A stretch of DNA of 64,000 bases. Source: Triglochin maritima. Its lineage: Eukaryota > Streptophyta > Magnoliopsida > Alismatales > Juncaginaceae. Location: positions 29,803,621-29,867,620 of the forward strand of contig OY821784.1 of assembly GCA_963682175.1 (NCBI GenBank), read 5' to 3'. The position numbers and the translations under genes are program-made. The notes under the pieces were generated by a model. That model made no database searches and had not been told where the DNA came from. It saw nothing but the letters and a program-made list of their open reading frames with translations. This document shows positions 1 through 64,000 of the stretch, piece after piece; the stretch's first letter is position 1; each line of letters opens with the position of its first letter.

Positions 1-668
1 CCGAGAGTTACATGGCATGATCACTTAGATATAGGACATTGATACGTTTAATCATGCAACTCAACATAATCAAATGTTATATGAACGTGCATGTGAAATC
101 AGAAATCCAAATACATCCATAAGTTATTGTACATGCATGCATATGGTTAACAAACAACAATCATAACCGAAATCAACCAAACAACCATAACAACGTAGCC
201 TTGTTATCTACGGGTCATGTATGAGGGTGATAACGTCCAATTCCTAAATCGAAACACACATGTCTACATACACACTCAGATCAGCAATATAAACAGTAGT
301 AGAATTCTTAACAAATGCACAACAAAGTGACAAACAACTATAATATTGGGTAATTGATGCTACGAACTCTACAGGTCGTGATAATCTAGTTGATAAGTAA
401 GACTCATTTCAGATTCATGCATGCATACATTTACACCTGGGAATGCTATGCATGTGCAACATATATCCTAGTATTCCATGTAGTAAGTCATAAAGCATAC
501 GTGAGCACAAAAACTAAATAGCGTTTCAAGGAACATAACATCTTCATGTTGCATGGAAGCAATAACATAAATTACATTCATTCACTACATAAAAATTTCA
601 GAGATTTATAATGGCCTAATCATTCTCAATTCACTCCATCATGTAACCATAAACATACGTTGAAAATC
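1..668. other. Intergenic DNA, nothing recognised
   Basis: AT-rich sequence with no long open frame, no convincing repeat and no RNA gene that I can see. It ends at the left boundary of the gypsy element at 669. The bases 664-668 (aaatc) are a possible left target duplication, compared with aaatt at 9843-9847. Confidence 0.4.
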
Positions 669-2387
669 TGTAACGTCCCGAAACAGCGGAAGAAATTTTT
701 CAAATTTAAAACATAAACATACGACCGTCAACGGTCAACAAGGGCACGTTACTGGAAAGTCAACTGAATACATATATATAAAATATCTCCACGTGGAAGT
801 CATAATGCACAGTGTCAAAATAGTGATTACATGTCTAATACATAACTACTGTAATCACTACCTCTACAAAAAAGCTAAGAAGACAGGACTCGATCCTGGA
901 GGTACTCCCCTCGGTCACCACCAACCTACGTCTGCCTGCTCCCTGAAAATGAAACATGAAATCTACCTGAGTTCCCGAAAGGAACCCCGTATGCCAACAT
1001 CTCCTAACATATACAAAAATACAGACAAAAATGCCAAAGATGCTCATGCAATGCAAATCCGCCTCGGGCCCACTGACGGCCTCCGTTCTCCTACACAAGG
1101 AAAGTGCATCCCCTCCCTACACAAAGAAGAAGGCGTCTCTCGGCCGCACAGGCACAAGTGACCTCGCTCTCCGACACACGGAAAGTGCAACCCCTCCCTA
1201 CACAAGGAAGAAGGCATCTCCCACCCACACAGGCATGGAAGGCATCCCTCTGCTGCACAGGCTCAAGGGGTCCAACTAAAATACACTCTCGTCGAAGGTG
1301 AAATCCGTAGCTCCGAGGTCCGGTGAACGACCGTGGGCTCGGCATCCGGTAGTCGCCTATGCTCCACCAAAGTGTAATTCGACCAACCAGTCGAACAAGG
1401 TCAAATCTAGCGGTCGACCGTTTGGAAGGTCTACGCTATACGTTTTATATACATATATCCTGTCGGTCGAACCAGGGTCTGTTCAACCGATAAGAAAGCC
1501 TGCCTGAATCCTGCCCACTCTATTCGGTCGACCGAAACTCTTCCGGTCGACCGGATCAACAAGCACTTCACTGCAGGAAAACTGCACGCGATCGGTCGAC
1601 CGGATCCAGAGCGGTCGACCGTTTAGATGATCAATGCTCTTGACCAACTTTGCGCAGTTCGGTCAACCGAGACACACTCGGTCGGCTGAAGGTCTGTCTA
1701 ACCTATCTAAAGGGGGTTCGGGCGACCGAAACAAACACCGGTCGACCGGGCTAATGTAACCCTTAGAAATTCCCGCTAAAATTTGGCATAAACGGTCGAC
1801 CGTCACAAAGACATCGTTCGACCGTTTTCGGGCAGTAAGTTATTATTCACTGATATCGGTCGACCGAACCTCACACGGTCGACCGGACAATACATAATCG
1901 CCACTGAACAGGCATCATTTAGACGATGTTCGGTCGACCGAGACACACAACGGACGAACGAACCAGTCGTCTTCAACCTTGGTTCAGTGGGTTTTCGCCG
2001 GGGAAACGGCACCAACGTCGCCCCCTACACTCCCACATCACATGGGGAGTTATTATGAAGACTTCGCATACCTCTCAAGACGACGAAGACCGGCCGGAGA
2101 CTGGCTCACGCACCGCCATCTCCGAAGACCTCCTCACGTTCCAACTTCCGCACCTCCGCACGCTCCTTCCTCGTGCTCGCCTCCACAACGCCGCCGGAGA
2201 GCCTCTCCTCCTTCTGGTGCCGGAACAAGGGAAGAAAGTGAGGGAGTGATGGGTGGGGAAGAAAATGGAGAGAAAAGAAGAAGAAGAAGATGAGTTGGGT
2301 GGTTTTTAAACCAAAACCCCACACCAACCCTATACCCCAACCATACCTCCCTCCATACCCTCACCACACCTCCATCACATCCGCCCC

Positions 2388-2423
<36 letters not shown>

Positions 2424-2434
2424 AGGTCCTTACA
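669..2434 (-). repeat. 3' LTR of the gypsy element (left copy)
   Basis: This 1766-bp repeat matches 8065-9842 closely along its whole length. It lacks a block of about 24 bases present near 8760 in the other LTR and has scattered substitutions, so the insertion is not recent. It contains about 16 copies of a palindrome with core GGTCGACC between about 1380 and 1960, and ends with a CT microsatellite at 2395-2421 followed by caggtccttaca. Confidence 0.92.
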
Positions 2435-2489
2435 ATCCACCCTCCTTAAAAGGATTTCGCCCCGAAATCAGAAAAGTAACTTACCGAAA

Positions 2490-3880
2490 AGCTCCGGATA
2501 CTACTTCCGAACTTCTTCCTCGATCTCCCAGGTGACCTCGCGCTCACTGTGATGCTGCCATCTGACCTTAACCATCGGAATGGTCCTCCTCCTGAGGTAA
2601 TGGTCCATCCAATCGATGATCTCAACTGGCCCTCCTCAGGTGACAAGTCCTGCCTAATCTCAGGTACTGCAATCTCTATCACATGTGTCGGGTCTGCAAC
2701 GTACTTTCTCAACATAGAAACATGGAAGACGTTGTGAATGCCAGAGAACTGTGGTGGCAAAGCAACTCTGTAGGCGACCTCCCCGACACAGTCCAAGATC
2801 TCAAAAGGTCTGACATACCTCGGACTGAGCTTCCCCTTCTTCCCGAGCCTCATCACTCCCCGAGCTGGTGAAATCTTCAAGAAGACGTAATCTCCAACCT
2901 CGAAGCTCAAAGTCCACCTGCGTCTGTCAGCATAACTCTTCTGTCTGCTCTGTGTTGTAGCCAACCTCCTCCTGATCAGGTCAACCTTCTCTGTGTACAT
3001 CTGCACAAGCTCCGAGCCCACTAACTACCTCTCACCTACGTCACTCCAGCATACCAGTGATCTACATGGCCTCCCGTACAATGCCTCATACGGTGCCATC
3101 CCAATACTAGCATGGTAGCTGTTGTTGTAGGCGAACTCGATTAGAGGTAGATGCTCATCCCAGTGTCCAGCCCAGTCCAGCGTGCAAGCCCTCGGCATAT
3201 CCTCCAAAGTCTGGATAGTCCTCTCTGACTGACCGTCTGTCTGCGGGTGAAAAGCTGTACGGAACCTCAGACGTGTCCCCAGTGCCTGCTGCAGACTCCC
3301 CCAAAATCTGGATGTGAACCTCGGATCTCTGTCAGAGATGATGCTCACCGGTACTCCATGCAATCTGACGATCTCCTCTACATACAGCTTCGCCAGACTC
3401 TCCAAAGGCAAGGTGGTCCTAATGGCCAGAAAGTGCGCCGACTTGGTCAGTCTATTGACAATCACCCAAATCGCGTCATGGAACCGCCTCATCTTCGGTA
3501 GCCCCGTAACGAAGTCCATCGTCACGTGCTCCCACTTCCACTTTGGAAGCTCGATACTCTGCATAGGCCCAGCTGGCCTCTGGTGCTCAATCTTCACCTG
3601 CTGACAGACCAAACACCGACTCACGAACTCTGCAATGTCCTTCTTCATGCCTCTCCACCAGAAGTTCCGCTGCAGATCCTTATACATCTTCGTGCTCCCT
3701 GGATGGATGGTGTACTTCGCTCTGTGTGCCTCCTCCATGATGTCATCTCTCATCCCATCAACCCTTGGCACCCAGATCCGCCCTCTGAATCTCAGACCTC
3801 CATCGACCCCAACACTGAAATCTGACCCCTCTCTGGCAGTCAACTCCAACAAACTGGCCAACTCAACATACTCACACTGC
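2490..3880 (-). pseudogene. Integrase and chromodomain-like C terminus
   Basis: An HHCC zinc-binding region (H..H near the start, CLVCQ) is followed by the DDE core: the first Asp in TMDFVTGLP, the second in IISDRDPRF and the Glu in [10 protein letters not shown]. An in-frame TAG near 3022 separates the core from the C-terminal domain (FEVGDYVFLKISP, PFEILDCVGEVAYRVALP, HNVFHVSMLRKY). A frameshift near 2630 then moves the chromodomain-like tail (VKVRWQHHSEREVTWE, YPELF) into another frame, with a further stop inside it. The chromodomain of such elements is known to guide integration to certain chromatin. Confidence 0.88.
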
Positions 3881-4037
3881 GCCTGTACTACCTGTGAGAC
3901 TGTCTATGGCTCTACCCGCAACCCAGCTAACACTGCTCCCTCAGAGTCCCCAGTGAACGGCCTCCACTCTTCCAATGACTCAAGCAGCCTCCACTCCTGA
4001 AGGCACAAGCCTGCAACTGATACCTCCACTCTCCTAC

Positions 4038-5124
4038 TCAAGGCGTCTGCAACTGAATTCGCCTTCCCGGGTGGTAGGAGATGGTGAAATCGTAGTCCTT
4101 AATGAACTCCAACCAACGACGTTGTCTCATATTCAACTCCTTCTGGGAGAATAGGTACTTCAGACTCTGGTGATCGGTGAATACCTCAAACTGCTCGCCA
4201 TACAGGTAGTGTCTCCATGTCCACAATGCGTGCACAACAGCTCCCAACTCCAAGTCATGCGTCGGGTAATTCTTCTCATGAGTCTTCAGCTGCCTCGAAG
4301 CGTATGCAATCACCCTCCCGTGCTGCATCAACACGCAACCCAAACCAACGCCAGACGCGTCACTGTAGACCACAAAACCTCCTGTGGCGCTCGGCAGAGT
4401 CAAAACTGAAGCTGTCGTCAGTCGTCTCTTCAGCTCCTGAAAGTTGTCCTCGCACTTCTAGGACCAAACAAAAGTGACTCCCTTCTGCGTCAGGGCAGTC
4501 AGCGGTGCAGCTAACCTCGAGAAGTCTTTGATGAAGCGACGGTAGTAACCCGCCAATCCAACAAAGCTTATGATCTCCGTCACGCTCGTAGGGGCTCTCC
4601 ACTCAGTCACTGCCTCTACCTTCGCCGGATCCACCGAAATACCCTCCGCAGAAACAATGTGACCAAGAAATGCGACTTTGTCCAACCAGAATTCGCACTT
4701 CGAGAACTTAGCATACAACCTCTGGTCTCTCAAAATGCTAGGTACAATCCGCATGTGCTCTCTGTGCTGCTCCACATCGGGTGAGTAGATCAGGATATCA
4801 TCCACAAAGACAACGACACAACTATCCAAGTACTGCCTGAACGTCTGGTTCATCAGATCCATGAAAGCTGCCCGGAGCGTTCGTCAACCCAAAAGGCATC
4901 ACCAAGAACTCATAGTGCCCATATCTGGTCCTGAATGCTGTCTTCTGGACATCCTCCTCTCGGATCCTCAGCTGATGGTATCCTGAACGTAGGTCTATCT
5001 TAGAGAAGACCTTCGCTGACTGCAACTGATCGAACAGGTCCTCAATCCTAGGTAGGGGATACCTATTCTTGATGGTGACCTTGTTCAACATCCTATAGTC
5101 AATGCACATCCGCAATGACCCGTC
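4038..5124 (-). pseudogene. Reverse transcriptase and RNase H region
   Basis: The first recognisable motif is [15 protein letters not shown], abutting the foreign LTR at 5125. Then come [19 protein letters not shown] and the catalytic FVDD box ([11 protein letters not shown], the usual Y/FxDD of RT). RNase H follows with [10 protein letters not shown] and [11 protein letters not shown] frameshift lies near 4862, an in-frame TAG near 4458 between RT and RNase H, and the frame is lost again after the YHPGR motif near 4040. About 20 residues expected between ELMD and DGSLRM are missing at the foreign-LTR junction. Confidence 0.88.
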
Positions 5125-6228
5125 TGTAGGATTTCATGTTTAATTATACATATATATTTTTCGAATTTTCATGTATAATAAGGATCTATTACAATTTTCT
5201 TCGATTTATTTATGCATGCATCTGTTTGTTTTAACAACTAGTTTCAAAAACTTATTAAAACAAACATAAAGGGACTCCGAAATTCATACCTAGAAGTTCT
5301 CAAAAACTTCTTGACGTTTCAGAGACGTTGAGGAAGCCAATCTTCGCTTCTCGTTGCGCCGGATGCCTCCGAGTGTTCACCGAAACCCTAAACAAGGTTG
5401 GAGAGAAAGGAGCTAGCCAATCGATCTCCAAACAAGTTTAGAATCTAGCTACAAACCCCTTCCTTAGCCTCTGAGATTTCTCCTTCCAAAGACTTAGAAA
5501 ACTAAGAGAATTTTCGTGGGTTTTTGTGGTGAATTAAGAGAGAAAATAATTATTGAATTGTGTAACCCAATTAGAAAGAATAAGGACCTATTTATAGGTT
5601 CCAATCTTACTCTTAAACATGGTTATTCTTTAGCCACGTTTTCTTTACATTTTCTCTCATAAATTAATTCCTTAATGTATTACATGCACCCACAAAACGT
5701 TTGACCAAGTTTGGAGCTAATCCAACCATCAATCAAATTAATCTCTTAATAATCAAAGGCAGAAAATCAATTGCTGTTCGGTTGACCGAGACTCATTCGG
5801 TTAACCGAATATGTCACGATTGGTTGACCGAGTACTAGACGGATGACCGATTCTTGAAGGAAAAAATTCTCCTTAACCGATCGGACGAATTCTCGTCTAA
5901 GACCGAGTGTCATACGGTTAACGGAAAATATCGAAATTTGACATTGTTCGGTCGACCGTTTCTGGTTCGGTACACCGTACCAAAGCTCCAGGCACTTTGG
6001 TCAAGTTCGGTCAATCAATTACGATTATCCATTCCATGTTTGGTTGACCGATCCACAGATCCTTCGGTCGACCGAACCTCAACGGATTACCGAACGTTTA
6101 CCCGATTTTGCCTTTTTCAAATTTTGGATTTATTTCCAACAAAATTTGAACTTGGGGTTTTAGCAAATTCACAACTTATGCAATATATTATCCTATGCAA
6201 CAATAAATTATTGCACCCCATAATATAT
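5125..6228 (-). repeat. Truncated LTR inserted in the gypsy pol region
   Basis: This segment is the reverse complement of the 3' part of the LTR at 40007-41885, with matching sequence from about 41042 to 41885 and about 240 extra bases in the middle. Its 3' end (…CTACA on the minus strand) directly abuts the RT codon for the Asp of DGSLRM. Its 5' half is missing, as are about 20 gypsy codons on that side, so one deletion probably removed both. It contains several GGTTGACC/GGTCGACC-type motifs (about 5775-6075). Confidence 0.85.
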
Positions 6229-6340
6229 CCATCAGCTCCTGTAGCTGCTTCTTCAACTCTGCCAACTCTGCGGGCGCCATCCTGTACGGGGCTTTCGACT
6301 GTGGTGAGGTGTCTGCTGCTAGCTCAATGCAAAACTCCAT

Positions 6341-7934
6341 CTATCGCGGAGGTGGTAGTCCTGGAATATCATATGGAAACACCTCTATAAACTCCCGCAC
6401 CACATCTATCCCGTCCAACCTCGGCGACTCAGCCTCTGGAACAACCAGCATCGCTAGGAATGCTCTGCAACCCTGCTGTATCAACCTCTGAGCCCTCAAA
6501 GCTGACACCACAATGCGGCCTCCTCTGGTCATGATATCAGGCAACCCCATCCTCGGAATCAAAATCTTCTTCTCACGGCAAAGGACACGCACGTCATGCT
6601 GGGACAGCCAGTCCATCCCAAGAATAACGTCGAAGTCCTCCATCAGTAGCAAGACCAGATCTGCCGGAAAATCTTGGTCTCCCGAAACAATCGTGGCGCC
6701 GGGGATGAAGCTCCCCACAGTGCCCACCAGACCCAGGGGTGTGTTGACCTCCAAAGTGGCAGTCAACATCGCAAGGGTACAGCCCAACACTCCCGCAAAT
6801 CGCTCCGAGATGAACGAGTGTGTCGCGCCACCATCAAAAAGCACCCTAGCCTCTAAACCTGCCACAAGAAGTGTACCTCCCACGACAGTGCTGGCATCCC
6901 TCGCCTCCTCCGCCTGGATAGTGAAGACTCGTCCAGTGCGCTGACCCTGCTGAGGTGCTGCAGGTCTCCTAGCTCCGCCTCCACTGGCAATCGGAGGTCC
7001 CGGAGGTCTGCTCGGTCCAGCGCCCTTGCTAGGGCAACTCCTGACGAAATGGCCCAGCTGACCACAACCATGACAAGTACCAGGCCCAAAGCAGCGCCCA
7101 GTGTGGACTCTGCCACAGCTCCTGTACGCCTCTGGCTGCGGCGCCCCTGCTCCCTCGATCCGAGGTCTCTTGCCCTGATTCCCCAAACTTTGCCCTCCAG
7201 GCCTCCCTGAGGATCTCTCGACTGGTCTCCTCTCATCCTGGTAGTTCTCTCGGTAGTCCCTCTCCATAATTGTGGCACTCCTCACAGCATCCGCCAAGGT
7301 GCGCGACATGCTCGACAACACTCGGGTCCTCAGCTGCTTCCGGAGTCCCCTAACAAACTTCATCGACCTCTGCGCCTGGGTGACGAAGATCTCCGGACAA
7401 TAACGAATCAAGGGCGTTAAACTTCCCAATGTACTCCTCCAGTGTCATGCTCCCCTGCTCCAGGGCCAGGAACTCCTCCCTCTTCCTGTCTCGCACGTGC
7501 TCCGGAAAGTACTGCTCGTTGAACTCCTCAACGAACTCCTCCCATGACACATCCTCTTGACCAGCGAACAGAACTGCTGAAGTCGACCTCTACCAGTTCG
7601 TCGCAACTCCTCTCAGCACGTAGGTGGCCAGGTCCACCTTCTTCTCCGGAGTACAGTCGATAGCCCTGAAGATCGTCTGCATAGTGAGGATCTACTCCTA
7701 AGCTGCCTCTGCATCCATCTGCCCAGCAAAAGTCGGAGGGTGTTGCCTCATGAACCAGTCGTGCATCGCACCGGCCCCCGTCTGCGCACTCTGCGCTGCC
7801 TGGCACTCCAACATCCCGCTCAATCGCTCCACGGTATCGAACAGGACCCTGCGCTCTACCACCCGGGCCTCCTCTCTCCTAGTCTCACTCGAATCGCGAG
7901 TCTCAACCACAGGCACGACCCGTCTCGGAGGCAT
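6341..7934 (-). pseudogene. gag-protease region of the gypsy element
   Basis: The frame starts at the ATG at 7934. The capsid part is recognisable (WILTMQTIF-like stretch, then VSWEEFVEEFNEQYFPEHVR). A CCHC zinc knuckle follows (CHGCGQLGHFVRSC), then an aspartic protease with VLFDGGATHSFIS and ILGMDWL. Known family members have D-S-G or D-T-G at the active site; here it reads D-G-G, so the protease is probably inactive even apart from other damage. Two in-frame TAG codons lie near 7697 and 7691, where Gln and Trp would be expected, and another stop lies near 7590. A frameshift occurs near 7430. The reading ends with GLPPPR and a stop at 6341; the start of reverse transcriptase follows in the same direction to about 6229. 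Confidence 0.85.
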
Positions 7935-8049
7935 CACTCTACAAGACAAAAAAGCTCAAGTCAGAATGATCATGAATGCATGCCATGGACCTCTAGACTC
8001 TAATCCTAACTCTATGGTGGTTTCTTTGGGAAAGTACGCTGGAATCAAG

Positions 8050-8061
8050 GCTCTGATACCA
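8050..8061 (-). other. Primer-binding site, initiator Met tRNA
   Basis: On the minus strand this reads TGGTATCAGAGC, the complement of the 3' end of plant initiator methionine tRNA. It lies three bases inside the 5' LTR, where minus-strand DNA synthesis would start. Confidence 0.9.
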
Positions 8062-8064
8062 AGT

Positions 8065-9842
8065 TGTAACGTCCCAAAATAGCGGAAGAAAATTTTCAAA
8101 TTTAAAACATAAACATACGACCGTCAACGGTCAACAAGGGCACGTTACTGGAAAGTCAACTGAATACATATATATATAATATCTCCACGTGGAAGTCATA
8201 ATACAGAGTGTCAAAAGAGCGATTACATGTCTAATACATAACTACTGTAATCACTACCTCTACAAAAAGCTAAGAAGACAGGACCCGATCCCGGAGGTAC
8301 TCCCCTCGGTCACCACCATCCTACGTCTGCCTGCTCCCTGAAAATGAAACATGAAATCTACCTGAGTTCCCGAAAGGAACCCCGTATGCCAACATCTCCT
8401 AACAAATACAAAAATACAGACAAAAATGCCAAAGATGCTCATGCAATGCAAATCCGCCTCGGGCCCACTGACTGCCTCCGCTCTCCTACAGAAGGAAAGT
8501 GCATCCCCTCCCAACACAAGGAAGAAGGCGTCTCTCGGCCGCACAGGCACAAGTGACCTCGCTCTCCGACACACGGAAAGTGCAACCCCTCCCCACACAA
8601 GGAAGAAGGCATCTCCCACCCACACAGGCATGGAAGGCATCCCTCTGCCGCACAGGCTCAAGTGGTCCAACTGAAATACGCTCTCGTCGAAGGTGAAATC
8701 CGTAGCTCCGAGGTCCGGTGAACGACCGTGGGCTCGGCAGCCGGTAGTCGCCTATGCTCGACGTCTCGCGTGTGGATAAATCCACTAAAGAGTAATTCGA
8801 CCCACCAACCGAACAAGGTCAAATCTAGCGGTCGACCGTTTGGAAGGTCTACGCTATACGTTTTATATACATATATATCATGTCGGTCGAACCAGGGTCT
8901 GTTCAACCGATAAGAAAGCCTGCCTGAATCCTGCCCACTGTATTCCGTCGACCAAAACTCTTCCGGTCGACCGGATCAACAAGCACTTCACTGCAGGAAA
9001 ACTGCACGCGGTCGGTCGACTGGATCAAGAGCGGTCGACCGTTTAGATGGTCAACGCTCTTGACCGACTATGCGCAGTTCGGTCGACCGAGACACACTCG
9101 GTCGGCCGAAGGTCTGTCTAACCTATCTAAAGGGGGTTCGGTCGACCGAAACAAACACCGGTCGACCGGGCTAATGTAACCCTTAGAAATTCCCGCTAAA
9201 ATTTGGCATAAACGGTCGACCGTCACACAGACATCGTTCGACCATTTTCAGGAAGTAAGTTACTATTCACTGATATCAGTCGACCGAACCTCACACGGTC
9301 GACCGGACAATACATAATCGCCACTGATCAGGCATCATTTAGATGATGTTCGGTCGACCGAGACACACAACGGTCGACCGAACCAGTCGTCTTCAACCTT
9401 GGTTCAGTGGGTTTTCATCAGGGAAACGACACCAACGCCGCCCCCTACACTCCCACACCACTTGGGGAGTTATTATGAAGACTTGGCATACCTCTCAAGA
9501 CGACGAAGACCCGCCGGAGCCTCGCTCACGCACCGCCGTCTCCGAAGACCTCCTCACGTTCCAACTTCCGCACCTCCGCACTCTCCTTCCTCGTGCTCGC
9601 CTCCACCACGCCGCCGGAGATCCTCTCCTCCTTCTGGTCGTCGGAACAAGGGAAGAAAGTGAGGGAGTGACGGGTGGGGAAGAAAATGGAGAGAAAAGAA
9701 GAAGGAGATGAGTTGGGTGGTTTTTAAACCAAAACCCCACACCAACCCTACACCCCAACCATACCTCCCTCCATACCCTCACCACACCTCCATCACATCC
9801 ACCCCATACCTATCTCTCTCTCTCTCTCTTCAGGTCCTTACA
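8065..9842 (-). repeat. 5' LTR of the gypsy element (right copy)
   Basis: This 1778-bp partner of the left LTR starts TGTAACGTCCC and ends CCTTACA. On the minus strand it is the 5' LTR and should hold the promoter. It carries the same array of GGTCGACC palindromes (about 8820-9380) and a shorter CT microsatellite just before its end. Confidence 0.92.
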
Positions 9843-10667
9843 AAATTTGTGCACCAAGCATGCGACAAGAATCGACTAGCACCAGAATTCAACCAGCATC
9901 AAGAACATAATAGCGATAGCCACAAGGATTAGCTCATGCATGCCCCAACCCCAAGACTTCCCATGGCCCTTCCAGACCTCCTCCTCAACATCTAGAGGGT
10001 GGAGGACGTGACCAAGTTGGTGCACGACGGTCTGAATCAGCCCACACCTCGGCAGGACACTTGCACAGCCAACCGAAACTAGGACAGCCGCATAAGCCCT
10101 CACAAGCACTGATCTTCCCGTGCACACCCTGCCTCTTCCCTTCCCAAACTTCCTTTCTTCGCAGCTGGGGACCAACCACCACCGGAATCCAGCCGCCCCA
10201 GTCGACTGTCTTGGAGCTACGCTCCATCGCATGCAAGGAAACTCAAAGAAGGGAAACCGAGTGCACCAGCCACTCAAGTCTCCCACAAAGCCACCCCTAG
10301 ATACCTAACCAGAGTAGGTCGGATCACCCTGTCGCTCACCGGAGCTCCGGCATGCCTGGCTGCACCAACAACATCCACCAAATGCACCAAACCATGAACG
10401 CGTTTGGTAGAGAACTCGATTTGGTGGTGCAACTGATTGCACCACCTACACCACGGTGTTGGTCGGCCCTCCAGCCAACACCCCACTCAATAAACTCCTC
10501 GGGGGCCTAAGGCATACATGCGGTTGCCGGAGAAGATGGTCGGAGATCACCGGAAGGTTGCTGTCCAGATCCCTCTCCTAGCTCCATGCTACACCACTTG
10601 CTCTCGAAATTTGGAGTTGCTAGCTTTGCCTAAAAGTCCAGCCACCAGCACGCCAGAGGAGATGAAG
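9843..10667. other. Unassigned sequence between gypsy and CACTA elements
   Basis: There is a longish open frame on the minus strand (9876-10286), but its protein matches no family I recognise and lacks convincing composition. With 11748-12446 this may be an old chromovirus LTR split by the CACTA element, because pol remnants start right after 12446. That is inference only. Confidence 0.3.
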
Positions 10668-10670
10668 GAG

Positions 10671-11744
10671 TACTAGTGCAGAAAAGTCCATATATGTCAG
10701 ATATACAGGGGTATAGACGTCGGATTTTGGCGGTCTAAGTACCCGACGTATATTTCCCCGTCGCCTATGCCCTGTTGTATAGATGTCGGCTATATACGAC
10801 CGACATCTATACAATGTATAAACGTTGGCTATATATGACCAACATTTATTATACATTTAATTAAATCCAAAAAATACATTACAACCTATATCAAGCATTC
10901 AACCCTCACATTAATCAAGTACAAGTAGCCCAAGTGTCAATCTTTGGACCAATAAACACGAACATCAAGCCCAACATGCCCAGGTGCCCCAACTCGTTCA
11001 CGTTCAGTAGTAAAGGAGTGGTGGAGTACATCAACCACACCAACAAAAATAAATTCTCCGATGTGGGACTAAACGGTTACGCCCTATAGACGTCAGATAT
11101 ATAGGGTGACCGACGTCTATACATACAGTACGACCTATAGACGGCGGCCACGCTTTATATCCGACGTTTATACATTTAAATAACAATAATAATAAAAAAT
11201 GCGTCCTATAGACGTCGGCTACCCTATACAACCGACATCTATACATGGGTAAATAGTAAAAAAAACATTGCAACCATCTTAAGCCCAAGTTGCCCCAAGT
11301 GTCAATATTTTTACCATTATATATATATATATATATATCACTTGCATTTTGTAGTGTGGTACCCAACTCCTATTTAGAAATAAAAGAATGGTGGAGTACA
11401 TCAACTCCACCAACAAAAGAATTTCTCCAATGTGGGACTAAACTTCAACACATATGACCATAAACACACATATGGTCATAATTCACATTACCTTCTACGA
11501 AGTACAAAGTGCATAAATTCTTCTACAAAATAAATTCACATAAATTCTTATACAAAATAAATCGCAAAATTTTTCTTCTTCTTATTTCAGGAGGTATAGA
11601 CGTCAGTTGTACTACAAAAACTGACATTTATACAAACCTATAGACGTCGGATGTTTGAATATCCGACGTCTATACCTATAGACATCAGATGTTTTGATAT
11701 CCGACGTCTATTGGGTGACATCTATTGTGCATTTTGCACTAGTC
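10671..11744. mobile_element. CACTA-type nonautonomous DNA transposon
   Basis: The ends are inverted copies of ACTAGTGCA(g)AAA. The expected terminal CACTA is changed to TACTA on the left, and the right terminal TAGTG is TAGTC. A 3-bp target duplication, gag, flanks the element (10668-10670 and 11745-11747), as expected for CACTA elements. Subterminal motifs of the form TATAGACGTCGG occur many times in both orientations near both ends, a usual feature of the family as transposase-binding sites. There is no transposase gene, only about 1.07 kb of noncoding DNA. An AT dinucleotide run lies at 11318-11338. Confidence 0.7.
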
Positions 11745-11747
11745 GAG

Positions 11748-12446
11748 GATGGGTGAGGTTGTGTGGGGAGAGAGGAAGAGAAGGTAGGGGACAACTAGGG
11801 TTGAGTGCTACTGAAGAAGAACTGCCACAACCTGTCTTCTACATGCCTCACAAGACTGTTGTTGCCTCGTCTTGCAACCTTGCCGGAGAGGAAGGAAAAG
11901 ATGGAATTTTCGTGGGGGAGAGGGTGAGGAATCAGAGAATGACGACTAGGGTTGGTTGGGGTTTTGTTTCAAGCGACATGAGAAAACGGAAGACTTGAAT
12001 GCAAAATAATTCTCAATTAAAACATGCCTTACACATGATATTTCAAATATTTGCATACAATCTTAGATCCTCTCTTGCTAACTAGGATGCCACGTCATCC
12101 TCAACTACCTACTCAGCCCAACAAGTGCCAAAGCTAAGCGTGGGTCGAATTTCACAAGCAACATGCACCCGATCGACCCGATAGAGTAAATTGTTTACAA
12201 ACTTGCCCGATGAGTTGCACCCACTTACGAGTTACATTTGCTCATCCAAAAAGAAACTTCTCCAAAAAAGGAAACTTTTCCTCGAAGAGGAAACTTTCCC
12301 GAAAGATAGGTTTTTCCCCGAGAGAAACTGTTCCCGAAAAGAAAAATAAGAATACAAAACCTCAAGCATACAATCAAATAATGCACAAACAAGCATGAAG
12401 ATGAAGAATGACCTTATTCATATAATAGGAGAATGGGTCTTACAAC
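11748..12446. other. Possible old chromovirus LTR part
   Basis: No gene is recognised. The stretch ends in cttaca at 12446, and the following bases resemble the post-LTR segment of the gypsy element at 2435-2470 (a CCCTTAAA…TTTCG…CGAAATT-like segment). It is therefore read as a remnant of a related LTR. The left limit was not found. Confidence 0.3.
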
Positions 12447-12560
12447 CTATCCCCCTTAAATAAATTTCGTCCTCGAAATTTGCTATCCCTAACTCGTAGT
12501 AAGAGCTCTGGATACAAGATTGTCATTTCTTGTTCTGCTCTTGCTTCCTGAAAAGGAATA
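12447..12560 (-). pseudogene. Remnant 3' end of a chromovirus pol gene
   Basis: On the minus strand this reads EARAEQEMTILYPELL, which resembles the terminal chromodomain tail of gypsy chromoviruses (compare EIEEEVRK and YPELF at about 2510 in the first element). The short polypurine-like segment next to 12446 fits the end of such an element. Only a scrap remains. Confidence 0.45.
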
Positions 12561-12630
12561 TAATTATAAATTATCAAAATAAAAAATTATAAATTCTACG
12601 TATGAAAAAATGAGTATATAATACCATAAA

Positions 12631-13130
12631 TTATGGAGAAAGTGTGGTTCTTTTTAATTCAGCCCATGTTATCGGCGAAATGAAACTGTAAGTAGCACAA
12701 GGGTCACAGTCCTTAGATTTCCCAAAGATACACATGTACGTGAGCCTTGTTTTAAAGTCTTTCCACCGGTTACCAACATACGAATTCCACTTCTTCTTCA
12801 ACGCTTTAGTGGATTGAAAAATGAATTTGTCCTGCAACCAAAAAATTGTAAATTAGAATCAATAAGTGGGGAATTATAAATAAAACTAATAAACAAAGAC
12901 ATACCATTATATCCTCCCAAATTTGTTCTTTTGAAGAAGAATCGACTTGTGACCAACTTTCAATACAAATATCAACCTTGGTTCTAGCGACGATACCCAA
13001 ATAACTAGGTCAATAAATTTTATTCTCTCCGATTGGCTCTAATAGAGAATTAAAGTCCAAAGGCAATGGATCTTCACGTTTTATTTTTTATTGCAACTCT
13101 AACATAAGAGTTGCTCCACGTGGAGGATTT
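12631..13130 (-). pseudogene. En/Spm (Ptta-type) plant transposon protein fragment
   Basis: On the minus strand the reading goes PLDFNSLLEPIGEN, then ARTKVDICIESWSQV, KEQIWEDIM, and after a probable intron KKKWNSYVGNRWKDFKTRLT and a PITWAEL segment. This pattern (PIG…, ARxxVxIxxxxW, KExIW, WKxFKxxLT) is typical of the plant transposase family Ptta/En/Spm. Stops lie in the upstream part (for example between ENKIY and PSYLG), and no full gene remains. It could belong to the same CACTA group as 10671-11744, but the link is not shown. Confidence 0.6.
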
Positions 13131-13437
13131 TGGTTAACGACTATGGTTAACGACTATGGAATGTAATGATTGATCAAGTCCCAAACTAATAAACCGTCTG
13201 GGGTTGCTGTCTCAAAAATTTAGCACAACAACTGGTCGACCGAGTCAAGAATCTATTGTCGTTGGGAGATAAACCAATCGACTAAGTCCCGGACTGGTCA
13301 ACTACCCGAAATTCTGCTTGAACAAGCGCAACAAATAGTCAACCACATGGAGGTGGTGACAAAACATGAAGGACTTCATGAAATATATATTTTTAAAAAC
13401 ACGGAATCGTGAATCCATGAAGGAAAATAAACTGAAC

Positions 13438-14946
13438 TGCTAAACGTCGCTCGCCAATTACTTAAATTGCCCATGCAATTATCATTTTGTCATTCTCTCA
13501 TTTTACTTATTTCTGCTCCAATAGGCTCTTGATGCATTGCATACATTGCATCATATGTCTTTCATTTAGATTACTTTTATATCAATAAATGCTACTAAGG
13601 TATGTGTTTAGTCTTATTTACAGAATACAGGGACCTGAATGCAAATTACCCACGTCCCAAGCATAAACGCGTGCAAAAGATTCATTTCTATCATAAAGAC
13701 CAAGTTTATCGGGTTTAAATGGAAATGCATCCAAGCATAAAAGCATTCAAGACCTAATTACAAAAAGAACAAGGACTTAAGCACAAAAGTAGCCGGGGAC
13801 TTAATTGCAAAAAGCCAAGGACCTATTTGCAATTAAAGCACCAAAATATTATCTTGGAGAAAATCTAAAGAAAAATCAAGGTGGATCTCCAAATATATGA
13901 AGGAAATAATTCGGAGCTCAAGGGAATGGAAAGAAATCATCCAGACGCGCAAAGGAGGATCAAATCATACCATAAACACACAGCAAAAATCCGGATGAAA
14001 TCAGAGAATATATTGCGGCGTTTCCGCCGCACAACACATACACCATGCGGCGATTCCGCCGCCCCCTTAGCAATCCGTGTGCTTCAATTTTGTCCAGTCG
14101 TGTCTGGACACGTGTACTTTCCAATGTTATACTTAGGTCCCTTGTAGCAACTATAAATAACCCCGAGAACGATATAAAAATGGTCCTTGGTCCCTTAGCT
14201 TATGTCCTTAGTTTTTATTCCATAATTTAGTTTTGTTATTTTATTTCTTGTTTTTAGTTTTCTTTTGTAATTCCTCTAGGACCCCTTTTCCTTCCCTTCA
14301 TCTATGAGTTTCTAACTCTTTCCAAAGGGTGGTAGTGACAGATTTAGGGTGATGAGAAGAGAATAAAGTTATTATTTTAATTTCGTGATTAGTATATTTT
14401 GATTACTTGAGTTTGTGTTAAATCATTTATCATGTAATGCTTTATAACTAATATGATTTATTATAAGTTTCTGCATTCTCTAATCTAAACCCGATATCTA
14501 AACCTCCACCCAACGGAATTCACCATCTTTGTTCTTATTTTAGTTTTAATTGTTCATGTTTCATGCTTTAGAAAATTAAAACGCAAAAATCTCAAAACCA
14601 AACTTATTCTTCTCTCCTTCTTTCCCCTAATCGAAAATCATAAAAATAACAAGATCTCTCCCTCCTTGTGTTCAACCCGTACTTGCCACGTCTTCATTGA
14701 CGCCATGCACTTGCGGTATAAATTTAATTCTCATCAGCTCTCCTCTTTTCATACTACAACAAAAAATAACCATGAAAAATAAAATCGGAGTAGGAATGCA
14801 GGGGGTGGCAGGCGGCGGTAGACCCTGCGTTTTTTGCAGACGCTCTGATTTTTTTACCGGACAAAATGGGAATTAAATGAAAAGTGAAGGGACAAATGGT
14901 AATTGGCGTGGACGATTTAAGTAATTCGCGGGTGACGTTTAGTAAC
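13438..14946. mobile_element. Inverted-repeat (foldback/MITE-like) element, split by a solo LTR
   Basis: The left arm (about 13438-13500) starts CTAAACGTCGCTCGC and is an imperfect inverted copy of the right arm (about 14885-14946), which ends GGGTGACGTTTAG. The arms match over some 55 bases, including the AATTACTTAAAT block. The middle (14737-14885) is GC-richer. The element contains no coding region that I recognise. The solo LTR 13530-14736 sits inside it. A second copy of the same arm is found at 43170-43245 plus 50614-50628. Confidence 0.6.
13530..14736 (+). mobile_element. Solo LTR of the gag-protease LTR family
   Basis: This 1207-bp sequence is closely similar to both LTRs of the element at 43246-50613, starting TGATGCATTGCATAC and ending TTCTCATCA. 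It is flanked by a perfect 5-bp target duplication, gctct (13525-13529 and 14737-14741). A solo LTR with a target duplication shows that a full element inserted here and was removed by recombination between its LTRs. Confidence 0.93.
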
Positions 14947-15771
14947 ACATAAAATATAAACATGCATGAAAACAAAAATCCTTCCATGTCCATGATGTAT
15001 TTTTAAATAAAAAATACAAGAGGGGAAAATGTGCACATACAAGCCTTTTTTATTGGAAAAATATAATATTTTCGAAGGACATACCAAATATTTTCAAAGA
15101 CCTAACCACCTCGAACTGTAGCCTCAAATTGGTTCATGTTTGAGACCAAGAAATATACTTACACACGAACAAACTCTTTATGCCAATGTTGGGAATATAG
15201 AACGGAAGCGTGTGAGAGATCATACCATCTTGTGATTTACCTTAACGAATGCAGTGGGAATGGATCAGAGTATCGTTCGCGATGCAGGAGTTTTCTCACC
15301 GGCCGGTTTCAACTCTCACGGAGATGAAATGTAGATCCCCGACCCAAGAGTCTTGTTCGTGCACAAGGAGGGAGAATCGAGAGGGACAAATTTTTGGTGT
15401 TGGAGGAAGAGAAAACATTTGTCATCACTCAAGGAATTAACCATAATTCTTCTTTATATACACTAAAACTTTGTAACCACCATGTGCCAATGATCTCCGA
15501 TCATTACCAATCAGATTACGTCAAGTGTCACCCATGTTCCCATATACTCATTGGGCATATTAGACCGGTGTAGGGGTAATTTTGGAATTTTTCTGCCGCA
15601 CTCCAACTTATCTATAGTGGTAAATTTAAAAGTTTGGGAACTATTGATAATCTTCTTGTATAGTATAGTAAAGGTTTAGTAGCTTGCATGCCATCGAGAA
15701 AGTACTCTTCTTTACTGCTTTTTGTGTTTGTTCTCGTTCAAAAAAAAACTCCAATATTTGTTCTCATATTA
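14947..15771. other. Intergenic DNA
   Basis: AT-rich with no convincing gene. Two short open frames at 15136-15440 have no recognisable family. No repeat of note was seen. Confidence 0.3.
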
Positions 15772-15774
15772 TTA

Positions 15775-16148
15775 GACCATAAATAACGGGGTCATCCGCG
15801 AAGGACGACCTCGACGACCGGTGGTCGACGACCCGGTTGCCCACTAGTGGCACGGTTTTAAGGGGTTTTTTGTTTTGATTTTTTTAAAATTAGTTTTATT
15901 ATTTTTTATTTTTTTTGAAAATACGTTTTCTAATTGTTTTGATTTTTTAGAATTTTTTAATTTTTTTCCAAGATCGACCCGAAATGATACGGATGTGAGA
16001 GATGAGTTGTGGTTAAGAGGTGAATAGTGTAGGAAAGAGAAGAAAGTGAGTTGGGAAAAAAGAAAACTGATGTGGATAAGAAAAAAAATGATGTGGAAGA
16101 GAGAGAAAACTCGTGACCAGGTCGTAGTGGTCATGGTTACGGATGGTC
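15775..16148. mobile_element. Tourist-like MITE (PIF/Harbinger type)
   Basis: The ends form an imperfect inverted repeat starting GACCAT (left GACCATAAATAACG, right reverse complement GACCATCCGTAACC). A 3-bp target duplication TTA lies at 15772-15774 and 16149-16151, the usual target of PIF/Harbinger elements. The interior is noncoding, about 374 bp in all. The inverted repeat is poor after about 40 bases, so the assignment is tentative. Confidence 0.5.
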
Positions 16149-16151
16149 TTA

Positions 16152-17265
16152 TAAAACCACATGCTTATGGTTGCATCATTTCCATTAGTTTTGGACCGTC
16201 ACTATTAACGTCGTGGTAGCTGTCACTCCCTTATTTGGTTGCCGTAATTAAATTAGTTTACAATACATAATCATTATTATGAGTTATGTACTCTATTATT
16301 TTTCTTAGTAGATTTTTTTTCTATTTTAGAAATAATAGTTGTCATTATGATGATTTTAAGTAGTTAATGCTAATGATGAAAAGTAAAGTAGTAAAAATCT
16401 GGTATCATAAATGTAAATATGAGGTTTTGGAATGGGTAAGATCATTAGTTTTTTTTATACTAGTATGTAAAAACTGATAGTATAAAGATGAACGACAAAT
16501 TTCAAATTTGCATGGATGCCAAAAAATCCCTTTAATTCTCCGTTTGATTAACAAATTAGAGAATTAAAGGGAGAAAACAATTCTTTTATTTGGTTAACAT
16601 ATTAAGAAGAGAAGAAAAAAGAAGAAGAAATGGAGAAAATGTAGAGAAACTCTAATATTGGAAATGTACACCCAACTTAGTCTCCAATTTTGGAGAAAAA
16701 GAAGAAAAAAGGTTATTGCCTATTTTTCCCAAAATACCTTAAAATTAAATAAGATGGTTCAATAAGCACATGCATTTATTAATGTGATGCAGGCCTTTTT
16801 TTTCCCTGGTAAACTTATTTCTATCTAAACAATGAAAGAATATATGTATTTTCTTTTTCATTTCAGACATTCTCGTAAAGAGTTAAAACTACACACACTC
16901 GTGAGGAGGTTAGGGCACCCGTAATGCCCGGGCGCCCAGGCGACCCCTCCCTTAGTAGGTGTAGGAAAGAATTAAAATAGAAAAAAAATGATGTAGAGAA
17001 AAGAAAATGTAAGGAGTCTAAACGGTTTCAGGACATGATTAAGGAAAATTCGGAAAGATTGACCGATACGAAGTAACCGATATAAAAATCAGACCATCTT
17101 CAGTTACCCGGCATGATTATCGATGACCTTGGTAAAATAAAACACCCACCAGCAACATTCCACGTGTACCCAACCAAATTGCAACTCAAGATAACAAACC
17201 AAAGCGACAAACACAAAAACTAAAGAATCCCTCCGCTTCCCCAAAAGAGGGGTGAACCCAAAATC
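16152..17265. other. Upstream region of the GGH gene
   Basis: AT-rich sequence. A perfect 14-bp inverted repeat (16527-16540 with 16559-16572, TCCCTTTAATTCTC) with an 18-base loop is the clearest structure. A TATA-like gatataaaaatc lies at about 17081, some 180 bases before the GGH start codon. Its use as a promoter is not shown. Confidence 0.35.
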
Positions 17266-20200
17266 ATGCCCCTCTCCCCACTCCCCTTAATCCCCCTGCA
17301 ATGCTTCACTCTCCTCCTCTTCCCACTTCTCCATCTCCTCCCTGCAACTGCCCACAACATCTTCCTTCCCTCCGACCGAGCCCCGACCTGTTCCATGCCG
17401 GACCCGTCGCTGTTCCACCGGCCGGTCATCGGGATCCTCAGCCACCCCGGGGACGGGGCGTCCGGGAGGCTCAGCAATGCCACGGGGGATTCTAATATTC
17501 CGGCGTCTTACGTCAAGTTCGTGGAGTCCGGTGGGGCACGGGTTGTTCCGATTATCTACAATGAGCCCCTGGAGGTCATCTACGATGTGGGTTTGCTTTA
17601 TTTCCTGGATTTCGGTTTTGGGTTTTCGGAAATTTTCAGTTTTTGTGCACTTCGCTAATCAATTAATTGAGTCGTTTTACTTCGTTTGAGTGCTGGAATG
17701 TTCGCCTCATAGACGATTTTGAAGAAGCTAGAAAGTAGAGAGCTACATGTTTGACGTTTATGTGTTCCTTTAATTATATGTTTTATGTAGGTTATGTGTT
17801 CGATCTTGACGGGATTGGCCACAATAGGTCTGTACGGTTCATTCTCCACTTCTACTTTTGAAGTGGTTATCTTTGGAGACTTGATGATGAGTTGATGACA
17901 AAATTTTTTATCATCGAAATCTCCTTGAAGATAAATTCGGTTTAAACATCTTCCCAAATGCTTTAAAGTAAATGGATGGAAAGATGTCATCTATGACGAA
18001 GAACAAGATCTACTATAACTCTTCAGGCTCTTTCTTGCAAATTATGATCATTAATGGTGAAGCAGAGGAAGTCAATTTTCGAGAAAAAAATCAAAGAGTC
18101 GAAGATAAATCTAGAGTGATGTCTATTGATAGCTACATCAAGAGAAAATAACCTTAGGTTGAACTCAAGACACGCTAAATGAAGGAATATCACTTTATCA
18201 AGGTTTTTCGTCTTCAAATTCTATTCTTTCACCTACACTTAAGAGAGTCGAGTGCCTCGTGTAATCCCAACTCAACCATATGAAGATGGTAACCTTAAGG
18301 CACCAACATTACAGAATTGACCCTGGAAGAGAGCAACAGCGGAAATTCAAAAATGACACCTACAGGATTGATGTTAACTTGAGCTAGACCTTTGCCTTGT
18401 GTGATTTATTTTCCAATTATTGCATGTCTTTTTTCCTCAAGTAGTAGGTTGAGCTGGAGGCCATAGATTTTAGCTTGATTTCCTATAATAGACTGGTAAT
18501 CAGGTAATATGTTGGCCAGATTGACCATTTAAACATTCATTTTGTAGCCTAGATTCTCTATGTACTTTGCTTTTCTGTATTATGTAATTTTTGACGTGTA
18601 TGGCATAAGGGATGACTTCCCCTACCAGCCTCCAAACTGGAGGCCAGCACAGGGTTACAACTTGCAAGATCGAGACATCATGCTCTTGACAAACAGTCAA
18701 CATTACAATAAACCCGTCAATGTATCCACAGTTTATCCTGAACACCCAGGGGTCTAGGTTAAAATGTTCTCATCATTGCTTTATTAAGTTTGAGATCACG
18801 TCCCAATGGTTGAATGTTTGTAAGATTTGACTGCTTCGAGACACAAAAGACACATTTTTGCGATATATAACCATTCAGATGATGATTTATGATTTACACC
18901 AATTGACTGCTCCACTGCAATCATTCAAATGGTTGGGAACTCCATTCAAGTGCTTTTACTGCCAACTTACCATGAAGAACTGAAGCTTGTGGATACTAAA
19001 ACGATTGACCGCCTACAACATTATTCAAACCATTCTGTTTTGGTTTTAGGACACAAAGCAGCTCTCGGCACCATGGCTTGAACTCCACGAGTCTGATTTG
19101 TTGGAATTTTAGAATATATTCCAACGGAATGCGACCCGATATGTTGGTTTGACTCCGAAGTTTCGGTTTTGATTTTTGGTTCATGGCCTGTTTATACTTT
19201 GCTGTCTTTTATGTTTCATGGGATAGTTACTTGTCCAAACTGCAATTTGGATCAGCTTTAGGAGCAAAAGTAGGATAGGATTTTTATTTAGTTTGTGATT
19301 TAAGGGATTTTACCTTTTGATGTTAGGGTAACCTTCAAACTTTCGGGAATATGTATGTTTTTTGATACATTAGCTTATTTTGTAAAAAAAATGATTTTTG
19401 TACAAATATCATGTTATTTTTTGTTTTTTAATTATTTGCACTATACGACACGAAGACTATTGAAGTTCACTTACAAAATTGAGTTTGTGTATGTCATATA
19501 AAATGTCTATCGTCCATCTGTATTGCTCTCGTGTTTGCCTTTTGTGATTTTTTTGTTCAATACCTAACATAGTTTTTGAGTTATCGTTTTATGATGATTT
19601 TTTATGAAATAATAAACCTAGTAAATGCAAACTACGACCGATAAATTTGTAGTGCTTGTACCATAACTTATTTAGATCAAGTTGTGATTTATTTAGATCA
19701 TTTATGAAAGCATAATCTCACTCTATGTATCTGTTTGTTTCGGCGGTAAATCTCAATGTTTATCGTATTGGTTGGTGGTACTGTGATACATCGTTGTTAG
19801 CCTTTTAGGTCTGCAAATATCCTAGATATTTATGTATCATGAATAGTTACTCCTACGTTTCAGTTTGCAATGTCGTCACATTGGAAGCCTTCTGTTCGAT
19901 TCTAACTATAAGATTTGCAATTTACAGGTACCTTTTAATCATGTTTCAACTTATTTCAAAGAATGTGTTTTTTACATGGTGCTTACTGTCTTTTCCCTGT
20001 TAAATGAGTATACGTTTGACATGTCTATCATTATGTGCCTTCTGGTAATATGATATGAAGAATATTAAAACTCATACACCTGAAGTGTATGTCTTTTTAA
20101 ATTGTCTCAAAAAGTTCTCTCTACCCTGTCCGTTAGATGTTCTAGTTACTGACTTGACGTTTGCATCATTTTCTACAGAAACTCAACTTGGTCAATGGTG

Positions 20201-23200
20201 TAATTTTTACTGGTGGATGGGCAAAATCAGGATTATATTACGAGGTGGCAAAGAAAATTTTTCAGGTACTTCCATGTATCAGATTACAGGCTTCATTGTT
20301 GTTGTTTTTATTATTTTTATTCAGTGTATTGATAGTTTGGGAGAAGAATAAAAATCCTGTTAAGCAGAGCCAGTTTAAATTTATTTGTAAATGAAAATTT
20401 TAATATGACTTAGTTGTTCATCTGTAACACAATTTCCATTATGCAGATTGTAGTTTCTCAGTATCTAGAAGGAAAGCATTTCTTGTACACGTTCGTCTCT
20501 TTATTTAAGGTTTTTCTTCTTTTACATCTATACAGAAAGTGTTGGAGAGAAATGATGCTGGAGATCATTTTCCGCTGTTTGCAATTTGCTTAGGCTTTGA
20601 GCTTCTGAGTATGATTATCACTAAGGTAGTATTCTCTGTCTGCAATCCTCTTCGTTGATAAGTCGTGTTGCTTCTTTTATGTGAACATAAGATAAGATGT
20701 CATCTCTACTAAATTAATCTGTTTCCTTTAACTAAATACTTTGTTTAGTAGTTTAACGTTCATTATCATATTACCTTTTATGCCAACCATCCCATACCCT
20801 ACGCTCATGCGTCCTAAAAGTCGTACCTTCTGTTGATCCATGCGACTTGAAATTATGTTTGAATCTTTATTTTTTGAATACGTTCCCATGACATCATTTT
20901 CGACCCAAATGAATGTGCTATTTCAGTCTGTTTATGGAATTGATAGTTTTGGTAGGCTTTTATCTATTTGTAAGTATTATAGTACTGAGATATGTAGGTA
21001 CAAAACCACCAAAATTGCGGAGTGTACCCTACACAACTACAGTCGTTATAAGAAAGATTAGTAAAATATTCATTATTCAGGCTTTTTAGGTAATTGTAGC
21101 AATATCATGACAGCAGCTTTTACTAAAAATATTAAACAGAGCACACAAGTTTGTAGGATAATTATTGACATTGTTACTCGTTAAACTCCATCTTTTTTTC
21201 CTGCTAAATCAAAATTTACTTGGTATATGAAATTTGATGTAGCTTTGGTCATTGTTCTGTAATGGTACGTTATTTTCTAAAGACAAAAGGCCTGATTCCT
21301 GTCATACTTGTAGGACCCTAACATCCTTGAAAAATTTGACGCATCAGCTCAAGCATCGTCCCTTCAATTTACAACTTCTGAGTATGATGGAACTGTTTTC
21401 CAGAGGTACTTCAATAACCTTGTCACTCTGGAATTCAATGTCTTGTCGTAGCATAGCATGGTGAATGGAAATTATAAGCGTCTTATCCTTTTATATTTGC
21501 ATGATACAAAAAGTTGTTCGTTGTAGTTTGCAATTTATAGCAAATCATCAAGATATTGAAAAGATTTATTTGTAGAGTATTCAGTTAACTAAAATGTATC
21601 ACTACCTTGTGATTCCAAAGTGCTGTAAGGTCAGTTTGAAGTTAGTAAACAAAATTGTAAGTTAGAAAGGTAAAATTTTACATAGATAATAATTCAAATA
21701 AATTGAAAAGAAACACATAAGAATATATTTTGTTGGACAGAAAGGGAAAGCTGTACTTCTGTTTTGTTAGAAGTAAAGTTACTATCTAGCGATAAAAAAA
21801 TAAATTTAAAATTAAAGAAACCATTTAATTCAGAAGTGAACAATAATTCATCTTTTGGAAGCAATTCCTTATTAGTCTAAAAGATGTTTCATTTTTGTGC
21901 TGGTACTTGAAATATTAGCCAAAGAAAATATGGAGGTCTTATGCTTGAGACCAAGCATCGTAGGGGATGACGTTTTGAGTTATTGGTGGCGCTAGGGTAG
22001 CAAGATCTAGAGGGGCTTTATGTCCAGTCCGGGAGTGAGCATTTCGAGACCAAATTTTCTCTCTGATCGTGGGCAGGGCCATCCATCAGAGTCTGCGAAG
22101 GAATTTTGCATTCCGCGGTGCTCTTTCCCTTATGAACATTAGAATATAGAGTTGTTTTCCACTCAATAGTGTGCTTTTTCCCTAGAGTTGTTTTCCACTC
22201 AATAGTGTGCTTTTTCCCTGCGCTAAAAGCATGTTTTTCACCTCTCTTCTCTAGAACGTACAGCTTAGTGGGGCTGGTAGAAATAAATGCCTCAAATAAA
22301 TATTCAACAGTTTCTCCTTCTCATCATAAGCTCTTTATTCATCTTTATGGCTTTTGAGAACAAAGCATCCCTTCCTTCTGATTAGGTCCCTTTAGTGATA
22401 TTTATGCATGTGTGGACAAATGTTTTAATTATCCCGATGTAATTGTGCAGGTTTCCGAAAGTACTTCTGGATAAAATGAGCAAAGACTGCCTTGTTATGC
22501 AGAACCACCATGTGAGTTTTAATAATCTAATGTAGTAAGACCATTTTCACAACTCTCTTTATCATGCTCAAGGGTTGAAACAGGGTTTCCTTCTATCTTC
22601 CAACTGAAACCTTACGAATAACATGTATGGCCATTCTTTGTTTTGTTTTTCTGATCAAGTTTCTTTTTTACAAGAAAAAGTAAATCTTCCGACTTGAGAA
22701 ACTTCGGTAATCAAATGATTTCTCGAATCCAATTCAAAAGTATTGTTATAGCTTTTATTTGCATGTTATGGTTAACCTAGTCGGGGTCTTAACAAAGTCG
22801 CAACTAGATGAAGCCATAAAATATTTGTATGATATTTGGTAAAGAGTCATCATCAATTAGCCTTTTTGTTAAGTTATGGTATCCCCAACTAATTCGGAAT
22901 TCAAGGTTTTATTGTTGTATGTTTTGGTGTGATCTTCTATATCTTTCCTTTAGTTTTTATATCAATATTTTGAAAGTGCTGGATCTATGATTGTCAAATT
23001 AGTCACTAGCTATAAAATTATATGGATCAAAATGACAAAATGTTATAACAAAAAATACATGCACAATCCAAAATAATTAAAAAAAGTTACAACTAGCACT
23101 AGTTTGTAACGAACCTTTAAATCCAAACCAAAATATTATATGTTTTTCATGAACTTCCCAAATGTTCTTGGCGGGACTTTATAGTTTTAAAATTATTCAA

Positions 23201-25061
23201 CATATCATGATTATTGATGGTCAAAATAAATCCCTCTAATGAATTTTGATGTTTTTGTGTTATTGCTTTTTGGGTGCCTCGTCTCATTTGTTAGGCAATC
23301 TAGAGCCTTTTGCACCACTCCGTGAGTACCTTGGCTGATTTTATTATACTATTATAAATTACATCACAATCTCTAGGACACAATCAAGTACTATATTAAT
23401 AAATAAAATTTTATTACATGTTACATAGATATGCATAACAAACGATCAAATGATAAATTCCTCTTCATACTTACAAAAGAGAGCAAATCACCTGAGAACC
23501 AAACCAAAAACAAGAATGCATTGAAAGTTGAAAGAGTTCCTAAACATCATTTCGACCAAAGTACTAGGTACTAGCAATTCCCATCTAAGACATCATTACT
23601 AAGATCATATTGCCAATAAACAGTAACAATACATCCCAAAGAAAATTGAAAAAAAAACTGTTTTTTTTCTAAAAGGTATACAAGTGCATAACCTTGGTTC
23701 ACTGAGAAAAGTAGAATGACCAGTTAAATGTCTGCTCAACACTTTTATGCTATGCATGTGTTGTGCTTTTTAGATATTTCAGCATGAAGTTGTCTCAATC
23801 TATGTATTTTGAAAAAATATTCTTGTGAGATACATAAAAAACTTGACATTTCTGTTTCTGTTTGTAGTATGGTGTATCTCCAAAAAGATGGTTTGAGAAT
23901 GAGGCCCTACCAAATTTCTTCGAATTGCTCACTACCAGTATAGATGCATCTAATAAGGTGAAAAATAGCAGATAATTTGTCAATTTTTCAATCAACTTCT
24001 TCGTATTGATTTTTGAGTAATCTTTTTCTGTACTTATTATATGCAACAGGTTTACGTTTCAACCGTCCAAGCTCGTAAGTACCCAATTACCGCTTTCCAA
24101 TGGCACCCAGAGGTATGAGTGTTAATACCATTGGCCGTTGTTTTATTTCATTTTGCTATTTTGTTGTTAATATTTTTATAAAATATACAAGCATTTTTAT
24201 TGGAAACTATCACGTAAGAAGAGATTTATTTAAAATAGGGCAGCATACGTGGCCTCATATGGTTTGATGAAAATTGCTGGTTCCTGTAAGTAGTTTTGGT
24301 TTAGCTAGTTCTGGCTATACATGTTTTTCTGATTCTTCATAACTTTCAGGCACATGTTCTTTCCATTTTACAAAAACTGAACATAGGGGTAAGAACATGT
24401 AACATCAAGTTTACTGCAAAAGTTCCCAAAATAAGTTTTATATTTTTGGGTTCTTTTGAATTTTTAACGTTTTGGCTTACTGATTTTTTGGTTTTTAACA
24501 TTTTTTAGTGGTCGTAGAAAGAAAATATTCCTTCTTAATATTTTATATACTTCTTTACTGGTGTTTTACTGCAACTGTTCTTCTAGAAAAATGCATTTGA
24601 ATGGGGAATACCGACGATCCCTCACAGTGAAGATGCAGTTCATGTAACTCAGCACGCTGCCAACTATTTAATCAGGTTATAACTGCTACTCTAGCAAATT
24701 AGTCAGTCTTCATATTTTTCCAAATGGTGTTTACGTTCTTTGAATTATTCTTACATACACATGAAAGCAACTGTCTGCTGCAGTGAGGCTCGGAAGTCAT
24801 CAAACCGGCCCCCTCTTAGAGAGGTCCTGGACAATTTAATCTACAAATATCCACCGACGTACTGCGGAAAGTCTGGGTTAGATGTTCAAAACATGATCCC
24901 AAACGTTACTTTTTAGCTCTGTATCATGTGGAACACAAACTAATAATATGTTTTATATGATTTGTAGGAAAGGATATGATGAAGTGTACATCTTTACAAA
25001 AGCTTCGACTCCACCAGTTCTTTCAGTCAGGCATTCTACGACGGCTCGTGGCCATTTGTGA
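17266..25061 (+). CDS. GGH: Gamma-glutamyl hydrolase, 10 exons, intact
   Basis: This enzyme removes gamma-linked glutamates from folate polyglutamates; in plants it works in the vacuole or outside the cell. Exons: 17266-17586, 20179-20265, 20536-20625, 21314-21405, 22451-22511, 23868-23957, 24050-24112, 24587-24675, 24784-24876, 24968-25061. All have GT-AG borders and joined phases, giving 359 residues, the usual length for plant GGH. A hydrophobic signal peptide covers residues 1 to about 29. The class I glutamine-amidotransferase-like fold shows RPVIGILSHPGDG (52-64), FTGGWAKSGLYY, nucleophile Cys154 in AICLGFELL, and His266 and Glu268 in FQWHPE. The start is the first in-frame ATG before the signal peptide. 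No stop or frameshift is seen. It is the only intact host gene here. Intron 1 is 2.6 kb. Confidence 0.95.
22149..22221. repeat. 36-bp tandem duplication in GGH intron 4
   Basis: The segment gagttgttttccactcaata and the bases after it occur twice in direct succession with a period of about 36 bases. It lies in an intron and has no visible function. Confidence 0.7.
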
Positions 25062-26301
25062 AGGCCTCTCTTGCAGTTGATAAGGCACGATGGGGGAGGA
25101 GGGAGTATTAAATAGGGGTCACATTCAAATTTGCATCGAGATATTGATGAACTGATCATAGGGGCAGGGCAATACATACAAATGATTTGCATTAAGGGGC
25201 ATTCTTTGAATATTCCTTCAAGAAATATAATATGAAACTAGACTCAAGACCCTTCCCTAACTCTGTATCTTAATCTATCTTTCATAGTCTCTTGTTCTGG
25301 TTTGCTTTGTTCGTGAGATTGTGAGAGTTTCGTCAAAAGTCCACGTGTGGACTCGGTCATACCTCAATAATATTTGTTCAAGTCTTTGACTTCCTTTATC
25401 GCAGTTGTCTTTCCCTTCTACAGAAATCCGAGAGATTTAAGAAAATTTCGAACTATTCTCCTTGTAAATAACCTACCAAGAGACTGGAGATATTTAGTAA
25501 TATTTGTTAGTCAGAGTAATTATATTATCAATAGATTCGTTTGGCATCATTTGAAAAAACTCATATTGATGAAGTAAGATATAGATTATGGTTTCTTCCT
25601 AAGTTGTTTCTAAAATATGTGAAATGTTTTAAGCGGTAAAACAAGAATTTATTTTATTGAATTTATTTTTAGTTATAGATCAATATAAGGTATTCATTGC
25701 CTTAGCATTCAAATTTGCTAATTTTTCACGTTCTTCTATTAGGTGCATAACCTTCTACCAAAGTTGTAGTAGTCATCTTTAATGATGGCTAAGTCGTAAA
25801 TTATTAGAAATGGGGCTCTGATGATACCAATTATTAAGTTTTAGAGGCTACTCTGTGTGTTATGATATAATGATTAATCACTGGTCGAACTTCTTAGGAA
25901 AATATGGTTGATGTGTTAGATTATATTTAGAGAAATCAAAACAAACACAAATAAAATAGATTTAAGGGGATAGTCTGGGATGAAAGCACATAGTCAAGCC
26001 ACTATCCTGAGAACAGATTCCACCCCTTCACGCACAAAATTAACTTACTTTCTGTTCCCAAGATACGGCCAACCCCAGCCATCTAGTCCAACACTAATGC
26101 AATCGAAATATCTAGTCGCTGAATACTTGAGTTTAGAAAACAGAAATGAACTTGATTTTGAAAGCTTTGGAGTGGAAAAGTGAAAAACTGATTTTTTTGA
26201 GAGCGAGAGTCGACAATGACGAGTTTGAGAGATGTGATTAACCTTCTTGTTTCTCATAAATTAATATTTTTTATGTGTTAGATAAACGGTTGCCAAGAAA
26301 C
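25062..26301. other. 3' flank of GGH
   Basis: This holds the GGH 3' UTR and intergenic DNA. The part at about 25181-25330 has a similar copy at about 35725-35870 (shared block TTTGAATATTCCTTCA and GAAATATAATATGAAACTAG). No gene is recognised in the rest. Confidence 0.4.
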
Positions 26302-26309
26302 GTTGGAAT

Positions 26310-26566
26310 TAGGGGTGTGCACGGACTGGTCCGGTCCGGATCGGATGGAACCGGTCCGGGTTTCGGTCCGGAGGTTTTCAATTTTTCGGGTCCGGTCTGG
26401 TCTGGTCCAGTTTTTTGTTTATTTAATTAAAAAAATCAGTTTTTGACCGGACCGGACCGATTCGGTCCGGTCTGGTCTTCGGTTCTCGAGTATCCGGTCC
26501 GGTCCGGTTTTCGGTCCGGACCCCTGATAAAAATCTGGTCCGGTCCAGACTGGATACTCATCCCTA
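26310..26566. mobile_element. Small hAT-type element built of GGTCCGG repeats
   Basis: This 257-bp element is flanked by a perfect 8-bp duplication, gttggaat (26302-26309 and 26567-26574), the length made by hAT transposases. The ends are short inverted repeats (TAGGGGTG left, TAGGGATG as right reverse complement). The interior is mostly repeats of GGTCCGG/CCGGACC. It has no coding capacity. Confidence 0.8.
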
Positions 26567-27120
26567 GTTGGAATGGATTTCGTTAATAAAACCAACTCAC
26601 ACGTTTTCAACGGGTGAAAGTGTTTTATTGAGTTATTTTATTTTTCTTTCAAAATTTCAAAAAGAACTTGTAAAAAAAATTCTTACAAGTGGAGGAAAGA
26701 AGGAAGTGGTCTTCCCACTTACCTTCCTATATTTTATTTTACGAAAGTATTTTAATAGAGTAGTTATATACGGACGCGAGCGTCCGTGACGCGTCCTACG
26801 TGGAATAACACGTCAGCTGCCAGTTCAGCGTCCAGTCAACCAAAACTTCTGCGCGGGGAAATGTAAATTACGAATTGTTGGGTGCGACGGTTCATTTCCC
26901 TGAATCACGATTTGTTGGGTGCGACGGTTCATTTCCGTGCGACGGTTCATTTCCCTAAATCACGATTAGACGGTTCGACTTCACGTACATCAGTAGCGGC
27001 GGTACAGCATTCGAGTAACTTTCCCCATTTCACCCGGAGTTCCTTTCCATACGCTCATCCAAAACCTTCATTGCTCCAAAACCTTTCCATTCCAGTAACG
27101 AAAACCAAGACAAGGCGAAA

Positions 27121-30100
27121 ATGGATCATTCTCTACCTGAAACCTCCATTGCTCCTGAAATTGTAGCCGCGCAGGTGTTTTGTCAACCATGTTCTTTCTG
27201 GTTCATTTTAAGGTTCATTATTGGCCTCTAACAATTTTTTTGTGTGGTTTAAGGGAAGCACGTACTACTTCCGCGAAACCAAGTGCGGTTTCGCGGCCCT
27301 TCACAAGCAGTTCGACCGGATGAAGGAGGAGGAGAAAAATGTCTTCCAACGGACGCCTTTCGGTCACTTCCTCAGCTTTCCTCACGTCACAACTGACAAC
27401 GAGATACTGGGTTGGTTCGTCGAACACTTCGACGCCAATGAAGTCGGTCTGAGAATAGCCACTGGGGTGGTCCCATTTACGGTAGAAGACGTCGCCCTTC
27501 TACTTGGACTAAGAGTACATGGGCAGAGAGTGGATATGGATGCCATGTACGTAGAGAAACGTGACGGGGTTAACCTCGACAACACCCAGCTACTGGGTCA
27601 TCTTACCGCCACGAGCAAGATGGGCGAGGAGGAGGAGCACGTCCGACTCCTTATTTCTATGATTTTCAATCATTTTTTGTTCTTCGATGGATCACTGCGA
27701 ACTAAAGCGTGGTACACGAAACACCTTAAGAACCTCAAGCGCCTCAAGAGATATGCGTGGGCAAATGCGGTTCACACTTTCTTGGTTGAAGGCCTGGAGG
27801 AAGCCCAACGGGACCTCTCGAGGAGGAGATCATCAGCGAACTTCTCTATGAAGCAGGGCTACGTGTCTGGTTGCGTTGCCGTATTACAAGTAAGCATCTT
27901 GGTTCGGAATGAGTATTGTGTCAGTCCGGAGTAGTGTTGGTTTATGTCCGGAATAAGTGTGTTGCCTGTCCAGAATAGTCCTGTATGTGTCCGGAATGAT
28001 TGTCTTGCCTGTCCGGAATACGTCTTGTGTCTGTCCGGAATACGTCTTGTGTCTGTCCTGAATAGTGTTGTCTCTGTCCGGAATAAGTGTCTTGAGGTTG
28101 TCCGGAATAAGTGTCTTGTGGTTGTCCGGAATGAGTGTTGTGTCAGTCCGGAGTAGTGTTGGTTTATGTCCGGAATAAGTGTGTTGCCTGTCCGGAATAG
28201 TCCTGTATGTGTCCGGAATGATTGTCTTGTCTGTCCGGAATACGTCTTGTGTCTGTCCGGGATACGTCTTGTGTCTCTCCGGAATAGTGTTGTCTCTGTC
28301 CGGAATAAGTCTTGTGTCTGTCCGGGATAAGTTTTATGTCTGTCCTCAATAGTGTTGTCTCTGTCCGGAATAAGTGTCTTGAGGTTGTCCGGAATGAGTG
28401 TTGTCTCTGTCCGGAATAAGTGTGTTGCCTGTCCGGAATAAGTGTGTTGCCAGTCCGGAATAGTCCTGTATGTGTCCGGAATGAGTGTCTTGTCTGTCCG
28501 GAATACGTCTTGTGTCTGTCCGGAATAAGTAATTTGTATGTCCGGAATACATCTGCGTCTGTCCGGAATAAGAGTTGTGTCTGTCCGGAATAAGAATTGT
28601 GTCTGTCCGGAATTAGTGTTTGGTCTTTCTGATTAACGTTATGAGACTGTCTTAGGGAAGTTATGTTTCTGTTTTTTAACTCATTCCTGTTTTCAGGTGT
28701 GGCTTTGCGAGAAGTTCAAATTGGGGGATCCCCGGTCAGCATTTCCACGGTTCAAGTGTTGGACCGAAATGTTTAGCAGACGCCAAATCCTTAGAAAATG
28801 GGAAGATCGAGGCATCAACTTGTCCCGGATATACTCGGGCCAATTTGAGTTGAAGGGCACCCCAAAACTCAGTGCACGGGAGCATTCACTGTTGTCAGAG
28901 GATCAATTTCCTCCTGCAGCAGCAACTCCCGCAGCGAAGGAAACACCTTCAACTCCTGCAGAAGCAACGGTCGCCTCGAAGGAAACACCTTCAACATCCA
29001 CTCTACCAAGGATACAACTCAGTGAATGCAGCATTCCATGTGACCCACTGCTACAAGAGTTGGAACTTAGTGAGGTGAAGACGAAATGGCTGCGAGCCGA
29101 AGCAGCACTTAGGGAGGCGACCGTTAAAATTAACAACCTGGAGGAAGAACTCCGGATCTCTCAAGAAGAGTGTCGTGAGCTGAGAGTCCGTGGGGAGGAG
29201 GAAGAGAGGGAAAAGAGGGAGGAGGAAGAGAGAAATAAGAGGGAGGCGGAGGAGAGGGAAGAGAGGGAGGAGGAAGAGAGAAATAAGAGGGAGGCGGAGG
29301 AGAGGGAAAATAGGGAGGAGGAAGAGAGAAGTAAGAGGGAGGCGGAGGAGAGGGAGAAGAGAGAGGAGGAAGAGAGGGAGAAGAGAGAGGAGGAAGAAAG
29401 GAAGAAGAGGAACGAGGAAGAGAGGGAGAAGAGGGAGGAGGAAGAGAAGAAGAGGGAGGAGAATGAGAGGAATAAGAGGGAGGAGGATGAGAAGAAGAAG
29501 AGGGAGGAGGATGAGAAGCATAAGAGGGAGGAGGAAGAGAGGAAGAGGAGGGAGGAGGAAGAGAGGAAGAGAAGGGAGGAGGAGGATGAGAAGAAGAGGA
29601 GGGAGGAGGATGAGAGGAATAAGAGGGAGGAGGAAGAGAGGAGGAAGAGGAAGGAGGAAGAGAGAAAAAAGAGGAGGGAGGAGGAGGATGAGAGGAATAA
29701 GAGGGAGGAGGAAGAGAGGAAGACGAGGAAGGAGGAAGAGAGAAAAAGGCGGAGGGAGGAAGAGAGGAAGAAGAGGGAGGAGGAAGACAGGAAGAAGAGG
29801 AAGGAGGAAGAGGGAGAGAAGAGGACGGAGGAAGAGAGAAAAAAGCGGAGGGAGGAAGAGGGAGAGAAGAGGAAGGAGGAAGAAAGGAAGGAGGAAGTTA
29901 TGAGGAGACAGGAGGAAAGAAAGAGGAAGGCTGGGGTTGCGCTTCCGCTTTTGCACCCTCAAAAAATGCGGACCATTAAACCACGCTTGCGCACAGAACA
30001 CATAGACGAAGCGCAAAGCAAATCTAGCCAATATGAGGCACAGAAGATTGCCGCAGAAAAACAAGAAGAAATAAAGGAGGCCGAAGAAGCCACCATAAAA

Positions 30101-30919
30101 ACAAAAGGGCTCGAAGAAGCCAGTGAAGAAACAGCGAAAGATGAACTGGCCGCCCATGTTTCGTCCACGAGGCCAGATGTGGATGAGACCGCCTTGAGAA
30201 CGCTGACCAATGATGAGGTACATCGTTTATTGAATGCAACGGCTCCCGAGCGAGAAGCAAAAGATATTATCTGGAGGGGGGTTCTCAGCATTATCAGCAG
30301 GGGTGATCTCAAGGAAATAATTTCGCGAGGCACAGAAATCACCAACGAAACTCTTGACGGCCTAATTGAGGTACTCGTCAGAAGAGGAGGGCAAAAAAAG
30401 GTGGTCTGCTTATCAACCTTCGAATCGGAAATGATTGTGGAGGGACAGGGAGAAGATATAAAGAAAGATTATTTACTCCCAAAAATTGAAGGACTTAATG
30501 TGGAGGAAGTCGTCATCGCACAGCCATGCTGTTTGTCCGGCCACTGGACTCTGTTCGTTGCCCACGGACCTCGATCAGAGTTCATTCAGTACAACAGCAT
30601 CTCCCGAACGCTGAAAAGAGGTGAAAATCCTAACCGTTTAGTCGGAACTCATGAATGCACCGCGTCTAAGATAGCGGGATTCTGGCGAGGGTTTTTGGCG
30701 GTCGAATGGCCACTGAGAGTTGACAGGAAGGGTAGCCAACGACAGCTAGCGGGGAGTAACGACTACGGGCCATACGTTTTGTACTGGATCAAGCATTTGA
30801 TGGAGAATGCTGATCCGACGAAGCCGAAGCAGAGCAAGGTTCTTCACCGTTTTAGAGGCGATTTGGCCAATTTCTTACTCGAAGACTCTGGGATGTGCGA
30901 TCAACAATACACGCCCTGA
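27121..30919 (+). CDS. MULE-encoded DUF1985/PMD-like protein with charged helix and Cys-less Ulp1-like domain
   Basis: Predicted exons are 27121-27174, 27254-27889 and 28697-30919, in frame with GT-AG borders, giving 970 residues with no stop. The start is the ATG at 27121; the frame at 27221 has no ATG and is better read as intron. Residues 19 to about 260 resemble DUF1985/plant mobile domain proteins (FQRTPFGHFL, VPFTVEDVALLLGLRV, YVSGCVAVLQ joined across intron 2 to VWLCEKF). Residues about 395-643 are almost only Glu, Arg, Lys, Asn and Asp, a long charged coiled coil or single helix. The C-terminal part resembles Ulp1/C48 SUMO proteases: catalytic His at about 846 (SGHWTLF) is present, but the usual Asp is Asn (QYNSI, about 863) and the usual Cys is Tyr (SNDYGPYVL, about 920). 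It is probably not a working protease. Intron 2 is filled by a TCCGGA array. Confidence 0.85.
27900..28660 (+). repeat. TCCGGA motif array 1 (intron 2 of the DUF1985/Ulp1-like gene)
   Basis: About 29 copies of a core TCCGG occur, mostly as TGTCCGGAATAAGTGT or TGTCCGGAATACGTCTTG, spaced about 20-30 bases apart. Part of the array (about 27923-28075) is repeated as a larger block at about 28141-28290. The array fills nearly the whole intron and stops before the 3' splice site. Confidence 0.93.
29184..29935 (+). repeat. Long purine-only coding tract
   Basis: Some 750 bases of the plus strand are almost only A and G. They encode the charged-helix region in repeats such as EEEREKREEEERKKR. The repeats are imperfect and vary in length. 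The long open frames on the minus strand (29051-30223) and in the second plus frame (29190-29903) are by-products of this composition. Confidence 0.9.
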
Positions 30920-31046
30920 AAATGTTTCAATTTTTTTTCCCAAAGTTATACATGTATACATGTTAAAATTACATAGACTATTTGAATGATTTATCAATAC
31001 AAGGACATTTGGTGTTGGTTTTTTATATATAAATGATTTTCTTTTT

Positions 31047-32027
31047 TCCGGACATACATGATACGTAATCCGGACGGACATATAACGTAATCCGGACAGA
31101 CAAACAATGTAATCCGGACAGCCTAATTACGTATTCCGGACATACTGGTAACTTAATCAGGACATAAATAAAACTTATTCCGGACGGACATATAACGTAA
31201 TCCGGACAGACAAACAATGTAATCCGGACTGCCTAATTACGTATTCCGGACATACTGGTCACTTAATCAGGACATAAATAAAACGTAATCCGGACATTGA
31301 TGTTACGTAATCCGGACATACTGGTAACTTAATCCGGACATAAATACAACTTATTCCGGACAGAAATTAACGTAATCCGGACAGACAAACAATGTAATTC
31401 GTACAGCCTAAGTACGTCTTCCGGACATACTGGTCACTTAATCCGGACATAAATAAAACATAAACCGGACATACTGTTAACTTAATCCGGACATAAATAA
31501 AACTTATTCCGGACGGACATATAACGTAATCCGGACAGACAACAATGTAATCCGGACGGCCTAATTACGTATTCCGGACATACTGATCACTTAATCCGGA
31601 CATAAATAAAACTTATTCCGGACAGACATATAACGTAATCCGGACAGACAAACAATGTAATCCGGACGGACATATAACGTAATCCGGACATACTGGTAAC
31701 TTAATCCGGACATAAATACAACTTATTCCGGACAGATATTAACGTAATCCGGACAGACAAACAATGTAATTCGTACAGCCTAAGTACGTCTTCCGGACAT
31801 ACTGGTCACTTAATCCGGACATAAATAAAACATAAACCGGACATACTGTTAACTTAATCCGGACATAAATAAAACTTATTCCGGACGGATATATAATGTA
31901 ATCCGGACAGACAAACAATGTAATCCGGACGGCCTAATTACGTATTCCGGACATACTGGTCACTTAATCCGGACTTAAATAAAAAATAAACCGGACAGAC
32001 ATATAACGTAATCAGGGCAGACATACA
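31047..32027 (-). repeat. CCGGA motif array 2 (between the convergent MULE genes)
   Basis: About 40 copies of CCGGA occur, as TAATCCGGACAGACA, TTATTCCGGACGGACA or TAAACCGGACATA, every 20-30 bases. The orientation is opposite to array 1 (minus-strand reading TGTCCGGATTA). Higher-order units of about 110-120 bases repeat several times. The array lies in the space between the two 3' ends. Confidence 0.93.
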
Positions 32028-32221
32028 ACAAACCAAAATTACTTAATATATTTGTCGCCATGAGAAATTAATTCACAAACGATCAAGCAAAGAAAGGGTT
32101 GAATCTTATGCAATAATACAATGACTTTCAACAAAATTACATACAATGACTTTCAACAAAATTACAATGACTTTCAACAAAATTACATAGGAATAATTCC
32201 AACCAAGGACAAATACAATAA

Positions 32222-35004
32222 TCAAGGAGGAACTCTCTCGTAATGCAAATTCATGTCCCAGTCATCGAAATCGTGATCCCCCGGTTTGGGTGCTGCAGGG
32301 TGTAACGGGGGTAGAGCCTTCTTCCTGTTGATTTTCTTAACGTTACTTTTAATTATTTTCTCAGACAAAGAAATCCGTCGTTTGCTCGGCGGTCTGCCTT
32401 TCCGTATTGTCTTATCCGGATTGAGAACGGATGTACCAGCGAACACAGGATCAGGTCGTTGCATACGTTCCTTAAGCAACTCAAGTGCCTCTACCGCCTG
32501 AAGATATCTGTCGTTTGAGTCGAAAGCGGCCTCGGCGATCCAAAGCGCACGACCCATTATGTCGTCGTGGCGACGAAGCGCAACGTTCCCCGTTATGCCG
32601 CTTTGAAGAGGAAACTTGACTCCATAGCTCCTTCGGATATCCTTCCTCCATCGGTGGACGATGTAAGACTCGGGGAGCAACGCGTTTGGATGTATTCGGG
32701 CAATAACAACATAAACGTGACAACATAGGATACCGACGTGATAAAACATCCTGCAATCGCATACCCACTTCTCATCGATAATTTGCACTGTGAACCGTTT
32801 CGACAATGGGAGGATATGTGTCAATACATGTTCGGTCACGTTGAAGTGCAATGTGTCGTCCTCGTTGAACTCATCCTTGATGTCGCAGTACATCATCTTC
32901 CCAATTTCTAACTGCACCTTCTTGAAGACACCCACCGTATACAACTCGCTCAATTGCCTCTCGAATGGATATTTCGAAATCAATTGCGGAGCCTTATGGT
33001 GACAATCGAAATCAGACTGAGCTTCCTTCTCATACTTGTGGCGTAGTGCGAGTTCGTATTGTTGAACGAACTGCTTAAGTGTCGTCCTTGATGTGAGGTA
33101 CTTATCGAAGAAGGCGTTCATACCCTCACTTCTCTGGGTTGATGCCATTCCGGCGGAAAAACAATCCCGCGAAAATGCAGGTACCCAGTGCTCTCGAATT
33201 GCATAAATGGATCAGAGCCAATTATTGTCGTGCAACTCGAAATCATCTAGAAATCCCTGCCAATTCCGCTCGAATTCTGCCGTAGTCTTGGAATCGAATA
33301 CACAGTTGTTGAGGTCAAACAACGTATGCTCCCGGTACTTCTTGGGCAGCTTCACAGGGGCCTTATTCATTATGTGCCATATACAAAATCTGTGCCGCGC
33401 TTCAGGGAACACAGTCCTCACAGCCGAAGCTATGGCGCCACATTGGTCTGTTATGATCGCCGGGGGGCTTGTATCTGCACACAACGCGATCAAGATAAAA
33501 ACATATGTTAATCCGGACAGAAATAACGTAAACCGGACAGACGTCAAGGGTAAACCGGACGAGCAAAAGACGTAAACCGGACAGACGTAAGGGATAAACC
33601 GGACGAGCAAAATACGTAAACCGGACAGGCGTCAAGGGTAAACCGGACAGACGTAAGGGATAAACCGGACGCGCAAAAAACGTAAACCGGACAGACGTAA
33701 GGGATAAACCGGACGAGCAAAATACGTAAACCGGACAGACGTAAGGGATAAAAAGGACGAGCAAAAGACGTAAACCAGACAGACGTAAGGGATAAACCGG
33801 ACGAGCAAAAGACATAAACAGGACAGACGTAAGGGATAAACCGGACGAGCAAAATACGTAAACCGGACAGACGTAAAGGATAAACCGGACGAGCAAAAGA
33901 CGTAAACCGGACAGACGTAAGGGAGTAACCGGACAGGCACACAACGTAAAATGGACAAAGCCGGACAAAATAAAACACGTACCGTTCATGCACGTCAACC
34001 ATGTTTGGAACAACCAAATGTAATTTTGTGTCGTCTCGGAAGAGAGGAGTGCGCAACCGAGTAGGACGGACTGGTAGTGGTGATTTACCCCCACAAATGG
34101 GGCAAAAGGCATGTCATACTTGTTTGTTATGTATGTTGTGTCGAAACATATTGCATCTCCAAAGTAAGAGTAAGCAGCTCGAGAACGACTGTCGGCCCAG
34201 AACACATTTCGTAGTCTGCCTTCGTCGTCCATATCCATTACGTAAAAGAAGCGGGAATCATTCTTCTGCATCCTGATGAAATAATCTTGGATAGCTTGCG
34301 CATCTCCTGGTCCCATTTTGAGGTTTCTAACCTCGTTCACAACATTCCTGCGAAACATAATTTTTATGACAAAGCTAAATGCGTAACTTCAACCAGGTTA
34401 AGTGGAGAATAAATAACCTTAGGTCCCGCTCGTTGAAAGACAATTTATCGTGACCTCCAGCTTCGACCACAAAAGATTGCATGGTCTTGGCGGCAGATAT
34501 ACCGGCAGCATCATTGCACGAAATGCGTGCTCTGGCGGACTCCGGGACGGATCGTTTTTGTCGGAGGAAGCGCATCTGGTCTTCCGACAACATGGCGTGA
34601 TTATGTTCGAGATCTACGTAGTTAATTACGTAGCCTCTGGATGGATTACCGGAGACCCTAATCCGAGCAGTGCATTCGACCCTACCGGATAACCTATGTT
34701 TCGGTCTACCTTCACCTTGGTGTCCGGGAGCATTACCTTCCTTTGAGCAAGTAAGAGTGGCCCGTATTACAACACCATGACCGTAATGAGATTGCCTTAT
34801 CTTCACACCAAAACCACCGGAATCGGTGTATGAAACGTAAAATGCTTTGGCTTCTTCGAAGGAAGGAAAATTCATCATCACTTGAGGGACGTTGGAGGCA
34901 TGAGCCGGCTGTGAGGACACATTTACGAGTGCCATTACAGTACAACAAAAATGGAGGAAGGAGAGAAGAAGGAATGGTTCGTAGGATCGGAATAACCTAG
35001 ACAC
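32222..35004 (-). pseudogene. FAR1/FHY3-type MULE transposase, one in-frame stop
   Basis: The predicted minus-strand exons are 35004-34418, 34347-33983 and 33474-32222, with GT-AG borders and matching phases. A later ATG at 34935 (MALVNVSS) may be the true start. Exon 1 holds a FAR1 DNA-binding domain (FPSFEEAKAFYVSYT, then Cys/His residues ending DLEHNH). Exon 2 has the MULE domain with FDTTYITNKY. Exon 3 has IITDQCGAI and CIWHIMNK, then STQRSEGMN, which together give the D-D-E residues. A SWIM-type zinc finger follows (WVCDCRMF, ILCCHV) and a basic RKGRPPSKRR segment near the end. The only break I see is TGA (plus 33212-33214) between NNWL and SIYAIREHW. Intron 2 is filled by array 3. Confidence 0.88.
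33498..33970 (-). repeat. CCGGAC motif array 3 (intron 2 of the transposase)
   Basis: About 18 copies of CCGGAC alternate as GTAAACCGGACAGACGTAAG and GATAAACCGGACGAGCAAAA, spaced about 25 bases. The intron runs from the donor at 33982 to the acceptor at 33475, and the array fills most of it. In the sense of the transposase transcript the motif reads GTCCGGTTTA, close to the GTCCGGAATA of array 1. Confidence 0.93.
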
Positions 35005-35137
35005 TCATATTTGTATCTCCGTGACGCGCCAAACAATAAGAAAGAAGACGGAGGACGTGCTGATTTGAAAAACATTAAATGCGATGGTGGACGCATCGGG
35101 AAAATAAAACAACAGCAACAAAAAATCAGGAGTAAGT

Positions 35138-35285
35138 AGTTCGTCTGTCCGGAATAAGTGTTCCGTCTGTCCGGAATAAGTATTCCAACTGTCCGGAATA
35201 AATAGTAACTGTGTCCGGAATAAGTTACGTGCTTGTCCAGAAACTAAAGAAAATGACTGATGTGTGTGTCCGGAAAAAATGAATT
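35138..35285 (+). repeat. TCCGGAATAA motif array 4 (upstream of the transposase)
   Basis: Five TCCGGA cores, mostly TGTCCGGAATAAGT, lie 130-280 bases upstream of the first ATG of the transposase, where its promoter should be. The motif is the same as in array 1 and in the same plus-strand orientation. Confidence 0.85.
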
Positions 35286-35639
35286 TAATAAAGAGAAGGG
35301 AAGAAATAGGAGGACGAATGTGTAGGAGCGCCAACATGATGAAAGAATGGAGTGATTTGAGACGCATTAATGAGGGATGGCGAGGGATGACGAAATTTGT
35401 ACGAAACAAGGAATAAACTAAACAAAGGAATTGTTTCTGGGGAGAGAGCGAACTCAGCCGCGTCTGCTGACTGGGTTGCCCACATCAGCCATTCTGCTGA
35501 CTGGGTTAGCAGCGTCCATGACGCGAAGCGTTCAACAAACATTATTTTAATATATATATTCGGTTTATTTTTTGTTACTTATTTTGCCACATTGTGTTTT
35601 AATTCCATTCACAAGTTGTTCTGACAAGTACGGATTATA

Positions 35640-35880
35640 CTATCGAATTGAATTTTATATACAAACTACCTTTCCCTTGTAATTATATATACATCACAAT
35701 TTTATACATACAATTGACTTGCATTATTAGGCATTTTTGAATATTCCTTCATGAAATATAATATGAAACTAGACATAAGACCCTTTCCATCTGTCTCATT
35801 GTCTCTCCACTCTCTTGTTTAATTTGATCGTGAAATTGTTGGAGTCCTCGCTAAACACCCATTCTTTTTAAATTTTTTAT
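35640..35880 (+). repeat. Copy of the GGH 3' flank
   Basis: The bases at about 35725-35870 repeat those at about 25181-25330 in the same order and strand, with scattered differences. The shared part begins near GCATTA..GGCATT and runs past TGAAACTAGAC. It could be a piece of a duplicated GGH gene end or a transposon terminus present at both places. Confidence 0.55.
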
Positions 35881-35947
35881 ATGTTTTGTTATTTTAAATT
35901 ATTTCAGATTTCGTTGCAAGATTTCGGTGGTGACGAGGTAGATTATA

Positions 35948-37796
35948 GTGAAATTTTTTGTAAGTCAGCAAATATTTGAAACAACCAATGACACGATAAG
36001 ATGGATGAAACAAGTTGTCATCGGAGTCAGATTTTTTTGGGTGATATCATCCTATAAACCACAAGCAGATAATCAGATGAATTGTTATCTGAGATACGAT
36101 AGCAGAAAGGAAATGGGTTGCCGGGATATTGATATTGCAGTACGGAGGAACACGAAAAGAAAGGGTCGCGAGTGTTTTTTGATAAAGATGGTCGAGCAAT
36201 AAGAGCGTGATGGATGAGTCATAGTTTCTGATAGTTCTCATGGTCAGCATAGTTCTCAAGGTCAGCATAACCACAGACTTGCAGTTTATCTAGAGGGTCA
36301 CCGACAGATCAGCGATCTTAGTCCTGGGGCTAAGAAAATTGTTCGTGAGATGACTAGGCACGAACGAAATCACGTAACATCTTGTTGGCGGTAAAGGAGA
36401 AATTCACAGAGAATAATCCAAATTAGACACATTTATAACTGTAGAGAGTACATGAGGCGGGTAAAATCTGAAGACAGGAATACCGCTGAACAGTTTCTGC
36501 ATCAGGTAGAGCAGTATCAGTACTGGTATTGGATTCTGGCGGATGAAGAAACTAATGTCGTCACTCACGCATTCTTGTCACATCTGACGTCGGTTAAGTT
36601 GTTACGCACATACCCTTTGATAATTTGCATTGATTCAACGTATCGGCTAAGCAATTATGAAGGATCAGACCGAGCGTAGTTACCGGTGGGTATTAGAGAA
36701 GTTGCGAGATTTGTTATGCAGTACTGTCAGCCGGACTGCAATAATAACGGACCGGGAGTTAGGTCTTATGCGACCAGTGAGAGAGGTTTTTCCTGACTCT
36801 GCTTATTTACTTTGCACCTGGCATATAAACAAAGACGTATACAACTACGCATACTACGCATTCGGCAAGACCAAGCAGTTGGCAGAGACTTTGAAGTGTG
36901 AAAAGTGGAGGAAAATCATGCTTTCTACTTCAGAATCCGATTATAATAGAGTTGTGCGTACTCTAAAAGATTCGTATAGATCTTGACCAGCTATCACGGA
37001 GTATCTGGACGACACGTGGTTAGTGCATAAAGAAAAGTTTGTGTTGAATTGGACGAACAAAGTCCTTCATTTCGGCAACACCACGAACTGTAGGGTCGAA
37101 AGTGCTCATTCGGCTCAGAAAGACTGGATTACTTCATCGACTGCAACTCTGGACACTCTTTTCGACCGCGTCAACGCGGCTATTGAAATGCAGCTGACGA
37201 ATATTCAAAACTTTCTTGAAGAGTCGAGACGTCCAAATTTGACTAACTACATAAATGATTTATATCAGTATATAAATGGTCAAATTTCACATCACTGCTT
37301 CTCATTGTTGAGTCGGGAGTTTAAGAGAATGCAAGACTTAAGTGATCAAGTTTAATATCGTTGTGGGTGCACTTTTCTGACTTCCCATGAGATTCCTTGT
37401 GCATGTACCATCCACGGTTGTATTGAGTCAGGTGAAGAAATTTATTTAGAGCAGATTCATCCATTCTGGAAAACACTTGTCATTGGAGAAGGAGTCGAAA
37501 TGCCAGAGTTTGTGGATCAGTCATCACAAGACGTCGAGAATTTTCGGAACTTCGTTGATGAGATTTCGGGGACCGACCTTGCAGTAATTCGTAGTGCCTC
37601 TCGTGTTTTATACATGCAACTACTCCCCGATCAGTGGAACTATGTAGAGCTCGTACAAAATACTAAGGTACGAGGTCGACCAAAGGAAAAGTCTACACTA
37701 CGGGACCCGAGTGCCTTCGAGTATGCTGAGCGAGGTCATGGTCGATCTTCTAGTAGTCGGAGCAGGGGTTGTGGTCGATCTTCTAGTTCGTCTTGA
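35948..37796 (+). pseudogene. Second MULE transposase, degraded
   Basis: An N-terminal domain related to FAR1-like MULE proteins (35948-36202) is followed by a stop-containing part with LAVYLEGHRQISDLSPGAKK. The MULE domain has IICIDSTYRLSNYE (first Asp), IITDRELGL (second Asp) and CTWHINKDV. About 35 residues normally found between STYR and the YRWVLEKL segment are missing, and the frame changes there near 36660. Later parts contain RVESAHSA, a SWIM-like CGCTFLTSHEIPCAC in which the usual Cys-x-His is Cys-x-Cys, and KVRGRPKEK with DPSAFEY, both usual near the C terminus of these proteins. It is not functional as read. Confidence 0.82.
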
Positions 37797-37929
37797 TCGT
37801 CCGCAAACATGAGTACAAGATCTGGAATGACGACATGTTTGCTGTTATTATTATAAGTTTTCTATTTTTTCGCAGTAAACATGTTCTTCCAGTTATTATA
37901 TATAAGTTTACTATTTTATTCATCCTGTA

Positions 37930-38491
37930 GTGTCTGGACGGATTGACGTAGATGACTTCCCATATGTGGATAGACTTTCAGGAATCATCTTACCATTTCT
38001 GGGGCGGTGGAATGATGTACGTGCTGATGACAATTGTGGATTTCGATGCGTTGCCAATATTTTCTATGGTGGTCAAGACAATTGGTTTTACGCCCGTTGT
38101 GCAATTTCTAATGAGATAGGGGCGCATCCCATTTATGAGCACGTTTATTATGACAGTGTGGTACATGCTCGTCAGCGAATTATTTGGGGGCGGAGGACCT
38201 TGTGGCGAGGATCACTATATGAAGATTTGGTGCAACTTGTTCCCGATTGCCAATTTTTACAAGTGTGCAATTTTGTATTTCTCAGTGGGAACAGATGGTT
38301 CGTTGTACCCGTGTATTACAGTGCCCCCTTGGGAGAGTCCGTCTACCATGACGAAGTCATGCAGAGAGTTCATTATTGCTCATTTAGGGAGTTACAAACA
38401 TTACATTAGCTTAGAATTAGCCGAGGGATTCCCAGTATCTCCTATAGAGACCCTGTGGTTTCAAATGCAAGATCGGAGTGTTCTTGGATAG
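37930..38491 (+). pseudogene. OTU-type cysteine protease domain, frameshifted
   Basis: The first half, in one frame, has ADDNCGFRCVANIFYG, the catalytic Asp-Cys motif of OTU proteases. The second half is in the next frame: YKCAILYFS, then HYISLELAEGFPVSPIETLW, which holds the expected catalytic His region and the PxxxxxW tail seen in plant MULE-linked OTU proteins. The frame changes near 38265-38280, so a frameshift splits the domain. OTU domains fused to or next to MULE transposases are known in plants. The gene follows the transposase directly, and the two may once have been one polyprotein. Confidence 0.75.
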
Positions 38492-38986
38492 AGCGGGAGT
38501 ATGAAAATAGGAGAGGATATTGAGACTAGTTATGTTGTAGATTTTGATTGTAATTTGTAATGTATTGGTTAAATTACTATATTTTTAATGTATAATCTGT
38601 TCAAATTTAAAATGCATTACATATAGCAAATAAGGAGAAAATATATTCGTTAGAAATATATAATAAGAGTACAACATATAAGCAAATAAAAATACAAATA
38701 ATAAGAGTTCAACAGATAATAAAGTAAATAATGTACAAGCCGACTACAACTCATCCTCCGAATCATGGTCAGAAATGCTCAACTAACTGTTCCACGGCTG
38801 TATGAAGTTATCCTAATCTACACATGCAGCTCTCGTGTCCTCTTCCGGCATCAGGTCCCTCTTCTCCAAGAACGGTTGCGCAAGCAACTGTTGACTCATC
38901 CACTGTATATAACATCAAAATTAGTGTACATTAACAATAAAAACAAAATATACATTACAAATAAAAAATAAATTAAAAAAACTTAC
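38492..38986. other. Gap between OTU remnant and PMD gene
   Basis: AT-rich DNA between two convergent genes, with no recognised feature. Part of it, next to 38987, is probably an intron of the PMD gene, because a GTAAGT-type donor lies there on the minus strand. Confidence 0.35.
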
Positions 38987-41900
38987 GACATCGCCACATG
39001 TCTTATCCAGTGGTCTCTTAGGTCTCGGGGTGGTACCACGCACGAGAGATGGATGTGAGTACCTACCGAACCAATCCAAATAATTTGCATGACAAGTGGA
39101 GGGGTCGCGGCTACGTGTGAGATCGCCAAGGTGAAGTCGGACTCCTCTCGCAAATGTCCGCCAAATAGTTTCCGCCATCGAAGCGGAGTACCTCACGTCG
39201 TACGTCGCCGCAATCTCAGACCGCACTGCATGCTCTCGGGTTGGGATGTCAATCGGGATCACCTGAACATATCCTAACTAACACAAGACGCGATCAGGCA
39301 AATAAGGCTCCATGATATCCCGATAATGAATAATACCCATCAGTAAGGTCCTCAACACCTCCGCAGCAGGCTCAGGACCATATGGCAACCACTACACCTA
39401 AACGTTGACACGTTAACAATAATAAAAATAAAAATTAAATAAATGTAAATGGTATATAGTTTTATACATGCAATGCAGTCATCTGATCTAGCTCTATACG
39501 AATGGAATGGAGTCGCCCCTCGCTATTATCCTCTCTCCGGAAGGCCCACATACGTGAACGAGGATAGGCCGACTGAATGATTTTCCGCTCCCGATGCGGG
39601 CAAAAAGGAGGAAAATACTCATATATCCAAGCTTGCAGCAGCGTAAGACAACCCGCAATACCAGAATAATCATCACGGCTAGCTATCCCCAACTAGCGAT
39701 ATAGGAATGCCAACGTCGCCGACCCCATGAGTATTACTAACCAATGGTACCCGGCTCCCTAGCATCTAATATGTCACGTTGTCTAATCCTGCAATCGCTC
39801 TTGTCGACAAACAAGACGCATCTGAGCAGTAAGAACAGGTTAGCAGTCAACTGCGTATCCTCAGCCCGTGGAGGTCTGCAGAAGTCGTAAACAACGTCGA
39901 TGCTAACACCACCTCCACTCTAAAAAGGGTTATCCCTCCCAAGACCAGCAACGGTCTCCCCGAGTAGCTCGGCTACATAACTCCTCAGCTCAGTCGTCGA
40001 TGCCTGTGAAGGGAATGTGTTCTAAAAGTTTTACTTTTAAAATGTCAATTATTATGAATTGAATGAGGAATCATTTTGTCCCTTGTTTATGTTATACGTC
40101 TTTTAGAAGTGTTAAGGAAGAGGCTCTTGGTCCTTAACCGTAGAGCTCTAAAAGATATTGGTTTACATAAAACAAAAGATATTCGCAATCATGGTAATTA
40201 ACATGAGACATTAATTACCGAGTTAAGATTGTCATGTTGGTCATAGATCCTTGTAGCTCTACAAGTGAGTGACAACACGGGTACACAAAAAAGGAAAATA
40301 TTACTTTTGTATACTGAATAGACCTAATAAGTAAAACATTATAGAATTGTGTTTTCTGTGTCATTAATGTTTTACTGTGTCCTTAGTTCTTTGATACGAG
40401 ACTTATATCCGATCACTTAGGAATTGCTTAATTAGACTAGTGTCTTGAGCTATCGATGAGTGTAGTGTAAATGCCTTGGTTGGTTAAGTATGACTTTTGT
40501 TGGAGAAGATAGTTAGTCAAAAGATTATCATTGCCCTTCTTAAATGAGTGATGATATTAGTGGGCCCCTTGATAAAGCAAAGTTATAATGTGCACAATGT
40601 GATTTGAGTTAAGTCACATATTTATAACTAGCTTAAAGAGATCAAGAAATGAATACTAATACAAAGATGACACAATACTACTTTGTGTGTATTCTTAATA
40701 TCATGAGGCAAGGGGCGGACACAAGTGGTGCACTCCATCACTAAATGGATCAGGTTTTGGTTCGAGTGGAATTAAGACATCTAACTAATTGGGAGCTATA
40801 ATGTGTAGCTAGATACCGCTTATAGCTTGTGATATTAATCTCTTAATATGACTGTCAACTTAGTCTAGATCCTCCCATAGGTCACACCGCAAAAACCGGG
40901 AAACAAGAAGCTTGATTTTTGGTTCATATGATGTGTCGGGTTTCTTATAGAAAATATGACACATGTGGTGAACAAGTAAAATCAATTATGTTGTGATATA
41001 TATAACATAATTAGAATCATGATAAATTCATATGAGGTGCATATATTATGAGGTGCAATAATTTATTGTTGCATAGGATAACATATTGCATAAGTTGTGA
41101 ATTTGCTAAAACCCCCTAATGTTCAAACTTTGTTGGAAATAAATCCAAAATTTGAAAAGGCAAAATCGGGTAAAAGTTTGGTAATCCGTTATGGTTCGGT
41201 CGACCGAAGGATCTGTGGATCGGTCAACCGAACGTGGAACGGATGGTCATAGTTGATTGACCGAACTTGACCAAAGTGCCTGGAATTCTGGATCGGTATT
41301 CCGAACTTGGTCAAACGTTTTGTGGATGCAATACATTATGGAATTAGTTTGTGAGAGAAAATGTCAAGAAAACATGGCTTAAGAATAACCATGATTGAGA
41401 GTAAGATTGGAGCCTATAAATAAGTCCTTATTCTCCTTAATTATGTTAGAAGTTTTGCTAATTCTTTTCTCTCCTAATTCACCACAAAAAACCACGAAAA
41501 TTCTCTTAAATTTCTAAGTCTTTGGAAGGAGAAATCTCAGAGACTAAGGAAGGGGTTTGTAGGTAGATTATAAGCTAGTTTGGAGATTGATTGGCTAGCT
41601 CCTTTCTCTCCAACCTTGTTTAGGATTTCGGTGAACACTCGGACGCATCCGGCGCAAGAGGAAGCAACGATCGTCTTCCTCAACATCTCTGGATGATCAA
41701 GAAGTTTTAGAGAACTTCTAGGTATGAATTTTGGAGTCCCTTGTGTTTGTTTTAATATAGTTTTAAAACTAGTTATTGAAACAAACTGATGCATGCATGA
41801 AATAAATCATAGAAAATTGTAATTTATCCTTATTAGGCATAAAAATTTGAAAATCTATATGCACAATTAAACATGAAATTCTGCAGCTTGAGCACCGACC

Positions 41901-42268
41901 ATACGACCTTCAACATGAATGCAAAAGATCTAGAACACGTCATACAACATGATCGTCATCTCTCCGAAAGACTGGTGGAAAGAGTTGGTGTCAGGCTGCC
42001 ACTGCTCCACAAATACAGATATCAACGACATGTCAAGGCAAGGGAACATGCTGTAAGGCAAGTGACCCAATCCGCTCTCAGTAATGCCCCTTGTGTTATC
42101 ATTACTCAAAACTGAGCGCCAACCCTGCAATGTAGTATAGGCACTGTGCCGATTATGGCACTTCAGAACCTTCCGATCCTCGCCCTCCCAAATACGTCTG
42201 GCAATGTGGCCCCTGAAACTAGGAATGACGCTCTCATCTAAAGGACCACCGGACATCACAGCAGTCAC
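38987..42268 (-). pseudogene. Plant mobile domain (PMD) gene split by a solo LTR
   Basis: The minus-strand reading begins near 42268 with GGPLDESVIPSFRGHIARR, then LKCHNRHSAYTTLQGW, MSLISVFVEQWQPDTNSFH and FGEMTIMLYDV, the classic start of the PMD family (MAIN-like, also called serine/threonine phosphatase 7 long form). The solo LTR 40007-41885 then interrupts it. After it come LRSYVAELLGETVAG, LFLLRCVLFVDKS and CLTLLQAWIYEYFPPF, and across an intron (39398-39467) the part with YGPEPAAEVL, IPTREHAVRSEI and ANYLDWFGRYSHPSL. Several in-frame stops are present. PMD proteins of host origin act in gene silencing and meristem control; many others are carried by MULEs. This copy sits next to the MULE remnants. 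Confidence 0.85.
40007..41885 (+). mobile_element. Solo LTR inserted in the PMD gene
   Basis: This 1879-bp sequence starts TGAAGGGAATG and ends CTGCA. Flanking 5-bp segments gcctg (40002-40006) and gcttg (41886-41890) match except for one base and are read as the target duplication. Partial copies lie at 5125-6228 (3' part, inverted) and 56706-57172 (5' part). It contains GGTCGACC and GGTCAACC motifs near 41212-41310. No internal region is present. Confidence 0.82.
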
Positions 42269-43169
42269 ACTCCAAGAATCTTCCTCAACCCTCTTCTTCT
42301 TCTGAGCTCGGGCATTTACAGTGCAAGAACTCGAATCACTGGTCAGAAACCTACCACCTATACCCTTCTGAATTACTCACTCAGCAGTAGAAGAACTACC
42401 ATGTAGCCCCGTCCTCTACCATACTGCTCCTCTCGTGCACGTCCTCTACCATACTCCCCCTGCCTCTCCTCCTCCTACCGCTCCAACTCCAACCCATGTT
42501 GGCCCCCATCGTCACTCTCCATCTCATCCGAAATTTCCTCATCATTGAAGGAATCATAACGTGTCTGACGATGATGTAAACTATCCCTCTCCCTCCTAAC
42601 CGAAACAGATATACCCCGACTACGTGGATGACGAGGTGATGAATCCTTCACGTAAGCCAGTGCAGCACGTAAGGGTATGAATTTTCCTTTTCCTCCACGG
42701 TAACATGATGACTATTAATTAAATTTTATTAAAATTTCGTTAAATGGATTTAAGTTACTAAATTAACAAAATTATTAATTATTTTAATAATTACCAATTA
42801 ATACTAATTATATTTACTAATTATTAGTTATAACTAAATAATAAAAAATAAAAAAACAATAAGGGGGGTCTGCCGGAGCCCCCCTCCCCCCAATAATTAC
42901 CAATTAATACTAATTATATTTACTAATTATTAGTTATAACTAAATAATAAAAAATAATAAAAACATTAAGGGGGCGTCTGCTGGAGCGCCTCCCCCGGAA
43001 GGAGGGGAGGCTCCCGCGGGCGCCTCCTCAATTTAAACTTAAAATAAATTCGAACTTTTACCATATTCGAGTGCATCGGGGCGTCCGCTGACTTTTTCTT
43101 GGCCAGCGAGACATTGTTTTTGGTGATTATGAGGAAGATGGAGAGAGAGTGATGGTAGGAGAGTGAAAT
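42269..43169. other. Upstream of the PMD gene, with a tandem duplication
   Basis: The part to about 42640 may still be the N-terminal coding region of the PMD gene on the minus strand (Ser/Arg- and acid-rich, with stops). Then an AT-rich block of about 110 bases with GC-rich ends is repeated (about 42774-42885 and 42892-42990, shared block AATTACCAATTAATACTAAT). The GC-rich parts form local inverted repeats. Confidence 0.5.
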
Positions 43170-43245
43170 GAAGAGATATATAAGTAGAAATGAGAGAAGA
43201 GCAAAATGGTAATTGACACTGGTGATTTAAGTAATTTATGGGCGA
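43170..43245. repeat. Arm of the foldback element, interrupted by an LTR element
   Basis: The sequence AAATGGTAATTG…ATTTAAGTAATT matches the right arm at about 14885-14946. Its missing end, TGTTTAGCAG, resumes after the second LTR and target duplication at 50619-50628. The left arm of this copy was not found. Confidence 0.65.
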
Positions 43246-44443
43246 TGATGCATTGCATACATTGCATCATATGTCTTTCATTTAGATTAATTTTATATCA
43301 ATAAATGCTACTAAGGTATGTGTTTAGTCTTATTTACAGAATACAGGGACCTGAATGCAAATTACCCATATCCCGAGACTAAACGCTTGCAAGAGACTCA
43401 TTTCTATCATAAAGACCAAGTTCAAGATTATCGGGATTTAAATTGAAGTCCATCCAAGCATAAAAGCATTCAAAGACCTAATTACAAAAAGGCCAAGGAC
43501 TTAAGCACAAAAGTAGCCAATGACTTAATTGCAAAAAGGTGAGGACCCGACTGCAAATTACGAGTACCAAAATATTATTTTGGAGAAGTTCTAAAGAAAA
43601 ATCAATTTGGATCTCCAAATATATGAAGAAATAAATTCGGAGCTCAAAAGAAACAAAAGAATTCAATCCAGACGCGCAAATGACATTTAAATCATACCAT
43701 AACCACACAGGAAAAATCCGGATCGATTCTGAGCCAAAAAGGTGGCGATTCCACCGCACCTCATGTACAAAATGCGGCGATTCCGCCGCACAAAAGTCGA
43801 TCCGTGCGCTCAAATTTTTACCAATGCTGTATTGACGCGTGTACTTTCCGTTTATGTATTAGGATCCCCGGTTGAGGCTATAAATAAGGCCGAATCATGT
43901 ATTGAAAGAGGTCCTCTGCTCTTCTTTTTAGCAATAAAATTCTATTTTTTTATTTTGTATTTTTAGTTTTCTTTTGTAGTTTCTCTAGGACCCCTTCTCC
44001 TTCCCTCCATCCACGAGTTTCTAACTCTCTCCAAAGGGTGGGGGTGACGGATTTAGGGTGATCAGAAGAAGAATTACGTTATTATTTTAATTTCGTGTTA
44101 GTATATTTTGATTACTTGACTTTATGTTGAGTCATTTATCATGTAATGCTTTATAACTAATGTGATTTATTATAAGTTTCAGAATTCTCTAATCAAAACC
44201 CGATATCTAATCCTCCACCTGCTGGACTCTCACCCATCTTTGCTTTATTTTCTTTTTAGTTTTTGTTGTTTTTGCTTTAGATAATTAAAAACCAAAAATC
44301 TCAAACCAAACTTATTTCTCTCTATTTCTTTCCTAAATCGAAAATCACAAAAATAACAATATCTCTCCCTCCTTGTGTTCGACCCGTACTTGCCACGTCT
44401 TCATTGACGCTATGCACTTGCGGTATAAATAAAATTCGCATCA
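43246..44443 (+). repeat. 5' LTR of the gag-protease element
   Basis: It starts TGATGCATTGC and ends TTCGCATCA. It is nearly identical to 49413-50613 with few differences, which points to a fairly recent insertion. It holds a direct repeat of the GGCGATTCCGCCGCAC type (about 43743-43795). Confidence 0.92.
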
Positions 44444-44449
44444 AGTTTT

Positions 44450-44467
44450 TGGCGCCGTTGCCGGGGA
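44450..44467 (+). other. Primer-binding site, Asp tRNA
   Basis: TGGCGCCGTTGCCGGGGA is complementary to the 3' end of plant Asp tRNA (18 bases). This is the usual PBS of Athila-like elements. Confidence 0.88.
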
Positions 44468-45873
44468 GGTGACGAAGATTTTGTTTATTTTTTTGATTTC
44501 GTTTCTATTCTGTTTATCGTGTGCGTGATCTAACTATTTGGGTTTGCGTTTCGGGAGACAACAGAGTGCACGGTGAAATCCGGGCACATTCGGAGCAAGA
44601 AGGGCGGCGAAATCGCCGCATCCAAAGAAGAACCTGCGGCGGATTCGCCGCACGTTTGGAGCATCTGGGCTTCAAACTTTTCTGGGGTTGTCTCCATCTC
44701 AGGGTGGACGCGTAGACCGACTGGAAATCTTCGAGAGCGGGCGGCGAACCCGACCGAGCGTGCGTAGGTAACCTTTGTTGCCTTTTTCATCGTAATTTTT
44801 ATTTTCGGAAAATTTCCTTTTTGTAGAACTGCACGTGTTAAGCTCAAATTCTATAATTGGCAATAATTCAACTTTGAACTAAAAATTGGCAAAATTAGAA
44901 GGACTTAGTGCATGCATCATATAGTGTTTTGTTTGCATTATTCTTGCTAAATTCTTACAAATTAATTTTTGTTGAAGAGTGCTGGAGGCAAGGTACGTGC
45001 GTGGTTTTTATCGATTGCATTTAAGCATATAATTTAGTTTGCATACAACCATTGAAATTGTCCCCCAATTAAAGATCAATGTTTGGCTATCTTTTCTAGA
45101 TTTAAGTTAAACTATCTTAAGGGCAACTCTGTAGGAAAAGATACGGTGGGGATTTCATCACCCTTCCGTGGCCCACAAATAACAATCCCAAAGTGTCACC
45201 CAAGCCTTCAAATTAAAATCAATTAGACATTGGCCCTTAAGGATTCAGACTCAATTAAGGAGAAGATTGGTTTGACTTGCTATGACTTGAAGCTGATCCA
45301 ATTTAATTTGGTGTCTAGAAAGTGTTTTTGTGTTGACGTAAGTCTTCCAAGCGAAGTGGTTGTCTAATTGGCACCGACTCTGTCGGAAGCGCCCCCACTA
45401 GCTCTACACTGCCTGGCCAATTTGGTTTGATTAGTGAGGGAGGTGAATCAAGCGAACCAATTAGACTCAACCAGTTAGGAGTCGTCTAGATCTAAGCGAC
45501 ATTAGGTCTAGGATTGTTTGAACCGTGCTTGTTTAGGAAACTTCTGACCAACCCTCTCATCTTTCTTTTAGAGTTAAGTTTCCATTCTCATCTGAGTCTT
45601 CTTTCTCTTCTCACCTGAATTCTCTAGATTAGGATTCCTTTCTCATTTTTCCCCCTTCTATTGTTTGTTTCCATTTTTGAAAGAAAAAAAGTAATTGATT
45701 CTTGAAATTGAATTTGGAATTTAAATTTCAAATTTGAATTCAAAAATTGATTCAAACCGGTGCACTCAGATTTGGGTTCGGGACTTGAGCAATCGACTCT
45801 CACGAGTTCATCTAGATTCCAGTCTAGACCTTAGCCCCCCAATCCACCTGTTGCACCACCTCACCCGGATCCA

Positions 45874-48201
45874 ATGGGTGAGAATGTAGTGGACCCACCT
45901 GTTGCACCACCTAGGACTATGAGGGATCGGTGCTACCCAACGATGGCTGCTCAGCCATCGTGCATCGTTATGCCCACCATACCGGGTCGCGACTTCGAAC
46001 TGAAGGCACAATACATGAGTATGTTGCCCAAGTTCACCTCTAAGGAAGACCCATATCTCTTCCTTAGAGAATTTGAGGAAATCTTCCCCCTTATGCAATA
46101 CCAGCATATCTCTGAGAAGGCAGTGCGTCTTAAATTCGTGCCTCTAGCACTGAAGGACGACACTAAGAAATGACTATATAGTCTAGCCGAAAGATCTATT
46201 AGGAGTTGGGCCGAGTTTGTTCAAGTGTTCTTAAAGAAATATTTCCGCAACCATAAGACTATTAGGATTAGGAATGAAATTGTTGCATTCGTTCAATCTG
46301 AGAGCGAGCCGTTCTATTCCCATTTAGAAAGATTTAAAAGTCTGTTGACCCAATGCCCTCACCATGGAATTCCAAGATGGCAATTGTGCCAAATTATTTA
46401 TGAGGGATTGACACCTACATCTAGGGTTATGGTAGAATCTGTAAGCCAAGGGAACTTCATGTCCAAAAATAAGAATGTTGCTTGGACTTTTCTTGAGGAT
46501 TTAGCCGAAAATAGTATGCAATGGGATAATGCTAGAGCACCGAATAACCCGAGTATTGGATCTAGAATAGCAAGTCAACCCAAACCATGTGTCTTAGTTG
46601 TAGATGCCACTGTAGCTGCTGAAGCAAAACTAGCTACCCTTATGCGTAGAATGAAAAGTCTAGAGCTAAAAACCCGACCCGTAGTGAATCAAGCATCTTC
46701 TATCCCTTGCTCTAGATGTGGTCAAATTGGTAATACAATGGAGGATTGTGCGGACTTGGAACAAGTTAATGCCGCATTTAGCCATTCTAGAAATGACCCA
46801 TACGCATCAACCTATAACCCGGGTTGGCGTAATCATCCCAATTTGTCATGGAACCAACAAGGTCAACCTCCTAGACAACAACCAAACCCGTATAACCAAA
46901 ATAATATATCATCTAGGTTTAGTGACAATGGAGATTATGATGTTAGATTGACAAGCTTGGAAAAATTGGTTAAGAGTTTTATGCAAACAACCACCCAATC
47001 CTTCCAAAGGCTAGAAAGACAAGTCAACCAACTAGCACAAATAGTAGGTGAAGGAGAAAAGGGTTAGTTTCCAAGTCAACCCGAGGTGAATCCAAGACCT
47101 AATAATCAATATCAGCCCTATCAACCACCTCCAGGAAGTAACAACCCTAGACCGGTTCAAATGGTTCATGAGGAGGGACCGTTCCAACAAATAAATGCAG
47201 TTGTATCATTACGATCCGGAAAACAAGTTGATAACAATGTGGTCAATCCTAGAGCTCCTAATCAATCTAGCCCTCAAGCACCCACAAGTGACCTGACCAT
47301 TGAACCTGAAGTCCAATTTGAAAAGCCCAACCCACCTACTCAACCTGAACCTATAGCTCAACCTGAGCGAGTCTATGTTCCTAAAGCCTCATTCCCCAAT
47401 AGACTCAAGAAGAGCTCAAGTGCACAAATGGAGAAAGTCTTGGAAGTATTTAAGCAAGTTAAGGTGAATATTCCACTCCTAGATATGATTCAACAAATAC
47501 CTGCTTATGCTAAATTCTTACAAGATCTGTGCACTAAAAAGAGAAAAACAAACGTACCAAAGAAGGCATTCTTAACTGCAAACATAAGCTCTATTCTGTC
47601 CAACTCATCTCCTATAAAGTATAAGGACCCTGGGTGTCCCACAATTTCATGTGTGATAGGAGATACTTTTATCAACAAAGCCCTTCTAGACCTTGGTGCT
47701 AGTGTTAACTTACTCTCGTTCTCTGTTTATGAGCAACTCAACCTTGGTCCACTAAAACCCTCTAAGACAACCCTTCAATTTGCTGATTGCTCTATTAAGA
47801 AACCAAGAGGTATAGTAGAGGATGTTTTGATTAAGGTTGGTGACTTCATTTACTCAGTGGATTTTGTCGTACTAGACACTGAACCTGTTGTAAATTCTAA
47901 GAGACAAATCCCTGTAATACTAGGCAGACCATTTTTAGCCACTTCTGAAGCTTTGATAAATTGCCTAAATGGGCTCATACAACTATCTTTTGGAAACTTA
48001 AAAGCTGAATTTAATATCTTTCATGTTGATAGTGAGCCAGAAATAGTATGCAATCAAAGTGATGTTGTGATGAGATCGCGTATCTATAAGATTTCTCAAT
48101 CAAATAAATCATCACAAAATCAAAAAGAAAGTGAGAAAAGGGGAGTAATTCATCCACCCAACCACCATCACTCGAGCAAATTAGAGAACCAATACATGTG
48201 A
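45874..48201 (+). pseudogene. gag-protease gene of the LTR element, two in-frame stops
   Basis: One frame runs from the ATG at 45874 to the stop at 48201, broken only by TGA at 46171-46173 (a Trp codon is expected there) and TAG at 47065-47067. Capsid motifs include MLPKFTSKEDPYLFLREFEE, LKKYFRNHKT and LERFKSLLTQCPHHGIP. A nucleic-acid-binding CxxC-type segment (PCSRCGQIGN) follows. Protease shows ALLDLGASVNLLSFSVYEQL (D-L-G in place of D-T/S-G, as often seen in Athila-like proteins) and VILGRPFLATS. The element ends without polymerase genes. One of the stops may be read through, but simple decay is more likely. Confidence 0.88.
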
Positions 48202-49412
48202 GGGGTGTGGAATCTGTGCCTCAGGACTCTCAGTGCAACATGTGGAATAATTCAACTGGATACATGCACCAACATGGTGACATTCAATCCAGTTCTGACT
48301 ATGGTTGACTCTGAGCAAATTCAATCCCACCACCGCAGTTGACTCAGGTAATATGTGCATTTGCTTTATGTTTGCATACATTGAGGACAATACATGATTT
48401 AGGTGTGGGGGTGTTTATCTATCTATATATCTATCTATCTATATATTCTGTTCGTTTAAAAAAAATTCAATGCTCCATGACATAGCTTGAGATTGAGCTG
48501 CCAAAACCCGTGTACAAATTGCATTGAGTTTTTGTTCCTTATTATATAGTTCTGCTTGTAGAAATTATGACATAAATCTAAGTTCCAAAGAAATAACCCA
48601 TTACCCTTTAAGACATGTATGCACTTAAATTGGATGAATCAAATCTTTGAACTGGTTGATAAAAAGAAGAGGTTGAGGAAAATATACCGGGAAGTGTGGA
48701 CTTCTAATAACAATTAAGCCTTGAGGAAAATAAAAGTAAAAAAATAAAAAAAGGAACAAAGTGAGGAAAGAACATTTTGCAAAATGATTACAAAACCCAA
48801 GCCTTCGAGTCACTGGTCCGTAGGGGTATCTTGAAACCTGGTAACTTGAGTCTGTCAGCTCGGGATTATCGACCAAACTCGCTACACGAATGCAAAAAGG
48901 GTAAAAGTGTCAAAAAAAGCAAATGTGTTGAATCACGGAAAGAAAAAAAATTACTTTAAGATACTCAAGGCCCAAAGTTAAAAGAATGATCCATGCCATG
49001 GTTGATCCGAATGATACTTCACCACCAGAGGAGGCGTGCAAAATAATTTAAGTGATAACATGTGTAAAATGGTTAGTGGTGTGAATATTGGAGGAATGAA
49101 GACCCAGTCAGATTTTTTTATGAGTTAGATTTATATAATGAACATGCAAGAATTCTAAGTGAGATGTATAAGGTTGAGGTGGTGATATTGAGAGTTATTA
49201 ATGAAATGTTGAATTAAGACTTTGTGGGTGTGTCAACTGAAAACCCTCACGAGACAAAACTCGTCCTCTAAGGAAACTTAAGGGTTTAAAGGCTTGTTGC
49301 ACATGCTAAGTGCAACCGTGATTCCTACGAAAGTGAGTTAGGATTTCCCTGTTTTCATTTCTCTTATATTTTGTTTTCCTAGGGACTAGCAAAATCTAGG
49401 TGTGGGGGTATT
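48202..49412 (+). other. 3' internal noncoding part of the gag-protease element
   Basis: No gene is recognised apart from a short remnant (GVESVPQDSQ) that resembles the start of the extra ORF of the minus-strand relative. An ATCT microsatellite lies at about 48417-48446. A purine-rich AGGTGTGGGGGTATT precedes the 3' LTR at about 49398-49412, and a similar AGGTGTGGGGGTG lies at about 48401. Confidence 0.6.
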
Positions 49413-50613
49413 TGATGCATTGCATACATTGCATCATATGTCTTTCATTTAGATTAATTTTATATCAATAAGTGCTACTAAGGTATGTGTTTAGTCTTAT
49501 TTACAGAATACAGGGACCTGAATGCAAATTACTCATATCCCGAGCATAAACGCGTGCAAAAGACTCATTTCTATCATAAAGACCAAGTTCAAGATTATCG
49601 GGATTCAAATTGAAGTCCATCCAAGCATAAAAGCATTCAAAGACCTAATTACAAAAAGGCGAAGGACTTAAGCACAAAAGTAGCCAAGGACTTAATTGCA
49701 AAAAGGCGAGGACCCGACTGCAAATTACGAGTACCAAAATATTATTTTGGAGAAGTTCTAAAGAAAAATCAATTTGGATCTCCAAATATATGAAGAAATA
49801 AATTCGGAGCTCAAAAGAAAGGAAAGAAATCAATCCAGACGCGCAAATGACATTTAAATCATACCATAAACACACATGAAAAATCCGGATCGATTCCGAG
49901 CCAAAAAGGTGGCGATTCCGCCGCACCTCATGTACAAAATGTGGCGATTCCGCCGCACAAAAGTCGATCCGTGCGCTCAAATTTTTACCAATGCTGTATT
50001 GACGCGTGTACTTTCCGTTTATGTATTAGGATCCCCGGTTGAGGCTATAAATAAGGCCGAATCATGTATTGAAAGAGGTCCTCTCCTCCTCTTCTTTTTA
50101 GCAATAAAATTCTATTCTTTTATTTTGTGTTTTTAGTTTTCTTTTGTAGTTTCTCTAGGACCCCTTCTCCTTCCCTCCATCCACGAGTTTCTAACTCTCT
50201 CCAAAGGGTGGGGGTGACAGATTTAGGGTGATGAGAAGAAGAGTTACGTTATTATTTTAATTTCGTGTTAGTATATTTTGATTACTTGACTTTATGTTGA
50301 GTCATTTATCATGTAATGCTTTATAACTAATGTGATTTATTATAAGTTTCAGAATTCTCTAATCAAAACTCGATATCTAAACCTCCACCCGCTGGACTCT
50401 CATCCATCTTTGCTTTATTTTCTTTTTAGTTTTTGTTGTTCTTGCTTTAGATAATTAAAAACCAAAAATCTCAAACCAAACTTATTTCTCTTTATTTCTT
50501 TCCTAAATCGAAAATCACAAAAATAACAATATCTCTCCCTCCTTGTGTTCGACCCGTACTTGCCACATCTTCATTGACGCCGTGCACTTACGGTATAAAT
50601 AAAATTCTCATCA
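49413..50613 (+). repeat. 3' LTR of the gag-protease element
   Basis: It is the partner of 43246-44443, with the same ends, followed by the GGCGA target duplication. Confidence 0.92.
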
Positions 50614-50618
50614 GGCGA

Positions 50619-51354
50619 TGTTTAGCAGTCCAGATGATGTTCCATATCAATTATGGCTTTAGCCGAAATTTACTTCTTAGCTATTGAACCAATTATGTGG
50701 TACGTCTTTCCTTTGTTAAATAATATTTGATTCATACCTCAACATGATAAATTTAACGAACCAAGAAGAGCTATGTCAAACAAAGGATTCCTAGATTTAA
50801 GAGTAGAAGATTGTTTGATCATTGACTTTAAAACAACCATGAATTTATGTCAGGAGGGTCTGAATTTGTATAACTATTTTAACGGGGTCAGAAATTCATT
50901 TGTTAGTCTAATTACTGGTAATTGTTTTTTAAGTTGATCAAAATTCAAAAAAGTTAAAATCTAGGGGTTTAGGGTTTAGGTATTCAAAAGATTAACAATA
51001 TAAGTGTTAAATTCAAAAGAACTTTACAAACAATGCTAAAATTCAAAATCGAGGGGGTTGGAATCACATAAGGCCTTCAAAATATAGGTAAAATAGTAAT
51101 ACTCAAAATTCGGAGTCAAAACTCAAAAGGATAAAAAACCTAAGAGGGTCGCCCAACCCCTCTTCTATAAGGTGACACCATCCCTTATTGCAGTAACTCT
51201 TACAACCAATTCCCTTTAAATGGAAAATTCGAGTGAGGCTAAAAGATTAATGGGCTTAAAAACAGGCTTCACTCAAACAACCCTCCACTGATTCTCTCTC
51301 ATCCATTTTGCCACTAACACAATTACGAAACATCACGTGCAACTTTTGTTTAGG
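50619..51354. other. Intergenic DNA
   Basis: The first ten bases (TGTTTAGCAG) are the end of the foldback element arm. The rest is AT-rich with no recognised gene. A short TTTAGGG-like run (50964-50980) is too short to be called telomeric. Confidence 0.35.
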
Positions 51355-51417
51355 AAAATTTTTCAATTTTTTTTTTAAAATTGCCAAAATAAACCTTTTT
51401 CAAAAGTATTTTTCACA

Positions 51418-51685
51418 CTAGAACTCGGCATCACCAGTGCCGAGTTCATTTTGATTTTTATTGCACAACACTTGTCATATTTCTCTCGGAGTGAGTTGTC
51501 AGGAGAATAAAAGTTCAAATAGAACTCGGCAACACAAGTGCTGAGTTTTTCTGAAGACAACTCGGCACTGCTGATGCCGAGTTCACATCAACATAACTCG
51601 ACATCACCAATGCGAGTTCACATAAGAGAACTCGGCATCTCACCAATGACGAGTTCACATAAGAGAACTTGACATCACCAGTGGC
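51418..51685. repeat. Left array of CTCGGCA hairpins
   Basis: About six copies of AACTCGGCATCACCAGTGCC-like units occur; each unit (CTCGGCA…TGCCGAG) is itself a short stem-loop. Some copies carry small changes (for example ACTCGACATC). Confidence 0.8.
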
Positions 51686-51956
51686 GAGTTCTTTTGAAAA
51701 ATCAGGAAATTAATTTAAATTAAGAACTCGACAATTTCATTTCCCACTTCCAAAATTTCAACAAACAACATCATTTTCAACAACCAATATTGCAGCAAAC
51801 ACAATCATTTCAACCAGAAAACACAAATAACTACAATAAAATCAAAATAACATCCACAACAACAAGTTTAACATTTTAACATAAATAAAACCAAAACTAG
51901 TGTAATAACAACCAAATAATTTAATACAACCAAATATCTATCCTAATTGACCTCTC

Positions 51957-52990
51957 AATCTCTCCCTCGGCCGCGTCCCCTTCCTCGTGCTGCATTCTCT
52001 GCCTGTTCTGTATCCTGAGTCAGACCGCCATTGTCTTCTTGTGTGAGTGGATCTTCTTCAACGACGTGATCCTGACTCAAATGTAATGTGAGTTCTTCAA
52101 CACCAAAACACATGAGCGAAGCCTTCATTTTTTCATTCAATTTTCCAACCATCGAAGAGTTGTCTTGTGCTCTCTGATCGTCTCATGAATTTGATGGAGT
52201 TCTTCGTGGAACTCATAAACTATGTGCACTTACAGACAATTAAACTGTTTAACAAACACTAAACACAATTTTAAAACATTGTAATTGTTTAATTAAATGT
52301 TTAGATCTTACCATCTCCCGCTCTCTACCTGCTCGGGGTCTGTACACGTTACGTTTCAGAGCCAATGTGTGGTGAACAATCCAATGTACCGTGATGTTTC
52401 AATACCATTCCATATATAAGTGTGTGCTCTCTTCAGGAGTGGCACCTAAGAGTGGTCACTCAAACTGTAGATAATCTCTTCTATGAGACCAATGCTGGAT
52501 GAATCTGTGATTTTCCACCAACCAATAAACGTCTTCTCTCCCCTGAGCCAATTTCACTTCATGTCTCTCCATCGGCTCTGGCATGTGTTGTTGTAGATCG
52601 AAGTGTCTCATGACTCGGTCTGGACAATGCATAACCACCTCTCCAAAATGTATAAGCCATGTTCGACTCGTCCAAATATCAGAACCTTCTGTACATAGTG
52701 GTGGTAACTGACTAAGATCCAAATGCTCCTACTGATCCCATGTGACCTGGTCGACCTCCTGCATGTCGAGCTCATTCCGATAAAATCAAGTGTCGTCGTC
52801 TTACCACTACCCTTGAATGTTTTTTGGGTGTCTCCAACGGGAACCTAATGGTGCTCTGTCGTCCTCTGGGTACAGTAACAGTCTGCTATTCAAAGGTCTC
52901 CCAATGTGAAAATGTTCCCAGCACCAAAACTGCAGAAACGTAAGCTCTAAGTATTTATGAGTTCTCTTCAGAAGAACTCGGCACTTGTGT
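51957..52990 (-). pseudogene. C-terminal half of a PMD gene
   Basis: The minus-strand reading is TFLQFWCWEHFHIGRP, YPEDDRAPLGSRWRHPKN, a stop-interrupted part with ELDMQEVDQVTWD, then LPPLCTEGSDIWTSRTWLI, MHCPDRVMRHFDLQQHMPEP and HLYMEWY, ending with a Gly/Arg tail (RGRGRGRGRD). This order is that of the C-terminal half of plant mobile domain proteins. The N-terminal half is absent and several stops are present. It is not orthologous in any visible way to the copy at 38987-42268. Confidence 0.75.
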
Positions 52991-53175
52991 TGCCGAGTTC
53001 TATTTGAACTGTCTCCTGGCAACTCACTTTGAGAGAAATATGGCAAGTGTTGTGCAATAAAAACCAAAATGAACTTGGCACTGGTGATGCCGAGTTCTTT
53101 CAAGAAAAAATCGGCACTGGTGATGCCGAGTTCTCTAAAGCAGAACTCGACACTAGTGATGCCGAGTTCTGTATA
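52970..53175. repeat. Right array of CTCGGCA hairpins
   Basis: About four copies of the same CTCGGCAC…GATGCCGAG units occur as in the left array, placed as its inverted partner. A further GC-rich hairpin with CCGCC/GGCGG-like arms follows at about 53190-53220. Confidence 0.8.
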
Positions 53176-53290
53176 AACTGAAAAACAAACCCGCCGCCAC
53201 CACATGGTGGTAGCGGGTCTAGTGTGAAAAATACTTTTGAATGAGGTTTATTTTGGCAAATTTTTAAAAATTCCATTTTGAAAAAAATTT

Positions 53291-54399
53291 CTTTTTTTAT
53301 TCTGAAAAACTCCACTCTCTCTACTCGTTCTCTCTTCTTCACCAAATGCAAATTCTCTTCACTTATTATCTATCCCTCTAACATATGCAAATGCTGATGT
53401 ATCATGCCATTATAGAAACAAAATATGGGGTCAAACATATCACAATATGAAACCCACCCGAAATAGGGTTAGATATATTACGTCTAGTGTGATATATCAT
53501 GCCTTATTTTTTGTTTCCTCCCAAGAGATCGTGTGAATTTCCATCAAACAGTGATGAATGTACATTCAGTTAGATATATCTGAACCATATTTCTCATTTC
53601 CTCCCAAAACATATGCGTCAGATATATCACAAAATGAATCTCACCCAAAATATGGTCAGATATATCACACTGGACGTAATATCTGACACATATCTCCACC
53701 CAAATAATGCATATGCAAATGGACCAGATATATCTGAATGAGGAGATGTTTCAATGTGTTGATGTTTGATATATGCATTGTTGGATGGAGATATGCGTCT
53801 GATATATAACACTTATCTTACCTTATTTCGGGGTGGGTATTCTCTCGTGATATATCTAATCAATATATTTATGGACATGCTAGATCAATGTTTGCATATT
53901 GTGGAGGAGAGATGATAAGTGGAGAGTGTTTGCATGCGGGGAAGGAGAGATAGTAAGTGGAGAGAGTGGAGTTTGATGAAACATGTCTGCACATGATGGG
54001 ACATGCCTCCACTGCAGGGGCTAGTGTGGGTGGGTAGGAGGTGGTGAGCCAAAACATTCAGCCATAAGTTCCACTTGACTAGCACTGCAATCACTGCTCT
54101 TATTAAATTACATTGATCTTCTGTACAATATATGACTATAGATGATAATTTAATTTTCCATATTATTTTCGTGTATGATTTACCGTATTATCTTTACGGC
54201 ATTGTGCTATAAAGTATTTGATTTTGGGTTACTTATGCTTCACTGGGTATGGGATTTAACGTCTATTTCAGTTCACAATCCCAAAATTGTATCCATATAT
54301 GTTTAGTTTATTAGGCAATTTTTATAGGAGTAATCACTACAATCATTGAGGTCAAACCAAGTTTCTTATTGCATTATTGTTGTATTTCGTGTAAGCAAA
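53291..54399. other. Intergenic DNA rich in GATATATC-type motifs
   Basis: The part 53450-53850 has about ten copies of AGATATATC or GATATATCA at irregular spacing, with related CATATGCA words. No gene is recognised. Confidence 0.4.
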
Positions 54400-54595
54400 C
54401 TTATTAAATTTGCTCAATAAATTCATAGTTTATTGCAAATTGAAGTACTTTTCTAATACTAGTCCGACAAAGAAAAACATAAAAACATAAAAATTTACTT
54501 ATTAAATTTGCTCAATAAGTTCTTAGTTTATTGCAAACCGAAGTACTTTTCTAGTACTAGTCCGACAAAGAAAAACATAAAATTTTAAAAATTAC
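54400..54595. repeat. Tandem duplication of about 98 bp
   Basis: The block from ACTTATTAAATTTGCTCAAT to the CCGACAAAGAAAAACAT segment occurs twice in succession (54400-54497 and 54498-54595), with a few differences. Confidence 0.8.
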
Positions 54596-55179
54596 TTATT
54601 CAAGTCAAAATCCAAGAAGGAATATCATTTCATTATAATTAAATTGTAAGGAAAATATGCTCCAAGTGGCCCAACCTCTGAAAAAAACCCCACACTTTGA
54701 TATATATCATCTGAAAAATATGCATATGTTTCCACTTCTCCACAAAATATTCCTACCCTAATCGTGGTTGAACTCCCTTTGGTACAACTCTTTCTCTCTC
54801 GCTCTTTATCTCTTTCAGGTGCATCCAGCTCAGTTTTTTCAGTTCGCAGTGAAGACCAGATCCAGCACATAATAGCCAAGATCGTCCCCCACTGGAATGC
54901 ACAAGTTTTTTTAAGGTTTGTAGAGGTTAACAAAGAGAATGGGTAAGTGACATTGTTAAAAATAGATGTGGGTGTTACTTTGTTGCATTTGTTTTCCATT
55001 TTCAACGGCTCTGTCAATATCCTGATGTGTTTTATTGGTTTGTTCAAGTTTTGTTTAAATCTGCCTTTGTTGGGGTAGTTGTGCTCGCTTAAGCTCAATA
55101 GCGCTCAATGAATTACAATTTAACGTTGGCAGACAATACTTAAGGATACGAGATAGATTTGCTCGATATTTTTAAATTG
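54596..55179. other. Unassigned stretch
   Basis: A plus-strand open frame at 54764-54946 ends in GTAAGT and could be an exon, but I do not recognise its protein. A minus-strand frame (54625-55098) covers the same bases. No conclusion is possible. Confidence 0.25.
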
Positions 55180-56563
55180 TTATAGAGTTCGATCGAGTTC
55201 GACGATCCAGGATTTGCGTCCTTTTAAGGACTTCAGTTTCGGGTGATCTTTGAATAGCGATGAAGCCTTCATCAGGGAGGGAAGGAGGCGACACCAGGGC
55301 TTCATTATTGTCTCTAGCTTTTCCAGAGAAATGACTGTAACATCGTCATCAAAGACCATAATCTTCCAATTGGGAATTGCCACCTCCACCGCAAACCAAT
55401 GTTGGTTATTGTAGTGCTGGCACCAATACACATGTTGCTTTCCCTTCCAAGAAAGATACTCATCCATCTCGGTGAGAAACTCCACACACTGGGGATCCCA
55501 AGTAAACTTCCCTGTGCTGTTTTGGTACTAGTCGTCGAAGGATGTAACCCATTGACAAAAAAGGAGCTCATAACCACAACATCTTTGCGGTATGAACCTG
55601 GGAAGATACTAATACGCCTCCTCAACATGTGCTGAGCTGCGTCGACATGCTACGAAAATATCGACTATTGTGTCATATCCATTGACAATTGTTTCGCTTC
55701 CATTGAGTGTTGCGTTGTTTCCACCCTCTCCAACATTTCTACCAGAAGCTGGTAATCATGGGATGAGGCTGAAGCAGGAGTTGGGACTACGGTTGGGGCT
55801 ACTGCTTGGGATGAGGCTGCGGTTGTTTCTTCCTCTAAGGCATCTTCTGCAAAAATGATCGCCTGCTTGGCAGCCTTAGCCAATTTCTCAGTAACCTCAT
55901 CATCACCCTCATCAACATCCTCCTCGAGTGAGGGTGGTAGGAGGTTACTGAGAAATAATATTCAATGAAGCTCGAGAGGGTGGTAGGAGGATGTTTCTCA
56001 GAGACCTCGATAATTTGGATTTGTTGTTAGTTACTGAACCAAACATTATTTGTATTCATCGCAGTTGACCGTGTACCCTTTCTTGGCGCCTTGTACATAG
56101 GAGATTGAATATTATCGAGCACCTATCGAGAAAACTATTGTACTCCAGCAAATAAAAACATGATTTGACAACAATGAAGACGAACTTACGTTTCTTTCTG
56201 AGAAAAACATGCGTGCAACCTCAGTCTTCTGTGAGGCGTTTTTCTCATTGCTCGTCCAACTGAGCATCCTGGGGAATCCGTGTCCATGGTTCATAGCATA
56301 CTGAGTGGAGAACTACTGAAGGGCCTCGTACGCCCAATACTGTAACATAGGGGCATAACCGTATAAACTATATTTGACCTCTTTTGGTTGCCCCCTAACT
56401 GTAATTCGGTTGCATCGAAAAATTGTCTAAACATGGATTCCTTTGCCCTTTCCAGTAACCCGTACTCCTGGAACTTCTCTTTTATGTAATTGATAGGCTT
56501 ACTGCCCCTGTATGTGACACGGTCAGGGAAATGATCCTTGGTTGGAACAATTAACTTCGGCAT
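55180..56563 (-). pseudogene. DUF1985-Ulp1 protease gene, broken
   Basis: On the minus strand the start at 56563 reads MPKLIVPTKDHFPDRV, then KPINYIKEKFQEYGLLERAK, the N-terminal part of TE-linked DUF1985 proteins. A large part of the domain is missing. Then come YGYAPMLQYWAYEAL (ending in a stop), FPRMLSWTSN and, after a low-complexity Ala/Glu region (55883-55665), the Ulp1 part: RRRISIFPGSYRKDVVVMSS, then WDPQCVEFLTEMDEY, HVYWCQHYNNQHWFAVEV (catalytic His) and IMVFDDDV (catalytic Asp). The Cys-containing end is missing; the reading stops at 55180. Frame changes and stops make it a pseudogene. Confidence 0.78.
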
Positions 56564-56705
56564 CTGGAAAAAAAACAAAGCAAGAAAAAACCACAACTAG
56601 TTAAAAAACATGGGAAAACTTTGAAGGGGAAAATGGAATCGAGATCATATCGAGACCATCGAGCTGGCAATTTTTCACATTTAAAATGGAATCGAACTAA
56701 TATCG

Positions 56706-57172
56706 TGAAGGGAATGTGTTCTAAAAGTTTAGTTTTATATGTCAATTATTATGAATTGAATGTGCAAACATTTTATTTCTTGATTAATGTATTCGTCTTT
56801 TGGAAGTGTTAAGGAAGAGGCTCTTGGTCCTTAACTGTAGAGTTCTAAAAGACAATGGTTTACATAAAATCAAAAGTTATTCACAAACATGGTAATTGAC
56901 ATGGAACACTAATTACCGAGATAAGATCGTCGTGTTGGTTAAAGAGTATTGTAGCTCTACAAATATTTAACAACACGAGCATATAAGAGAGGAAAATGGT
57001 TACTTTTATATATTGAATAGACCTAGTAAATGAAACATTATGGAATTGTGTTATGGGTTATTAATATTTTCACTGTCTTGAATCCTAAGGTATGAGACTT
57101 ATGTCTTTTCACATAGGAAGTGTTTGATTTGATTATTGTCAAAAGCTATCAATGAGCATAGTGATAAAGGCA
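56706..57172 (+). repeat. 5' part of the TGAAGGG LTR family
   Basis: It is similar to 40007 to about 40470 (shared TGAAGGGAATGTGTTCTAAA). It is cut off at about 57172, where Athila-like gag sequence starts. Confidence 0.8.
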
Positions 57173-57174
57173 AA

Positions 57175-58132
57175 TTGAAAAAAACATGATTTTTAAAGCC
57201 TTATTATAACAAGGAACCATACCAGATGCAGACACATGAGACACACCATGCTGGTTTTGGAGCTCAATCGAATCCATATGGCGCATTAAGGCCGTCATGC
57301 GTGCCTCGGTGGCCAAAATGGTATCAATAGCAAATGCGGCACCCGATCTAGTCGAGTTTTCATTTGCGATCCTCACTCCTATGCTAGATGTTGGTAATGG
57401 TTCCCTCACACTCTCCCACTGCATGGTTTTCTCAGCCAGGTCGTCTAGGAAATCTCATAACTCCCTTTCATCCCTTCCTAAGAACTCTCCTTGACACATG
57501 GACTCAAGGAGCGTTAGGGACAGGATGTGAAGACCCTCGTACACAATCTGACAAAGGCGCCACAACTCGATGCCATGGTGAGGGCATGATGATAGTAGCT
57601 CTTTGAACCTCTCTAAGTATGCATGAAATGATTCAGTCTCATGTTGATAAAACGAATTGATTTCGTTCCTCAGTTTTTGAGTCTGATGATTTGGGAAGTA
57701 CTTCTTGAGGAATGCAGATTGAAATTCATCCCAAGTCCTAAAGACATTCACCTGGTTGCTATACCACCACTTCTTGGCATCATCTTTTAGTGCAAAGGGA
57801 ACAAACCGAAGGTGGATGAAGTATGTGCTACGTTGTTGCAGCTTGAACATAGCACAGACCTCCTCAAATTCCCTCAGAAAGATATAAGGGTCACCCTTCC
57901 CAGTTTAGTAAGGGAGCATGGAGATAAACTGAGACTTAACCTCAAAGTGGTTCCCATTGGCCTCTAGCAATACGATGCAAGAAGGTAGAGTAGTAGACTC
58001 GGGTAGTATCGATCGGAGGGGAATGATAACCTAGGGAACCAATTGATGAGGTTGTGGACCCCCACCTTCTGGATCAGAAGGTGGTGGAGGTCCAAAACCT
58101 GAGTCATCCTCGTGTGGTCCACGACTCATCAT
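57175..58132 (-). pseudogene. gag of an Athila-like element
   Basis: The minus-strand ATG at 58132 opens a frame reading MMSRGPHEDDSGFGPPPPSD, then stops near 58034 and 57905, then the capsid core (FVPFALKDDAKKWWYSN, FLKKYFPNHQTQKLRNE, LERFKELLSSCPHHGIELW). It resembles the gag at 45874-47067 and keeps the Trp (KKWWYS) that is a stop there. It is truncated at about 57175 by the join to the LTR fragment. No protease follows on this side. Confidence 0.82.
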
Positions 58133-59279
58133 TTTCCCGGGACTGTGTAGGACACAGGATGGGGATGTGTTTGAAATGTCGACAATCGATGTCGTATCTC
58201 GTCAAACGACCCGCAACGACTGAAAATAAAGAAAACTTTTTTTCTTTTACAAAACAATTAAAACAGAAGGTGCATAGAGGAGAAGATGGGAAGACTCAGA
58301 TGAGAGGGACTGACTCAGGAGAGAAGGGAAGAAGCCCTTATGCTATGATGGAAAGGTACTTGTAGGAGCACACAAGCAAGCAAGGCTCAAACAACCTAAG
58401 GTCGCTATAGGTCCTTACAACTAGACGACGCCAAATTATGAAGTCACGCGGCCACAACACGCCTTCGCTCCCTACGACGAAGACCACAAAGCCCAGCAAG
58501 TTAGCCAATATACGTAGATCTCGTCTCTCCTACTATCGACAGAGTGGGCGACGCTGATCAAGCCATGACGGTTACGACCGGATAACTCTCCTAATGCGCC
58601 CTTGATCCTGAGGGGCTAATGTCTACTTGATTTTAAAATTAGGCCTTTTGAGAGGTGTTTTGTGGGGCTGAAGGAAGGGGTGATGAAATCCTCCACCTTA
58701 TCTGGAAAATTATAGGTGGTGCCCCTTAAAGATGTTTTGATTCCTTAACCTATCAAGCAACTCACCAATCAAACACTCATCTCACTCTTGTTCCAATGTA
58801 AGTCCTACTAACTAATGTATGTTCATACGGACAAATGCATGAATGGGAGTAGGAAATACGTACCTCATGCCAACACTCAACAAGTGAGAGTAAAGCAAAA
58901 TAAAAGACAAACTACGTTCCTAAGTCAAGTATATGATGCATGACCTAAACAAGCAAGAATGCATAATCTTTTGCTTTGGGGTTTAGTGGCCAAGTTGATT
59001 AAAAGGGGGATTGATAATTGATCTGAGATCAAACTACAGGTCATAACATGGCAAATTGAGATCCCAGAACACTAAAATGAAGATGCAAACAGACCAAAGA
59101 AAGAAGGAAGAAATTGAAGCTTACCAAACCGCTGATTGGCTGTCAGTGTGGCTTTGTACGCCTCCAAACATCTCCTGGTGACTTCCCTTGATCTTTAGAG
59201 CCTCTTGAAATAAAGGAAAACTACAAATAAAAAATTAAATCCACTAAAATCGTCCAAACAAGAGTCTGGACTAAGCAAG
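58133..59279 (-). other. 5' untranslated internal part of the Athila-like element
   Basis: It lies between PBS and gag on the minus strand. No gene is seen. Such long leaders are usual in Athila-like elements. Confidence 0.5.
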
Positions 59280-59297
59280 TCCCCGACAACGGCACTA
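59280..59297 (-). other. Degenerate Asp-tRNA primer-binding site
   Basis: The minus strand reads TAGTGCCGTTGTCGGGGA, matching the site at 44450-44467 except at three positions. It lies six bases from the LTR. Confidence 0.7.
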
Positions 59298-59303
59298 AAA
59301 ACT

Positions 59304-60673
59304 TATTTAATCGATTAAGTTCAGACCGCAAGTGCACGATCCACGAGGAGGCGAGTTACTTATGGTTTGTCCGAAATGAAATGGCGAATAAAGGGAGAAG
59401 AGATTTGATTATGCTACGTCAAACTACACTAAACTAGTAAGTAACAAATACAAAGAAGGCAACTAGCGATGGATTAAAACTAAACTAAGAGAGCTTAGTA
59501 ACTAGGCTGGAAATCAGTAAGAGAAACCCCTGAGAGGTGGAGTGAGTGTACACATGCAATAAGATGGTGAAGAATGCATTCAACGGGCACAAATGTAGGT
59601 TGCGTTTTCATGCATAGGAAGTATCTAATGGATATGATAAAACCTATCCATCCAATCACTAACTTATTTGATTAACATTCACATACACAAGTTGGTTATT
59701 TCAGAACCTAAACAAGCATGGAAGGTGTCTAACAGTTGTGGAAAAATCCATCCAGTGAAGTATTCTACTCTAAACAAGCAAGAATACATTCACATTTATC
59801 AACACATTTCAAAATAAATCATTCATTTCCATTCTTTATTGCATGTATAAACATCCTCTCCACCCCCAAAGGGGGATGAAACTACCCACTACTCATTAAA
59901 CTATAAACTACATTAAGAAAAGGAGACATTCTAATTATACTATCATAAAGAAAACAAACAAGCTAAACATGCAAGCATTAAAACAAAGACAACATTAAAA
60001 CAAACTATGAAGAAATATTTTATTTACATGACTCATATTACAAGTAACATTCTTCTCCACCTTGAGTTTTTCTCCAAGGCTTACGCCAAGTAGAGATAAT
60101 GCCACCAAGCATGTAGTAAACACAAAGGAGGCGGAAGAGTTGTATTTATAGTCATAGAAAAAAAGTAATCGGGGACAATTCCCCGATGTGGGACTAATGA
60201 AACATTCTCAGAATAGACATAAACATATAACCCATATCCACAAGAAACTGGGTCAGGTTCTGAGATAAAAGGACCGGCCCTTTTTCAGATATCTTCTTTA
60301 ATTGGCACATTTTTTCCCGGATCCGACCCATTTTCGGATATTTTCTTTAATTCTTCAATACTTCACATGAGGTGCACTCGGATCAGTTATTGGAGTTTAG
60401 GCTTGAATCTAATTGCCAAAATACTCCTCCTGATGGTGTGGAGTTTCTTGATTTACACATTGGTCCTTTTTGTTTACATCAGGGTCCTTCCCTCTTGCTT
60501 CTCAGTAAGTCTTGCAATTCAATCTTTTTCCTTGCTTTTAAGTCATTTTTGTGTATCTTCTTCTCAAACTTGTTTATTCCTGAAACTTAAACATAAGACT
60601 CGTTACGTAGCATTGCTTTGGCTAAAAATGAAGGATATGAGACACAAATGTGTGCATGATATGATGTCAATCA
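59304..60673 (-). repeat. LTR shared by two Athila-like internal regions
   Basis: The minus-strand start TGATTGACATC at 60673 is preceded by the purine tract AGGTGTGAGGGTATT, as for a 3' LTR. The other end (about 59304) is followed by a primer-binding site, as for a 5' LTR. It thus serves both the internal region to its right and the one to its left. The terminal dinucleotide at 59304 is TA, not the expected TG, probably by mutation. Confidence 0.72.
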
Positions 60674-62268
60674 AATACCCTCACACCTAACTTTTGCTAG
60701 TCTCGAGCAAAACAAAGAAATAGAAAAATGAAAGAAAGGAAAAAGCATACGTAAAAAAGGAAATCCTAACTCACTTTCGTAGGAATCACGGTTGCACTTA
60801 GCATGTGCAACAAGCCGTTAAACCTCTCTGTCGCCAAGGAGGAGGAGTGTTGTCTCTTGAGGGTTTTCAGCGGATACACCCACAAAATCCGAACATAGAT
60901 GCATTATTCAACCTAGCAACATGACTCGATGGACTCATTTTCGTCGATCATTGGACATGGTAATTCTACGGGACGACTTTATTTATGTAATCAGTCTACA
61001 CACCTAGCTTAATAAACCATTCGTGCAAGTTAGTTAGGGACTTAAGTGACAGACATAGGCAAGCTTAACATCCCCAAGTGATACAAAGTGTAAAGTCCAT
61101 TAAGATTCTTATTTGCATTACCATTTCCTTTTTTTCTTTTGTTCTTTTTTTCTTTTTTTCCTAGTTGGTGTGTAATTCTCCGAGGGTCAGGTTTCACGTA
61201 TCATTGCCTATGAGGACTTACCACTATCACGTACACCTTTCCTCACATCTCCACATAGAGCAATCACTACTACCCGTGTAACGGGAGTTCGTTCGGTGCA
61301 TCCCAAGTCAGATGACTCGAAAGCACCTGACACTATGTCCCCTCAGACCTAATTTCTCGAGTGATAGGAGCCGTACGAGAAGAGAGAACACCTACTCACT
61401 TATTTCTTATCTACATATGAACAAAAAACCCTGCACTTAATGTCTCACAACAAGAGTTTAAAGTTCCCTGACTACGACAAACTTCCTTATATTTACGGAC
61501 ACGAATTATTCGATTCACTAGGTTCAGGCTGGACTTCTTTGTTTATTTGAGTACTAAAACCCGATGATTACACGCCCCCGAGGGAAGACCGCGGTGCATC
61601 CTTACGACTTGATAAGACCTAAAGCCGGTATAGTAGATATCCTAATGCATCATGTTCAAGTCAATTTTGGGAACTTCTCTCTTGATTGCTTCAAAATGAT
61701 TTAGCATACGCTAAACACATACACAAATCCACAAACCATTTTCTTTCGCAAACACATGAAGATTTTGAATGAAATGTGAAAATTTAAAGCACTAGTCAAG
61801 CAAAAGAAGACAAGTCACCCAAGGATCATGGCAAGCAGATATATCGATATTAAATGTAGCACACTAACATGACCCTAACAGTACAAACAAAAGAAAACAA
61901 AAGAGAAGGAGAAAGACTTAACTATGTACATACGTAAAACACCCCCACACTTACTTCATGCATTGTCTTCAATGAATGTGAGCATGATACTACATTGATT
62001 TATGCATGAAAAAGAAAAGATCTCACCAACGTGAAGCACAAAGGGAAGTTCATGGTTATGTTGATGGACACAAATCCGAATTCCTCTCAAAACCTGTGAG
62101 ATACTTAAGAAGGGAGATTATTACGTCAAACAAATGTGGCCCAAATACTCAAAGGTTGGGGCCACAACAACCACTGCTCACTTGTGGAGTCTTTTGTGTT
62201 TTTATTTTATTTTTTCTTCTTCTAAACAAGATATATACATCAACAAAGATATTCTCATATTCATTTGC

Positions 62269-62871
62269 TCAAGGAACATCAAATGAGAACATTGAGTCAT
62301 GAGGACCAGAGCTTTGCCAAGACGGGCCCGCTTCATTGGTACTCTGAGGTATCATGAGGGGTGAAAGGTCAAAACTAAAAGGCTCGAACCCCTCATAATA
62401 TTGGTTAGGCGTAGGCAACATGAATGAGTGGAGTTGTGTTGCCTCACTAGGGTTTAGTTGCTCGTCGAACAAAACCTTCCAACCAATAGGTGGGTGCATC
62501 AGAATGAATTTCTCAGGCTCATTCGAGGAATGTTGCACACCAGTCGCACTAAGAATGTGGCTTCTCCCCAAGTCATCCAACAAGGACCACCCAACCTTCT
62601 CTATATTATGAAGCATAGGCTTGGTTGCAGGTGGGACCTTATTGGAATCAAGATGAAGCTCAAGGGGCTCAATGGACATGGGACATGGGGTAAAGACACA
62701 TTCTGGTATGTGCATATGATGAGGTGTGTCCCCCTCACTAATAGTCTCAACTGAATCATCCAACAAACACTCCATTTGTATATTCATGTTTGATGCCAGC
62801 TCACTATGTTGCATTGCAAAGACAGGTAATGAGTTTTCGCTGGGCACACAAACATTCTCAACAGGTTGCAT
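62269..62871 (-). CDS. Extra ORF after protease in the Athila-like element, unknown
   Basis: This is a 200-codon open frame from the ATG at 62871 to a stop at 62269, with no break, in another frame than protease. The start (MQPVENVCVPSENSLPVFAM) resembles a short remnant after protease in the plus-strand element (48206 onward). The rest, acidic and rich in Ser, Pro and His, matches no family I know. It has no signal peptide or membrane segment. A frameshift may once have joined it to the gag-protease frame. Its intactness beside a broken protease is odd, but chance openness cannot be ruled out. Confidence 0.45.
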   Translation of the reverse strand: MQPVENVCVPSENSLPVFAMQHSELASNMNIQMECLLDDSVETISEGDTPHHMHIPECVFTPCPMSIEPLELHLDSNKVPPATKPMLHNIEKVGWSLLDDLGRSHILSATGVQHSSNEPEKFILMHPPIGWKVLFDEQLNPSEATQLHSFMLPTPNQYYEGFEPFSFDLSPLMIPQSTNEAGPSWQSSGPHDSMFSFDVP

Positions 62872-63812
62872 TGGTGTTGGGGTGTTTGTTGATTTTGCGG
62901 TGCTTTCTTTGATTGGCGGATGAGGTTGAGATTTAAAGGTTGGTCCAAGGGCTCATGTTGCCTACCAGAGTTGAACACATGAAACTTGACACTCGTGTTA
63001 CCGAATGAGAGCTTCATGAGACCATTTCTACAATTAATTAAGGTGTTGGAAGTTGCCAGAAATTGTCTACCCAAAATCAAAGGTATTTAGGAATGGGTGT
63101 TCACAATAGGGTTGGTATCGTGGACGACAAAATCTACTCGAAATATAAAATCTCCAACTTTGATGAGCACGTGCTCAATAATCCCCCTTGGGACACCAAT
63201 GGATCTATCCGCCAATTGGAGAGTGATCTTAGTTGGTTTCAATTCTCCCAAGTTCAACTGTTAATAAACATAAAACGGGAGGAGGTTCACCGCTGATCCA
63301 AAATCAAACAATACATTACTCATGCTAGTGTCCCCTATCATACACTGAATAATAGGACAACCAGGGTCTTTGTACTTTGTGTATCTAGGATTGGACAAAA
63401 GTGAGCTCACACTCGCATTTAAGAATGCTTTCTTAGGAACATTGGTCTTCCTCTTTGTTGTGCAGAGATCCTTCAACACTTTGGCATATTGAGGTATTTG
63501 TTGGATGACATCCAACAAGGGGATGTTAACCTTCACTTGTCTGAAGACCTCTAATATCTTATCAATTGGGTAACTCTGCTTTTTGGTTAACGTACTACGA
63601 TATGGAGCTTTTGGCAGGTAGGTTTTCTACGGTGCCTGAGAAGGAGGCATTGGTGTATTACCCTCACCCTCAGCCTCTTTCTCACCATCATTCCCAACGA
63701 GGTGCTGCACAGATGGTGGTGGAGGCAAGGAAATGTGATTGTCAACCTGCTTTCCATTCCTTAAGGTTACAATGACATTAAAATGGTTAACAGGTTCCTC
63801 TATATGGTTCAC
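62784..63812 (-). pseudogene. gag tail and protease of the Athila-like element
   Basis: The minus-strand reading is NVIVTLRNGKQVDNH, a stop, then VFRQVKVNIPLLDVIQQIPQ, KRKTNVPKKAFLNASVSS, NVLFDFGSAVNLLPFYVY (active-site Asp with F-G in place of L-G), a stop, LGELKPTKITLQLADRSIG, a stop, and LILGRQFLATSNTLINC. At least three stops break it. The sequence closely follows the intact part of the plus-strand relative at 47390-48010. Confidence 0.82.
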
Positions 63813-64000
63813 TTGCCGCCCTCAAGGTACCAAACTCTCATTTTGCAAGTGTGGTTGTCGGTACATGTGGGGATTAGTCTCAGGCTGTCTAGGCAGAGTC
63901 CCTCATTCTCTCTTATGTACAGATTGAGCCAATTGACCCATCTGAAGCTTTAGAGATTTGATAGGCTGCTGATTTGAAGGGAGAACTTGACTTGTGGATG

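What the first reader, a model, noticed from the sequence alone, without database searches (positions are those of the whole stretch)
26758..35542. MULE whose noncoding DNA is filled with one short motif: candidate self-recognition (anti-silencing) system
Seen: about 90 copies of a TCCGG/CCGGA core in four separate noncoding parts (two introns, the intergenic space, the region upstream of the transposase) and nearly none in exons. Known: Arabidopsis VANDAL elements lack long terminal inverted repeats and encode VANC proteins that bind short motifs arrayed in their own noncoding DNA and remove silencing. Inferred: the intact DUF1985/Ulp1-like protein here may play that part for the TCCGGA motif. 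The core holds both CG and CHG methylation sites. The motif family differs between blocks (GTCCGGAATA, ATCCGGACA, AACCGGACGAG), as if binding sites spread and drifted within one element.
Basis: partly seen in the sequence, partly recalled or inferred. Interest (0 to 1): 0.9.

Follow-up and report, generated by a model that had tools for sequence, protein, structure and literature searches.

The report
Transposon with self-tagging binding-site arrays
A jumping gene in a plant fills its own noncoding DNA with about a hundred evenly spaced copies of one short tag, and it carries a gene whose protein probably recognises that tag to keep the element from being silenced, as in Arabidopsis VANDAL elements but with different parts.

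Summary
Window 26758-35543 is a Mutator-like element with a 9-bp target duplication. Its transposase has FAR1, MULE and SWIM domains. A second gene, tail to tail with it, encodes a 970-aa protein (my exon model) with a plant mobile domain (PMD), not DUF1985. Four noncoding blocks hold arrays of a directional motif, TGTCCGG[AT][AT]TA, every 22 bp. TCCGGA occurs 70 times in 3.7 kb of noncoding DNA and twice in 5.1 kb of exons. Each block is in one strand only.

A relative whose PMD exon is 68% identical (dS 0.9-1.5) has almost no alignable noncoding DNA outside the arrays. Yet it carries the same 22-bp arrays in both introns and between its genes. Gene-less copies with similar ends carry the arrays too. 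Some derivatives use a one-base variant, GTTCGG, through a whole array.

Best reading: binding sites for the element's own PMD protein, a VANC-like sequence-specific anti-silencing system in a FAR1-type rather than VANDAL MULE. Binding and demethylation are inferred, not shown. The autonomous parent of the GTTCGG arrays was not found, so motif-protein co-variation is open.

The parts
26749..26757 (.). left target-site duplication ATTTTAATA
   Evidence: same 9 bp at 35544-35552; the match to the window starts at 26745-26763 in 23 of 29 other sampled copies, at 26731 in 1 and at 26903-26937 in 5
26758..35543 (.). whole Mutator-like element, 8786 bp; short degenerate inverted repeats at the ends (by eye)
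   Evidence: TSD; ends similar to gene-less copies: both ends in L048, L049, L052, L055, right end in L051; best L048, left 47 bp 85%, right 32 bp 91%
27121..27174 (+). PMD gene exon 1
   Evidence: exon model drawn from GT/AG sites and open frames, 970 aa; no RNA evidence
27254..27889 (+). PMD gene exon 2, plant mobile domain
   Evidence: PF10536 E=1.3e-8, at its cut-off of 34.9 bits; dN/dS 0.12-0.29 against two relatives
28697..30919 (+). PMD gene exon 3: linker, long charged repeat (coding tandem repeat of 24 bp, 29193-29890), C-terminal domain without Pfam match
   Evidence: C-terminal part 52% identical to L047
27905..28620 (+). array A in the PMD-gene intron, about 33 units of TGTCCGGAATA...
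31047..32025 (-). array B between the two genes, about 45 units of TGTCCGGATTACGT...
32222..33474 (-). transposase 3' exon (MULE end, SWIM); in-frame TGA at 33214-33212 in this copy
   Evidence: PF04434, PF10551
33513..33985 (-). array C in the transposase intron, about 20 units of TGTCCGGTTTA...
33990..34358 (-). transposase middle exon, MULE domain
   Evidence: PF10551 E=1.5e-16; 89% aa identity to L047
34375..35004 (-). open frame with the FAR1 DNA-binding domain of the transposase; the exon ends somewhere within it (34400-34935 was used in the exon counts)
   Evidence: PF03101 E=1.2e-14
35149..35275 (+). array D upstream of the transposase, about 5 units
35544..35552 (.). right target-site duplication ATTTTAATA

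Best explanation
The arrays are clustered binding sites, about two helical turns apart and all facing one way within a block, for a DNA-binding protein encoded by the element. The best candidate is the 970-aa PMD protein. Shown: the arrays, their spacing, direction, noncoding confinement, conservation of the core across deep divergence, unit gain and loss, presence in gene-less partners, and purifying selection on the PMD exon. Inferred: that the PMD protein binds TGTCCGG[AT][AT]TA, that the 22-bp phase lets many molecules line up on one face of the DNA, that occupancy removes or blocks DNA methylation and so keeps the element's own genes expressed, and that it acts in trans on gene-less copies. 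It would work like the VANC/VANDAL system but in a different MULE lineage and with a different protein domain.
For: Confinement to noncoding DNA and strand uniformity. 214 of 251 spacings are exact multiples of 22. In 13 of 13 arrays aligned without anchoring on CCGG, positions 1-11 are more conserved (0.86-0.98) than 12-22 (0.63-0.87). Window versus L047 with arrays masked: the matches are exons and their edges, plus stretches of 55 and 79 bp upstream of the transposase found in separate searches; dS is 0.9-1.5 in the PMD exon; yet L047 carries arrays in its PMD intron, transposase intron and intergenic space. Three PMD subfamilies (window, L047/L054, L065) have GTCCGG arrays. PMD dN/dS 0.12-0.29. 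16 of 16 other MULE or PMD loci, 3.3-4.1 kb each, lack the motif. TCCGGA-N16-TCCGGA occurs 49,603 times in the genome against 11 for the reversed control. Gene-less copies share ends and arrays. The published VANC21 system has the same anatomy: a short motif in same-orientation arrays in introns, intergenic and upstream DNA, tandem-repeat turnover, C-type and T-type motif variants, tandem peptide repeats in the variable part of VANC (PMC5735166, Results and Discussion read).
Against: No binding or methylation data. The PMD match is marginal: the window exon is at the Pfam cut-off and the N-terminal half from L047 is below it (14.2 bits). No fold could be modelled (pLDDT 44 and 38). The transposase also has a FAR1 DNA-binding domain and could be the binder. 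No counterpart of array D was seen upstream of the transposase in L047. The spacer half of the unit is also partly conserved between elements (0.75 against 0.92 for the core). Co-variation between motif class and protein class was not shown: the parent of the GTTCGG arrays was not found. In the two GTTCGG arrays the best-conserved 10-bp window starts at unit positions 20-21, not 1-3, and the core/spacer contrast in L053 is small (0.92 against 0.87). The PMD exons seen in L047, L054 and L065 carry stops or frame breaks, and L064, a copy of the L065 type, has an interrupted exon and no array in the 2 kb fetched.
Confidence: 0.66

Rival explanations
1. The arrays are binding sites for the transposase itself (FAR1 domain), used in transposition or in transposase-driven hypomethylation, as with Spm TnpA or MURA.
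For: The element encodes a FAR1 DNA-binding domain. PMC10398659 reports demethylation linked to TnpA and hypomethylation of terminal repeats by MURA (passage read). Gene-less copies keep the arrays.
Against: The arrays are internal: no GTCCGGnnTA lies in the 363 bp from the left end to the PMD start codon, and the last site of array D is about 270 bp from the right end. The shared ends consist of GACGCG/CGCGTC-type sequence instead, which resembles the FHY3/FAR1 site as I recall it. The largest arrays are in introns and between the genes.
Confidence: 0.15
2. The arrays recruit a host factor (activator, splicing enhancer or boundary protein) and the PMD protein has another role.
For: Two arrays are intronic and one is upstream of a gene. 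Host PMD proteins act with PP7L in gene expression, and it is not known whether that complex touches chromatin (PMC9899485 passages), so a PMD need not bind DNA itself.
Against: Array B fills the space 3' of both genes, where splicing or promoter roles are unlikely (inference), and a uniform one-base switch of whole arrays (GTTCGG) is easier to explain by an element-specific binder (inference). The DOWN motif of the MORC1 promoter is CATGCAGTTT, unlike this one.
Confidence: 0.11
3. Neutral minisatellites: one unit slipped and spread by chance, and the shared core is inheritance only.
For: The units are true tandem repeats with higher-order structure, and the intron array varies from 606 to 917 bp between copies with near-identical exons.
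Against: Noncoding DNA is otherwise almost unalignable between window and L047 and synonymous sites are near saturation, yet the same 11-bp core, 22-bp phase and three of the four positions persist. The core exceeds the spacer in 13 of 13 arrays. CpG-containing cores should decay fastest in methylated repeats (general knowledge).
Confidence: 0.06

Closest known systems
VANC/VANDAL anti-silencing (Arabidopsis VANDAL21, VANDAL6; Hosaka 2017 PMC5735166, Results and Discussion read; Sasaki 2023 PMC10398659, Introduction and passages read)
   Same: MULE with degenerate ends; second gene with a tandem-peptide region; short motif in same-orientation dense arrays in introns, intergenic and upstream DNA; fast tandem-repeat turnover; C-type and T-type motif variants
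   Different: Motif TGTCCGG[AT][AT]TA rather than YAGTATTAY or AGTTGTCC/AC; PMD rather than DUF1985/DUF287; transposase with an N-terminal FAR1 domain; host unnamed; activity untested
VANC relatives with an Ulp1 domain (KIU/Kaonashi) in eudicots, Sasaki 2022 EMBO J (not held; only passages of the review PMC13317346 seen)
   Same: MULE with a second gene; motif-directed anti-silencing; I recall from the abstract that helical periodicity of the motifs matters
   Different: No Ulp1 match here; whether that study covered PMD- or FAR1-type elements could not be checked
PMD genes captured by MULEs (Ikeda 2017 PMC5418596 and MULE survey PMC6446971, passages read)
   Same: PMD gene in a MULE, often antisense to the transposase; Ikeda et al. 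speculate that the captured protein serves anti-silencing
   Different: The passages read describe no target motif or arrays; here the PMD comes with a conserved 22-bp array system
Spm TnpA and MURA (demethylation of the element by its own protein; passage in PMC10398659)
   Same: element-encoded protein lowers methylation of its own family
   Different: sites are subterminal (TnpA, recalled) or in terminal repeats (MURA), not in intron and intergenic arrays

Membership tests
VANDAL (MULE group 45) | transposase domain set without FAR1 (SWIM, CCHC, as listed in PMC6446971) | tested here: not met
   FAR1 N-terminal plus MULE plus SWIM, the set listed for the Jittery group
VANDAL (MULE group 45) | transposase falls in the VANDAL clade of a tree | not tested
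   no tree was built
VANC protein | DUF1985 (and DUF287) | tested here: not met
   exon 2 lists only PF10536 at E<=10; the scan's filters drop most matches above about 0.1
VANC-like system | short motif arrayed in one orientation in noncoding parts of the element | tested here: met
VANC-like system | arrays evolve by tandem-repeat gain and loss between near-identical copies | tested here: met
   29 best-scoring other copies differ from the window by at most 2 nt in exon 2 (chosen by that similarity); 21 distinct intron sequences of 606-917 bp in the 27 measurable loci, window included
VANC-like system | tandem peptide repeats in the variable part of the second protein | tested here: met
   coding 24-bp repeat 29193-29890
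VANC-like system | protein binds the motif | not testable with these tools
   needs EMSA, DAP-seq or ChIP
VANC-like system | expression removes DNA methylation in trans | not testable with these tools
   needs transgenic plants and bisulfite sequencing
VANC-like system | motif and protein co-vary between related families | tested here: inconclusive
   three PMD subfamilies all GTCCGG; GTTCGG arrays found only in gene-less stretches L050, L053; the search for the parent did not complete
Jittery-group MULE | N-terminal FAR1 and C-terminal SWIM around the MULE domain | tested here: met
   PF03101, PF10551, PF04434; no tree
MULE | 8-11 bp target-site duplication | tested here: met
   9 bp ATTTTAATA here; L048 ATTTAAAAA, L052 TTTTAGTAT

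The most novel reading that the evidence does not exclude
Sequence-specific anti-silencing evolved, or persists, outside the VANDAL lineage: FAR1-type MULEs use a captured plant mobile domain protein as the recogniser, and this genome catches a change of specificity in progress, with whole arrays switched from GTCCGG to GTTCGG. It would make PMD a DNA-recognition module and tie host PMD silencing proteins (MAIN, MAIL1) to their counterpart in transposons.
Probability: 0.4. Interest if true: 0.85.

Novelty: new variant of a known kind. Interest (0 to 1): 0.72.

Why it matters
If true, motif-array anti-silencing is a recurring strategy of plant DNA transposons and not a quirk of VANDALs. It would give the plant mobile domain, whose function Ikeda et al. 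called undetermined in 2017 (passage), a testable role as a sequence reader. It would also give a well-populated natural experiment (1,777 sites of a PMD-exon pattern and 49,603 phased motif pairs in one genome) for studying how a DNA-binding specificity and its sites change together.

Tried and rejected
DUF1985 and Ulp1 labels: not listed by Pfam at E<=10; the best PDB sequence matches of the C-terminus have E 1.5 and 1.6 and are unrelated. By eye the C-terminus has an H...N pattern reminiscent of C48 peptidases with Tyr where the catalytic Cys would be; this is recall, not a test, and not claimed.

A link to the host MAIN/MAIL1 DOWN motif was checked and dropped: CATGCAGTTT in the MORC1 promoter.

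Single-sequence structure models were uninformative, so no fold search was made. The protein search found no relatives at E<=0.001 among 1,572 candidates; that collection may hold few plant proteins.

Errors found and corrected: two query translations (C-terminus and MULE part) were out of frame; their identities are not used. One search has the in-frame ones against L047: PMD 68%, exon-3 N-terminal part 57%, C-terminus 52%, MULE 89%, FAR1 74%, SWIM 65%. One more query (TP_mid) was out of frame and was left out of that search. L009, one of the 30 loci, is the window itself, so there are 29 other copies.

CCGG-anchored unit statistics make the core invariant by construction, so the unanchored alignment (seeded with a window-like unit) is used instead.

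Limits of the controls: the 16 control loci are only 3.3-4.1 kb each and several belong to the same family, so they do not exclude arrays elsewhere in those elements. The 29 copies are the best-scoring of 40 scored and 1,206 candidates, so their near-identity in the exon is by selection. They cover only the PMD part, so arrays B, C and D were not checked in them; in 3 of the 30 loci (L019, L028, L031) the intron could not be measured, though motif copies are present. The dN/dS for L065 (0.29) includes a frame break near the end of its exon and is somewhat too high.

Literature: the lists returned by the searches (each capped) showed no title reporting this array in a FAR1-type MULE; for (motif as text) 10 of 34 papers were listed and none was opened. 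The most relevant paper (Sasaki 2022, EMBO J) is not held, so novelty is provisional.
Full report
WHAT IS THERE. The window lies in a genome of 1.06 Gb (species not named; a plant by its FAR1, PMD and MULE content). Positions 26758-35543 form one Mutator-like element flanked by the 9-bp repeat ATTTTAATA. Of 29 other sampled copies, 23 match the window from 26745-26763 on, 1 from 26731 and 5 only from 26903-26937. The ends form only short, degenerate inverted repeats, judged by eye. Two genes run tail to tail. On the minus strand is a transposase with FAR1, MULE and SWIM domains. On the plus strand is a gene that I model with three exons and 970 aa: a plant mobile domain in exon 2 (PF10536, E=1.3e-8, at the curated cut-off), a long charged region encoded by a 24-bp tandem repeat, and a C-terminal domain with no Pfam match. 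This copy's transposase has one in-frame TGA at 33214-33212, so this copy may not make a full transposase.

THE ARRAYS. Four noncoding blocks are made of 22-bp units: A in the PMD-gene intron, B between the genes, C in the transposase intron, D upstream of the transposase. TCCGGA occurs 70 times in 3715 noncoding bp and 2 times in 5071 exon bp; a Markov control gives about 1. Strand-corrected, the shared core is TGTCCGG[AT][AT]TA, and each block is in one strand only: 22/0, 0/37, 0/16, 4/0. Aligned without anchoring on the core, positions 1-11 of the unit are better conserved than positions 12-22 in 13 of 13 arrays from the window and six loci. Spacing is regular: 214 of 251 successive distances are multiples of 22 and 19 more are off by one. 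Twenty-two bp is about two turns of the helix.

DEEP CONSERVATION. L047 (C1:223501-233500) is a diverged relative: PMD exon 68%, exon-3 N-terminal part 57%, C-terminus 52%, transposase 65-89% amino-acid identity, with dS 0.9-1.5 and dN/dS 0.12-0.26 in the PMD exon. L047's PMD exon is split over two frames, so that copy is not intact. With arrays masked, DNA alignment to L047 finds exons and their edges; separate searches add stretches of 55 and 79 bp upstream of the transposase. Yet L047 has the same arrays in its PMD intron, transposase intron and intergenic space; an array upstream of its transposase was not seen. L054, of the same PMD type, has arrays, and so does a third PMD type, L065 (20 GTCCGG-type sites to 1 GTTCGG-type; dN/dS 0.29). 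Of the two loci fetched for that third type, the other (L064) has its PMD exon interrupted and no array in 2 kb. The motif has thus been kept while the surrounding noncoding DNA turned over.

TURNOVER. In the 29 best-scoring other copies exon 2 differs from the window by at most 2 of 636 bases, while the intron between exons 2 and 3 ranges from 606 to 917 bp, with 21 distinct sequences in 27 measurable loci, window included. This is the dynamics reported for VANDAL21 arrays.

GENE-LESS PARTNERS AND A SECOND MOTIF CLASS. L048, L049, L051, L052 and L055 are copies of one family, about 1.6-2.4 kb, without the gene and with arrays such as GTCCGGAATAAGTGTATTTG. L048, L049, L052 and L055 match both ends of the window element and L051 the right end; L048 and L052 show 9-bp duplications. 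L050 and L053 hold arrays of GTTCGG in place of GTCCGG (26 of 26 and 28 of 31 GTnCGG sites), next to transposase fragments of 47 aa that are 57% and 45% identical to the window's. The L050 derivative matches the left end (47 bp, 81%) and a subterminal stretch of the right side (174 bp, 82%); in L053 the GTTCGG array lies between stretches of the gene-less family. In these two arrays the best-conserved 10-bp window starts at unit positions 20-21 rather than 1-3, and in L053 the core/spacer contrast is small. The autonomous parent of this class was not found, because the genome search that would list it did not complete. So co-variation of motif and protein remains open.

GENOME SCALE. TCCGGA-N16-TCCGGA occurs 49,603 times, against 11 for the reversed control. 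A degenerate PMD-exon pattern with up to 3 mismatches occurs 1,777 times (907 + 870), control 0; of these 100 were listed. Sixteen of sixteen other MULE or PMD loci, several of one family, have none of the motif within 3.3-4.1 kb.

HOW IT PROBABLY WORKS. The arrangement is that of the VANC21 system (PMC5735166): a TE-encoded protein binds dense, same-orientation motifs in the TE's own noncoding DNA and removes methylation there. The parallel extends to tandem peptide repeats in the protein, C- and T-type motif variants, and degenerate ends, which PMC10398659 notes in VANDAL elements and suggests may help escape small-RNA silencing. The most likely reader here is the PMD protein: its exon is under purifying selection, the arrays were seen in each of the three PMD types sampled, and the transposase's FAR1 domain has a more natural target in the GACGCG-rich ends (the FAR1 site is recalled). 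Ikeda et al. (PMC5418596, passage) speculated that PMDs captured by MULEs serve anti-silencing; this locus would supply the target. Binding, demethylation and action in trans are inferred.

MEMBERSHIP AND NOVELTY. By transposase domains it is not a VANDAL (no tree was built), and by domain not a VANC (no DUF1985 listed), so it is filed as 'works like', not 'is'. Whether Sasaki 2022 (EMBO J, not held) already covers PMD or FAR1-type elements is unknown; what I recall of its abstract names DUF1985, DUF287, Ulp1 and helical periodicity. Hence 'new variant of a known kind'.

Noticed in passing
window 36657-38409: Part of a second MULE (MULE domain 36657-36986, + strand) followed by a frame at 37930-38409 that by eye looks like an OTU-type cysteine protease (no Pfam hit at 0.001).
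   Followed up: no
window 26300-26560: GC-rich GGTCCGG run just outside the element; it inflates TCCGG counts but is not part of the 22-bp arrays.
   Followed up: partly
L053 4900-6100: A GTTCGG array directly abuts GTCCGG units of the gene-less family, with a clean boundary between the two motif classes.
   Followed up: partly
L054 8396-9189 (minus strand): Tubulin-like reading frames beside the element copy, possibly a host gene near the insertion (by eye only).
   Followed up: no
L064: A copy of the third PMD type interrupted by other DNA, with no array in the 2 kb fetched.
   Followed up: partly
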